Shown here: positions 1-64,000 of the stretch, piece by piece | Position numbering within the stretch: the first letter of the stretch is position 1 | Layout: every line of letters begins with the position of its first letter | NCBI GenBank assembly: GCA_029204225.1 | Contig: CM055104.1 | Coordinates: 41,125,912 to 41,189,911, forward strand | DNA: 64,000 bases | Source of the DNA: Diphasiastrum complanatum | Lineage: Eukaryota; Streptophyta; Lycopodiopsida; Lycopodiales; Lycopodiaceae | Direction: 5' to 3' | Position numbers and translations under genes: made by a program | Notes under the pieces: model-generated | The model's input: the letters and a program-made list of their open reading frames with translations, nothing else | Databases searched by the model: none | Told to the model about the DNA's origin: nothing

Positions 1-2390
1 GCTATATCCTCTGTGCTTCTCTTAGTATTGTAGCATTGTGAAATGACTTTTGTACTAGATGTGGAATGTTGAAGAATGCTTATTGCATCCAAGTAGACCA
101 AGATGGCTTTATGAGTATCCCCTTCTTAAGAACAGTTTGTGGTCGAGTGGGCTAATCAATTGTATACCTTTCAGGAACACACCAGCTGATCATAAGAAAG
201 CAAGTCACTTCTGGGGTTTGTCTAGTTGCAAATGTAGAAGATCCCTCTATTTGGATAAAGCTCCCTGACTGGTATTCACATAGACAACAGAGCGAGGATG
301 GCTAATCAGTGTTGCACAATTTTCAGATGTCTGTTGCATCTTTTTACAGGCAATGATAGTTGTTTGATAAAAAATGAAATTCTCGTTGATGAGGTAATTT
401 ATTCAGAGCTATTGAGACCTTCACTTTGTGTCTGTTTTCAGAATTTTATGAATATGGGGTAAATTAAGGTTACTGTATGTCTTTTGGTCCATCCAAATTT
501 AGGGAGCAAATAAGGCAGATTGATTAGGATGTCCTATAGTATTGTATGTGATTGTATCAATCCTTTTTCTTCATCAAATTGCTGGATGGAGATGAAATTC
601 TTTAAGTTAGTCAAATAATTAAGTTTTGTTTCTAGCCATCATCTTTTGTCCGAGAATTGTGGTTGTGAGGATGTTTCATTAAGGCTTGTTTGCACATTTT
701 AAGAAAAGTTGTTCAAAACTCAACTAGCTTAATTGAAACATATGCTTATCATCCAACTGAGCTGTTTTCTAGTTCGAAATCAACGATCAACCTCAATTAT
801 GGGGTTTTAGATATGAGTGGTCCAAGTGAGCAAAATGGATAGAGGTGATCCAGCAATAGGTGGCGTGTTGGCAAAGAGTTGTCTTAGTCTGCCAGAGGTT
901 AGAAGCTTGACTCCAATCAGCTGTACAAGTTGGGACATTCAAGAGAAAGAAAACAAGCTACATATGATGAAATTTTGACAAATGCATTTGTGCATATACA
1001 TCCAATCTATTTGGATGTAAAAAATTCATATTTGATAAGATTCAATTTGTGTATTACATGGTTGGATTCCAAAACATGTACCAAATGGGAGCGTTTCAAT
1101 TGTAGATTATTTTCCAGTCAATGGTTTCTTAGCATTGCTTGGGGGGGGAATATACCTTTAAAAATGTGATTTGTTATGAAGTGTGGACCTTTGGCACATT
1201 TTGATGATATTGACATTTGACCGTCCATGGGCACGACTTACGACCAACTGTACCTGGTACATTATCTTATGCATATTATGTATGCTATTCGGAGAACTTA
1301 TTAATAATAGAATCTGAAACATGTTTTGCTTCAAAGGCTTGAGATCAAAATTTTAATTTTAGAGCATTTGTGATCTTGACCATAATGTTACCCGCTCAAC
1401 TTTTCTATGTATTCTGGAGGCGCCCCTAAAAGTAGAATGTCCATATAAATTTAGAACCAATTTTTTTTGTGAGCCTTTTTATCACAATTTTCAAGTGGAC
1501 AGCCAATAAAAAGTTGACACACAGCACATGAAATTCCGATGGAATGTGCATGTGTCATGTGGATGGCCGTCAGCTAGAATGTGCATGTGCTGTGGTAACC
1601 CATCATTGCCTGTCCACATTCACATTTTGTCAAAAAAAAAAAAAAAATACGAAAGAAGAATTGGGAAAGAAAAGTAAAAAAGTTTAACACAAAATGGAAA
1701 AAAGAAAAAAAATGCCTTTGCATGTGGCATTATGCAGGGGCAGGCCCTAACTTGCTTGGGCCTTACGCCCTAGTCAATAAGGCCCTCGAGCATCCACCTC
1801 CTAGGGCAGAAGGCCTGAACCCCCACTCGAATTGAAAACAATATATTTGGAATTCAAGATCAAAGGCCCGTCCAGTGATGATAGCCAAATTTGAAAATTC
1901 ATAGATCGAAAGGAGACATAGAAAAGCATAATCAAGCCCAAAATTAGGTGAGCTACTACTATATATGTAGTCTAAGGATTGTCACTTGTAGCTACAATGT
2001 TTGCCAGTGACAAATTGAAAACATTTTTTCCTTTTTTGATTCCCAAAAGCATCATATTAATGAATGACATGTTTAAAAATTAGATAGCGAAAATTAAAAA
2101 AAAGCAAGTGAAATAGCATGTGAGCAATAACAAGCTACAATTAGCTTAAAATGATATACCAATCGACAGTCTTAAATGAGAAAGAAGAACAAAACTAGCT
2201 ATGCAATCTAGCCTTGCATTGAGTTAGCTTTGCGTTGAGTCGCACAAAGATTCCATTGACACATTGTAAAAGTTGTTGTGACATATAGCATAAAAACAAA
2301 CTTAAAAGGGGAAATAAATAAGTCAAACGGTTAACTAGCAAATATATTGCAAAAGACATGTGAGATTAAGAAAGACACATAGCATGAATA
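1..2390. other. no gene recognised
   Basis: AT-rich sequence with only short, unconvincing open frames on both strands. A poly-A run lies near 1,630 and a purine-rich stretch follows it. I see no conserved protein motif, tRNA or repeat structure. It could be intergenic DNA, intron, or an old unrecognisable element. Confidence 0.5.
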
Positions 2391-2393
2391 GAT

Positions 2394-2759
2394 TTACAAA
2401 AACTTGCGTCTCTTTAAATACCAATATGCGTTTGAATTTACAGGAGTAGATCTTAGTTTGTTGTATCCAAGCCTGGTAGTTGATTTGTAATGTCTAATAT
2501 AAAACTTTTCGATTTTGTTAGCCAGTTTTTTATCTTCAACATAATCTAAAACTTGAACATGAAATTGTTCACAAAAAGATCGCTGTACACAATAGTGATT
2601 TCTCATTTTTCGGGGCGGCAGCCTTGCATGCTGTTGCAATTGACGTCGTAGATTGCAAGTTTGATCGATGTAGATATGATGTGTTTCTTTGCATTCTATT
2701 TTGTAGATTGAATATTTGATCTTGGGTGTTTCTTTGTTGGTGTTGTTTCGTACAACCAA
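2394..2759 (-). CDS. GIY-YIG family endonuclease-like ORF
   Basis: A 121-residue open frame that reads as a single GIY-YIG nuclease domain. The first strand is SIYKI (residues about 17-21), the second is HIYIDQT (about 28-34), then a helix with the family arginine (NLRRQLQQH), and later KIEKFYIRHY with the metal-binding glutamate, ending in GYNKL. The two signature glycines are changed (SIY for GIY, YID for YIG), so activity is doubtful, but the spacing of strands, Arg, Glu and the terminal GYNK fits the family. GIY-YIG enzymes cut DNA and occur in repair proteins, homing elements and Penelope-like retroelements. It lies on the same strand as, and about 1.1 kb beyond, the Pif1 helicase relic, and shares its AT-rich composition, so it may be cargo of the same element. 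No reverse transcriptase is visible nearby, which argues against a Penelope element. Family confidence is high; membership of the Helitron is inference. Confidence 0.72.
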   Translation of the reverse strand: MVVRNNTNKETPKIKYSIYKIECKETHHIYIDQTCNLRRQLQQHARLPPRKMRNHYCVQRSFCEQFHVQVLDYVEDKKLANKIEKFYIRHYKSTTRLGYNKLRSTPVNSNAYWYLKRRKFL

Positions 2760-3884
2760 GAATTATATTAGTTTAATGGAAAGCTTATAAATGAAGCTTA
2801 TTGGTGTATGGTTCAAATTCACCTGCGTACTAGATGTAGATGGCAATGCCGATCGAGAAGATTCTTCCTACAAGAAATTTTGTATTAATATGTAATGAAT
2901 TGAAAATGATTATTTGTAAGCACACATGTAAACAGATGCGGATGGCAACAGACACTGCATCTGTGATCATTGTAGAAACTTCGCCTTGCAGAATTTCCAA
3001 AACCGTGTCAATTTGAATTGGACCATCTGTTAGTTTCGTACCATTATCTGACAAGTAGCGGCCCATTTTTTTTTCCCAAATCCATTGTGATTGCGTTTAG
3101 TTCGGCACGACTCGTATCTTTTCAATCATCGATTGAAATCTTGTAGCTGAAATAAAGGTTCTTGCTGTGTAATCATTCTTATTTAACATGGCGTCGAAAT
3201 GTTGTGTCGCGGGTCGATTTGTTGTGATTGTTGCAGGGATGTTTATGGAGAATATGTTATACAGATGTTTTAAAAACCCTTAAATAACGACATGCGAAAA
3301 TATTTATTTAACATTGGTATTTTATGTAGTAGCTGAGAGAAAATAGACATTTAGAAACAGAAAAATTTGTTACAATGTAACAAATGAATAAGAATATAGT
3401 ATACCTTCAACTGAATCTCCATGATATTGATTCATGTATTCTTTCCTTTCATGCTTCTTCTTCAATGAATCTGCTCAGAGCTAAATTTGTTTCGAAGCCT
3501 TCCTTGTACATATTTGGATCGACGCCACAGGAGTTTAGTAAGAACATTTGTTTTGTTGTTGGATATATTTTTTCCATGGGCGAGGTTATTCCAAAAGAGG
3601 GCTTTGAAGAAGACACCTCGGCTTTCAACTTTCGAAATAGCTGAAGCATGAAATTCGATATTGTAGTTACTGTGAGAAAAGGCATCTCTAAATTCAAGCG
3701 AAAATGAAATTTGTATCGTTACCTCTTTTGGATCATATTCATAGTCGGATGAAATTCATTTTTTAATAATTTGCAAACATTAGAAAGAGGTGATAAAAAT
3801 AAAAATGTGAAATCGTATACGAAAACAAAATAGATGGATATAAGTGATTATAATAGATGTCCGACGAGATTTGGGATGCTTCTC
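2760..3884 (-). other. spacer between helicase and GIY-YIG ORF; unidentified small ORFs
   Basis: Two minus-strand open frames of about 80 codons occur here (2,830-3,066 and 3,449-3,697). Neither matches a family I know. They may be degraded exons or accessory genes of the Helitron-like element, or chance. Confidence 0.3.
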
Positions 3885-5143
3885 TCAAACGGAAACTGAT
3901 ATCGGTTGAAAATGTTTAGGTGTCAATCTACTTGTTAACAACAAATTTTCACGTTTTGTTACTCGAGATAACATGACATAAACCAAGCCAGCTGAGAAAT
4001 TTGATCTTATATCTAGAATAGCTTTTTCCTTAATGGTCGTATTTTTGCATATGTAGATATTGTTATGTTGATTTTTTTTTTGGATTTCAGTTTCAATGAT
4101 GATTGTTGTCAATTCATGATTCTTCGAATATTTCAAGGCATTTATATTAGCTATGGTGCCTTTGACTATACCATTTGAAATATCCAAATTTGCAAGTACC
4201 ATCACCTTTGCTCCTATTGCCAATTTTGGAATTTGATGGAACAACGGATCATTGATCCATGTTGTCAAGTCGCTTTCTAATGTAGCGTTTGTTTTAACAG
4301 ATATTTGTAGTATATTAGAGGTAGGAAATAGTTTTTCTAACATGTTGTTGTTGAAATAGAGCACATCTTCTCTATGAGTACATATGATGGTTGTATTATC
4401 ATTTGCTATGTCAAATATGTCGGACCTAGAAAATATGGAACCAATTAGTATTTCATCTATTTTTAATTGTGTTGGCTTTTCAAATCTAATTTCGTTTAGA
4501 AAACGAAGGTATTCGGGATCTTCAACATGTCTAATTTAGTAGGATAGATGCAAGTGTGCTGCAATTTTCAAAATGGAGAGCTCGAAATATGACATATTAA
4601 GCAAACCGATTGTGATTTGTGTTTACAAATGGCTAGAAGCTGTGCATGATCACCCACCAAAAGTAAAATATAATTTTCGAACGAAGTTTCAGATGGATTG
4701 TTTTTTATTTAATTTATTTGATGAATTACATATGTTAATATTTGAGCAGTTAGCATAGACATTTCATCTATCACAATAAATTTTGCCTCAAATATTTGTC
4801 TATGTCGGAAATCGGTTGATAATAGATTTTTTTTATGTAAAGCTGATTTATTGGAATTGCAAACAAGTTGTGCACTGTAAATGTCTGTTTTGCTAAAAGT
4901 TTTTCCACTTCCAAGAGTTCCAGATAGAATAAACAATCTCGATTTTGAGCTTGTAATAATTTTATATATCTTTTCTTGTTCACCGGTAAGAAATAAATTT
5001 TGCATGTTTTCAAATTCAGATTCCAAACGTAAATTTTTTTTCGTATCTTCTGGCAAAGATATACTTTGTGCATTTTCAATTGCAGAATTTGACATTGTTA
5101 ACGTTTTTACTGCTCCTGTACAAGTAGTTTCCTGTCTTATCAA
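3885..5143 (-). pseudogene. Helitron-type Pif1 DNA helicase, broken
   Basis: A SF1B helicase of the kind found at the C-terminal half of Helitron Rep-Hel proteins; it would unwind DNA during rolling-circle-like transposition. The N-terminal open piece (4,709-5,143) carries Walker A, SGTLGSGKTF, and Walker B, FIVIDEMSML. After a disrupted stretch around 4,370-4,700, a second open piece (3,885-4,364) carries the typical C-terminal end: the IGAKVMVLANLD segment (usually GxxVMLLRNLD), the NGTxG-like turn NGIVKGTIANI, and motif VI, AGLVYVMLSRVTKRENLLL. The middle (motifs III-IV) is interrupted by stops, so no full protein can be made. Upstream on the same strand lies the Rep N-terminal remnant. 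Identity as a Pif1/Helitron helicase is secure; whether it belongs to the Helitron2/Helentron branch cannot be told by eye. Confidence 0.88.
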
Positions 5144-5207
5144 TATAATAAAAAAGTGTATAGACTTTTTTTTTTCTACACGTACATATTCCAGATTTCG
5201 TAGAATG

Positions 5208-5886
5208 TTAAATTTCCAATTCTATAGGTCTATATGTGTAAACATCAATTGGATGAAATATCAATGTATTACTTCGATTGATATATCTACATCTAAGACT
5301 TGGAGGAGAGCTATCAACATAATGAACAACCTCATCTGCAGTTAACGTCAAAAAAAAATGAGGAAGTCCCCAATGTTCAACTATTGTTAAGAGATCTTTT
5401 AAATTTCTTCTATGCCAAGATGGTGTGTTTGGAATTTCAGTTGGCAGAGTATATTTCAAAACATGACTGAATATTTGTTGTTCAGATGTTTTTTTATTCT
5501 TTGAGAGAAAGCTGATTATATCTTTTTGTAATACTATTGATGACACACTATTTGATATCAAAAATTGCTTGTCTAATTTGGTATAAGACTATTATATAGG
5601 GCGGATATGAGGTAAAAAGTGAAAAGAAAGGACTTGCTCGCAAGCTCGCATAATGAAGGAAACTAATATTTCCATCGTAAAATCCATGAGCAAATGGAAA
5701 TAAAAAAAGAAACAAGCTTGTTTCTAATGTTAAGATAGGTTCGGCATTAGATTGATTATTATTTACAAGTCGTATATGTTTTGAACAGATTTTATTGTTG
5801 TTTCTTAATTTTACATTTGAATCTTGATAAATATCATGATGGCATTTGTCATTATGTCTCGATAATGGGGTTGTGTATTCTAGCAA
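5208..5886 (-). pseudogene. Helitron Rep N-terminal (Helitron_like_N) remnant
   Basis: Two overlapping frames (5,548-5,886 and 5,208-5,561) together read like the N-terminal region of a Helitron replicase: a hydrophobic FLFPFAHGFYDG segment (LFPFGxGG in relatives), then TPSWHRRNLKDLLTIVEHWG followed by LPHFFLTLTADE, which is Rep motif 1. After motif 1 the homology stops within about 35 residues, and the helicase begins less than 70 bp later. The HUH motif and the two-tyrosine motif that make the nick are therefore absent, apparently by internal deletion. A frameshift separates the two frames near 5,550. The left edge of this relic (higher coordinates) runs into a gypsy gag near 5,850. Confidence 0.75.
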
Positions 5887-6403
5887 AACATATCAAACCA
5901 ATGAAAACTCATCATTTGATCTATCAAACTCATCCAATGTGGCACAAGCTTTTGAATTTTTATACCAACAAATTCAAGTCACTAATAAACATCTTCTTCA
6001 AACTAATAAAAGGAACCAAAACTTAGAGTCTAAGTTAGCCAACCAAAAGAAGCATGTAGTTCCACCTCCCTTAAAATTGTTTAGGGGGGAGAAGAAAGAT
6101 AGGAACTTACAAGTGGTAAGTTCATGGCTTAATGTATGGAACAAATACTTTGGCATGAACCAATTCCTTGAATGTGAAAAGTTGTCCACTGTAACTATGT
6201 TTCTTGAAGGAAGAGCCTTAGTATGGTGGGATGACCTAAATGCAAAAGGCAATCAACTTTGTATGTGGGATGATTTTTGCATAGTTTTTAGGGACTACTT
6301 CTTACCACTATTAGATGACTATGAACACTTTCAAAAGTTGAGTTATTTAACAATGAAGTCAAAATACTCTAGCAGATGCTTTGAGCCGTTTACTGGTTAT
6401 TAA
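5846..6403 (+). pseudogene. Ty3/gypsy gag remnant
   Basis: An open frame of 185 codons whose residues from about 28 onward match a retrotransposon gag domain: a coiled N-terminal part, then PPPLKLFRGEKKDRNLQVVSSW, WLNVWNKYFG, FLEGRALVWWDDL and WDDFCIVFRDYF, the classic Retrotrans_gag pattern. It breaks into the tail of RNase H (NTLADALSR-like, around 6,360-6,385) without protease or reverse transcriptase between them, so the middle of the element is deleted. The first residues may belong to flanking DNA; the true gag start is probably nearer 5,920. Confidence 0.82.
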
Positions 6404-6955
6404 TCAGTTATGTTTTATTGTTATAGAACCGGGGTTGTTTCAGTCTCTCCAAGGACTTTATGAGTTCGATCCTTTTTTTGGAAAGTATTGGAAATAATTA
6501 CTTTCTGGGGTCGATTCAGATATGCAAGATTCCTCGAAAGACTGAAATGGATTTTGCTATTTGAAACAGGATTTTGTTTCGTAAAGGCAAGGTGTAAATA
6601 CTTGACTTAGTTCGACGACAATTTTGGTGGCCTAAGATGAAAAGTCAAGTAGAGGCATATGTACTTAAATGTGCTAAGTACTAGTTAAATAAAGTAGAGA
6701 GGTTAAAAGCTAGTGGCCTATTACATCTTTTAGATATTCCTACCAAAAAGTGAGAAAGTATATCTATGGATTTTGTGGTCGAGCTTCCACATACAGGGAA
6801 GGACCACGATTTAATTTGGGTCATTGTTGACAGACTTACGAAGTTTGCTCAATTTATCCTAACAAAAACTACTGTTAAAGCTTTAAAACTAGCTCAACTT
6901 TTTGTTGATAAGCTTTTTCGACTGTACGGGCTGCCTTGCGATATTGTCAACGACT
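6404..6955 (+). pseudogene. Ty3/gypsy integrase fragment
   Basis: Continues the element above in several frames. The zinc-binding region ends in QFWWPKMKSQVEAYV with Cys-Ala-Lys after it, and the catalytic core follows: SMDFVVELPHTGKDHD, IWVIVDRLTKFAQFI and LFRLYGLPCDIVND. The first two catalytic Asp regions can be recognised; the third (Glu) is missing because homology ends abruptly near 6,955, where a copia gag begins on the other strand. Several stops interrupt the reading. Confidence 0.82.
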
Positions 6956-7805
6956 GTGTCATGTTTCTCCTTTTTAGATCTTCTTGTTTCTTCAAACAAT
7001 TCTTCAGCATGTGCCGAGCCTCGTCGCAGTAGTAGCATTCGATGTCAATCCTTCTCTTGGCTGTATTCTGCACCCATCTTTTCTTCTTGAAATCCTTTGT
7101 GCTTTGCGACTACTCTTTCTTGGGTCTGATCTTTCTTGCCTTCCTTCAGCTGCGTTATCCTCACCTTATGAAAGAGAGCCAACTCATCATGAGGTTGTGC
7201 CACCTTCTTTCTGCATTATTCCTGATGCAGTCAGTTAATCACATACTCAAGCTCAAGGTCCATTCCCTGTCCTTCAAGAGACATGATCAACGGGTCGTAG
7301 CTGCTTGGCAAGCTACCTAAAAAGGTGTACACTAGTTGTATCTTTTCCACAGCTGCTCCAACATTTTTTATCTGCCTGCTGGCAAGCGTTTTGAGCTTCG
7401 CAGCATGCTCAGTCACAGACTAGTCTACCTACTTTTTTTAAACTCCCCAACTGTCGTTGTAGTAGGAGAATGTTTGTTATCCCTTTAGCTTCATGGATTT
7501 TTTCTCAAGTGATCCCATACACCTTTTGCGGTTTCAATCCCCTGAACCTACATTATCACAAGATCCCCAAGTGACAAATAGATGGTGAGGTACGCCTTCT
7601 CCTCTGTCGCTTCCATTGCTTTAGCAAGCTCACCATTTCTGGGAACGTCTTCATCATCCATCTCTACCGTGTCTATCCCTATGACAACCCCCGACAATCC
7701 TCTGCCTCTGAGAATAAGCTTCATTTTACAACTCCATGTGGAATAATTGGACACTTCCAACTTCTCCACTATCTTTGAATCCTGAAGATTCACAATTTCT
7801 GCCAT
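6955..7805 (-). pseudogene. Ty1/copia gag remnant
   Basis: Read on the minus strand from an ATG at 7,805: an N-terminal DUF4219-type segment (VSNYSTWSCKMKLILRGRGL), then a UBN2-type segment (MTEHAAKLKTLASRQIKNVG, later LGSLPSSYDPLIMSLEGQG), then a zinc knuckle of form CX2CX4HX4C (CYYCDEARHMLKNC) near 7,010-7,050. The frame shifts at least twice. Protease and the rest of pol are absent, so this is a 5'-gag fragment abutting the gypsy integrase at about 6,955. Confidence 0.85.
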
Positions 7806-8183
7806 CGCTGCGGCTGAAGGTTATCTCACACACAACCTAAACGTGCAAGTGTGGTTATCAGAGCTTCTATGTGCCTCTAAACGATACGTGGGCCCAAAAC
7901 CTTTGAAGAAAACACAGTTGATTAAGCTTGGAATGCTGCCTCCACGTACAGAACAACTTATGACGCATATTGAAACATGAAGCAATGTAATTAGTAGATT
8001 AATCAATTGATTGACAATTTACACACTAGGGAATACACAAGGTATAAAGGACAATCAATGACCATTGCTGAATAGGAAAAGAAGCAAAAAAGTCGATTAA
8101 GATGCATGAAGCCAACAAAAAACATTGTGTAGCTTATCTAGGACATATATATATATATATATATATACATACATTGGTAAAGA
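7806..8183. other. non-coding; short (TA)n tract at about 8,146-8,166
   Basis: Probably the leader of the copia gag on the minus strand, then a short TA run. No LTR boundary could be placed. Nothing else is recognised. Confidence 0.5.
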
Positions 8184-8225
8184 GTGCTCGTCATTGACAG
8201 GCGAGTAGCGATGATTTAGGAGGAA
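8167..8225 (+). repeat. Helitron-like terminal motif, degenerate copy
   Basis: Next to a TA tract, the sequence GGTAAAGAGTGCTCGTC, then ATTGACAGGCGAG, matches the ends found at 25.6-25.8 and 46.5 kb (consensus ACTAGTAAAGAGTGCCCGTC followed by GTTGACGGGCA, which folds into a short hairpin). This copy has lost part of the stem. The tandem duplication A/B starts inside it. Confidence 0.45.
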
Positions 8226-8344
8226 AACCTATGGTTATTGAAGGGTGACTGATGAAGGGTGGCCAATGTATGTGTGTGTATATACGTGGCTAGCCGATGG
8301 CGCGGGCGACTGACGGGGTGTGTGTGTGCGTGCGAGCATGATGC

Positions 8345-8346
<2 letters not shown>

Positions 8347-8391
<45 letters not shown>
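8347..8391 (+). repeat. (AG)n microsatellite
   Basis: About 22 dinucleotide units. The allele in unit B (from about 14,536) is much longer. Confidence 0.97.
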
Positions 8392-8393
<2 letters not shown>

Positions 8394-8539
8394 CACTGTA
8401 AAATCCGATACTATCAGTCAGAAATTCGGATTTTTGAGTTGACAGTACAAAGGGTTGAAAATATACAAAGGGTCGGAATAAATCCGCCTTGATCCCATCC
8501 GATTTTTCAGGCGGAAAATTCTTTGCCAAGCTCAACGTT

Positions 8540-8835
8540 GGGTCTAAAAAGTTCAATCCTTCGAAAAAATTCGAGCCTTTGAAAAAAAATTCGAGATTTG
8601 AAAAATTTCGAGTCTCTGGAAAAATTCGAGTCTTCGAAAAAATTCGATCCTTCGAAAAAATTCGAGTCTTTGGAAAAACTCGAGTCCTTAAAATTCGAGT
8701 CTTGAAAAAATTCGAGTCTATGAAAAAAATTCAAATGTTCAAAATAATTTGAGTCTTCGAAAAAATTCGATCCTTTAGAAAAATTCGAGTCTTTGAAAAA
8801 TTCAATCCTTTGGAAAAAATAATTCGAGACACACA
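8540..8835 (+). repeat. degenerate 18-bp minisatellite, TTCGAGTCTTTGGAAAAA type
   Basis: Imperfect tandem units built around TTCGAGTC and a run of A. The period is near a multiple of three, so open frames with repeated Phe/Ser/Asp/Asn or Lys/Phe/Glu/Ser patterns appear on both strands; these are not taken as genes. The same family occurs at 14,800-15,085 and 25,870-26,945. Confidence 0.85.
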
Positions 8836-9116
8836 TGAATGGCGTAGAAGTGCAACCACTTCTTTCAACATGCGTTCAATTTTGTGTGGAAGAGTGATCA
8901 TTGTCATTGGAGAGAGAGGGAGGGAGGGGCTGGGGCCACAATATACTACACAACTTACGTTTTTCTTACATTGTCTTTAAAAGAATGGGTGCTAAAATTT
9001 CAAGAAGCCAACTGCTCAAAAGGAGATACAACATTGTGTAAGCTACACTAATCTAAATTAGACAATGAGATCGAGCATTTTTATTTATCATTAAAGTAGA
9101 ACCACAAAACCAAATA

Positions 9117-9119
<3 letters not shown>

Positions 9120-9187
<68 letters not shown>

Positions 9188-9199
9188 ATGAAAGTTGTC

Positions 9200-9239
<40 letters not shown>
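9120..9239 (+). repeat. (AG)n followed by (TG)n microsatellites
   Basis: (AG)n at 9,120-9,185, a 16-bp spacer, then (TG)n at about 9,202-9,239. In unit B the same site has two AG arrays separated by about 270 bp of unique sequence. Confidence 0.95.
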
Positions 9240-9240
<1 letters not shown>

Positions 9241-9609
9241 TCTCGTGGTCAGGAACGTCCCAATTCGGAATGACAGTTTCGGAACCATGAGGGGTCGATA
9301 ATGCAACTTAGTTTACGATCTGCTACTTGGAAGAAGGCTACAGTCAAATGAATTCTCCTCAAAAATCATGTTGCTGGTCAACGCTCAAATTCCAACTCGT
9401 CCACTCAGTTATCACGTAGGTGATTTTTGAAGGTTTGTGGCTCAACTGCTAAAACTTTAGCAGTAATGAGTCTTAGACATGCGATTGATGTCAATTGGGT
9501 TGGCTCATGTATGCATGCATTGGAGTCAATTGTAGATTATTGTGCTTCGTCAATAAGCATGCATAGACTAGATAACAAAATGATATGTTCAAAACATGAG
9601 TGGATTCGT

Positions 9610-10405
9610 GTTGATTTAGGGTTTTTGGTTCGGACGCACATTTCGCTGTGAGTATTGAATCATTTGGAGCCCAATTAGTATTGTAGTTCATCGTCGTATC
9701 GGCGTGCAACATAGGAGGGAACAAACGGTATGAAAAAGGGACTTCGTTCAGCGACATTGGACCCGTTCTCGGGGATGTTGAAAACTAGTTTATTTAGTGG
9801 CATTCCCCTTGACAAAAAGGTCATTCCCGGACAAACGACGTTGGAATTGAGTTGCAAATGGTCTTTTGGGTTCGTGTTGAGCCCACGAACTTGTGGAAAC
9901 CTCTTGTCCAAAGTTTTGATTGTTTTTCTATTGAATCCAAACAAATCTTGGCTCGATGGGCCTAGAATCCTAGCACTATATTTAGGGTTTTTAGTTCGAA
10001 AGAACGTTTCGCTGTGAGTACTGAACCATTTTGAGCCCAGTTTAGTGCTATAGGTTCATATCGGCGTGTAGTACAAGATGAAACAGACGGCCTAAAAAAT
10101 GGACTTTGTTCAGTGACACTAGACCGGTTCTCAGGGATGCTAGAAAGTAGGTCATTTAGTGGCATTCCCCTCGTCAAAAAGATCATCTTCGGACAAACGA
10201 CGTTGAAATTGAGCTACACATGGTCCTGTGGGTTTATGTCGAGCAGCACAATATGGAACAAATGGTAGGCAAAACGGACTCCCTTCGGCGACACTGGACC
10301 ACTTCTCTTGAATGCTGAAAAATAGTCCATTCATTATGCCCTAATGGTGTTCCTTTCGATACGAAGGGTGTTTTCAAGTAAAGAACGTTAGAATTGAGCT
10401 ACAAC
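9610..10405 (+). repeat. about three degenerate tandem copies of a roughly 370-bp unit
   Basis: Unit 1 begins near 9,617 and unit 2 near 9,985 with TTTAGGGTTTTT; both pass through TTTCGCTGTGAGTA, AGTGGCATTCCCCT and GGACAAACGACGTTG. A third, shorter copy follows to about 10,405. Repeated in unit B at about 16,338-17,124; a diverged single copy is at about 24,075-24,190. Function unknown; non-coding tandem repeats inside LTR elements are one possibility. Confidence 0.75.
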
Positions 10406-10411
10406 TAGGGT

Positions 10412-11366
10412 TGTAAAGCTACCTTTACAAGCTTTACTTCCGGCACCACTGGCGCCAACATTGCCCTCCTGGCGCCACCGGCGTCGGCACCGCTCCTGAC
10501 GCCACTGGGACTAGAATCCAGCCGATGCCAAGTTCATATGGTTAAAAATCTTTGATCGGTTCTAGCAAAGTCTAGAGAGCTCGGATCGATGTGCAATCAC
10601 CTCACACGATCTAGGCATGATTAAAGGAAGTCTGGGGATCAATAAATTCTAGAGAGAAAATCCTAGAGAGAGAAAACATGCTTTACCAGTCTGGGCAGAA
10701 CACTTGGTATGAGGGGAGATGGCGAATCCCACCAATGCTATAGGGGAATGCGGGTTGTGACTCAAGACGAGCTCCAACCAAGTCTTAGCTTCCCTTGCTG
10801 GAATGTTGTCTTGGCGCCCGCCTTGGCATGCCAGCACCCTAGAGACTAGGGTTGGTCACACACTTGAAATGTAACCTTCTCAGATTTATTAATAAAGTGA
10901 GATTTTTCTCAAGCTGACTCTGATTACCTTCTGGATTTCAGTGTTCGATAAAAGCGACAATTGTAAGACCGCTTCAAACTTTTTGATCTGGCACATAGCT
11001 GAGGGTCGTATCCTGAAACGCCAGCGGTATGCCGTCAGGACCATTTGGTCTGAGGCGCCACCGGTGTGCTGTCGGGGCCATTCGATCCAGGAACTAGTTG
11101 TCTTCATATCTGTCGCAGCTTGTGGTTTTGAGTGTTTCTTGCATGAACGTAAATGGGTTGAGCTCTTGGAGAACGGGCTCTAACCTATCGACTGAGTTGG
11201 ATGGCTTGCTTGGGTGAAAGTTATATGTTTATGGCTGTCCAGTTTGGCGTGGCGCCAGGTTGGCTTCCAATGCTCGTGATGAAGCTTTGAGTTGGTTAAG
11301 TCTGATGTAAGTCAAACGACTTGCTTGGAATGGATGTTACTCGTTTGTAATGAAGCTTCGAGTTGT
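10412..11366 (+). repeat. LTR-like dispersed repeat beginning TGTAAAGCTACC
   Basis: Starts with TGTAAAGCTACCTTTACAAG and contains a polyadenylation-like AATAAA near 10,890. It recurs in unit B (about 17,131-18,085) and, more diverged, at about 23,022-23,727, always starting at the same TG. The third copy shows that the family moves independently of the A/B duplication. The right border is defined only by loss of similarity, so solo LTR is a likely but unproven call. Confidence 0.6.
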
Positions 11367-11368
11367 TG

Positions 11369-11669
11369 GACCCTTTTCGTGCCTCCCTAATCGGTCGGAT
11401 CTATTGGGCAAAGAAGGGGTTCTATTGTGTAGTATCAGGCTTCGATCCAATAGGGAGAGGGCTAAGCGACGAAATAGGAGTGCAGATCTAGGCTTGCTAA
11501 AGTTGTCAGTCTTAGCTTTAGATCGGATCGTGGAATAGCCTAGATTGGTGCGACGTTCATCTCTGATGTTTCTCTCTTTTTGTCTTTTCTTGGATTCATT
11601 AATTCTTGCTTATCTAGGCGTCCTTGGCTCTAGATATTCTCCTCAAGAGGCTTATCTTCTCAAGGGAGG
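11369..11669 (-). mobile_element. terminal repeat of gag-only LTR element (3' copy, unit A)
   Basis: About 300 bp matching 18,088-18,388 and 21,624-21,925. The matching block ends at GACCC on one side and GGGAGG on the other. In unit A the partner on the right is cut off at 14,372 by the duplication junction. Canonical TG..CA ends are not obvious, so the exact limits are uncertain. Confidence 0.6.
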
Positions 11670-13749
11670 AGTCCCATGGCACTTCGCCTCTGACTGGTCC
11701 TTGGGATGACAATGAGTCGCATTGTCAAAGTCTGTAGAGAGCATATGTATAGATTTTTTTCTTTGTGCTCCAGAAAAAGTGTAGACATGAGTTCGCTTAC
11801 GTATTTGATGACGATCAGCAAGAACATGGACTTGCCAAATTTTCAATAATAGCAATATGAGTCTGGTGGCCATTTCTAATAACCTTGTTCATCGACAAAT
11901 GGGTAGTCGACACCATCCATCAGAGGATCCCTTGACAAGGCTGGTTGATATTGATCTTGATAGAGCGGCGCTATTTCCCCCAGTGTTATTGTCATGGTAT
12001 CTCTCAATTCGTAGTGTGGATAGGACGTGCTCTCTTGACTGCTTAGTCTATCTAGGTATTCGTGATATGCTTTAACCTGAAGACTTTCTTCGACAGTCAA
12101 TCTTACAAGTTGCGGGCAAGGTGTAGACATTGTAGGCGCTGGTTCTTGCTATGCAGTTGGCCTTTTTGGGCTTGAATTCTCTAGATTTGGCCCTTCAAGC
12201 ACTGTTATACCCGGATTTGGAATTGTACTAGAGGTCTATTGCTTTGTGGAACAACTAGACTTTGATTGGACATTGCCCATTGATGACTTTGGACTTGGTT
12301 GGCAATTGTCGACCCAAGCCTTTTCCTTCCCATTGTCTTGTGGTCTTGAAGACTGCGTGACCATGCTTGCTTGCAAACCTTGTGCCGGTTTTCCGCCAAG
12401 AGTTTGAGTTGCCACAAGTACCTGTTGTAATGTAGCATCCACTGCTTGTTGTAGAAAGTTGGGTAGAATTCTCGTAATTTCTGTTGTTACAATTTGTTTG
12501 ATGGATTCTACCAGTTCTGTCTCTTGTGATGTTGTGGTTATTTGAGGTTGAGATGACACTGTGCACTTTTTGGATTTGGGAGGATTGTCGTATAATCCAC
12601 TAGCCTCAAAACCAAGTGGCACTAAAATTTTTCGTTTGTAGTGCATCTTGAGTGGATTTGTCTGATAACATGGTACATGCTGGTCCTTGTAAGATAATGC
12701 CATCTTTGTTTTTCGTAATTGTTTCAATGGACAATCTAGACATGGATGGTTGATGCCGCATTGTGAACACCAAGGTAAAAAGATTGTTGGATTATCTCGA
12801 TGTGGGCATTCTGATCGATGATGTCTTCCACCACATCCGAAACATCGTACCATGCATAGAATACCATCCCCTCGGAGGTGATAAGCATACACAGGTAACA
12901 ATGTCCCTTCTCTCCACATAATAGAGTGGTAAGTTGTTATGGCCTTCAGTTGAATTCGGGAACAAGCTTGACGATATTACCAAGATTTCCACTCCAACTT
13001 TTCCAGTTGAGAATTATCCTGATGTGCTAGGAACAAAACTCCTGACATCCATTGAATGATTTCTTGATGGCTCGTCGTTAAGTTTGACCTTTCTTGATTC
13101 TGACCTCCAACCTTATGGTCTGCATTATGCCCTTGATTTTTCAGCCGAGGGTTTCGTACTGGACATTCAGTGCGTGCATGATCTTCAAAACAGTGTCCAC
13201 ATTGGTCCGATTGAAGAATTTTCATTCTGCAAGACTTAGGCTCAGGTTGGTCATCCTTTTGCTAATCTCGGTCAACTTTGTGACATGCCGCACTTGGTTC
13301 TGCCTCTTGACTCCGTTTTGAGGCCATGTCTTCCTCTCTTGCATGATTGGCTAACATTGTGAATTTTGGTTCCTCTGATGCCCCATTCGATGATGCAGCA
13401 ATAGAATAGGGATGATCCACTCCTCCATCGAGATCTTTGCTTCCATAAGAGTGACATCTCGACAAATTTGTACAAATGAAGTATAGGATGTCAAGTTTGC
13501 CATGTCTGATCAGATCTCGTTGAGCAGTCTGGCATAATAGTTCATCATTATGATTCCCGAAGGTAGAGGTGGATCACAACTCTTCACGATGATGTATATT
13601 CTATAAGTGTATTGTTGAATAGTTTCATCAAAGAACATTTGTACTTCAGACAACCGTGCAAGTGGAGTTGCCATAGTTAGACAGTGGAGTGTAGTAGAGA
13701 TAGCTGTGTGTTGAATTGCTTCAATGCAAATACAATGGTGGCGTTCCAA
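11652..13749 (-). pseudogene. gag of a non-autonomous (TR-GAG-like) LTR element, unit A
   Basis: Minus-strand gag in several frames. The N-terminal part (13,510-13,749) has a gag-like helix region: LARLSEVQMFFDETIQQYTY. Further on come three zinc knuckles, all CX2CX3HX4C instead of the usual CX2CX4HX4C: CGHCFEDHARTEC (near 13,170-13,210), CFGCGGRHHRSEC and CSQCGINHPCLDC (within the 227-codon frame 12,236-12,919). That frame then runs into a Gln/Thr/Ser-rich tail. A further open frame (11,876-12,130) is acidic and unidentified. There is no protease, reverse transcriptase or integrase before the downstream terminal repeat, which fits gag-only plant elements that borrow pol from relatives. Frames are separated by shifts and stops, so this copy is dead. 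Confidence 0.75.
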
Positions 13750-13759
13750 ATCTTTTTTT

Positions 13760-14095
13760 TTTTAACGAAAAAAAAGAAATAAGAAAAGAGTAAATAAATA
13801 AAAAATTGATCAGTATGGATGAAAAATATGAATAATGAAAAAACAAAAAGTCACAGTAACAAATGGATGGAGATGGATGTAACAAGTGAATTTAACAGAT
13901 GGATATACCAGATGGAGTTTACAAATAGATGGATTTGACAAATAGATATCACAGGTGAATAAAATGAAGGTTACACATATTGGAGATGGAAAAAAATGTA
14001 CATTGTGACGGCACAGATGGCAACTGATGTGGAGGAACAATGGTAACGATGGTGCTGAGGCGGGTGGGGTCCAGAGCTCAATTGTAGTCAACTGA
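13760..14095. other. 5' leader of gag element; low-complexity GATGGA-rich DNA
   Basis: Poly-A/T at about 13,757-13,800, then a degenerate run rich in ACAGATGGAT-type words. No gene is seen. Confidence 0.5.
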
Positions 14096-14096
14096 T

Positions 14097-14121
14097 GGCG
14101 AGTTATAACTTATAACTCGCC
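14097..14121. repeat. 25-bp perfect palindrome
   Basis: Arms of 12 bp, GGCGAGTTATAA and its complement, around a single central C. Present identically in unit B at 21,406-21,430. It lies in the leader of the gag element. Confidence 0.9.
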
Positions 14122-14295
14122 GAGCTCACAAAACAGTGTCTGGAGCCTGCCTAGCTCTCTAGAGAAGTGGCGAATAAAGAGGAGGAGAAAAAAGTGAAAA
14201 AAATTCTGTAGGCGAGTAATAAACCTGTTAAAATGAGAGAAAATAGCAGAAAAATACGAACTAAAAAACCACTCCTAGGATTGTGTAGCACCGTG

Positions 14296-14313
14296 TCCCT
14301 GGCAACGGTGCCA
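14296..14313 (-). promoter_or_regulatory. primer binding site, tRNA-Asp type
   Basis: On the minus strand the sequence just inside the terminal repeat reads TGGCACCGTTGCCAGGGA, close (two differences) to the complement of the 3' end of plant tRNA-Asp used by Athila-like elements (TGGCGCCGTTGCCGGGGA). It fixes the orientation of the gag element as minus. The same site in unit B is 21,605-21,622. Confidence 0.7.
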
Positions 14314-14533
14314 AGACCCTTTTCGTGCCTCCCTAATCAGTTGGATCTAGAGGGCAAAGAAGGGGTTCTGTCGTGCTCGTCATTGACAGGCGAGTAGCGA
14401 TGATTTAGGAGGAAAACCTATGGTTATTGAAGGGTGACTGATGAAGGGTGGCCAATGTATGTGTGTGTATATACGTGGCTAGCCGATGGCGCTGGCGACT
14501 GACGGGGTGTGTGTGTGCGTGCGAGCGTGATGC

Positions 14534-14660
<127 letters not shown>

Positions 14661-14799
14661 CATTGTAAAATCCGATACTGTCAGTCAGAAATTCGGATTT
14701 TTGAGTTGACAGTACAAAGGGTTGAAAATATACAAAGGGTCGGAATAAATCCGCCTTGATCCCATCCGATTTTTCAAGCGGAAAATTCTTTGCCAAGCT

Positions 14800-15085
14800 C
14801 AACGTTGGGTCTAAAAAGTTCGATCCTTCGAAAAAATTCGAGATTTGGAAAATTTCGAGTCTCTGGAAAAATTCGAGTCTTCGAAAAAATTCGATCCTTC
14901 GAAAAAATTCTAGTCTTTGGAAAAACTCGAGTCCTTAAAATTCGAGTCTTGAAAAAAATCGAGTCTATGAAAAAAATTCAAATGTTCAAAATAATTTGAG
15001 TCTTCGAAAAAATTCGATCCTTTAGAAAAATTCGAGTCTTTGGAAAAATTCGAGTCTTTGAAAAATTCAATCCTTTGGAAAAAGT
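14800..15085 (+). repeat. 18-bp minisatellite, unit B copy
   Basis: Same degenerate TTCGAGTC/poly-A units as at 8,540-8,835, with small unit gains and losses between the two copies. Confidence 0.85.
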
Positions 15086-15381
15086 AATTCGAGACACACA
15101 TGAATGGCGTAGAAGTGCAACCACTTCTTTCAACATGCGTTCAATTTTGTGTGGAAGAGTGATCATTGTCATTGGAGAGAGAGGGAGGGAGGGGCTGGGG
15201 GCACAATATACTACACAACTTACGTTTTTCTTACATTGTCTTTAATAGAATGGGTGCTAAACTTTCAAGAAGCCAACTGCTCAAAAGGAGATACAACATT
15301 GTATAAGCTACACTAATCTAAATTAGACAATGAGATCGAGCATTTTTATTTATCATTAAAGTAGAACCACAAAACCAAATA

Positions 15382-15922
<541 letters not shown>

Positions 15923-16337
15923 ATGAAAGTTGTCATTGTGTGTGTGTGTGTGTGTGTGGTCTCGTGGTCAGGAACGTCCCAATTCGGAATGACAGTTTCG
16001 GAACCATGAGGGGTCGATAATGCAACTTAGTTTACGATCTGCTACTTGGAAGAAGGCTACAGTCAAATGAATTCTCCTCAAAAATCATGTTGCTGGTCAA
16101 CGCTCAAATTCCAACTCGTCCACTCAGTTATCACGTAGGTGATTTTTGAAGGTTTGTGGCTCAACTGCTAAAACTTTAGCAGTAATGAGTCTTAGACATG
16201 CGATTGATGTCAATTGGGTTGGCTCATGTATGCATGCATTGGAGTCAATTGTAGATTATTGTGCTTCGGCAATCAGCATGCATAGACTAGATAACAAAAT
16301 GATATGTTCAAAACATGAGTGGATCCGTGTTGATTTA

Positions 16338-17124
16338 GGGTTTTTGGTTCGGACGCACATTTCGCTGTGAGTATTGAATCATTTGGAGCCCAATTAGTAT
16401 TATAGTTCATCGTCGTATCGGCGTGCAGCATAGGACGGAACAAACGGTATGAAAAAGGGACTTCGTTCAGCGACATTGGACCCGTTCTCGGGGATGTTGG
16501 AAAGTAGTTTATTTAGTGGCATTCCCCTTGACAAAAAGGTCATTCCCAGACAAACGACGTTGGAATTGAGTTGCAAATGGTCTTTTGGGTTCGTGTTGAG
16601 CCCATGAACTTGTGGAAACCTCTTGTCCAAAGTTTTGATTGTTTTTCTATTGAATCCAAACAAATCTTGGCTCGATGGGCCTAGAATCCCAGCACTATAT
16701 TTAGGGTTTTTAGTTCGAAAGAACGTTTCGCTGTGAGTACTGAACCATTTTGAGCCCAGTTTAGTGCTATAGGTTCATATCGGCGTGCAGTACAAGATGA
16801 AACAGACGGCCTAAAAAATGGACTTTGTTTAGTGACACTAGACCGGTTCTCGAGGATGCTAGAAAGTAGGTCATTTAGTGGCATTCCCCTCGTCAAAAAG
16901 ATCATTTTCGGACAAACGACGTTGAAATTGAGCTACACATGGTCCTGTGAGTTTATGTCGAGCAGCACAATATGGAACAAATGGTAGGCAAAACAGACTC
17001 CCTTCGGCGACACTGGACCACTTCTCTTGAATGCTGAAAAATAGTCCATTCATTATGCCCTAATGGCGTTCCTTTCGATACGAAGGGTGTTTTCAAGTAA
17101 AGAACGTTAGAATTGAGCTACAAC
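16338..17124 (+). repeat. roughly 370-bp tandem units, unit B copy
   Basis: Counterpart of 9,610-10,405, with scattered substitutions. Confidence 0.75.
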
Positions 17125-17130
17125 TAGGGT

Positions 17131-18085
17131 TGTAAAGCTACCTTTACAAGCTTTACTTCCGGCACCACTGACGCCAACATTGCCCTCCTGGCGCCACCGG
17201 CGTCGGCACCGCTCCTGACGCCACTGGGACCAGAATCCAGCCGACGCCAAGTTCATATGGTTAAAAATCTTTGATCGGTTCTAGCAAAGTCTAGAGAGCT
17301 CGGATCGATGTGCAATCACCTCACACGATCTAGGCATGATTAAAGGAAGTCTGGGGATCAATAAATTCTAGAGAGAAAATCCTAGAGAGAGAAAACATGC
17401 TTTACCAGTCTGGGCAGAACACTTGGTATGAGGGGAGATGGCGAATCCCACCAATGCTATAGGGGAATGCGGGTTGTGACTCAAGACGAGCTCCAACCAA
17501 GTCTTAGCTCCCCTTGTTGGAATGTTGTCCTGGCGCCCGCCTTGGCATGCCAGCACCCTAGAGACTAGGGTTGGTCACACACTTGAAATGTAACCTTCTC
17601 AGATTTATTAATAAAGTGAGATTTTTCTCAAGCTGACTCTGATTACCTTCTGGATTTCAGTGTTCGATAAAAGCGACAATTGTAAGACCGCTTCAAACTT
17701 TTTGATCTGGCACATAGCTGAGGGTCGTATCCTGAAACGCCAGCGGTATGCCGTCAGGACCATTTGGTCTGAGGCGCCACCGGTGTGCTGTCGGGGCCAT
17801 TCGATCCAGGAACTAGTTGTCTTCATATCTGTCGCAGCTTGTGGTTTTGAGTGTTTCTTGCATGAACGTAAATGGGTTGAGCTCTTGGAGAACGGGCTCT
17901 AACCTATCGACTGAGTTGGATGGCTTGCTTGGGTGAAAGTTATATGTTTATGGCTGTCCAGTTTGGCGTGGCGCCAGGTTGGCTTCCAATGCTCGTGATG
18001 AAGCTTTGAGTTGGTTAAGTCTGATGTAAGTCAAACGACTTGCTTGGAATGGATGTTACTCGTTTGTAATGAAGCTTCGAGTTGT
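17131..18085 (+). repeat. TGTAAAGCTACC LTR-like repeat, unit B copy
   Basis: Counterpart of 10,412-11,366. Confidence 0.6.
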
Positions 18086-18087
18086 TG

Positions 18088-18388
18088 GACCCTTTTCGTG
18101 CCTCCCTAATCGGTCGGATCTATTGGGCAAAGAAGGGGTTCTATTGTGTAGTATCAGGCTTCGATCCAATAGGGAGAGGGCTAAGCGACGAAATAGGAGT
18201 GCAGATCTAGGCTTGCTAAAGTTGTCAGTCTTAGCTTTAGATCGGATCGTGGAATAGCCTAGATTGGTGCGACGTTCATCTCTGATGTTTCTCTCTTTTT
18301 GTCTTTTCTTGGATTCATTAATTCTTGCTTATCTAGGCGTCCTTGGCTCTAGATATTCTCCTCAAGAGGCTTATCTTCTCAAGGGAGG
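18088..18388 (-). mobile_element. terminal repeat of gag-only element (3' copy, unit B)
   Basis: Pairs with 21,624-21,925. Between the two lie gag and the tRNA-Asp primer site, giving a complete but non-autonomous element of about 3.8 kb (about 3.25 kb without the nested duplication). Confidence 0.65.
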
Positions 18389-18561
18389 AGTCCCATGGCA
18401 CTTCGCCTCTGACTGGTCCTTGGGATGACAATGAGTCGCATTGTCAAAGTCTGTAGAGAGCATATGTATAGATTTTTTTCTTTGTGCTCCAGAAAAAGTG
18501 TAGACATGAATTTGCTTACGTATTTGATGACGATCAGCAAGAACATGGACTTGCCAAATTT

Positions 18562-21058
18562 TCAATAATAGCAATATGAGTCTGGTGGCCATTTCTGATA
18601 ACCTTGTTCATCGACAAATGGGTAGTCGACACCATCCATCAGAGGATCCCTTGACAAGGCTGGTTGATATTGATCTTGATAGAGCGGTGCTATTTCCCCT
18701 AGTGTTATTGTCATGGTATCTCTCAATTCGTAGTGTGGATAGGACGTGCTCTCTTGACTGCTTAGTCTATCTAGGTATTCGTGATATGCTTTAACCTGAA
18801 GACTTTCTTCGACAGTCAATCTTACAAATTGCGGGCAAGGTGTAGACATTGTAGGCACTGGTTCTTGCTATGCAGTTGGCCTTTTTGGGCTTGAATTCTC
18901 TATATTTGGCCCTTCAAGCACTGTTATACCCAGATTTGGAATTGTACTAGAGGTCTATTGCATTGTGGAACAACTAGACTTTGATTGGACATTGCCCATT
19001 GATGACTTTGGACTTGGTTGGCAATTGTCGACCCTAGCCTTTTCCTTCCCATTGTCTTGTGGTCTTGAAGACTGCATGACCATGCTTGCTTGCAAACCTT
19101 GTGTCGGTTTTCCGCCAAGAGTTTGAGTTGCCACAGGTACCTGTTGTAATGTAGCATCCACTGTTTGTTGTAGAAAGTTGGGTAGAATTCTCGTAATTTC
19201 TGTTGTTACAATTTGTTTGATGGATTCTACCAGTTCTGTCTCTTGTGATGTTGTGGATATTGATCTTGATAGAGCGGTGCTATTTCCCCTAGTGTTATTG
19301 TCATGGTATCTCTCAATTCGTAGTGTGGATAGGACGTGCTCTCTTGACTGCTTAGTCTATCTAGGTATTCGTGATATGCTTTAACCTGAAGACTTTCTTC
19401 GACAGTCAATCTTACAAATTGCGGGCAAGGTGTAGACATTGTAGGCACTGGTTCTTGCTATGCAGTTGGCCTTTTTGGGCTTGAATTCTCTATATTTGGC
19501 CCTTCAAGCACTGTTATACCCAGATTTGGAATTGTACTAGAGGTCTATTGCATTGTGGAACAACTAGACTTTGATTGGACATTGCCCATTGATGACTTTG
19601 GACTTGGTTGGCAATTGTCGACCCTAGCCTTTTCCTTCCCATTGTCTTGTGGTCTTGAAGACTGCATGACCATGCTTGCTTGCAAACCTTGTGTCGGTTT
19701 TCCGCCAAGAGTTTGAGTTGCCACAGGTACCTGTTGTAATGTAGCATCCACTGTTTGTTGTAGAAAGTTGGGTAGAATTCTCGTAATTTCTGTTGTTACA
19801 ATTTGTTTGATGGATTCTACCAGTTCTGTCTCTTGTGATGTTGTGGTTATTTGAGGTTGAGATGACACTGTGCACTTTTTGGATTTGGGAGGATTGTCGT
19901 ATAATCCACTAGCCTCAAAACCAAGTGGCACTAAAATTTTTCGTTTGTAGTGCATCTTGAGTGGATTTGTCTGATAACATGGTACATGCTGGTCCTTGTA
20001 AGATAATGCCATCTTTGTTTTTCGTAATTGTTTCAATGGACAATCTAGACATGGATGGTTGATGCCGCATTGTGAACACCAAGGTAAAAAGATTGTTGGA
20101 TTATCTCGATGTGGGCATTCTGATCGATGATGTCTTCCACCACATCCGAAACATCGTACCATGCATAGAATACCATCCCCTCGGAGGTGATAAGCATACA
20201 CAGGTAACAATGTCCCTTCTCTCCACATAATAGAGTGGTAAGTTGTTATGGCCTTCAGTTGAATTCGGGAACAAGCTTGACGATATTACCAAGATTTCCA
20301 CTCCAACTTTTCCAGTTGAGAATTGTCCTGATGTGCTCGGAACAAAACTCCTGACATCCATTGAATGATTTCTTGATGGATCGTCGTTAAGTTTGACCTT
20401 TCATGATTCTGACCTCCAACCTTATGGTCTGCATTATGCCCTTGATTTTTCAGCCGAGGGTTTCGTACTGGACATTCAGTGCATGCATGATCTTCAAAAC
20501 AGTGTCCACACTGGTCCGATTGAAGAATTTTCATTCTGCAAGACTTAGGCTCAGGTTGGTTATCCTTTTGCTGATCTCGGTCAACTTTGTGACATGCCGC
20601 ACTTGGTTCTGCCTCTTGACTCCGTTTTGAGGCCATGTCTTCCTCTCTTGCATGATTGGCTAACATTTTGAATTTTGGTTCCTCTGATGCCCCATTCGAT
20701 GATGCAGCAATAGAATAGGGATGATCCACTCCTCCATCGAGATCTTTGCTTCCATAAGAGTGGCATCTCGACAAATTTGTACAAATGAAGTATAGGATGT
20801 CAAGTTTGCCATGTCTGATCAGATCTCGTTGAGCAGTCTGGCATAGTAGTTCATCATTATGATTCCCGAAGGTAGAGGTGGATCACAACTCTTCACGATG
20901 ATGTATATTCTATAAGTGTATTGTTGAATAGTTTCATCAGAGAACATTTGTACTTCAGACAACCGTGCAAGTGGAGTTGCCATAGTTAGACAGTGGAGTG
21001 TAGTAGAGATAGCTGTGTGTTGAATTGCTTCAATGCAAATACAATGGTAGTGTTCCAA
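18562..21058 (-). pseudogene. gag of TR-GAG-like element, unit B, with internal duplication
   Basis: Same gag as in unit A but less broken in the middle: 20,286-20,774 is open for 162 codons and includes the first zinc knuckle (CGHCFEDHACTEC). The second and third knuckles lie in 19,545-20,228. Downstream, the 590-bp tandem duplication (18,667-19,256 and 19,257-19,846) repeats the C-terminal part and creates a chimeric frame ending at 19,227, so the coding order is scrambled. The gag assembles particles in active relatives; this copy could not supply a normal protein. Confidence 0.72.
18667..19846. repeat. nested 590-bp tandem duplication
   Basis: 18,667-19,256 is repeated at 19,257-19,846, apparently without differences by eye. 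Both copies carry the unit-B variants and not the unit-A ones, so this happened after the A/B duplication. Only one base of microhomology is seen at the junction. Confidence 0.95.
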
Positions 21059-21604
21059 ATCTTTTTTTTTTTAACGAAAAAAACCAAAAAAGAAAAGAGT
21101 AAATAAATAAAAAATTGATCAGTATGGATGAAAAATATGAATAATGAAAAAACAAAAAGTCACAGTAACAAATGGATGGAGATGGATGTAACAAGTGAAT
21201 TTAACAGATGGATATACCAGATGGAGTTTACAAATAGATGGATTTGACAAATAGATATCACAGGTGAATAAAATGAAGGTTACACATATTGGAGATGGAA
21301 AAAAATGTACATTGTGACGGCACAGATGGCAACTGATGTGGAGGAACAATGGTAACGATGGTGCTGAGGCGGGTGGGGTCCAGAGCTCAATTGTAGTCAA
21401 CTGATGGCGAGTTATAACTTATAACTCGCCGAGCTCACAAAACAGTGTCTGGAGCCTGCCTAGCTCTCTAGAGAAGTGGCGAGTAAAGAGGAGGAGAAAA
21501 AAGTGGAAAAAATTCTGTAGGCGAGTAATAAACCTATTAAAATGAGAGAAAATAACAGAAAAATACAAACTAAAAAATCACTCCTAGGATTGTGTAGCAC
21601 CGTG

Positions 21605-21622
21605 TCCCTGGCAACGGTGCCA
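21605..21622 (-). promoter_or_regulatory. primer binding site, tRNA-Asp type (unit B)
   Basis: Same sequence as at 14,296-14,313, directly inside the intact terminal repeat that starts at about 21,624. Confidence 0.7.
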
Positions 21623-21623
21623 A

Positions 21624-21925
21624 GACCCTTTTCGTGCCTCCCTAATCAGTCGGATCTAGAGGGCAAAGAAGGGGTTCTGTCGTGTAGTATCGGGCTTCGA
21701 TCCAATAGGGAGAGGGCTAAGTAACGAAATAGGAGTGAGGATCTAGGCTTGCTAAGGTTGTCAGTCTTAGCTTCGAATTGGATCGTGGAATAGCCTAGAT
21801 TGGTGTGGCGCTCATCTCTGATGTTTCTCTCTTTTTGGTCTTTTCTTGGTTTTATTTATTCGTTCTTATCTAGGTGTCCTTGGCTCTAGATCTTCTCCTC
21901 AAGAGGCATATCTTTTCAGGGGAGG
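21624..21925 (-). mobile_element. terminal repeat of gag-only element (5' copy)
   Basis: The only complete 5' terminal repeat of this family in the window, extending past the duplication breakpoint at 21,684. It carries pyrimidine-rich and AT-rich stretches but no clear TATA box. Confidence 0.6.
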
Positions 21926-22596
<671 letters not shown>

Positions 22597-23018
22597 TTGA
22601 CTGTGAGGCAACTGACCAGTGATGGAATTGTGAAAGTCAAGTTTTGCGCGATGGACATGGTGCTTCACAAATCAGGAGCTCAAAGGAGTTACAAAGTCAA
22701 AAAGACAGAAGCGACAGGGGCGAACATTTCACAAGAAAAGCCTCTATCACTAGTTAATAAGGTTCTTGGGTTTTACGTAAGCGATATAAAATCTACACTT
22801 TTCCCAGATAAAGTGATATTTTCAAGTTATGTAATTTTTCAAAGAAAGAGCTGAGCCTCCAACTTGTGGTGTGCCAGCTACCATGTTAATAAAAAGTGGC
22901 CAGTAAATTGAGTACTGTGCCAAGTAGCTTAAATGTATAGCTATTTTTAATTGGGAGACACCTTTACTTTAATCTGACATCTGATGAGGACATCAGATTT
23001 TATAAAGGTGGGGTGGAT
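22597..23018 (+). other. unidentified open frame and spacer
   Basis: An 85-codon frame (22,597-22,854) has no motif I recognise and no repeated counterpart. Treated as non-coding unless a search says otherwise. Confidence 0.3.
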
Positions 23019-23021
23019 GTT

Positions 23022-23727
23022 GTAAAGCTACCTTTACAAGCTTTACTTCCGTGCCACTGGCACCAGCATTGTCCCCTGTGCCAGCAGCGCGACTGTTGCT
23101 CCCGACGCCACTGGGACGAGAATCCAGCCGGTGCCAAGTTCCTATGGCTGAAAATTTTTTATCGGTTCTGGCGAAGTCCAGAGAGCTCGGATCGATGTGC
23201 AATCACCTCACATAATCTAGGCATGATAAAGGAAACCTGGGGATCAATACATTTTAGAGAGAGAAAATGACATTCTAGAGAGAGAAAACATGCTTTACCA
23301 GCCTGGGCAGAGCACTTGGTATGAGGGGAGGTGACAAATCCCACCAATACTATAGGGGAATGCAGGTTGCAACTCAGGGTGAGCTCCAACCAAGTCTCAA
23401 CTTCCCTTGTTGGAATGTTGTCCTGGTGCCTACCTTGGCATGCCAGTGCCCCGAAGACTAGGGTGGGTCACACACTTGAAATTTAACCTTCTCAGATTTA
23501 TTAATAAAGTGGGATTTTTTTCAAACTGACACTGATTACCTTCTGGGTTTCAGTGTTCGGTAAAAACGTAAGGCCGCTTCAAATTTTTTGATCTGTATCC
23601 CGAGACGTCAGTGGTATGCTGTTGAGACCATTCAGTCCGAGGTGCCAGCGGTATGCTGTCGAGACCATTTGGTCCCGGAACTTGCTTGGAATGGATGTTA
23701 CTCGTTTGTAATGAAACTTCAAGTTAG
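23022..23727 (+). repeat. third, diverged TGTAAAGCTACC LTR-like repeat
   Basis: Aligns by eye with 10,412-11,366 from its first base, including the AATAAA region near 23,505, with many substitutions (typically C to T and G to A) and some deletions. It lies outside the tandem duplication. Confidence 0.65.
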
Positions 23728-25138
<1,411 letters not shown>

Positions 25139-25144
25139 GTCTCA

Positions 25145-25500
25145 ACAAGGAGGTTTTTGAACATAGGAGGTGTTTGCAACCTCACTACAAGGACTGCATA
25201 AGGACAACAACCTCACTACAAGGACCGCAATTAGGCCGCATAGGTACCGCATTTAGGCCATTTTGTGGTCTTTTAGGCCACACATTTCACTAGATCATCG
25301 GCACCACCTAGATCAAAAAATCATGGTCCGTCAACGACATACTGAATTTCCAAATCATCGGCCGCATAGGGACCGCATTTAGGCCGCATAGGGACCGCAA
25401 TTAGGCCGCATAGGGACCGCATTTAGGCCGCACAAGGACTGTCGCGTAAGGACCGCAATCAGGCCGCATAGGGACCATCGCCACCTAGGTTGAAAATCAG
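25145..25500 (-). repeat. GGACCGCA/GGCCGCATAG tandem repeats with array-flank motif
   Basis: 25,145-25,180 is the reverse complement of the motif GCAAACACCTCCTATGTTCA that flanks the GA array at 28.2-28.5 kb. It is followed by irregular units of about 23 bp containing GGCCGCATAGGGACCGCA. No gene. Confidence 0.75.
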
Positions 25501-25523
25501 TGTCTGTCAACAACATACCGAAT

Positions 25524-25820
<297 letters not shown>

Positions 25821-25869
25821 TGATGGCTGATCTCGCACATCTTGTATCTCGAACATCTCGAATATCTAA

Positions 25870-26945
25870 CATTCGAGTCTTTGGAAAAATTCGAACCTTC
25901 GAAAAAATATGAAAGGTTTCAGAAAAGTTCTAGTCTTCGGAAAAATTTGAGTTTTTGAGAAAAAAGATCGAGTCTCTGAAAAAATTTGAGTCTTCGAAAA
26001 AATTCGAGTCTTTTAAAAATTTTGACTTGACAGTACAAAGAGTCCTTCGATCTTTCGGAATTCGAGTTGACAGTTCGATCCTTCGAAAAAATTCAAGTCT
26101 TTGAAAAAATTTGAGTATTTGGAAAAATTCGATCCTTTGGGAAAAAAATTGAGTCATTGAAAAAATTTGAATCTTCAAAAAAATTGGAGACATTTGAAAA
26201 ATTCGAGTCTCGAAAAAATACGAGTCTCAAAAAATTCGAGTTTATGAAAAAGTTCGAGTCTTAAAAAAAATTCGATACTTTGGAATAAATCGAGTCTTAA
26301 GAAAAGTTTGAGTCATTGAAAAAATTCAAGTCATTGGAAAAATTTGATATTTTGAAAACATGCGGTCCATTGGAAAAATTCGAGTTGTATGAACAATTTG
26401 AGTCTTTCCAAAAAGTCGAGTCGTTCATAGAATTCGAGTCATTGAAAAAATTTGAGTCATTCAAAACATTTGAATCTTTAAAAAATTTGAGTCTTTTAAT
26501 AAAAAATCGAGTCGTTCCAAAAATTCGAGTCGTAAGAAAAATTTGAGTCTTTTTTGAAAAATTCGAGTCTTTGGAAAAATTTGAGTCGTTCCAAAAATCT
26601 GAGTCGTTCCAAAAATTGGAGTCATTGGAAAAATTCGATTCATTGGAAAATTTCGAGTCGTTCAAAAAATCGAGTCTTTCCATTAAAAATCAAGTCCTTC
26701 CAAAAATTCGAGTCTTTTTGAAAAAATTCGACTCTTTCCAAATATCCGACTCGTTCGAAAAAATCGAGTCATTGAAAATATTCGAGTCATTGGAAATTTC
26801 GAGTCGTTGGAGAATTTTGAGTCATTGGAAAATTTCAAGTCATTTGAAAATTTCGAGTCCTTGGAAAATTTAAAGTCGTTGGAAAATTTCGAGTCATTCA
26901 AAAATTCGAGTCTTATGGAAAAATTTGAGTCTTTTCAAAAAATTT
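25870..26945 (+). repeat. long 18-bp minisatellite array (about 1.07 kb)
   Basis: About 60 degenerate units around TTCGAGTCGTTGGAAAAA. Long open frames on both strands (for example 26,297-26,683 minus and 26,571-26,873 plus) simply follow the three-fold period. There is no start context or conserved domain. Confidence 0.85.
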
Positions 26946-28575
<1,630 letters not shown>

Positions 28576-28672
28576 TGTCCCTGGGATCCCAAGAAGTGCT
28601 CGTCCGGGTGTGCTATCAAAGTGCTCATCCGAATGTGTTATGTCAAGAAATCAAATGCCTATTTAGCGAAAA

Positions 28673-28973
28673 CAAACCCTCAGGGAGCGCGTCGATCCGA
28701 TATTAGAGTTTTCGATTTTTTTTTTTTTCTTTTTTAGAAAGAGCTTGACGAGAGCTTCGCAACAGCACCAGAATGGCCTATTTCCGCGTTATGGTTCAAA
28801 AGTTATAGGCAGTCAAAGTTTTTGGCCTATAACTTTGACTGCCTATAACTTTTGAACCGTAATGCGGAATTAGGTCATTCTGGTGCTGTTGTGGAGCTCT
28901 CGTGGAGCTCTTTTCCAAAAAAATAAATAATTGAAAACTCTAATATCGGATCGACGGGTGCCCTGAGGGTTTG
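28673..28973. repeat. 301-bp foldback (long inverted repeat)
   Basis: Left arm 28,673 to about 28,820 and right arm about 28,825-28,973 are inverted copies from the outer CAAACCCTCAGGG to a nearly loop-less centre around TTTGGCCTATAACTTTG. The arms contain a T-rich run and GATCCGATATTAGAGTTTTC. No transposase and no clear target duplication is seen. It could be a MITE or an inverted-duplication hairpin able to make small RNA. Confidence 0.88.
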
Positions 28974-30300
28974 ACTGGGTCAAACTGGTCAACCGCGAGC
29001 CAATCCGATATTAGGTTGACCGTTGACTATTTTACTGCCCAGAACTTTGATTGAGAATATCTCTTTAACCATAGCTCGGAACTAGGTCATGCTGGGTGCC
29101 GTTGAAAAGCTCTCATTGAGGGCTTTCTAATGGCGTTGTAATCGTCTCAATCCGAGCTGTCTTTCAAAAGTTACCATTTTCCAATATCAGTTCAGCGCGC
29201 CTGACCCAATCGTAAAATTTCTGTTCCGGACTCCCACACGCCCATCCGATATAGCCTAGTTTCAATCTTTTCTGTTTGATATTGGTTTGACGCACCCGAC
29301 CTACATTCTGTAGTTGCTGAATTGCTATGCGCGCGCTGATCCGATATTGGGTCCGCGAATGGCTCGCACGAAGCAAACATCACAGAGGTGTCCCAATGCA
29401 AGGAGGCCACCACCCGCCTCCTAGGCCAAGGGGCATGCCATGTGACCCGCCATGATTGAAGGTTATCCGAATGATCTGTGCGCGTGCTGAATCGATATTT
29501 GGGCATGAAATTCAAATGTAAAGTTTTCTTTATTGTGATGTTAGTGCTTATGTAGAGCGGAGCTTCAAAAATGATTGCCCTCATAAGTTTCCGTGAGCGT
29601 ATCGTATCTCTAGGTACGGAATTCGGTGGCCATTATTTTTTACTGATAGACCATTCATTACTTTTAGGCGCAGGTACCATGCTGTAATATTATTATTAGT
29701 GGACGTTTATAGCCCCGGATTATATGACAAATGTATGGCTGTTATTACAAGCACGCTTAGCTAATTAATGCCTGAAGTTAGAGCTAGTTTTAACCACAGT
29801 AGTTAGAATGCGGGCAGTATTGGAAACTCGAAAAACGGCAACCAAACGGTACCGGTTTCCATTCTCTCTCTACCTAACCTCTCTCTAAAGTCAAATTTTT
29901 AAAAGGGCCCATTTTGAGCCCAAATTTCCCCTAATTGGCATGTGAAGCTAAAATATAGAGAGAAAAAAGTCTTGATTACCATGCTCATCATGTACATAGC
30001 AAAACAATAAATGTTTAACAAAGCTTGAAAAACGATCATTTGCTGAGTCTGTGTAGAGGCAGAATGTTAACCTCTCTTCCGCATCCTATAACCGCAGATT
30101 GAATGTTCCTCTACTCATCCATCGCTACAAAAACTAATCATTAGTTGATCATTTGTTTAGAATCACTAGTTTCTATTATCTACTAGAAACTATGCTAGCT
30201 TTCTGGGTCGAAATGAATTGACGTTATCCAACATAATATAGCATAATCTGGAATTCATAAGATTAACACCACATTTATGCTTTATGGTCAACGATATTCA
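28974..30300. other. non-coding; scattered TCCGATAT words
   Basis: 29,040-29,130 looks like a diverged direct copy of one foldback arm (GGAACTAGGTCATGCTGG, later GAAAAGCTCTC). TCCGATAT or close variants recur near 28,696, 29,004, 29,252 and 29,338. A minus-strand frame of 130 codons at 29,192-29,584 has no recognisable motif. The rest is unremarkable. Confidence 0.5.
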
Positions 30301-30326
30301 ATTTAGCATAGTGTAATCTAGAATGC

Positions 30327-30722
<396 letters not shown>

Positions 30723-30900
30723 TCAAATTGGGTGAGAGCGGGAAGTAGGGCCATGCATGGGGAGGAGGGCCATGGGGATTAATGTGCATGCATGGGCAGG
30801 ATGCATACATACTCCTCCCCATGCATGCATTTAAAATTTTCAGTCACAAAAGTGTGTGAAAGGAGGATGTATGGGTGCCCACACCCCATGCATCCTCCTA

Positions 30901-31053
30901 CCCCATACATATGTGCACGACATGCGCACAAATAGTTTTATATATATAGATGTATATATGTATATATATACATAAACATACATATATATATATACATGTA
31001 TACATCTATATATATAAAACTATTTGTGCACATGTGGTGCGCATGTGTATGGG
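30901..31053. repeat. inverted repeat with TA-rich centre
   Basis: Arms of about 55 bp: left 30,901-30,957, right 31,000-31,053. Both contain GCACAAATAGTTTTATATAT in inverted orientation and CCATACA-type outer ends. CCCCATGCATCCTCCT occurs on both sides in direct orientation. It could be a small foldback or MITE; no coding. Confidence 0.75.
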
Positions 31054-31369
31054 GCCCCATGCATCCTCCTCCCTCACCCATGCATACACTTTTTTGAGCT
31101 AAAAAGTGAGGAGGAGGATGCATGTATGGGCCCCTCCCCATGCATGTATGGCCCCCTCCCATGTATGCATATTGCACCTCCCCTTGGCCCCACTCCGCAA
31201 TCCAAAATTCAAACGTCTTTGTGCCCCCTCTCCCTCCGTTGGGCATCAGTACATGTATTTTGTGCTCCCAAATTCATAGAATGGAACAACATTTGATATA
31301 TAAATGTATATTTTTCTATGAAATCGATACATGTTTTTTTTTTCTATGCTATCTATATATGTTTAGATC

Positions 31370-33005
31370 TTAATTTAGTACTACTACATCATCCTTTGCA
31401 CCATCATCAATAAAGGGAGGCTTAAGCCTTGCCCTAGCTAGTATGCTCAGGATGATTTCTTGTCTGAATCTGTACACCTGGCTTGATGTGTACTCAGGAA
31501 GTGTAAACTGCAAAATAGAACATTCATGTATTAGTAATGGCTAAAAACATCAACAAAATAGAAAACTAATCATGATTCCAAAAATAAGAATAAACAGAAT
31601 TTATTACCTTAGAAATATCAACATCTTCCGGAAGGTTGAACCACTCAAGAAATAACTTGGCATTGTATAACGTGTACCACCCACAGCTGAATGAATCATT
31701 TTGCTGTGGTGACTGCAAAATAATTCAGCACAAAAGAAATCGATTATGAAACAGAATGAATTAGAATGAAACAATTACATTAGAATACTGATTTCAACAT
31801 GCTATTAAGAAAGACAGAGTTTACTTCCAAACTCACGATCTCCCAATCCACGGAATGGGAAACATCTGTAGGAATATATTTACTTAAATATGGCAGATAT
31901 ATATCTACATCCTTATGCATATTTTTTGTTGAATTCATCTTGACACAAAAACCTTTGATACTATTATTTACAGATCTCTTAATAGAGATCATGTTTAAAC
32001 TCCAATGGTCACTGCAAAATAAGATTGTAAGTACTTTAGCGGCAATTCTGAGAACTATTTAAATTGAAAATATCAATGTTAATGCATAAAACAGGAAGAA
32101 GCACTTAATATATCTTACTTGGTATGATAAGGAATGACCAGATACTTTGTTGCTGGTGTGAATCCACTTGTCAGACACTGTGACAATGTGTCATTATTCT
32201 CCTTGAAGGCCTGGAGCAGAAAGTTACTCAGCACCAACAACTCGTTGGATGAATTTCTTGCAATGTCAAATTGCAAGAGTGTCAGACCGGACTCTATCAT
32301 AGGATCGCTGATAGAAGTCCGTTTGTCTTTGAGATCCAAGTAATCTAAAACTCTAAAATTAATACTAAAATCAAGTTCATCTAGTCTAAAACAAAAAGGA
32401 ATACCAATTTTATCTATAGCATCCAATATGTCTTTCTCAAATCTAAGATACTCATCCGAATCTATATATGTATAAAAATTTGGAGGAGGAGGAGGAGGTG
32501 GATGTGTAGTATCTATAGGAATTAAAGCGGTATCCAAAACAGCTGTAGCTATACTTACAGCATTATCAACAACAACGTTATCTACAATTGATTTCGGGTC
32601 AGGTTTCACAGAATCTGTGGTGTCTACGATCTTTGCTTTCTTTGGAGATCTCTTGGGGGCACTCTGCTTCCTAGGACGCTTCGTAGGAAGATCAGTCCTA
32701 TCTACAGGTGTTGGCCTGGGAGCAGAAGACTGAGATACGTGCAACCTACAGAACCTATCCCTTATTCTCATCAGGAGCTAAAAATCCTTGGGCATTATTG
32801 TGACTCTCTTGGAATGAATGGCAAGCAAAAATGAATCTTCAAAAAAAAGACTAAGGTAATCTTCAGCAGCCTCCTAAAGGCACTGAAGAGCACTGGGTGT
32901 AAATCTGACCAACTGTCCGAGATCATTTCTTGTTATGTTTCAGATAGCACGGTAGAATGGAGCCCTTGGGATCAATAACGCAGTTGATCTCTGGTACTTA
33001 CGTAT
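31370..33005 (-). pseudogene. histone H3-like domain fused to Ulp1-like (C48) protease, copy 1
   Basis: Four exons on the minus strand. Exon 1 (about 33,005 to 32,119) begins inside an H3 fold (RKYQRSTALLIPRAPFY ... [16 protein letters not shown] ... [15 protein letters not shown]), passes in frame through a basic Pro/Lys linker, and enters a protease domain ending PYHTN. Exon 2 (32,011-31,825) begins DHWSLNM with the catalytic His. Exon 3 (31,712-31,608) has QQNDSFSCGW with the oxyanion Gln and catalytic Cys. Exon 4 (31,507-31,370) ends at a stop. All introns have GT..AG borders and join in phase. The usual catalytic Asp is Asn (KMNS). Three in-frame stops lie in the H3 part (32,940, 32,874 and 32,778), each one C-to-T from Arg or Gln; the protease part is open. 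The 5' end is cut off by a copia fragment. C48 enzymes cleave SUMO or related modifiers. Confidence 0.85.
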
Positions 33006-33240
33006 CTACAGTCTTGACAGACATGTAACTCAACTTTATCATGAGGATAGTCTAGATCAAGAACAATAGAATGTTTAGACATTTGTTGTACATCAGCATG
33101 ATTCAAGTGACCAAGTCTATAATGCCAAAGTAGACCTTTATTTGCATGAATAGAAGTATTGGGCACCTTACTAGAGGCAGAAAAGCAATGACTTATCTAT
33201 AAAAGTATTCATGCCTCTTTCTGAGTGCTATGATCTTGCA
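33006..33240 (-). pseudogene. Ty1/copia GAG-pre-integrase fragment
   Basis: A short piece with LLWHYRLGHLNHADVQQMSK and, later, HVCQDC: the zinc-binding GAG-pre-integrase domain (His, His, Cys, Cys) that precedes copia integrase. It lies between the two H3-Ulp1 copies and joins copy 1 directly at the RKYQ codons, so it marks an insertion or deletion junction. Confidence 0.85.
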
Positions 33241-33249
33241 TGTCCTATC

Positions 33250-34917
33250 AACAATGAAGGGCTGAAGCCTTGCCCTAGCCAGTATGCTCAGGCTGAAGCC
33301 TTGCTTGATGTGTACTCAGGAAGTGTAAACTACGAGATAGAACATTCATGTATTAGTAATGGCTAAAAACATCAACAAAATAGAAAACCAATCATGATTC
33401 CAAAAATAAGAATAAACAAAGTTTATTACCTTAGAAATATCAACATTTTCCTGGAGGTTGAACCACTTAAAAAATAACTTTGCATTGTATAATGTGTACC
33501 ACCCACAACTGAATGAATCATTTTGCTAGGGTGATTGCAAAAAAATTCAGCACACAAGAAATCAATTATGAAAAAAAATGAATTAGAATGAAACAAATAC
33601 ATTAGAATACTGATTTCAAAATGTTGTTAAGAAAGACAAAATTTACCTCCAAACTAACTTTTGGCCAGTCCACAGAATGGGGAACATCTGTTGAAATATA
33701 TTTACTTAAATATGGAAGGTATATATCTACATCCTTATGCGTATTGCTAGCCGAGTTCATCTTGACACAAAAACCTTTAATAGTATTATCTACAGATCTC
33801 TTAATAGAGATCAGGTTTAAACTCCAGTGGTCACTGCAAAATAAGACTGAAATTTTTTTAGCTGCAATTCTGAGAACGATTTCCATTAATAATGGCAATG
33901 ATAAAGCATTAAACAACAAGAAGCATTTAATATATCTTACTTGGTATGATAAGGGACAAGCAAATATTTTGTTGCTGGTGTGAATATGCTAGTCAGACAC
34001 TGTGACAATGTGTCTTTATTCTCCTTGAAGGCTTGAAGCAAAAAGTTACTCAGCACCAACAACTCATTGGATGAATCTCTTGCAATGTCATATTGCAGGA
34101 GTGTAAGCCCAGACTCTATCACATGATCACTGATAGAAACCCGTCTATTTTTGAGATCCAAACAATCAACAGCTCTATAATTTATACTAAAGTCAAGTTC
34201 CTCTATTCTAAAACAAAAATGAGTACCAATTTTATCTACAGCATCGGCTATGTCCTTCTCAAATTTAAGATAATCATCAAGATCTATATATGTATAAAGA
34301 TTTGAAGGAGGAGGAGATGGTGGATGTGTAGTATCTACAGGAATTACAGGGGTATCCAAAATCAATGTAGCTATATTTACAAAATTATCAAGAGCAGCGT
34401 TATCTACAATTGGTTCCGGGTTAGGCTTCGCAGATTCTGTGGTATCTACTCTCCTTACTTTCTTCAAAGCTCTCTTGGGGGTTTCCTGCTTCGGTAGAAA
34501 GATCAGTCCTATCTAGAGGAACAGGTCTGGCAGCAGCAAACTAAGATACATGTAATTTGCAAAATCTCTCCCTCATTCTCATTAGCAGCTGAAAGCCTGT
34601 GTGCATTATGGTGACTCTCTTGGAATGAATAGCAAAAGGCTCATATAGTCTTCAGCAACTTCCTGAAGGCACTGAAGAATAGTGGGTGTGAATCTAACAA
34701 GCTGTCCGAGATCATTTCTAGTTATGTTTCGGATGACACGGTAGAATGGAGCTCTGGGAATCAATAGAGCGGTTGATCTCTGATACTTACGTATTTCAGA
34801 GAGCCACCTGCTGCGGTTGCGCATTCTAGGTCTAGCAGGAGGTGTAATGGCAACCGCAGGAGCTGAGGACGAGCCATCAGAGAAGAAATCCCTCCTTGTC
34901 TGCTTTCTCCTATCCAT
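33250..34917 (-). pseudogene. histone H3-like domain fused to Ulp1-like (C48) protease, copy 2
   Basis: Retains the N-terminus. The ATG at 34,917 gives MDRRKQTRRD (compare MARTKQTARK of H3), a Ser/Pro/Arg tail, then EIRKYQRSTALLIPRAPFY, ITRNDLGQLVRFTP and LQEVAEDYMSL. Loop 1 has one residue more than canonical H3, as in CENH3 variants. A small deletion near 34,640 shifts the frame before helix 3; [11 protein letters not shown] continues in another frame. The linker has a stop at 34,541 (CAG to TAG) and another frameshift, then a long open piece (33,937-34,467) leads to the protease. Exon 2 is 33,833-33,647. Exon 3 has lost its acceptor (AG to AA at 33,535-33,536) and has TAG in place of the oxyanion Gln codon (33,526). 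Exon 4 carries a deletion. The gene is dead, but all domains are visible. Upstream lies a shared divergent regulatory region. Confidence 0.85.
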
Positions 34918-35244
34918 GGAAGTGTACTAGGGGATATCGCACTTGTGCATGATGACTAGGATGAGCAGGGAAGGATTATGAAGCACTCGCAGAGGACCGA
35001 TATGTACGAAAAAAATGTACGGTATATCGGACCTATGCGAGCCGAATATTAGAGAGATCGATTAGTATAGTAGACAGATGCACAAGTCCGATATGAGGAG
35101 ACACGTAGGCAAAAATATCGGACATGTGCGCATGGAAGATAGTAGGCTATATATTGTGAAGGAGGCGCACAAGTGCGATATGCAGAGCGAAAAAAAAAAA
35201 GTGAAAAAAATTCATCGGAGTTTGTGATTTTATATCATGGTTCG

Positions 35245-35504
35245 CACGTGCAAAAGAACGTTTTGTCGCACGTGTGGGATTTGTATGGCCAAATGCGAGA
35301 GCAACACGTGTCAGGTTGTCATTTTACACATGTGGGATTTCTATAGCCAAATGCGAGAGCGACACGTGTTGTCGAACTGACGAATGAACACGAGACACGT
35401 GTATTGATGTCATTTCACACGTGTCCAATTGTCACCTCACACGTGTCAGTGCCTGCAGTCCAATCGAAAGTAAACACGTGTCCATTGACCGTTGACCACA
35501 CGTG
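35245..35504. promoter_or_regulatory. cluster of nine CACGTG (G-box) sites
   Basis: Perfect CACGTG at 35,245, 35,269, 35,305, 35,363, 35,396, 35,418, 35,440, 35,475 and 35,499, most inside ACACGTGT. Part of the cluster is a tandem duplication of about 58 bp containing CCAAATGCGAGAGC. In plants ACACGTGT is bound by bZIP (ABA-type) and bHLH factors. The cluster ends 12 bp before a TATA-like sequence, upstream of the plus-strand gene. Confidence 0.8.
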
Positions 35505-35515
35505 TAAACATTCAG

Positions 35516-35524
35516 TATAAAAAA
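35516..35524 (+). promoter_or_regulatory. TATA-box-like sequence
   Basis: TATAAAAAA about 250 bp before the proposed ATG (35,765) of the plus-strand gene and directly after the G-box cluster. A (CA)n microsatellite at about 35,632-35,655 lies in the presumed leader. Confidence 0.5.
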
Positions 35525-35619
35525 CACGAAACTCGATTAATTTTTTACTTTTTTCTTTCTCAAAATTCACAGCATATCGCTCTTGTGCACGCGCATTCTT
35601 GTCCATTTTTTGCAACGAG

Positions 35620-35657
<38 letters not shown>

Positions 35658-35764
35658 ATTCAGTAGCTACCTGTCGTACATATCCCTCTTGTGCGCGATC
35701 TTTAGAGTTAGTTTTGTTTCGTTTGTTCTCCCTCGCGCACAAGTGAGATATCTATCGTAGTTCC

Positions 35765-37280
35765 ATGGCCTCTTCCTCATGATCTACACGAGATTCAGGC
35801 TCGAGTTCATTTTTTACTAAATTTGGGATTATTGAGAATCTAGACTACTTCCACAGACTATTCAGACCATATTTACATGTTTTCAAGACTGCACAACCAA
35901 ATTCTGACGTATTTTATGAACATTATGTTAGATTCAATTATATACTCAGTAAGTCTGTTATCCCCATAGGTTCACTCCAGTACATGCTTTATACTGATCT
36001 TGTTCATTTCTTCCCAGCTTTCAGACATAGACTAGATAGAATGTTCACCAAATTGTTTGATCTTTTCAAAAGTAGTTCAATGTGTCCTTATTGCAACAAG
36101 AAATGTCGATTGGTTGAATATCATAGTGGTTTCGTACTTTTTCCGTTAGTTCAGATCCCAGATGATGAGGAAGTTTCTGTTGCTGACTTTCCTATGGCAT
36201 CATCCTCTGTTCAGTCATCTATTAAGGATATCAATCACTTCCTAATCGACACCCCTAATAAGAAAAGTGACTTTATTGATGTAAATATTGATGTGCTCCG
36301 AGATTCTTTTATTGGCCAAAATACATCTACTGATGAATCGATCCCTATAGAGAAGTCTAAATGTCTTTTCAATTTGCCTGTATATTATATAAATGACGAT
36401 GTATATTTTACTACAGCTGATTTATGTAAGTTTTTTGACTATTGTGAATATGAGATTTTATGTTTATTATTCGGCACAATTTCCGAATTCTCCGACTTTG
36501 TAGATTTTGAAACAAATGACCTTGTTGCTGGAATTGATTTTGATGATGAGGAGGGACTTATGACCGGTGAAGAATGACTGACTAAGACTTTATCAAATAT
36601 TGCTGAGGATGGGCGAGACAGACCATCCGATGAAGAAATCACGCCATTTCAATCTCAAATGGGCTTTCCTCATCCATCATTAATGCATTTCACTGATGAT
36701 TCCACTTCAGTAGGTGGTCATTATATTGATCATCCTAATCTGCTTGCTGCTGTTGATGAAGAATGTATAAGTGTTTAAACTTCCTTGCATTAGAATGTTC
36801 TTAACCACTGAATGTGTTTTTTCTAACATATTTTTTATTGCGGGATGCTCTCATAATTGATGATTTTGCTGTGAGACGAGGTGGTTTCAGACAACATGCA
36901 TCCTCGTTTCAGAGAGATAGTGGACTTGGCCACTATCTTAGGCATTTCCTAAAGAATGAGATCTGTACTGCTCATTCCAAGCTGAGCCCAGTTGGGGAGA
37001 GTCTTATAATGGCAGTTAAAGCTTTATCATTGTATCTAGAGGACATAAATTTGTTAAGACAAATAAGATCATTTTTGTCAAAAGATCTTATGTTTTGAAC
37101 ATTCTAGGTTTTATTGATGGGAATGTTCCTTTAAGGAACTCCCATTATTCATTGTATTCTACTTATATTGAACTTAGTGGAAATAAGGATAATGCAAATC
37201 TATTAGATGCATACTCTATCAGAGAATTTCTTTTTGACAATACTGCCATAGAATCTGACACACAAGCTGATGATGAATAG
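35765..37280 (+). pseudogene. unrecognised multi-exon gene, divergent from H3-Ulp1 gene
   Basis: Proposed ATG at 35,765. The frame runs to 36,778 interrupted by two TGA codons (35,780 and 36,575), each explained by CGA to TGA. I do not recognise the protein. It has an aromatic-rich N-terminal region (YFHRLFRPYLHVF), a possible metal site (MCPYCNKKCRLVEYH, about residues 110-125), an acidic Ser/Asp-rich middle and a very acidic end (FDDEEGLMTGEE). A probable second exon (about 36,840-37,095) contains SSFQRDSGLGHYLRHFLKNE, and a third (from about 37,109, after a TCTAG acceptor) ends at a stop at 37,280. The acceptor before exon 2 seems mutated (GCG for CAG). It shares the motif-rich intergenic region with the H3-Ulp1 gene, so co-expression is likely. 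A transposon accessory protein is possible. Confidence 0.5.
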
Positions 37281-37407
37281 CTTTGTATTTTGTTATAATA
37301 CAATCAATACATTTACATTGAGTATTTCTCCTCTCTTGTTCAATGAATTTGCAAGCAATTCTGAACATGTCATGATTTGATGACAATGATGATCTTCTAC
37401 TCAACAA

Positions 37408-39894
37408 TCATCTAATTTTATCTTCTTGTATAAACTTGCATGCTTTTCTAAACTTGTTGTATTGTGCGGACTTTGTTATATGTCGACTCTGAACTCTGCG
37501 GTAGAACCACTGAAACAATTGACAAATGTAGTTTCGTTTTTCATTGGTTCCTCCATGTTGTGTATTTCGATGAAATGCTGCTCGTGCTTGCCAATGTGAC
37601 TTCTCCATCCCTTGTGATGACCATACACTCAAGCTTCCATATGTGTTTGCAAAAAATGTTGTATGATCTCTTAGTATGTGCTGCATATGTCAAAATCATA
37701 ATGTTAGTTTTATGTTTGGATCTAAACATATATGAAAAATTGAAAGCATCTTGAAGAATTTATACTAACCATATAATGAGTGATGTGAACTTCTCCCCAT
37801 GCTTTTGATACTGCATTAACAAACTCGACACAAGTCCTTTGGACAGCTTTCTTATCAATCTCAAAGTATTTATCTTTTCTTAAAATAACAATCATACTGT
37901 CAAACTTCTTCCATACATCAACTTTTAGTACTCTAGTTTTGCCGTCTTTCTCGAAGTCCTGAGTGGCAACAATAATATCTGTCCAGACTGAGTGTTGAAT
38001 ATTAGAAGCCTTACCAGTATAATTTGATAGGAAACGATGTGCTTTTGCTCCTCCTATGCTTGGCTTAGTTGGCATGTTCCCATTCTTTCCTAGAACCTTT
38101 TCATCTTTTTGAAGTTTGACATGTCCCTTATGAAGTCCTGCTTTTGATAAAACATCTTCTAATCGAGAGATAGCTTCTTTTGCTAATGATGTTATCTTAG
38201 TATTCCAAGCAAAAACTATATGAAGATAAATGATCTTTTCTATTAATCTAACTTCTGCATGAAGAGTGCAAAGGGGATAGGTAGCACAGGCTTCTAATTT
38301 GGATCTGCATATTCTCTAGAAATTCATGTACTCCTAGTAACATCTTTTGCCATTCTCATGCGGTACAAACAAGGGTGTTTTGATGTAACACTGTGAGAGA
38401 CATTATACATACAATTCAATGTTTTCAAATCACCTGCTAAGTGCCATTCAACATTGAAGTCTCCAATTCCTGGAACATTGAAGTCTCCATATGGACCTTG
38501 ATGATCCTAGGATAAGATGTCCTTGAGAATATCTATGATAATATATCATGATCCTCCTTCAGCACCTGTCCAAAAAATTAATTAGACTTAGTTAACAATG
38601 AGTTAATACTATTCAATGAATGTAATGTAATAATGAGACTAGTTACCTGAAATGCTGCCAACCACCATATATCATTTTCTGACTAGACATTGAATCTGAA
38701 ATCTTCTTGGTCCTCCGTTTGTGATAGAGCACCATTCATAAGAGTTATACTAACCCTCTCCATCTTCTGCCCTTTCACAATTTCTGACTCATCTAATTTA
38801 AGTACTATGATTATTTTGCCATTCACCTTTTCACAGGTTATATCATAGAATGTGATGATGTATCTCAACAAGTAATTTAGATCAACAAATAAGTTGTTTG
38901 ATGAATTGTAGAATATCGATCTTTCATCAGTTTCATACACCTCCTCAATATGAAATGGAGTTCCAGTGATCTTATGCATACCTATGTTTAATGTGTCCCT
39001 CTCTTTCTTCAAGTGATATGTCCTAGGGATTGGGACTTTTCTAATTTGAACTTGCTTAAAAGCTTCTCTAATTGATTTAAATATTGTTGCATATGCTTCC
39101 CTGCTAATACCTGCAAAATCACAAGCACCCTGAACTATAGTCTTATCTAAATTTTTTTGAATGTCCACCATCAAAGACTTTGTTATTTTACACTTTACAT
39201 TTGAACTCCTATTGTTCATCATGATACGCTCAGTGGATTTGCCTGTCAATATTGTGCCCAATGACACTCCTAGTGAAGCATTGTCTTTAATATTCTGAGG
39301 AGCTACTAATGCAGATCTGCAAAAAAAATAGATAGTTAACAGAACATTACCATAGCTGAAATTAAATCCAAATTTCATTGAAAAACCTACAAAAATCAGG
39401 ATATACTTACTCGAATGCACATTTCGATAACCTCCTTTTGAAATCGTTTGAATATCCTTGCAACTTTGTCGCTTTCGCTTCTTACTTTCAGCCTTCTTCT
39501 TTGCCAATTCCACATCCTTCAATAATTGTAAGTTTTCAAAACGAATAGATTGTAAGATTGATTGCATTTGCTCTAGTTCTGATTTGATATTGATTGTTAT
39601 CTTCTATAATGATTCATTATTTTTTTTAAGTTGTTCATTTTTTTCTAATGTCTTTTGGAGATGACAATCTTTATTCTAACAATAAGAAGATATCCGAATT
39701 TGCTCACCTTCTAAAATGTGAACTTTATTCATATAAAGTTGTTTTCCATGGTTCTGCAATCTTTCACAATATCCTAGTAATCCACTATGCCCATTACATA
39801 TCCATGTAACTAAATGAGTTATTGAGGAGAATGTGGGATGTGTCAAAGTGCTTGGATCTTGTGGATATAATGTTTCATCTATCCACAAATCCAA
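37408..39894 (-). pseudogene. multi-exon gene resembling a DDE-type transposase
   Basis: Minus-strand exons read as one protein. A coiled-coil, Lys/Glu-rich N-terminal part (39,894-39,412) ends in RNVHSS. Exon 39,316-38,647 contains KIIIVLKLDESEIVKGQK, with an acidic residue after a hydrophobic strand. Exon about 38,565-38,342 contains EWHLAGDLKTLNCMYN and a Cys pair. Exon 38,304-37,770 contains TLHAEVRLIEKIIYL and ends HITHYM. The last exon (37,680-37,408) contains HILRDHTTFF then SSQGMEKSHWQARAAFHRNT. The 37,770/37,680 junction has GT..AG and keeps frame. The order Asp, GDLK with Cys pair, Glu in GMEKSHW recalls RNase-H-fold transposase-like proteins repeated in several eukaryotes; I cannot name the superfamily. 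Stops include TAG at 38,683 and 38,507, consistent with C to T. Some exon borders (38,304/38,342, 39,316/39,411) are unclear. It converges on the plus-strand gene. Confidence 0.55.
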
Positions 39895-40629
39895 CTTTTA
39901 TTTTTTTCCTTCTGCCCTGTAACGAGAACGATTCTCAGCAGATATTGAATGCCTTTGCCTCCTCTTCTCTACAAAGGTGCCAAATCAATAGGAATATCCA
40001 CATGTAGATGATACAATGTCATCATCAAAAGAAACAATAGAGTAATCAGTTGCATCAAAGTACTATGACCAGATTCTATGAAGTAAAACAAAATACTCAT
40101 CTTTGATTATATTATATACTCTGTACGATCAATCCAATCTCCATGCTTGTATGCTTGATTCAAATTTCAAAATGCCGCTCATTTTTTCATTCCAATAGAC
40201 GCTCATATTTCCATTCCAATGTGATGATCACGTTCATAATTGGAGATGGCACCCATATTTTCATTCTCGTGGAAGGAATGCATATGTAAACATTTTGTCT
40301 TTTTTTTTAATTCGAATTTGGGGATGGCGGTCATATTCTAGATAGTGAAAATATTGCCCTTTTCGTAACCAATGGAGGGAATATTTTTGAATTTAGTCAA
40401 GTTATACTGCGAACTGTTTATAGTTCTTAACTATGACTATAGACACTATGGTTAGATCATTGGGAGTTGGGGAGGCCTTGGGAGTGGTGGGGGCAAGCAA
40501 ATAAACAATATTGTTTTTTTTATTTTGATATTTTTTTATATCCTACATGGCATTCCTTAAAGGGTCTTCTTGATATTGAGAACTCCTCTAATGAAATTTC
40601 TTTCTGAGATGTAGCTCGGAAGCTATATC
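39895..40629. other. nothing recognised
   Basis: AT-rich, no conserved frame; it may be the upstream end of the transposase-like gene. Confidence 0.45.
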
Positions 40630-40860
40630 TCACACTTCATATAACGTGCTCAAGATGTCCCAGACTTCTTTGGATATCTGGGCTTCAGATACCTGGCCGA
40701 TCTGAGTATCCAAAATGTTGAGGATGATCAGCGCAAAAGCTTTGCCATCCTTCAGCTTCCATTTGGCGATTGTTGTGTCGTCAGCTTCGGGTTTCCCTTC
40801 TGCACCTATAACAAAAAAAAAAAAAAAAAAAAAAACGACAAGTAATAGCGCGAGAACCAT
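40630..40860 (-). pseudogene. Ty1/copia gag fragment
   Basis: Minus-strand frame ending WKLKDGKAFALIILNILDTQ, then IGQVSEAQISKEVWDILSTL, typical of the UBN2/gag region of copia elements. It begins after a run of about 23 A/T, which also opens an artificial poly-Phe stretch. No flanking pol. Confidence 0.75.
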
Positions 40861-42599
40861 GGGTTACTGCATGTGTGAGCCCGGAACCTTTGTTGCGTTA
40901 TGTGAGAAGAGCACCTCCTCGAAACTAAGTGAACATTGGCAGAGAGAGATAGATCGTTATCGGCTGCTGATATTTCCTATGTTATATCCATCCAATTGTA
41001 AAGAGAGAACCAAGAAAACAAGAATGTTGTAGGAAAAATCACATAGAAAACAAGAATGTTGTAAGAAAAATCACATAGATCATTTTCCAACTCTCTAAGT
41101 CCATCCTCCTTTATAGGAAAAGAGCCACATCTACATGTGGGCCAAGTGACATATTAGCGATACAAATTGTTGATTAATGGCTTAAGGATACTGTGTAATT
41201 ATTTACGATAATCGAGCTCTATATCTTCAGTTGCAAAGGCTTTTGTTAAACTAATTAAAAGGTAGAGAATTATTCATCTTTTTTTGTAGTAAAGATTTTT
41301 GGAATATCTTGATAATCCATTGTAATATACATATTTGATAACATTTTTTTAATGATCATATTAAACCCCTATTCATTGTGGTGATTTTATGCGTTTGAAC
41401 TAATATGACTTCTCAGCTTGATGCTATGATGGTATAAAAGCTTTATATGCTTGTCGTGCTATGTGCAATTACTAAGTACTAACATCGTCTTTGTTGAAGG
41501 GTTGAAAAACCTATTTGTGAAATATTAGTCTGAATCAAAATAGGGATGAGGTTTTATAATTTGGTTGTACTAAAAATATTTATAAGAATTAATTTGAAGG
41601 TGTAATTGCTGTTTAAATTATGATATCTTTTAGAGTGATAAGGGAGAGTAAAATATAGAGAATTGTGACCAATATTGTTAACATGGTATACAAACAACCA
41701 ACAATCTATTTTCTACCTAGCATTTAGATATGTGGTAAAATTTTAGACCCAAGGAAATATGAAATAATATTTATCCTTCATTTGGTATCTAATTATGTGG
41801 CCTAAAGTCTTGGAAGGCATATCCCTTATGATTTTTAACTAGATATTGACAAATTATTCCTAGTTGATTGTCGAAAGGTGAGTAGTTTGAACCTTTAGTA
41901 GACAAGGGCACCTAGGTAGTTAGCATTTCATCGCTTATAAATAACAAAAATCTTTTACCTCAAAATGGCGTGACATACTAAAAGTTCAACAAATAAGATA
42001 ATTTGAACTTTTCAAGCTATAGGCAAATTTTCATAGGTGAAATAAAACTAGCCTTTCCATGAATTTGTTATCTCTCAAATAACTAGATCTTTCCATTAAT
42101 TTTAACTTCAACATTCATAGTGATATTTTTCAACTTTCAACTATGCCCCATGGCTCCAAATTCAAAACAATCTCGACACAATATTGACTTATTTTCTAGC
42201 TGATTAGCAATTCCATAACAAATTGAGATTTCTACATTAGTCACACTACATGACAACTACTTTGCAATCACTTCAATTAAATGACATAAGAGTTTGCACT
42301 TGTTTGTACTCTATCATATCAATGAATAGTCTACAACATCCTTGTCATATCGACATGTTATTTCATTTCTTTCTCAAAATGTGCGACAATGAAAAACTTG
42401 TCATTCCCCATGGGCATTTCTGTGATGGAGATGTGTAACAATTGAGTAACACATTCAAGCTGGCTGCAGAACTGCCCATGGTTAAAGATCAAATTCAACT
42501 TTATTCTAGGTTGAAGTCAATTTTCACATGAAAGTCATTTCTATGTTGAGATATGACTTTTAACGTTTTTAATTTGATAAGATATACCCTATGAATGGC
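40861..42599. other. AT-rich DNA without recognisable genes
   Basis: A 31-bp tandem duplication (GAAAACAAGAATGTTGTA core) lies at about 41,010-41,075. Nothing else is supported. Confidence 0.5.
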
Positions 42600-43100
42600 C
42601 ATTTTCTATGAGAAAGAAACAAGGTCTCCATGTAATTCCAACATTAGTATTTTTTTTTTTTTTGTCAAAGTTGAATTGTCAATTGTAGTTACAGTGGCAC
42701 AAACCATTAGAGAAAATATCATGGGCCCAAAAAGAGCCCTATAAGAAATGCCATGTAGGAGAGAGAAAAATAACACTAAAATAATTAAAATATAATTTTC
42801 TAACCTCTTTATGCATCTACCACCGTATGACTTCACAAAAGTTACAAAAGTTATGTGTATACTGGGATGTCCTGCATAGGGTATGTCATGACATTCAAAC
42901 AAAATCTTGCATTTGATCTCATCATCCTTTGGTACACAAACCTTCCCATTACGAAATAGTAATCCATCTCAAATGGTAACCTGTTCCACAATCTTCTTAT
43001 CTTTCTTTATTAGCTGAGACCCCTATAGACTTGTCTCAATACTTCCTCATTTCTCCCTTTCGAAATAATAAGATATTGTCATGTGCTAGGCTTAGCACAT
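42600..43100 (-). pseudogene. Ty3/gypsy integrase zinc-finger fragment
   Basis: Reads in two frames on the minus strand as the region before the integrase core: DGLLFRNGKVCVPKDDEIKC, then FECHDIPYAGHPSIHIT (the H..H part of the H2C2 finger), then KSYGGRCIKRLENYI. Both the RT side and the catalytic core are missing. Confidence 0.75.
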
Positions 43101-43263
43101 TAGGTATTGTCCTTCATAATTGTAAGCTTGATAGCATTGAAGGGAGTTAATAAATCATCTGTACCCCTCTTAGACGCCTCAAAGCTAATATTTAGATCAT
43201 TATGAGTAAAAGTGGTAGGTAGGAGATAACGATGTTAGGTGAACATTTAGAGATAGTTAATTC

Positions 43264-43857
43264 TGTTGGAAGAAGGAAAGAGAAATCGATAGTAGTGAAA
43301 TCACATTCGATAGGTGCACTATCAAACTATGCGAAAAGATCCTTCTCCTAATGCATGACTACGCCTATCAAATTCAAACAAAGCTGTTGTGACAATCATC
43401 ATGTTCGAATCTTCTAGTGACTAACATTGAAATCATTAGAGAGTGACGGTGATGTATAGAATATTGCAGTATTGAAGCATTAAATAGTTCGACTCAACTC
43501 AATTTTTGGAAATCAATTATCTGACATTGAAATTGGATACCACACATTAAAGACTTCTGATCCGAGAACAAATTGCTCTAATACCATGCTGGAAGAAAGA
43601 AAGAGAAATCGATAGTAGTGAAATCACATTCGATGGATGCACTATCGAACTCCATTGAAAGATCATTCTTCTAATGCATGACTATGCCTATCGAATTCGA
43701 ACAAAGTTGTTGCGACAATCATCACATTCGAATCTTCTAGTGACTAATTTTGAGATCATTAGAGCTAGAAGGTGATTTCGTAGACAAACAATTACAGAGT
43801 GAAAGTGAGGTATGGAATATTGTAGTATTGAAGCATTCGATAGTTCGACTGAACTCA
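43264..43857 (-). mobile_element. candidate TRIM-type miniature LTR element
   Basis: Two direct repeats, 43,264-43,501 (238 bp) and 43,587-43,857 (271 bp, with an internal indel of about 35 bp), enclose only 85 bp. Immediately next to the right repeat, the minus strand reads TGGTATTAGAGC, one change from the standard plant tRNA-iMet primer site. The repeats have TG..CA ends when read on the minus strand. No convincing polypurine tract or 5-bp target duplication is seen, so a simple tandem duplication next to an old LTR is the alternative. Confidence 0.55.
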
Positions 43858-46465
43858 GTGTGATTCGACTATTCGACACATTGGACAATTTAGACTAAAT
43901 AATAAGATATTTGTTAGATATAGATAACTACTAAAAGCATGCATCTATTTTGACATAATATTGAATGCAATAAGAATGTATAATTGATTCAGTAAGTAGC
44001 ATCCATGTACAAATTAGATGATGCAAGTACAAAACATTAGCGGATGCAACCGTGTACTCAAAACTATCTTTGAGTAGCTGACAACTCTGTGAGCGCCGCT
44101 AGCAATATTCAAAGTAAAATTGAACATTTTTTATCAATGCTAAATGATAAGCTATTTATACTAATGAGGAATGTCATTTAGGCTTATCCATTTAGAACAA
44201 TTAATTAGGTCGTAGGTCACCATTCGCACATAGCAACAATGCGTTGTCACTTATCCAGTTAGGCAAATTAATTATTTGGTAACAAACGGTAACATGATCT
44301 GGCTAGCCTTCGATAGTTTGAACTATTGAAGCACCTGTTGTTTGACTCTAGTGTATTTCTGTAGAGTGTGTAAAAGCATTGAGTACAACTGTAGAGCTGG
44401 ATAAATGATGGATGTAGATTAACTGTAGGAGAATAATCCAACCAATTTGTGGAAGTTCTCTTTAAGTAACCCCACTCTACCATAGATCATGATGCTCTAG
44501 GCTCATTCAAAGTGATGTGAGTTTCTATTCCTTCATTGTGAATAGAAGCTATGAGACTCTTCAAAGCTATGGGTCTCATGTGCCACAATCCCACATGATT
44601 TTTTCATGTCTTTCTTGATGAGATTTCTATGTTCTTTTGGCATTCAATACTGATCTCTTCTGATTTTCAATGCTCTTACATTGTTTGGTCTTTTCTCTAA
44701 TATCATGTTGGATAGCTTGTCTTTGAATTGGCATATCTAGTTTTGGGTTTGCTAATTGCTTAGGCATAGGCGCATGACATTTCTTGGTATTAGAGCCTTA
44801 GATTCTTTTCCCATCAAATTTGATGGTTTTCTTTAAGTTTGGTAGAGTTTTTTCTAATAGTTTTTTGTTTTTCAATTTCTAGAATGTTTTGATTCAAAAT
44901 TTGACCTATTAATCTTCATTTTTTTGAAATGTTTTTTTTTTTTGGTTCTAGATCAATAGGACTTGCTTGTAGCTTTGTGGAGGTATTGATTTTTCTTGAT
45001 TTTGGAGGTGTAATGACTAAGTTATGGCCATTTTAGTGAATTCAATCCAATTTTAGTTCTGTTTTTCTCCATCTTTGGCTAGACTTTAGTTTTATAGATG
45101 TGTAGATCTTTGTCTTAGCTTGAATCTGGGCCAATTTTCAGCCAATTTGGTGAGAATTTGACAAAGATATCCAAGTTCTTGTGAGAGAGGTCCAATTCTA
45201 GCTTTCGTAAGATTTTCGAGAGAGAAGTTCCTGGAAGAGTAATTGTATGAACGATATTGAAGTGGTCGCTGGCCAACGCCTTCTCTGATGGAGATTGACC
45301 ATTGGCCAACGCATTTTTATGGCTCATGGATCGCGAAAGTACCTGTGATTTAGTATAACTTTGTGTATGTGCAATGCTCCATGCATTTTTCAGTATAAAT
45401 GGCCATTAGAAATGCAATGGATTGTTGTCCTTTCAAGCGGTTTCCGAAAAAACCAAAAGTTATAGCATAAATGTGGATGATATAAATGCTATTTCTACAC
45501 TCGATTGGCTGTAGCTTGCTACATATGATGGCTCTAGGTGTATGCTTGTTTAGTATGATTAAACTGTGATGCTATCTGCCTCTTATAACTAGCATGAGTA
45601 TGGTTGTGATTACTATAAAGGAAGCAGTATAAAGAATGCTTGGTATGCAATGATGCTCTTGAGATTTTTACAATAACTGATAATCAGTATGTGGTGGGTA
45701 TGGTAAAGAATGGAATGCGATAGCTACATTATAAATCTTCGGGAAAACAAATAACTAACTTTTGGTGAACATGCGTATAACTTGATATGGGTTTGAATTA
45801 TCACAATTTTTTTTCTCTCTTACATTCAAAGTCTAGTTGTTAGAAGTAATGCCACATACTTATATGGAGCTCGACTATGGTATACTTGAATGGCATGGAT
45901 TTGCCCAAGATGTTTAGTGCTTGGACTCCCGGAAATGTTTTATGGGAAATTCATGGGGCGAGTATAGCACGGAGTTGCTCTAGTACCTAGCGCTATGGCC
46001 ATTGGTAGGTCTCTGTGCATCTGCGTAATGAAAGATAGCTGCTTACATGTAGAATGTGTATGTGAATCTAATACATTCTTTTTGCTCTTTTACTGATCAG
46101 TATGGCTTCTGCCCTGATACGGCTTCATTAAAGGGCATAATGTATTGCTAAATTATGAAATGCATGATTGGGAAGATTGGACGTACTTTTTATAATTGCA
46201 GTCAAGCTGATAAAGTAGTGAATCTTGTTTTGGACATGGATGACAATTGATGCTCAACTATGACACCTATCTTCCTCACGTAACTAGCTTGTGCAGTTTT
46301 GTTGTGTGGGATGGTGGCATGTAACAGCTAGATGTCTTAAAACTTGCTTCGCTTTATGGTACTCTGTACTGTTAAACTTTATACAACATTGTTTTTACCT
46401 GTTATGCTATGGCTCGCACTCTCCCGCACCACAAAATGTTTTTTTTTAGACATTTAATCTATGTA
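43858..46465. other. AT-rich DNA, probable LTR relic
   Basis: At 44,785-44,797 the plus strand reads TGGTATTAGAGCC shortly after GACATTTCT, a near-match to a tRNA-iMet primer site after an LTR end; the LTR would lie to its left but has no partner here. No pol motifs follow. Otherwise nothing is recognised. Confidence 0.45.
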
Positions 46466-46560
46466 TATACTAGTAAAGAGTTCCCATCGTTGACAGGCAA
46501 TGGATGGCCGACGATCTAGTGGGTATGCCCGTCGTTGACAAGATCTGGGTGACGGGTGGT
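46466..46560 (+). repeat. Helitron-like terminal motif, single copy
   Basis: TATATACTAGTAAAGAGTTC followed by CCATCGTTGACAGGCAATGG matches the 25.6-kb arms with a few changes, and the following GGCCGACGATCTAG also matches. Confidence 0.5.
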
Positions 46561-46689
46561 CCTAATGCGGCTAAAATGGTCAAAAATTGACACGGGCGAC
46601 CAAGGGTCTGGGTGGCGGCCAATGGTCAAGATGTGCAGGCGATGCTCATGGTGCTGATCATACAACATGATGCGGATTTAGGATTAGGG

Positions 46690-46690
<1 letters not shown>

Positions 46691-46741
<51 letters not shown>
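46691..46741 (+). repeat. (TG)n microsatellite
   Basis: About 25 units, located at the truncated end of the gypsy RT fragment. Confidence 0.97.
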
Positions 46742-46742
<1 letters not shown>

Positions 46743-46744
46743 GT

Positions 46745-47668
46745 TCTTTTGAGAGAACCTATAAGTTGTCTAGAGATAGGGTGACTACCTGGAATTAACT
46801 CTGTCTTATGGTCTACAAATCTGGACGGTGGTATTCCATGAGGTAATTCTTCTATAAATACATCTTTAAATTCAGAAAGTATCTTATTCTTCTCAATTTG
46901 CTCCTGATCTAAGTCTACAGATTTAAGAATCTTTGACAATTCACAACTACTTAGATGCATTTTAGATAAATCCAAAATTGGCTTAGCATATAAAGAATAA
47001 GTTTCATACTGCGAATCAAAAATTTCCATTACACTAGCGAATGAACTCATCCCAGATGGATGTACATATTTGTCTCCAAACAATGTAACTAATTCTTTAC
47101 CCTCCTGAAAAGAGAGAACATGCTTCTCAAAATCTAAAACATGCTTCTCAAGATGCTTATTAAATAACCACTCATGTCCTAGAATTATGTCCATACGTGC
47201 TAAATCTAAAACATGGAAATCTATTTACTCTCTATAATCTTGGATCCAAACTAGAGGTCTTGGAACTTTAACATCCCACGTCTCCAACTCTGCACCTAAA
47301 GCTAGATATACTCAATATCTATGGTTATTGGCTTCAATTTTCAGGTCGAGTTTATGCACAAGACCAGAGTTTATAAAATTATGAGTAGATTCACTATCCA
47401 CTAAAATACTAACTTCATGTCCATTAACAGTGCCTTTAAAACGAAATAAATCATTTGACAAGAATGAAGTAGTACTAAAAGAACAATCACACTCACAATT
47501 AACCTTATTAATTTCCAACTTAAGATTTTTTTTACTTGGCATCTCAATCACTTGAGTTGCGCCTTTCTTTCGTTCTGGGTAGAATTTCAACATGTCCAGG
47601 CTTACTACAATGGAAACACACATTGGTCCTTCTAGCCTTTTTTCGGGACATATGTTTCTTTTGTCTAA
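46745..47668 (-). pseudogene. Ty3/gypsy zinc knuckle, protease and RT start (continuation of gag at 59.2 kb)
   Basis: Minus strand: a zinc knuckle CFHCSKPGHVEILP whose last Cys is lost (about 47,580-47,620), then the aspartic protease core ILVDSESTHNFINSGLVHKL (DSG changed to DSE), then ILGHEWL and the region leading into RT (FKDVFIEELPHGIPPSRF). RT is cut off at the TG microsatellite. The N-terminal gag of the same element is at 59,219-59,880; the two were separated by insertion of the copia element between 47,674 and 59,218. Confidence 0.82.
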
Positions 47669-49518
47669 ACTTATGAAAATAGATGACCTGCGGAAATTTT
47701 CTCTCTCTTCGCACTTTTCAAAAAAAATGCGAAAAAACTGAAGGTGGTAAGAGCAGTTAAACTTTTAACTTTAAACTTTTAAACTATGCAAGTGTCGCAT
47801 TTCGAGAAAATGCGAAAAAGCCGAAGCTGTTGAAAACATAGTTCATTTCTGCAGACTGTCGCGACACTTAGAGAGTATGTTTGCAGACTGTCGTGAAAGC
47901 AATGTATTTCTGCAGACTTGTTCTAAATGCTAATTTCGTGGAAGTCCTTGAAGATGGCCAAGTCTTCAATGACATCAAATTATTGAACTTAGCATCTGAA
48001 CTTGAAGTTATGACAAAATTGGTTACCTTTTGCTGGAGATCAGCCAGAAGCCCGTTGTATACGTTCTTCAAATAAATTGGTTGTCTGAGTTTGTGATTCC
48101 CGCAAGTATCAGATGAGCAGACTTTGAATCCAAAATAGGTTTCACCTGACCCTAGATCAAAGATCAATAAACGTGTAGGAAGAATCACGAAATAGAAATT
48201 AGTCATTCACCAAGGAGGCAACTGTGGGCTTAATTTCCAACAGTCCCCCTTAAGGTCACGGGTGGTGCCTTGGTATCTTCGTCAAGTTCAGCATATTGAA
48301 GAACTTTTGGTGCTTGATCCTGGAAAGCGCTTGTGAGAGATTTCAACTAGGTTAGTCTAGTTTAGTCATATTTTGGTAAATTGTCAATAAGAGGCCAAAA
48401 CTCATTTTAGACTTAGAAATAAACTTTTTGAAGTTATATTAGTTCAAAATACATTTAATAAACACTTTCGGAAAGTGTGGGAAAGTTGGTAGTCAAGTTT
48501 GAGAGAGATTCAAATTTGAACTTTGGGTACATTGAATCTAGCCCCAAAAATAGTAGGGTTTACATTTTGGAGGGAAAGCCAAGTGGCCAAATAGTGTTTG
48601 GATACTCTATAAAAGGAAGTAACTCATGGAGAGACATATCTTCTCTCTTCTCTCTCTCATTTCATCATTATACATGGTTCTCTTTGGGTTCTACTACTCA
48701 TTGGTGCACTCTCATGATGTTATCTTGCAATTCTATGTGTAGAATGATCATTTATTGCTATTTTCGATTCCACACGCGTGAAATACAGTAGGGGTACTAT
48801 AATTGTATGGATAGCAAACATATTTTATGTTTTGGTTCATGTTTGATCAGTATCTACTAGAGTTTGCATCTCATTTTGTATGTAGTGCTAATTTTTTTAC
48901 ATTGGCAGGATTGTTGGTTTGCTCCCTATTGTAACCAAAGATCAGGGACATGGATTGGATTTTGAATGATCTGAAATCCTTCACATGGTTTTAGAGCTCT
49001 TCTGTTTCAGGTTATGAAAGGATCAGCCATCTTTAGCAAGAATTTGGAGGAGTTACCAATGCCAGAGCATGCTAGATTGATTTCTACTCAAAAATCAACA
49101 CTTTTGCATATGTAGATTGGATCTTTTGTAGGTCAAAGCTCAATATAGGATTATATACTTGATCAATTATGATTTCACACTTGGTTTACTGAAATTAGAC
49201 AATTTTTGGTCTTTTTAGGTAGGTCTCATTGGAGTCTACAAGAAGATATATCAAGTTTCTAGAAATTGCATGTAGAATTTGAGATATTCAATTTTTTGTG
49301 ATTTTGTCAAAACCCTAATTTTGATTGGATCTCTAGTTTTTGAGGTTACTGAACTTCATTTGAGTGTGTTTCAATCTTATGAAGTGGCAAGAATCATTAG
49401 ATTGAGGATAGATAATAGGTTGATCAAGATTTCACTATTCTATGTGTTGATTTTCTAGTTAGAGTGCTAGAAGAGATTTGAGAGGTTCCATATCTTTGTG
49501 ATTTCTTCTTGAGTTCAT

Positions 49519-50630
49519 TTGTTGACATTCAAGAGAGTGCTTTGTGCGTTGGAACAGGTTGAAAGAAGAATATTAGGTCACTTCAACATGGCTACAAGTG
49601 GTGGCTTTATGTTGGAGAGCAATGATAGGCTTACCTCAATCAACTATTCTACTTGGAAGGTGAGGATGGAGTCGTTATTGGAGATGAATGAGTTGATGGA
49701 GATTGTTGCAGGTGTGGAGGAGAGACCTCAAGCACCTCAAGATCAAATGAGGTATGACAAGAGGGCAAAGAAAGCTCTACACATGATTAAGATGAATGTT
49801 ACCAATGAACTTCTCAAGGAAGTTGGTAAGTGCACATCATCTTTGGAGGCTTGGGAAGCTTTGAAAAAGCTTTATGATCCCAAGTCTACATCAAGAGTGC
49901 TTACTCTTAGGAGGTAAATCTTTCAAAGTTTGCAAAAGAAGAAAGAGAGTACTCATGCTTTTGTTTTGAGGGTTAAAACATTCAATGATGAAAGCATTAA
50001 GGAGGTGAAACTTGTTCAAGTTATACTTAATGGCTTGTTGGATGATCATGCTAATCTTGTTCAAAGTTTTGCTATTCAAAAGACTTTGCCAAGTATTGTG
50101 GATTTGCAAGAGACCTTGGTGAATGAGGAGTATAGGCTTCAATCAAGAGGAGATGGATCTACATCAACATCTCATTATGAAGAGGATGCTATGTTCATCA
50201 AAGGCAAGTTCAAGGGCAAAGGCAAAGGAAAGTGGTCTAAAGGGCAAGATCAAGGTGAGACTTCCTCTTTCGGAAAAAAGAAAGATAAGTCAAAGTTTAA
50301 ATGCTTTTATTGTGGAATCAAAAGACATTTTGCAAATGAATGTTTGAAGAAGCAAAGAGATGAAGGTAGCAAGCAAATCAACTTTACTACTAATGATGAG
50401 GATCTAGGTGGTGGTGATTCTCTTTTGATGTGTTCTTCAAGTCCAATATCAAGTGAAGGTGACAAAGATTCATGGTGGATTGATAGTGGAGCTAGTTCAC
50501 ACATGACTAGTCACAAGGAGTTCTTTACTTCTTTGGTCACTTATGACGGAGCCAAGAAAGCAATTCACATGGCCAATGGTGGTGAGTGTGTGATTGAAGG
50601 TACTGGTTCAATTCCTATGTCTCTCTACTA
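49519..50630 (+). pseudogene. copia gag-protease of inner element
   Basis: Gag begins near MATSGGFMLESNDRLTSINY (49,590), continues through TWKVRMESLL and EAWEALKKLYD, meets one stop at about 49,915, and goes on through a Lys/Gly-rich linker to a canonical zinc knuckle CFYCGIKRHFANEC (about 50,304-50,345, CX2CX4HX4C). The protease active site WWIDSGASSHMTS (about 50,475) is intact. A frameshift near 50,600 leads to the next frame, where VLYIPSLSKNLLSVGQM completes the protease region. Gag packages RNA; the protease would cut Gag-Pol. Confidence 0.85.
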
Positions 50631-53078
50631 ATAGGAAAGCAAGACTTGATGGTGTTCTTTACATTCCTTCACTTTCAAAAAATTTGTTAAGTGTTGGTCA
50701 AATGATAGAGAAAGGATATATGGTAAAGTTTGGTGGTGATGCTTGCTTCATTACAAAGGAAGAAATCTTGGTTGCTAGGGGCAATAGACAAGATAGAATT
50801 TTCAAGCTTGATGCTTTTGTTATGGCTAACAAAAAGGATGGAATGGAAAAGGAGATTGGTCTCAACTTTTCAAAGTTACCTTTTAGCATCAATAAGATTG
50901 GTGGGCCTTATGCAAAGTCTAACAAGCTTCCTTATGCTAGATCTAGGTCAAGATCTAATATGCTTCTTGGAAATGTTCATCTTTGTGCTAACCTGGCTAG
51001 TCTTGAGGATAATGATGGTGTTTCAATGGTTCTTCATGGCAAGTGCAAGCATGCAAAAGGTAAGGAAAGAGTTAACTTCATCAATGGAGGTGAAGATTCT
51101 TCCTTGGAAAAGATTCTTGCTAATGATTTCTTTGATCATATGGAAAAAGATGTTGCTAGGTGCATTCATGAAGAAGGTGGTTCTTTTACATTCTTTTGTG
51201 ATGAGTCCAAGAAAGTCATTTTTCCAATAAGTGGAGTCACATGTCTTCATAAAGAGAGTAGATCAAATGGTTCTATCAAGAGACTTGGTGAGGGAGATAG
51301 TCACAAGTCAAGAAGAAGAGAAGTATGTGAAGAGTTCAAAGTAGGATGTACTTTGAATGATGTCATTGTGAATGATAGTGAGAATCATTATCATATGAGT
51401 CATTACCTAATTCATTGAGTAGAAGTTCTTGTTTGAAAAAAGAGAGTACTTCAATCATCCTTATGTTGAAGGTACTAATCATTTTTTTCATGGCTTCTAA
51501 TGTCTTTGAGGTTTCTACTTTTTATGATGCAGTCATTAAGAGGGAGACTTATGAGGGAAAGAGCAATGGAATATTGGTTCTTGGGAAGATCCAAGGTATG
51601 GATCTCACATCTCTTCATCAACTCAAAGGATTCTATGATTGTGAATTGATCACTCATGATCGAGATGGCAAAAGGTTGGTTGGAGAAGACTACATGGAGC
51701 AAATCAAGAGGCAATTTTTTCAAGGAAAGGGAGATCTCATTGGTAAGCTTATTGAGGTTTTTTTATGGACTCAAGAAGGCTAGATTAATTAGGTTTGATA
51801 CTCATCTTCACCTACTCTATTTCATGTTGGATGGAAATTTTGGAATATATCTTTTGATTTATGATGGTGACATTGGTGACATTGTTTTCACTAACCTTTA
51901 TGGAAGATTGAGATCAAGCATTGATGAGATCTTGTTGGATCTAGATCATATATTTGAGAGGGAGTATTTTCAGAGTTTCAGGTCTGAAGATATTCATATC
52001 TTTGATATCTTTGATGATCAAGAGAAAGGTAAGCAAGTGGAAGCAACTCACTTTGCTTTACTCACATGTTTTGGAGAATTTTCTTGTGCTATGCAAGTGG
52101 ATATTGGTTCTAATGGTTTTCATACTGGAAAAGCTTGGTCTCAAAGGGCTTCAACAACACAAAAGGAAAGGTGGCAATTTGGAGCTAGTTAAGAGCATCA
52201 AAAGAAAGCTATTTGGCAAAGATGTTATGAATCTGTTTTTGTAGCTTATTGAAGAATCAAGTAAGGTCAAAGGAGCAGCAAAGAAGTGTTATTCAAGTTT
52301 ACTTTACCTGTTCTATCTCATGTTTGAGCTATTTCATGTGGATGTGTGCAAATTGTCAAGATATAGACAAACTAGCTACATTGTCTTGCAATATCTTATT
52401 GTTGGAGTTGTACTAGCATTCTTGGCTGGTTTTGCTGATGGAAATGAAGCTATTAGAGGCTCATTATATCACTCATCCATGATCAAGTTCTCAAGTTTTG
52501 AGTTACTTGATGCCAATGTTTGGAGATTGTCATTTTTTGGTGAATTCATGGTCATTTTCTTGTGTCAGGTAGATCTTGAAGATGGACTAGTGCAACCTAC
52601 TTGGTTTATGAAGTCATGTGGTGCTGGATTTGCATCATTTATGTACTCACCTACTCATGGATTTCCAAGTTTTGATGATATCTTTTGGCAAGATGGAGAT
52701 GGAGGCTCATTCATGGAGTTTTATGGTGGAGACATATCAAGAAAGGACAAAGTTGGAGGAGACAAACAAGCAAATGGTCATCACTCACATTTATTGTTTA
52801 GTTGCTATAATTTTTCAGAGAGTTCAAAGTTTGAAGCATGGAGAAATCATTTCATTCACATTCTATTTGGTTCTTCATGTTCTAGTTATATCTTGATGTG
52901 TAAAATTGATGTGAGAAATAGTAAAGCATCCAATTTGGACACTATTCTCTATATCAATTATGAAAGATACTTTAGAACCTTAGAAAAGAGATCTATACTT
53001 AGGATGAAGATCATTCTAAAGTTGAATCAAAGTAGTATGGTTAAAACTATGCCAAAACTAGTTGAAGAGGGAGTGTGA
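50594..53078 (+). pseudogene. inner element pol region: open but largely unrecognisable
   Basis: After the protease end (to about 50,830), the expected GAG-pre-integrase, integrase and RT order is not visible. Frames of 274, 122, 178 and 252 codons follow. Weak echoes of copia pol remain: FFYGLKKARLIRFDTHLHLL, then GIYLLIYDGDIGDIV near 51,750-51,900 (compare the RT YGLKQAPR and YVDD region) and FLAGFADGNEA near 52,420 (compare RNase H GFSDADWAG). The YVDD core is not intact. The proteins would not work as polymerase. It could be a LARD-like derivative with rearranged pol, or pol decayed by many small indels. How much host DNA is included is unknown. Confidence 0.5.
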
Positions 53079-53731
53079 GAGATTTCAACTAGTTTAGTCT
53101 AGTTTAGTCATATTTTGGTAAATTGTCAATAAGAGGCCAAAACTCATTTTAGACTTAGAGATAGACTTTTTGAAGTTATATTAGTTTAGAATACATTCAA
53201 TAAACACTTTTTGAAAGTGTGGGAAAGTTGGTAGTCAAGTTTGAGAGAGATTCAAATTTGTACTTTGGGTACATTGAATCTAGACCCAAAAATAGTAGGG
53301 TTTACATTTTGGAGGGAAAGCCAAGTGGCCAAATAGGGTTTGGACACTCTATAAAAGGATGTAACTCGTGGAGAGACATATCTTCTCTCTTCTCTCTCTG
53401 ATTTCATCATTATACATGGTTCTCTTTGGGTTCTACTACTCATTGATGCACTCTCATGATGTTATCTTGCAATTCTATGTCTAGAATGATCATTTATTGC
53501 TATTTTTGGTTCCACACATGTGAAATACAGTAGGGTACTATAATTGTATGGACAACAAACATATTTTATGTTTTGGTTCATGTTTGATCAGTATCTATTA
53601 GAGTTTTCATCTCATTTTGTATGTAGATACTGATTTTTCTACATTGGCAGGATTGTTGGTTTGCTCCTTATTGTAACCAAAGATCAGGGACATGGATTGG
53701 ATCTTGAATGATCTGAAATCCTTCACAGCGC

Positions 53732-56700
53732 TTTGGTGAAGATGTCTGCGACCATTTCTGTTGTGGAGCAGTATTGAAGGATCACTTGCCCTGAGAAAAC
53801 TTTCTCCCGAATGAAATGATATTGGATTTCTATGTGCTTGAATTTGCCATGAAATCTGGGATTCAGTGACAGTGAAATACAGCTCAAGTTGTCACACAAA
53901 ATGGTGGTAGCATTGAACTGAGTGTGATGAAGGTCGTGAAGTAATAACCTGATCCATATAGTTTTTTTTGAAGCTTGGCATGCTGCGATGTACTCTGCCT
54001 CTATCGAAGAAAGCGCAACTGATTTCTGCTTTCTTGAGTTCCACGAAATCAGGCCCCCTACTAGATAGAAACAGAACCCGGAGGTAGATTTTCTGGTAGA
54101 GACTATTCCTCCCCAATCTGAGTCGGAGTAACCTCGCAAGACGAGTGAGTCGATAGCATTTCCATCGTAACATAAAATGTGGTCTAAACTTCTCTGAATA
54201 TATCTCATCACTCTCTTTAATGCTTTCCAATGAGAGATTCTAGGATTAGACATGAATTGACTTAATGTGCTAACAGTGTATGCTAAATCTGGTCTAGTAC
54301 ACAACATTGCATACATTAGAGATCCGATCAATGAATGATAAGGGTACTTCGCTAAGTCGAGTACTTCACTATCAGTCTCAACACAAGAAGGTTTAGTCAA
54401 TACTATACTTGGATCCATTGGGGTATTAACTGGTTTGCAATCAGACATATAAAACTTTTTTAAAATGCCTTTTAGATATGCCTACTGGCTAAGATAAATC
54501 TTTTTTTGAAGTATATTTTTAGTAATGTGAATTCCTAGCAAAGAATGAACAGCTCCTAAATCAATAATGTCAAATTCCTTTGACAGATCACTCTTAGTAG
54601 TGTGCAGAAGAGAAGTGTCATTAGACAAAATATATTCATCATCTACATAAAGAGCTATGTGAACTGAATTGGTGCCTATATGCTTTGAATAAACATTACA
54701 GTTAGCTGAATTGTTTGCAAATCCTAATTGAATGAGATAAGAGTTGATTCTATCGAACCATGCTCTTGTGACATGTTTCAGACTGTAGACTGCTTTGTGC
54801 AGCTTGCACACTTTGTGCTTTTGGCTTTTGGCTTCGAATCCTTCTGGTTGGAAGGTGTACAACTCCTCTTCGACATTGTCGTTGAGAAATGCTTTCTTGA
54901 CTTCCATTTAGTGCATTTCGAGGTCTTTCATGACTACTAGTGCAATCAGAGTCTTGATTGATTGCATTTTGATGACATGACTGAAAATTTCTTAATAATC
55001 CACTCCTTGGACTTGAGTGAATCCTTTAGCCACCAGCCGTGCTTTCCATTTTGCAATGGAACCATCAGAGTTGATCTTCTTCTTGAAGATCCACTTGTTG
55101 TCAATAACTCTCTTGTGAGTGGGGAAGTCGACTAGTGTCCAGGTCTGATTCATTAAAAGTGAGTTGTACTTGCTTTCCATAGCTTCTTGCCACTTCACAG
55201 CATCCTTAGAGTTAATTGCTTCGACTAGGCTCTCTGGTTCTTCTGATGAAGTCCAAAGTGATTGAGGTGCATACCTCTCAGGAACTGTCCAAGTCCATGA
55301 GGATCTGCGGATGTTGGGTTGACCAGGATGCGGTGATGCTTCTTCTTGAATTTCTTCAGATCTGTTCGAGCTAGCTTGGTCTGGTCTGATGACAGGTATT
55401 GTCGACTGCTCGGCTTCTGTAGCTGTAGCTGTAGGTTCTGTAGAAGGAACATCAACGTTGGAAGAATCCATGCTATGTAAAATAGGATGAAATGACATAG
55501 CATCGTTTATTGATTGTTGTTTGAAATCATAATATGTATGTTCTTGAAATATTACATCCCTAGAGACAAATACTACATTGGTGGATGGATCTTAAACTTT
55601 ATAAGATTTATGTTCATCAGGATAGCCAATGAAAATATATTTATTTGTTCTATGGTCCATCTTCTTCCTAAGCTGTTTAGGAATGTGAACAAAACATATA
55701 CAACCAGAGGTTTTTAAGTGGTGGACACTAGGCTTGTGCCCATGCCAAACTTCATGAGGAGTCTTGTTGTAAACGGCTTTGGTGCTGAATCTGTTCTACA
55801 CGTAACAGGCTGTGGCAGTAACTTCTGCCCAAAACTTCGCAGGTAGGTGTGCTTGATGTAGCATGAATTTGGCTGAGTTGAGAAGAGTTCAATTCTTCTT
55901 TTCTACAATCTCGTTCTGTTGAGGTGAATAGGAAGTGGTGAACTGTCTTCTAATACCATGTTCAGCCATGTAGTCGGACATCTCGTTAGAGATGTATTCG
56001 CCGCCACCACCAATTCAGAGTGCCTTCACTTTCCTAGACGTTTGTGTCTCAGCCATGGCCTTGAATCTCTTGAAGCATTCAAAGGCTTCAGATTTGTGCT
56101 TAATGAACATGATTGTAGACGATCTAGAATAGTCATCTATGAATGTGATAAAATAGATTGCATCTCCCAATGATGGAGTTGGCATTGGACCATAGAGATC
56201 ACTATGTACAAGATCTAATACATGCTTTGTTTTGATGGAGTGTGATTTTGGAAACTTGCTTCTAGAGTGCTTCCCATAGATGTATGATTCACAAAAGAAA
56301 TATTTCCTATCTAATGAAGACGGGAAATACAAACCATCAACTAAATTATTACAACGCATATAAGAAAGTGATCTTGTATTCACGTGTCCAAATCGACTAT
56401 GCCACAAATTAGCACTATTGTTTACATTTTCATTAGAGATACTAGCTAAGGCAACTGAATTAGAGAGTACATAAAAGTTTCCGACTCTAGTGCATGTAGT
56501 CAGAGTAGTATCTTCCTCGACTATTGTAGACTACTCAGATGAGAAAGTAACAGTGTAGCTCTCATCAGTTATCTTAGAGACTGATAACAGATTCTTTGAT
56601 AATTGAAGAACGTGAAGGACGTTAGGAACAGAAATGGATAGATTGTTGTTGAAGCTGATCTTCACTGCTCCTTTGCCTTCCACGCGTATGGTGCTAGAAT

Positions 56701-57722
56701 CTCCGAGGAAGATGAATTGGTCTCTACTGTAAGCTGTGTACTCTGTAAACCATTCCTTACGAGAGGCCATGTGTTGGGTAGCATCGCTATCCAGGTACCA
56801 GCTATCATAGTCTACGCTGTTGTTGTAAGCCATTAACAAGTGTGTATCTGACTCCTTGAATTTGCTGCATTGGAGGAGCCTGCCTGCTGTTATTGTTGTT
56901 GGTTCTTCGCCTCGTTGTAGATGCGGATGTGACACTCCTTGATGTTGTGATTGGTTCTTTTGCAATATCTGTAGAAAAGCTTTCCACCATGCTCACCTTG
57001 AGTGTGAGGCTTCTACTATTGCTACTGCACTTGATTCTTGCCCTTGAAATAGTTTTTCCTCTTGGTGTATAGAGCCATGAATTTGTTCTTTGATGGACAG
57101 GCTGCTAGTCTTTCTCCGTATTTCTTCTTGAAGAAGATGACCGATCACCTTTTGAAGAGTGAGGTCGGGTTGTTGTGGAGATCATCACCACAAAGTGCTC
57201 ATAAGACTTTGGAAGAGAAGAAAGCAAGGTCATAATGGCATCATCATCTTGAATAGAACATCCTACAGCTGATAACTAATCTAATAGAGATTTGAAGCTG
57301 TTGTTGTGAGAAGTGATGGCAGTAGAATCAGACATGCTAAGAGTAAAGAACTTCCTTCTAAGATGTAATCTCGTGGTTACATTGTGAGTCTCATAAATAT
57401 TTGATAACAAGTCCAGTGCTTCCTTAGAGGTTTTACACGTGGTGACGTGAGATATTTGGGAGTCGACTAGATTGAGTGTGATACATGCTAGGGCCTTATG
57501 ATCTTTGATCCTCTAGGCCTTTGCTTGATCACCATCTTCTGGTTTCAGGTCTGCACCTTCTACTACATCCCAAAGATCTCTATCTATCAACATCATTCTA
57601 AGTTTTAACTTCCAAATGTAGAAGTTAGAACCATTGAACTTGTAAATGACTCTAGCTTCACTGAGTGATGAAGATGACGAGCTACCTATATGAGACATGA
57701 TAACAGTATACAAATAGAACAA
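53732..57722 (-). pseudogene. copia gag-pol of outer element
   Basis: Order on the minus strand: gag start at 57,722 (LSEARVIYKFNGSNFYIWKL), gag region with many breaks to 57,000, protease YLDSDATQHMASRKEW (DSG changed to DSD), GAG-pre-integrase LWHSRFGHVNTRSLSYMRC, integrase core with VHSDLYGPM and FIDDYSRSS, then GGEYISNEM, RT with WKARLVAKGFTQVQGVDY and ALYVDDEYIL (YVDD intact), and RNase H with GYSDSDWGG and EAEYIA, ending VADIFTKAL where the inner element is inserted. The final SRIKHQKFFNML piece lies on the other side of the insertion (about 48,250-48,330). At least seven in-frame stops or shifts occur. This is a nearly complete but inactive copia polyprotein. Confidence 0.93.
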
Positions 57723-57750
57723 ACTTAATCTCTCGGTTTATTTGGGCTAT

Positions 57751-57762
57751 GCCTTGATACCA
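57751..57762 (-). promoter_or_regulatory. possible primer binding site of outer copia
   Basis: The minus strand reads TGGTATCAAGGC about 30 bp before the gag ATG, similar to tRNA-iMet sites (TGGTATCAGAGC). If real, the 5' LTR runs from 57,766 to 59,218. Confidence 0.45.
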
Positions 57763-57765
57763 ATC

Positions 57766-58666
57766 TGATGGGGCAAAGGAGATAGAAGAACGTGAACGGA
57801 GAAGAGAGCAGGAATATTGCGAAACAACTCTCCTGTTCTAATCAGCTGCTAAATGAAAAAACAGTCTAATAGACAGCTTATGCTAAATGTAATCACAGTC
57901 TTAAGTGTTCTAATTGCCCAACAAGATCTTAAAAATTAATTCACACTCTGAAATAAGAGTACAGTCCACCGAAGAGATTAGAGATGGTTTGTGTGTGGTG
58001 CTACTAAAATCTAATTCAATGTGAAGTATAGTTTTGAAATGAATGGAAGAGCAATATGATAACACGAGTTCCTCAGGCGTCAAAGACAACCATCATCTGA
58101 TCAGAAACTAAGGAGTCGTAGACGTCCGTGTTCTGATCAGAGTGAGTAAACAAGCACGATCAAAACAATAATGAAAGTGCATTCAATCACAACAAGCATT
58201 CATCTACGTTGTATACAGATAAAAACAAGCTGCTGTTATATTACACTGAAGCACAATACAAAATAACAATTACAACAAAAACTAACGGCGTAATTGGGAT
58301 GCTCAAACAATGTGTCTCATGGACGGAGCAACCCGTAATCTGTGATCTATTTATAGATTTCATCCGTGTATTAATTACATTGAATGATTGTCACCTGATT
58401 AGGAAAGCCGTTGTACTTGAAAGTATATGGCTTTTGTGACAACTGTACACAACATATATACGGTCAACAAATCAGAAACGTTGACGTTGACGAGGATGTC
58501 GCAAATTCTCTCATTTCACATTTTACGTGAAGTGGTTTTCTCTCACTTCGAAAATTTTGGGAAGTGATGGAATGTTCCTCGTTAAAAAATAGACGACCTT
58601 CGGTATTTTCTCTCTCTTCGAGATTTTGCGAAAAAACCAAAGGTGCCCTTGAAACAGTTTAACTTA
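57766..58666 (-). other. leader or extended LTR of outer copia
   Basis: Non-coding. It contains an internal partial repeat: the block AAAATAGACGACCTTCGG near 58,588 resembles the start of the matching LTR block at 58,667. No gene. Confidence 0.5.
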
Positions 58667-59218
58667 TGAAAATAGATGACCTTCGGGGATTTTCTCTCTT
58701 TGCACTTTTCGAAAAAAATACGAAAAAACAAAGGTGTTAAGAGCAGTTAAACTTTTGAACTATGCAAGTGTCGCATTTCGAAAAAATGCGAAAAAGCCGA
58801 AGCTATTGAAAACAATGTTCATTTCTGCAAATTGTCGTGGCACTTAGAGAGTATTTTTGCAGACTGTCGCGAAAGCAATGTATTTCTGCAGACTTATTCT
58901 AAATGCTAATTTCGTGGAAGTCCTTGAAGATGGCCAAGTCTTCAATGACATCAAATTATTGAACTTAACATCTGAACTTGAAATTATGACAGGATTGGTT
59001 ATCCTTTGCTGGAGATCAGCCGGAAGCCCGTTGTATACGTTCTTCAAATAAATTGGTTGTCTAAGTTTGTGATTCCTGTAGGTATCAGATGACCAGACTT
59101 TGAACCCAAAATAGGTTTCACCTGACCCTAGATCAAAGATCAATAAACGTGCAGGAAGAATCACGAAATAGAAATTAGTCATTCACCAAGGAGGCAACTG
59201 TGGGCTTAATTTCCAACA

Positions 59219-59880
59219 ACTTGATCTAGTTCATCGAAATACTTGGATTTTTTATTCCTACAAACTCTTTTTCTTTTCTTTCTTCTGGCTGGGTCCAGAT
59301 GATCCAAATGGATTAGCCTGTAATTGCTTCCTAGATGCCACCACTGTGGAATCATACGCTTTTGCAACTCGTACGCCTTCATCGAAAGTATGAAGCATAG
59401 TACGCTTGCACTCATTCCAATAATCTGCAGGCAAACCTAGGATAAACTGCCATAGTGCCAGTTTTGCATTGAATGAGGGAACTTTATTCCATAAATCCAT
59501 AAAATCTTGCAAGTACGAGTCCATCTTCGAGTACCCATTTTGCAGTTAACGAATCTTTGGTAGAAATCCGAGTCGTCTACAACCACAAAACGACTTTTTG
59601 AACACTTCCATAAACTCATCCCATGTGGTAGATTTAGGTTGCAGATCATGCCACCATGACGAAGCTTTCCCACGGAAGAACAGAATAACACTCTCAATCT
59701 TTTTTTCTTCACAAATTCCATGTAGATTAAAATAACCGGTCCACTTGGTTAACCAGTCATCTACAACTTCGAGTTTTTTCTCTTTCTTCTCCCCCAAAAA
59801 AGGTTCAGGCTGAAAGCCCAAATTCGTGTGGATAAATATTTCACTTGATTCAATAGTACTTCCATTTATTGATCTCTTAA
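59219..59880 (-). pseudogene. Ty3/gypsy gag, N-terminal part split by copia
   Basis: Minus-strand gag with FLGEKKEKKLEVVDDWLTKW, VILFFRGKASSWWHDLQP, WDEFMEVFKKSF and ADYWNECKRTMLHTF, in two frames (a shift near 59,545). A Lys-rich end follows. Homology stops at 59,219 and resumes with the zinc knuckle at 47,668, consistent with one gypsy copy cut by the copia insertion. Confidence 0.85.
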
Positions 59881-60749
59881 AGTATTCTTGTTGTTTATTT
59901 CATTAAGTTCTTGAATTTACGCTATTGGCAAATTTGTAGATAGGTAGACATTGGCACCTGACCATCAAGAGCTGCATTTGCATTATCATCTGCCATATTG
60001 ATTTCATGACATGTAAAATTAGGCTTAATTAGTCGAGATCCAATCATCAACTAATAAGCTTGAGCTACATGGGTTCTTCAAGTCTAGTTGGTAGTATACA
60101 ACTTGCATATAGATTGTAGACTTAGAAATGTCAATAATAATGCTTGTAAAAACTCATGGGCATATCACGTGCAATGGTTGTAAGTGATCCACAGTGACAT
60201 GCAAGGCATGCACAAAGTGAAATGGACACATGCATGGTGATTTGTACAATTTTAGTTGAAAAAATGACTCCTTGGTAAAAGTAGGTAGAAATGCATGCAT
60301 GAGAAGTGACAAATGTCACTAATACTCTAGTTTTCACTCGTAGATGTGGATGGAAGTTGAATGGATGTGGTTCTACCTCGAGCTACCTCAAACTCCATAA
60401 ATATGTGTAGACATTCTCATAATCTTTGATGAAGAACCAAGCTTTGAAGCTATTCCATATCATTTTGGATCTACACTGTCATTTGCGTGAATAGTGCTCT
60501 CTCTTTCTCTCTCTAACTCGAGTTGAGGCTTATGCTAATGCATTAAATTCTTGTACTTCCTCTCTCTTGTTTATCAAAGCTATCATTCTTTGATTCTTAG
60601 CATGCTAGATTGTGATTAAGCTATAAAATTTTGTACTAGATCTTGGCATTCAATCTAGAATCAGTTATGTGCTAATCATAAAGCTTAATAAGATCATTCA
60701 CACTTGAGGATCATTCTCCACACGTGTGAACTTGCTATAAATTTTGTCA
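59881..60749 (+). mobile_element. probable 5' LTR of a plus-strand retroelement (left limit unknown)
   Basis: The sequence directly before a perfect tRNA-iMet primer site ends in CA at 60,749. The start cannot be fixed without a second copy. A TATA-like ATAAATATGT near 60,397 could be the promoter. Confidence 0.5.
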
Positions 60750-60763
60750 TGGTATCAGAGCCA
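60750..60763 (+). promoter_or_regulatory. primer binding site, tRNA-iMet type
   Basis: TGGTATCAGAGCCA, a perfect match to the usual plant site. Confidence 0.85.
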
Positions 60764-61189
60764 AATTAAGCTTTGCATGCTATTATCTCTTATTGGTCAA
60801 GAATTTTTTGAGCCCAATTCAAGCAAAAAAGCAGTTATCACTTTTCTTTACCTTTTCTTGAAAGTGTTTGGATCAAAGAGGATAGAAACTGATGTTAAGT
60901 TTGGAGATGTTTGGTGATGGCGCTCTCAATGGTAAAGAAACGATGATGGCTGATAGTCAGTGGAGGTGGTGTGGAAGCGATGACAGATGCAAGGAACAAT
61001 AGAGCGCCAAGATCGATTATGGGAGCAAGAAGATCGCCAGTAGATCGTCACCACAAAACTTCAGAATTCGCACTTCGCTGAGGTGCGAATGGCGTCGGGG
61101 GTGATGACATAGTATGGACGTCGTCGTCTGGTTTCGGATGAGATGGGACGTGCCGGTTCGTTGAATTTTAAATTTGATCGAGATTTGAG
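60764..61189 (+). other. leader or internal DNA after primer site; no gag recognised
   Basis: No gag or pol motif on the plus strand. The element is probably internally deleted. Confidence 0.45.
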
Positions 61190-61440
61190 TGAGTCGCGTC
61201 GGTTGAGATATGATAGAAATCCATCGGTGGAGATCTGACAGAAGTCATCGGTTGAGATCTGACAGAAGCCGTCGATTGAGATCTAACAGAATCCCATCGG
61301 TTGAGATCTGACAAAAGTCGTCGGTTGCGATCTGACAGAAGTCATCGGTTGAGATTTGACACAATCCCGTCGGTTTGAGATCTGAAAGAATCCCATCGGT
61401 TGAGATCTGACAGAATCGTCAGTTGAGATCTGACCAAAAT
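61190..61440 (+). repeat. minisatellite, about nine units of roughly 28 bp
   Basis: Units built on TCGGTTGAGATCTGACAGAA, with length variants. Confidence 0.88.
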
Positions 61441-61858
61441 TCATTATGAAACAATAGAGCTGTTTGATGCAAGTGAAGAACTTTAAGGAGAAAAATATGA
61501 TTGTGGCTCAAAAATAGAAGTTCTTATGAGAAAGGTGTATCTCAATAAATGTTTATATGCTTGAGATACTAAACAAACAGAAATGAGGTGGGCAAAAAGT
61601 GTTAGAATCTTTTTCATATGGTGTAGCCTATCATTTGTTGACCTAGAACATTCATGACAAATGGATATTTATAGGAAAAAGAAAATGCATAGAAAGTAAA
61701 TAAGTACATGTATGAATTATAAAACAAGAAACGAGGTTAAAAATAGGCATGCAAAATGAGCATTACAAGCAAGAAAATAAGAAAATAAAATAAAAAAGAA
61801 TAAAAAATGTAAAATATATACTAGGAAAAAGGTGTTAAATTGGGTCAACAAAAAACAA
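61441..61858. other. AT-rich DNA, nothing recognised
   Basis: Possibly the 3' untranslated end or LTR start of the gypsy element that follows on the minus strand. Confidence 0.4.
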
Positions 61859-64000
61859 CTATTCGTAATACCGCCAAAGACGACCACCGTTGACAACAAT
61901 GTCTAGGAGTATTTCGTCAAGTGTTTGCAACTGGACTGCACCATTAGGAAAGATTTTATTAATAGCATACGGTCCCTCACTTTGGAATTTCAATTTGTCG
62001 GGGTGCTTCTTTGATGTATAAAGAAGTACCTGGTCACCTAAGTGTAGATCTTTATTTCGTAAGTGACGGTCATGCCAGGCCTTTTGCCGTCGTTTGTTAA
62101 CCAGTTGTGCGTGGTAAGATATAAGTCTTGTCTCACTAGGCTAACGTAAATAGCCTAGTTTTGACTTGTTGTTCAATTGTAGCTTTTTCACAGAGATCTT
62201 CCATGACTCTTAGTGAAGGGACTAAGAATTCTACGAGCATTACCCGCCTCTTGACCATATACTAGGTGAAAGGGGTAACCCACCTAGTGGCTTTCTTCGG
62301 GGTGGTGCGGTAAGCCCAGATAGCTGAAAAAAGTTTTGTTTCCCAATCAGAATGACTGGTTTCCAACTATCTTTGTCAAAATTTTACATATTGTCTTGTT
62401 AGTTGATTCGGCCTGGCCATTACATCTAGGATAGTGTACTCTTTCTGTGAACGACAAGGTAATGGCATAGTAAATTATCAATGACAACATTTAAAAAATG
62501 CGTGTCGCGATCACTAACTAGCTCTATAGGGCAGCCAATACGTGTAATAATGTTTTCATAAAGAAAACGCTCGACAATTTTTGCGTTGGCATCCTTCGTT
62601 GCTCGAGCCTCAACCCACTTAGTGGCGTAATCTCTGGCTATGAGGATGTAACGAGCTTGGGTATATTCTGCTGCTGGACTGATGGGTTCAACAAAGTCAA
62701 TTCCCCACTTATGGAAGGCTTCGCCTTCTGTAATGGGAGTCAGTAGTGTGAAGTCTGCTTTGGTATTTTTTCTTGGCTCGTTGACAGATATCACACGTTT
62801 TAATAACAGCAAATGTGTCTTTAAACAAATATGGCCACCACAATTCCTGCTCGAGAGTATAATCTTAGCTATGGCTTTAGCAGAGAAATGGCCACCGCCA
62901 ATACCCTCATGAGCCTGAGATATGATAGGTCGTATCTTAGATTCATAAGCGCATCGTCGGATAATACCGTCACATCCCGTTTGTAAAGTGGTCCCGACTA
63001 TTATTTGAAAGGGCGCCGCTTTAAGCAAAATTTTCTTTTTGCCACCGTACTCAGGCCTTCTTTGAGTCTGTATGTTGTGAGGAACTGAGTGATCTCCTCA
63101 ACCCATAAGGGTGTAGCATCAATCTGAAAAAGGCATGCATCAGGGAGATCATCGTTGACTGGTGCAGTTGTTTTTTCAGCATTAGGTAGCCGGGAAAGGT
63201 GATCCGCCATGAAATGTTGGGTCCCTTTCCCTGAACGACTATGCGAAAATTAAATTCCTCTAATATCAACAACCATCGAGGCTATACGTCCCATTTTACA
63301 GGAATTTATTAACGATATATAATAGGGCTTGATGGTCGGTGTAGAATGCAAAGGTTTGGCCTTATAAATAATGTATTAGTTGTTGTACAATATAGACCAT
63401 CGCTAATTGCTTCTCGTTCAGTGGTTGTATAGTTTACTTCAACATGCACCAGTTTGCCTGCTCAAGAAACGTATTGGAAAATCCTTGTCATACTCGTCCG
63501 GTTGCGCAAGAAGACCTCCAATGGCATACCTTACTTGTGTCAAGTATGCAAATGGAATTCTTTGTATAGTCTAGCGAGCGAAGTATGGGTGCCGTGGTAA
63601 GGGCTGTTTTTCAACCCAAAGGCTTTAATTTCGTTCTTTGGGTCCAGCGAGGATCTACCCACAACTAGATTTGGGTTGTTAAAGGCAAGGAAAAATGGTC
63701 TTTCTTCGTAACCGCATTAAGGTTCTTGAGAGTATGACAGATACAACAGTTTGGTTGTTTTTCTTGGGGACAACCACAATGGGTGGACATCTAATCAGTA
63801 TTGTTGGACTTCATAAATGAAGCCAGCAGTCCAACAATTTCTTAATATCTTCATCGATTCTTTTGTGATTGACGAGGTTAACTTCTATAAGGTTTAGCCC
63901 GAATTAGGCTTAGCGTTGTCTTCCAAAGGAATCGTATGAACCACTACTTCAAGTGAAATTCCTTTCATTTCTGCACAGTTCCATGCAAATACATCCCTGT
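61859..64000 (-). pseudogene. Ty3/gypsy pol (RT remnant, RNase H, integrase), runs off window
   Basis: Minus strand, entering from the right edge. RT pieces such as PPIVVVPKKNNQTVV occur near 63,770, but the YxDD core is missing, apparently deleted, because RNase-H-proximal sequence (AIGGLLAQPDEYDKDFPIRF, near 63,500) follows soon after. RNase H and connection parts read ADHLSRLPNAEK (63,180) and QIDATPLWVEEITQFL. Integrase (62,426-63,028) shows HKWGIDFVEPISPAAEYTQA, IARDYATKWVEA and LVSDRDTHFLN, with the third catalytic residue lost in a frameshift. The C-terminal GPY/F module (SEGPYAINKIFPNGAVQL) is at about 61,880-61,990 and the stop is at 61,859. Several stops and frameshifts make it inactive. 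Confidence 0.88.

What the first reader, a model, noticed from the sequence alone, without database searches (positions are those of the whole stretch)
31370..34917. Histone H3/CENH3-like domain fused in frame to a Ulp1-like SUMO protease, in two decayed copies
Both copies encode, in one minus-strand gene, an H3 histone fold (EIRKYQRSTALLIP..., [15 protein letters not shown]) and a C48 protease with the catalytic His (DHWSL), oxyanion Gln (QQND) and Cys (SCGW) spread over four exons with phase-consistent GT..AG introns. Loop 1 has one extra residue over canonical H3, as in CENH3. I know of no described H3-Ulp1 fusion. A protein that enters nucleosomes and removes SUMO could target an element to chromatin or to centromeres, or counter silencing. 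The domain calls are secure; the single-protein reading rests on in-frame continuity in copy 1 (apart from C-to-T stops).
Basis: partly seen in the sequence, partly recalled or inferred. Interest (0 to 1): 0.92.

Follow-up and report, generated by a model that had tools for sequence, protein, structure and literature searches.

The report
Transposon-borne histone H3–Ulp1 protease fusion
A many-copy DNA transposon in this genome carries one gene in which an H3-type histone domain is joined in frame to a SUMO-protease-type (Ulp1) domain, and the predicted protein would likely enter the host's chromatin and strip SUMO there to help the transposon escape silencing.

Summary
Both window copies encode an H3 fold followed in frame by a Ulp1/C48 domain over four exons (copy-1 read-through: Pfam Histone E=2e-20, C48 E=6.8e-7). 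The gene belongs to a dispersed DNA transposon: an H3 probe gave 1217 first-look candidates, of which 40 were scored and matched, and copy L009 has an unbroken 336-codon exon 1 from the H3 start into the Ulp1 part. Among 27 copies the H3 fold shows purifying selection (index 0.44, 0.36-0.58), while tail and linker are near 1. The element has CATTAG..CTAATG inverted ends, no target-site duplication at three insertions, and a transposase whose relative is predicted to fold like RAG1/Transib. A word-based search of 5.8 billion proteins returned none with both domains. Fungal hAT elements that captured a host H3 gene are known (PMC6710886), but without Ulp1. CENH3 ancestry is unresolved. Best reading: a transposon-made chromatin effector whose histone part docks into nucleosomes and whose protease removes SUMO to relieve silencing. 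Anatomy and selection are shown; function is inferred.

The parts
31238..33005 (-). Copy 1: fragment of the transposon carrying the H3-Ulp1 gene without its 5' tail
   Evidence: Homology to genome copies starts at 31238 and stops at 33005
32119..33005 (-). Copy 1 exon 1: H3 fold, linker, N-terminal part of the Ulp1 domain; three in-frame stops
   Evidence: Pfam Histone 2e-20 on the read-through with X at stops
31837..32011 (-). Copy 1 exon 2: DHWSL (catalytic His) and the Asn at the third triad position
31608..31712 (-). Copy 1 exon 3: PQQND (oxyanion Gln) and SCGW (catalytic Cys)
31370..31507 (-). Copy 1 exon 4 with stop codon
33008..33246 (-). Copia fragment (gag-pre-integrase) between the two copies
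   Evidence: Pfam gag_pre-integrs 2.7e-9 on ORF 32972-33196; limits
33247..40593 (.). Copy 2: transposon lacking its left end (about 2 kb by comparison with L023), with H3-Ulp1 gene, ORF2, transposase gene and right end
33941..34917 (-). Copy 2 exon 1, from the ATG (MDRRKQT...); frameshifts and a stop
33659..33833 (-). Copy 2 exon 2
33430..33534 (-). Copy 2 exon 3 (one stop; acceptor AA)
33250..33329 (-). Copy 2 exon 4 remnant
35269..35506 (.). Cluster of ACACGTG/CACGTGT palindromes in the divergent intergenic region
   Evidence: also present in the five other copies looked at there
35765..37280 (+). ORF2, decayed, unknown function
   Evidence: no significant Pfam match
37408..39897 (-). Transposase gene, decayed, several exons; D, D, C(2)C, H(4)H and E motifs seen across copies
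   Evidence: relatives P0012-P0028; RAG1/Transib-like predicted fold of relative P0013
40559..40593 (.). Right terminal inverted repeat (CATTAGAGGAGTTC... read on the minus strand)
40630..40863 (-). Copia gag flanking the right end (sequence into which the element inserted)
   Evidence: Pfam Retrotran_gag_2 1.3e-9

Best explanation
A many-copy DNA transposon carries a gene whose first exon joins an H3 histone fold in frame to a Ulp1/C48 protease domain, and the protein likely works as the element's anti-silencing effector: the H3 part is predicted to pair with H4 and dock into nucleosomes, and the protease part would remove SUMO from silencing proteins nearby. Shown by sequence: the in-frame fusion, its exon structure, its residence in the element beside a transposase gene and two unknown genes, retention of the H3 DNA-contact and H3:H3' interface residues and of the Ulp1 His, Gln and Cys in most copies, and purifying selection on the H3 fold. 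Inferred: that the exons are spliced into one protein, nucleosome entry, protease activity, SUMO as substrate, relief of silencing as the benefit.
For: Both domains in one frame; stop-free exon-1 frames from the H3 start into the Ulp1 part in L009, L011 and L027 and L040. Splice sites mostly kept: GT 12 of 13 (one not covered), 10 of 11, 7 of 9; AG 10 of 11, 9 of 10, 7 of 7. Selection index (27 copies): H3 0.44 (0.36-0.58), tail 1.03, linker 1.01, Ulp1 N part 0.69 (0.53-1.03); Ulp1 exons 2-4 0.63 (0.45-0.95, 10 copies), transposase exon 0.75 (0.65-0.90, 14 copies). Conserved H3 contacts: V117 and T118 21 of 21, R116 20 of 21, F84 21 of 21, R83 19 of 21, H113 20 of 21, D123 18 of 19. Ulp1: His 10 of 10 covered, Asn 11 of 11, second Gln 9 of 10, Cys 8 of 10; collinear with SENP2. 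Precedents for the logic: VANC anti-silencing proteins and Ulp1-bearing KIU genes in VANDALs (PMC5735166, PMC13317346, passages); transposon-borne TET/JBP (PMC12730594, passages).
Against: No transcript, protein or activity data. No copy with all four exons open was found among the 29 fetched non-window copies. The PDB match of the Ulp1 part alone is weak (SENP2 E=0.15), and the third triad residue is Asn. Ulp1 intervals for exon 2, exon 4 and the N part include 1; in transversions only the linker also drops to 0.61. In Arabidopsis the SUMO-interaction motif of MOM1 is dispensable for silencing and MOM1 did not co-purify with SUMO2 (PMC6084981, abstract and that section), so the obvious SUMO-linked target is not a proven one.
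Confidence: 0.5

Rival explanations
1. Centromere reading: the H3 part is a CENH3 derivative that takes the element's protease to centromeric chromatin, where it would alter SUMO-controlled CENH3 loading and bias insertion or inheritance.
For: Loop 1 has the length of rice CENH3, and LLIP..APF, R..IT, AAED and EDS match plant CENH3 rather than H3 (recalled sequences). SUMO and ULP1d control alphaKNL2 targeting and CENH3 loading in Arabidopsis (PMC12903445, passages).
Against: Overall identity is slightly higher to canonical H3; the tree does not resolve it; F replaces the loop-1 W; the start MDRRKQT recalls H3's KQT. The 40 scored copies lie at scattered positions on 17 large contigs.
Confidence: 0.15
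2. The protease serves transposition itself (for example de-SUMOylating the transposase or ORF2 protein), and the H3 fold is only a chromatin or dimerisation module of that complex.
For: The gene travels with a transposase gene; both domains show signs of selection.
Against: No direct evidence; the retained R83/F84 and R116-T118 DNA contacts suggest nucleosome binding, not mere dimerisation.
Confidence: 0.2
3. The H3 piece is a passively captured host gene without function that lies next to a Ulp1 gene.
For: Capture and amplification of a host H3 gene by hAT transposons is documented in fungi, where in one lineage all captured copies are inactivated (PMC6710886, abstract and passages); plant transposons often capture gene fragments (PMC13317346, passages); the sampled copies are decayed.
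Against: H3 selection index 0.44 against about 1 for tail and linker; the H3 part is diverged and lies in the same open frame as the Ulp1 part in several copies, with no intron or boundary between them.
Confidence: 0.07

Closest known systems
KIU (Kaonashi) Ulp1 genes of VANDAL/non-TIR MULEs
   Same: Plant DNA transposon with a Ulp1 domain in an accessory protein, linked to anti-silencing (PMC13317346, passages)
   Different: That review's text has no occurrence of 'histone'; those are MULEs, while this element has short inverted ends and a transposase whose relative is predicted to fold like RAG1/Transib
hAT transposons with captured histone H3 in fungi (Pseudocercospora fijiensis, Pyrenophora tritici-repentis and kin)
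   Same: A DNA transposon that carries and multiplies an H3 sequence (PMC6710886, abstract and passages)
   Different: There a host H3 transcript was captured by a hAT element with 8-bp target-site duplications; 'Ulp1' and 'fusion' do not occur in that paper. Here the H3 is diverged, fused to Ulp1 and selected within the element
VANC anti-silencing proteins of VANDAL21/VANDAL6
   Same: Transposon-made protein acting on the element's own chromatin; short motif arrays in non-coding DNA (PMC5735166, passages)
   Different: A relation to VANC was not tested; here the candidate effector has an H3 fold and a protease domain
CMCT clade transposons (EnSpm/CACTA, Mirage, Chapaev, Transib, Plavaka, ESTA, Lanisha)
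   Same: CA..TG ends, C(2)C and H(4)H motifs, RAG1-like predicted fold (PMC12730594, passages)
   Different: No 2-5 bp target-site duplication at the three insertions examined; no Pfam match
Histone H3 / CENH3
   Same: H3 fold, L1 and L2 DNA contacts, four-helix-bundle residues
   Different: Shortened tail, long C-terminal extension with a protease domain, R63 and L65 replaced
Ulp1/SENP (C48) proteases
   Same: His, Gln, Cys and order of motifs; Pfam C48
   Different: Asn at the Asp position; very divergent; preceded by H3

Membership tests
Histone H3 | Core histone fold by profile | tested here: met
   Pfam PF00125 E=1.5e-14 to 2.4e-25; the first 40 Foldseek matches of the exon-1 model are chains of nucleosome entries (E 7.6e-4 to 0.032, identity 40-58%), the model being confident only in part of the H3 region
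Histone H3 | DNA-contact (R83, F84, R116-T118) and H3:H3' (H113, D123) residues | tested here: met
   Each conserved in 18-21 of 19-21 copies; H3 numbering recalled
CENH3 | Groups with CENH3 in a tree | tested here: inconclusive
   Unresolved (recalled references); host CENH3 could not be fetched (genome search did not complete)
CENH3 | Longer loop 1 | tested here: met
   One residue over H3, same length as recalled rice CENH3
CENH3 | Centromeric localisation | not testable with these tools
   Needs ChIP or imaging
Peptidase C48 (Ulp1) | Profile match above curated cut-off | tested here: met
   29.8 bits (window copy 1) and 22.2 bits (L024), read-throughs with X, against 20.7
Peptidase C48 (Ulp1) | His-Asp-Cys triad plus Gln | tested here: inconclusive
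   His, Gln and Cys kept in most copies; Asn at the Asp position by alignment
CMCT clade transposon | C(2)C and H(3-4)H between second D and last E | tested here: met
   HPCLYC and H-x4-H in element copies; both H invariant in the alignment of 17 relatives, some of them incomplete
CMCT clade transposon | 5'-CA..TG-3' ends | tested here: met
   CATTAG..CTAATG
CMCT clade transposon | 2-5 bp target-site duplication | tested here: not met
   None at E3, L022 or the nested miniature element in L009 with its empty site; three insertions only, so not filed as a member
KIU/VANDAL MULE | MULE transposase in the element | tested here: not met
   No MULE Pfam match in the decayed transposase ORFs; a relative's predicted fold is RAG1/Transib-like

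The most novel reading that the evidence does not exclude
A selfish histone: a transposon has evolved its own H3 variant with a built-in SUMO protease that is assembled into nucleosomes and strips SUMO from the host's silencing or kinetochore machinery from inside the chromatin.
Probability: 0.4. Interest if true: 0.93.

Novelty: new variant of a known kind. Interest (0 to 1): 0.77.

Why it matters
Transposons are known to carry DNA demethylases, methyltransferases, VANC factors and Ulp1 domains, and in fungi captured H3 genes. A core histone that is fused to a SUMO protease and kept under selection inside a transposon would be a new way to act on chromatin from within the nucleosome. It would make a testable link between SUMO and transposon silencing, and offer a natural tethering module for editing SUMO at chromatin. 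The RAG1/Transib-like transposase of its element, apparently without target-site duplication, is of interest in its own right.

Tried and rejected
Rejected: chance similarity (E-values, many genomic copies); assembly artefact (same fusion in copies on many contigs); unrelated H3 insertion beside a protease gene (no intron or boundary between them, continuous open frames); recent tandem duplication of the window copies; retroviral or Polinton origin (short inverted ends, transposase whose relative folds like RAG1).

Led nowhere: viral contig scans with transposase and Ulp1 alignments and a prokaryotic contig scan with the transposase alignment: no relatives confirmed; PDB sequence search with the transposase profile (none); Pfam on 17 transposase relatives (only scattered weak matches); Rfam (none); H3 tree (unresolved); fold of exon 1 beyond the H3 part (mean pLDDT 49). 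Paper searches aimed at the fusion or at transposon-borne histones: 20 of 50 listed; 20 of 38; 2 of 2; 20 of 539; 12 of 115; 2 of 2. No listed title or abstract start tells of an H3-Ulp1 fusion; transposon capture of H3 is in print (PMC6710886, in the listings, read), and histone fragments in a Helentron too (PMC4067079, passages). Only open-licence PMC papers were searchable. Not done because the genome search stopped answering: host CENH3 and H3 comparison, H3-less relatives of the element, more target-site tests, total copy number.

Full report
OBSERVATION. The region 31370-34917 holds two minus-strand copies of one gene. Translation of copy 1 reads in one frame from the H3 fold (IRKYQRSTALLIPRAPFYR...[14 protein letters not shown]) through a proline-rich linker to PYHT, with three stops, then across three GT..AG introns (phase 2, 0, 0) to DHWSL, PQQND...SCGW and a final stop at 31370. 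Copy 2 has the 5' end (ATG 34917, MDRRKQT...) but frameshifts, stops and one broken acceptor. On the copy-1 read-through with X at stops, Pfam gives Histone E=2e-20 and Peptidase_C48 E=6.8e-7, both above their curated cut-offs.

IT IS A TRANSPOSON GENE. The window's own genome (1.74 Gb; the tool gives it no name) could be searched twice before the server stopped answering. A 327-bp H3 probe had 1217 first-look candidates; 40 were scored and matched at 86-100% identity, the window itself included, on 17 large contigs and two small ones. I fetched 20 of these loci, three stretches around right ends (one of them, E20, showed no H3 gene) and seven more loci. Comparison shows one element. Its homology ends at window 40593: of 40 scored right-end matches (6594 candidates), 38 stop within 8 bases of that point; the other two are the window itself and one 95% copy that runs on into the flank. 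Left ends are present in L022, L023 and E3. The ends are inverted repeats, CATTAGAGGAGTTC..., identical over 35 bp between the two ends of E3. From left to right the element carries an unknown ORF (+), the H3-Ulp1 gene (-), ORF2 (+) and a transposase gene (-). Adding the left part of L023 to copy 2 gives a length of about 9.4 kb (inferred). The window element lies in copia sequence: copia gag beyond its right end, and a copia gag-pre-integrase piece next to its broken left side. Copy 1 is a separate fragment, closer to other genome copies than to copy 2.

FUSION IN OTHER COPIES. In L009 exon 1 is a stop-free frame of 336 codons from MDRRKQT to PYHT; L011 is stop-free over 309 codons and L027 over about 250, and L040 over about 254. 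Single matches running in frame from the H3 part into the Ulp1 part, stops allowed, are also seen in L022, L023, L024 and L042. The remaining copies are frameshifted, truncated or cut by the fetched stretch. None of the 29 fetched non-window copies with H3 matches has all four exons open. Splice sites are kept in most copies that reach them (window copies included, near-twins L019 and L020 left out: GT 12 of 13 with one not covered, 10 of 11, 7 of 9; AG 10 of 11, 9 of 10, 7 of 7).

SELECTION. I compared observed nonsynonymous changes between copies with those expected if the same base changes fell at random in the same codons. With 27 of 31 copies (left out: L017 and L026 as badly decayed or cut, L019 and L020 as near-twins; some other close pairs stayed in), the index was 0.44 for the H3 fold (bootstrap 0.36-0.58), 1.03 for the tail (0.80-1.46), 1.01 for the linker (0.83-1.28) and 0.69 (0.53-1.03) for the Ulp1 part of exon 1 (the first run with 20 copies gave 0.42, 1.04, 1.04, 0.64 in the same order). 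Transversions only gave H3 0.36, Ulp1 part 0.45, linker 0.61 and tail 7.66 on few synonymous changes. Ulp1 exon 2 gave 0.70 (0.48-1.19), exon 3 with Gln and Cys 0.39 (0.24-0.72), exon 4 0.65 (0.41-1.06), the three together 0.63 (0.45-0.95); a transposase exon 0.75 (0.65-0.90) and ORF2 0.82 (0.64-1.07). Decay after insertion pushes all values towards 1, so the H3 fold was constrained while the element was active. This is the strongest evidence that the histone part does work for the transposon.

WHAT THE PROTEIN KEEPS. On the 18-21 copies covering each site, the loop residues that touch DNA in H3 (R83, F84, R116, V117, T118) and the H3:H3' interface residues (H113, D123, L126, R129) are nearly invariant (numbering recalled). 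R63 and L65 are replaced, and R42, R69 and R72 vary. The Ulp1 part keeps His in 10 of 10 covering copies (the match of L018 starts behind it), the oxyanion Gln in 9 of 10 and Cys in 8 of 10, two copies having Tyr; the third triad position is Asn in 11 of 11. Of three later copies with exon 3, two keep Cys and one has Tyr. By profile alone the Ulp1 part finds SENP2 only at E=0.15, but collinearly through His, Gln and Cys. A predicted model of copy 1 exon 1 (mean pLDDT 49) is confident only in part of the H3 region; its first 40 Foldseek matches are chains of nucleosome entries, one of them with E below 0.001.

H3 OR CENH3? Loop length and several residues look CENH3-like; the first residues (KQT) and the F at the end of loop 1 look H3-like. 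The tree puts the transposon sequences on a long branch without resolution. I leave this open.

MECHANISM. I commit to an anti-silencing effector: the H3 fold would pair with H4 and enter nucleosomes, and the protease would remove SUMO from silencing proteins around the element. Shown: fusion, residence, conservation, selection. Inferred: everything biochemical. Supporting context from papers: Ulp1-bearing KIU genes in VANDAL elements and VANC anti-silencing (PMC13317346 and PMC5735166, passages); transposon-borne TET/JBP in fungi (PMC12730594, passages). Against: the SUMO-interaction motif of MOM1 is reported dispensable for silencing (PMC6084981, abstract and that section). The centromere rival rests on SUMO control of alphaKNL2 and CENH3 loading (PMC12903445, passages) but lacks any sign of clustering here. 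A cluster of ACACGTG palindromes lies between the divergent H3-Ulp1 and ORF2 genes in the window and in five other copies looked at; it could be a binding array, untested.

NOVELTY. The 5.8-billion-protein search with the full fusion gave 11 hits, all matching the histone part only (18-20% of the query); the Ulp1 half gave none among 7995 scored candidates. That search needs shared 5-residue words, so distant relatives could be missed. Six paper searches aimed at this (partly capped listings) showed no H3-Ulp1 fusion. Capture of a host H3 gene by hAT transposons is known in fungi: hundreds of RIP-inactivated copies in Pseudocercospora fijiensis and tens of potentially active ones in Pyrenophora tritici-repentis (PMC6710886, abstract and passages), and a mosquito Helentron carries broken histone fragments (PMC4067079, passages). 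Those are captured host genes without a protease. So neither a transposon with H3 nor one with Ulp1 is new; the fusion of the two, with a diverged H3 under selection, is what I found no report of. I rate it a new variant of a known kind.

Noticed in passing
37408-39897 and P0012-P0028: A transposase family without Pfam match; one relative's predicted fold is RAG1/Transib-like, and the element shows no target-site duplication at three insertions. 17 relatives came from sources without organism names.
   Followed up: partly
35269-35506: Cluster of ACACGTG/CACGTGT palindromes in the divergent promoter region, also present in other copies; recalls the motif arrays that VANC proteins bind.
   Followed up: partly
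35765-37280: ORF2, a decayed accessory protein with a CPYC motif and acidic stretches; no family found.
   Followed up: partly
L023:872-2100: Fourth gene of the element at its left end (missing in the window), unknown function.
   Followed up: partly
L009:6714-7095: Miniature element with the same ends nested in the transposase gene, with a readable empty site in other copies.
   Followed up: yes
12236-12976 and 19545-20285: Near-identical 246-aa ORFs 7.3 kb apart on the minus strand: a local duplication or paired repeats.
   Followed up: no
3885-5221: Pieces of a PIF1-type helicase (Pfam matches below cut-off), possibly a Helitron remnant.
   Followed up: no
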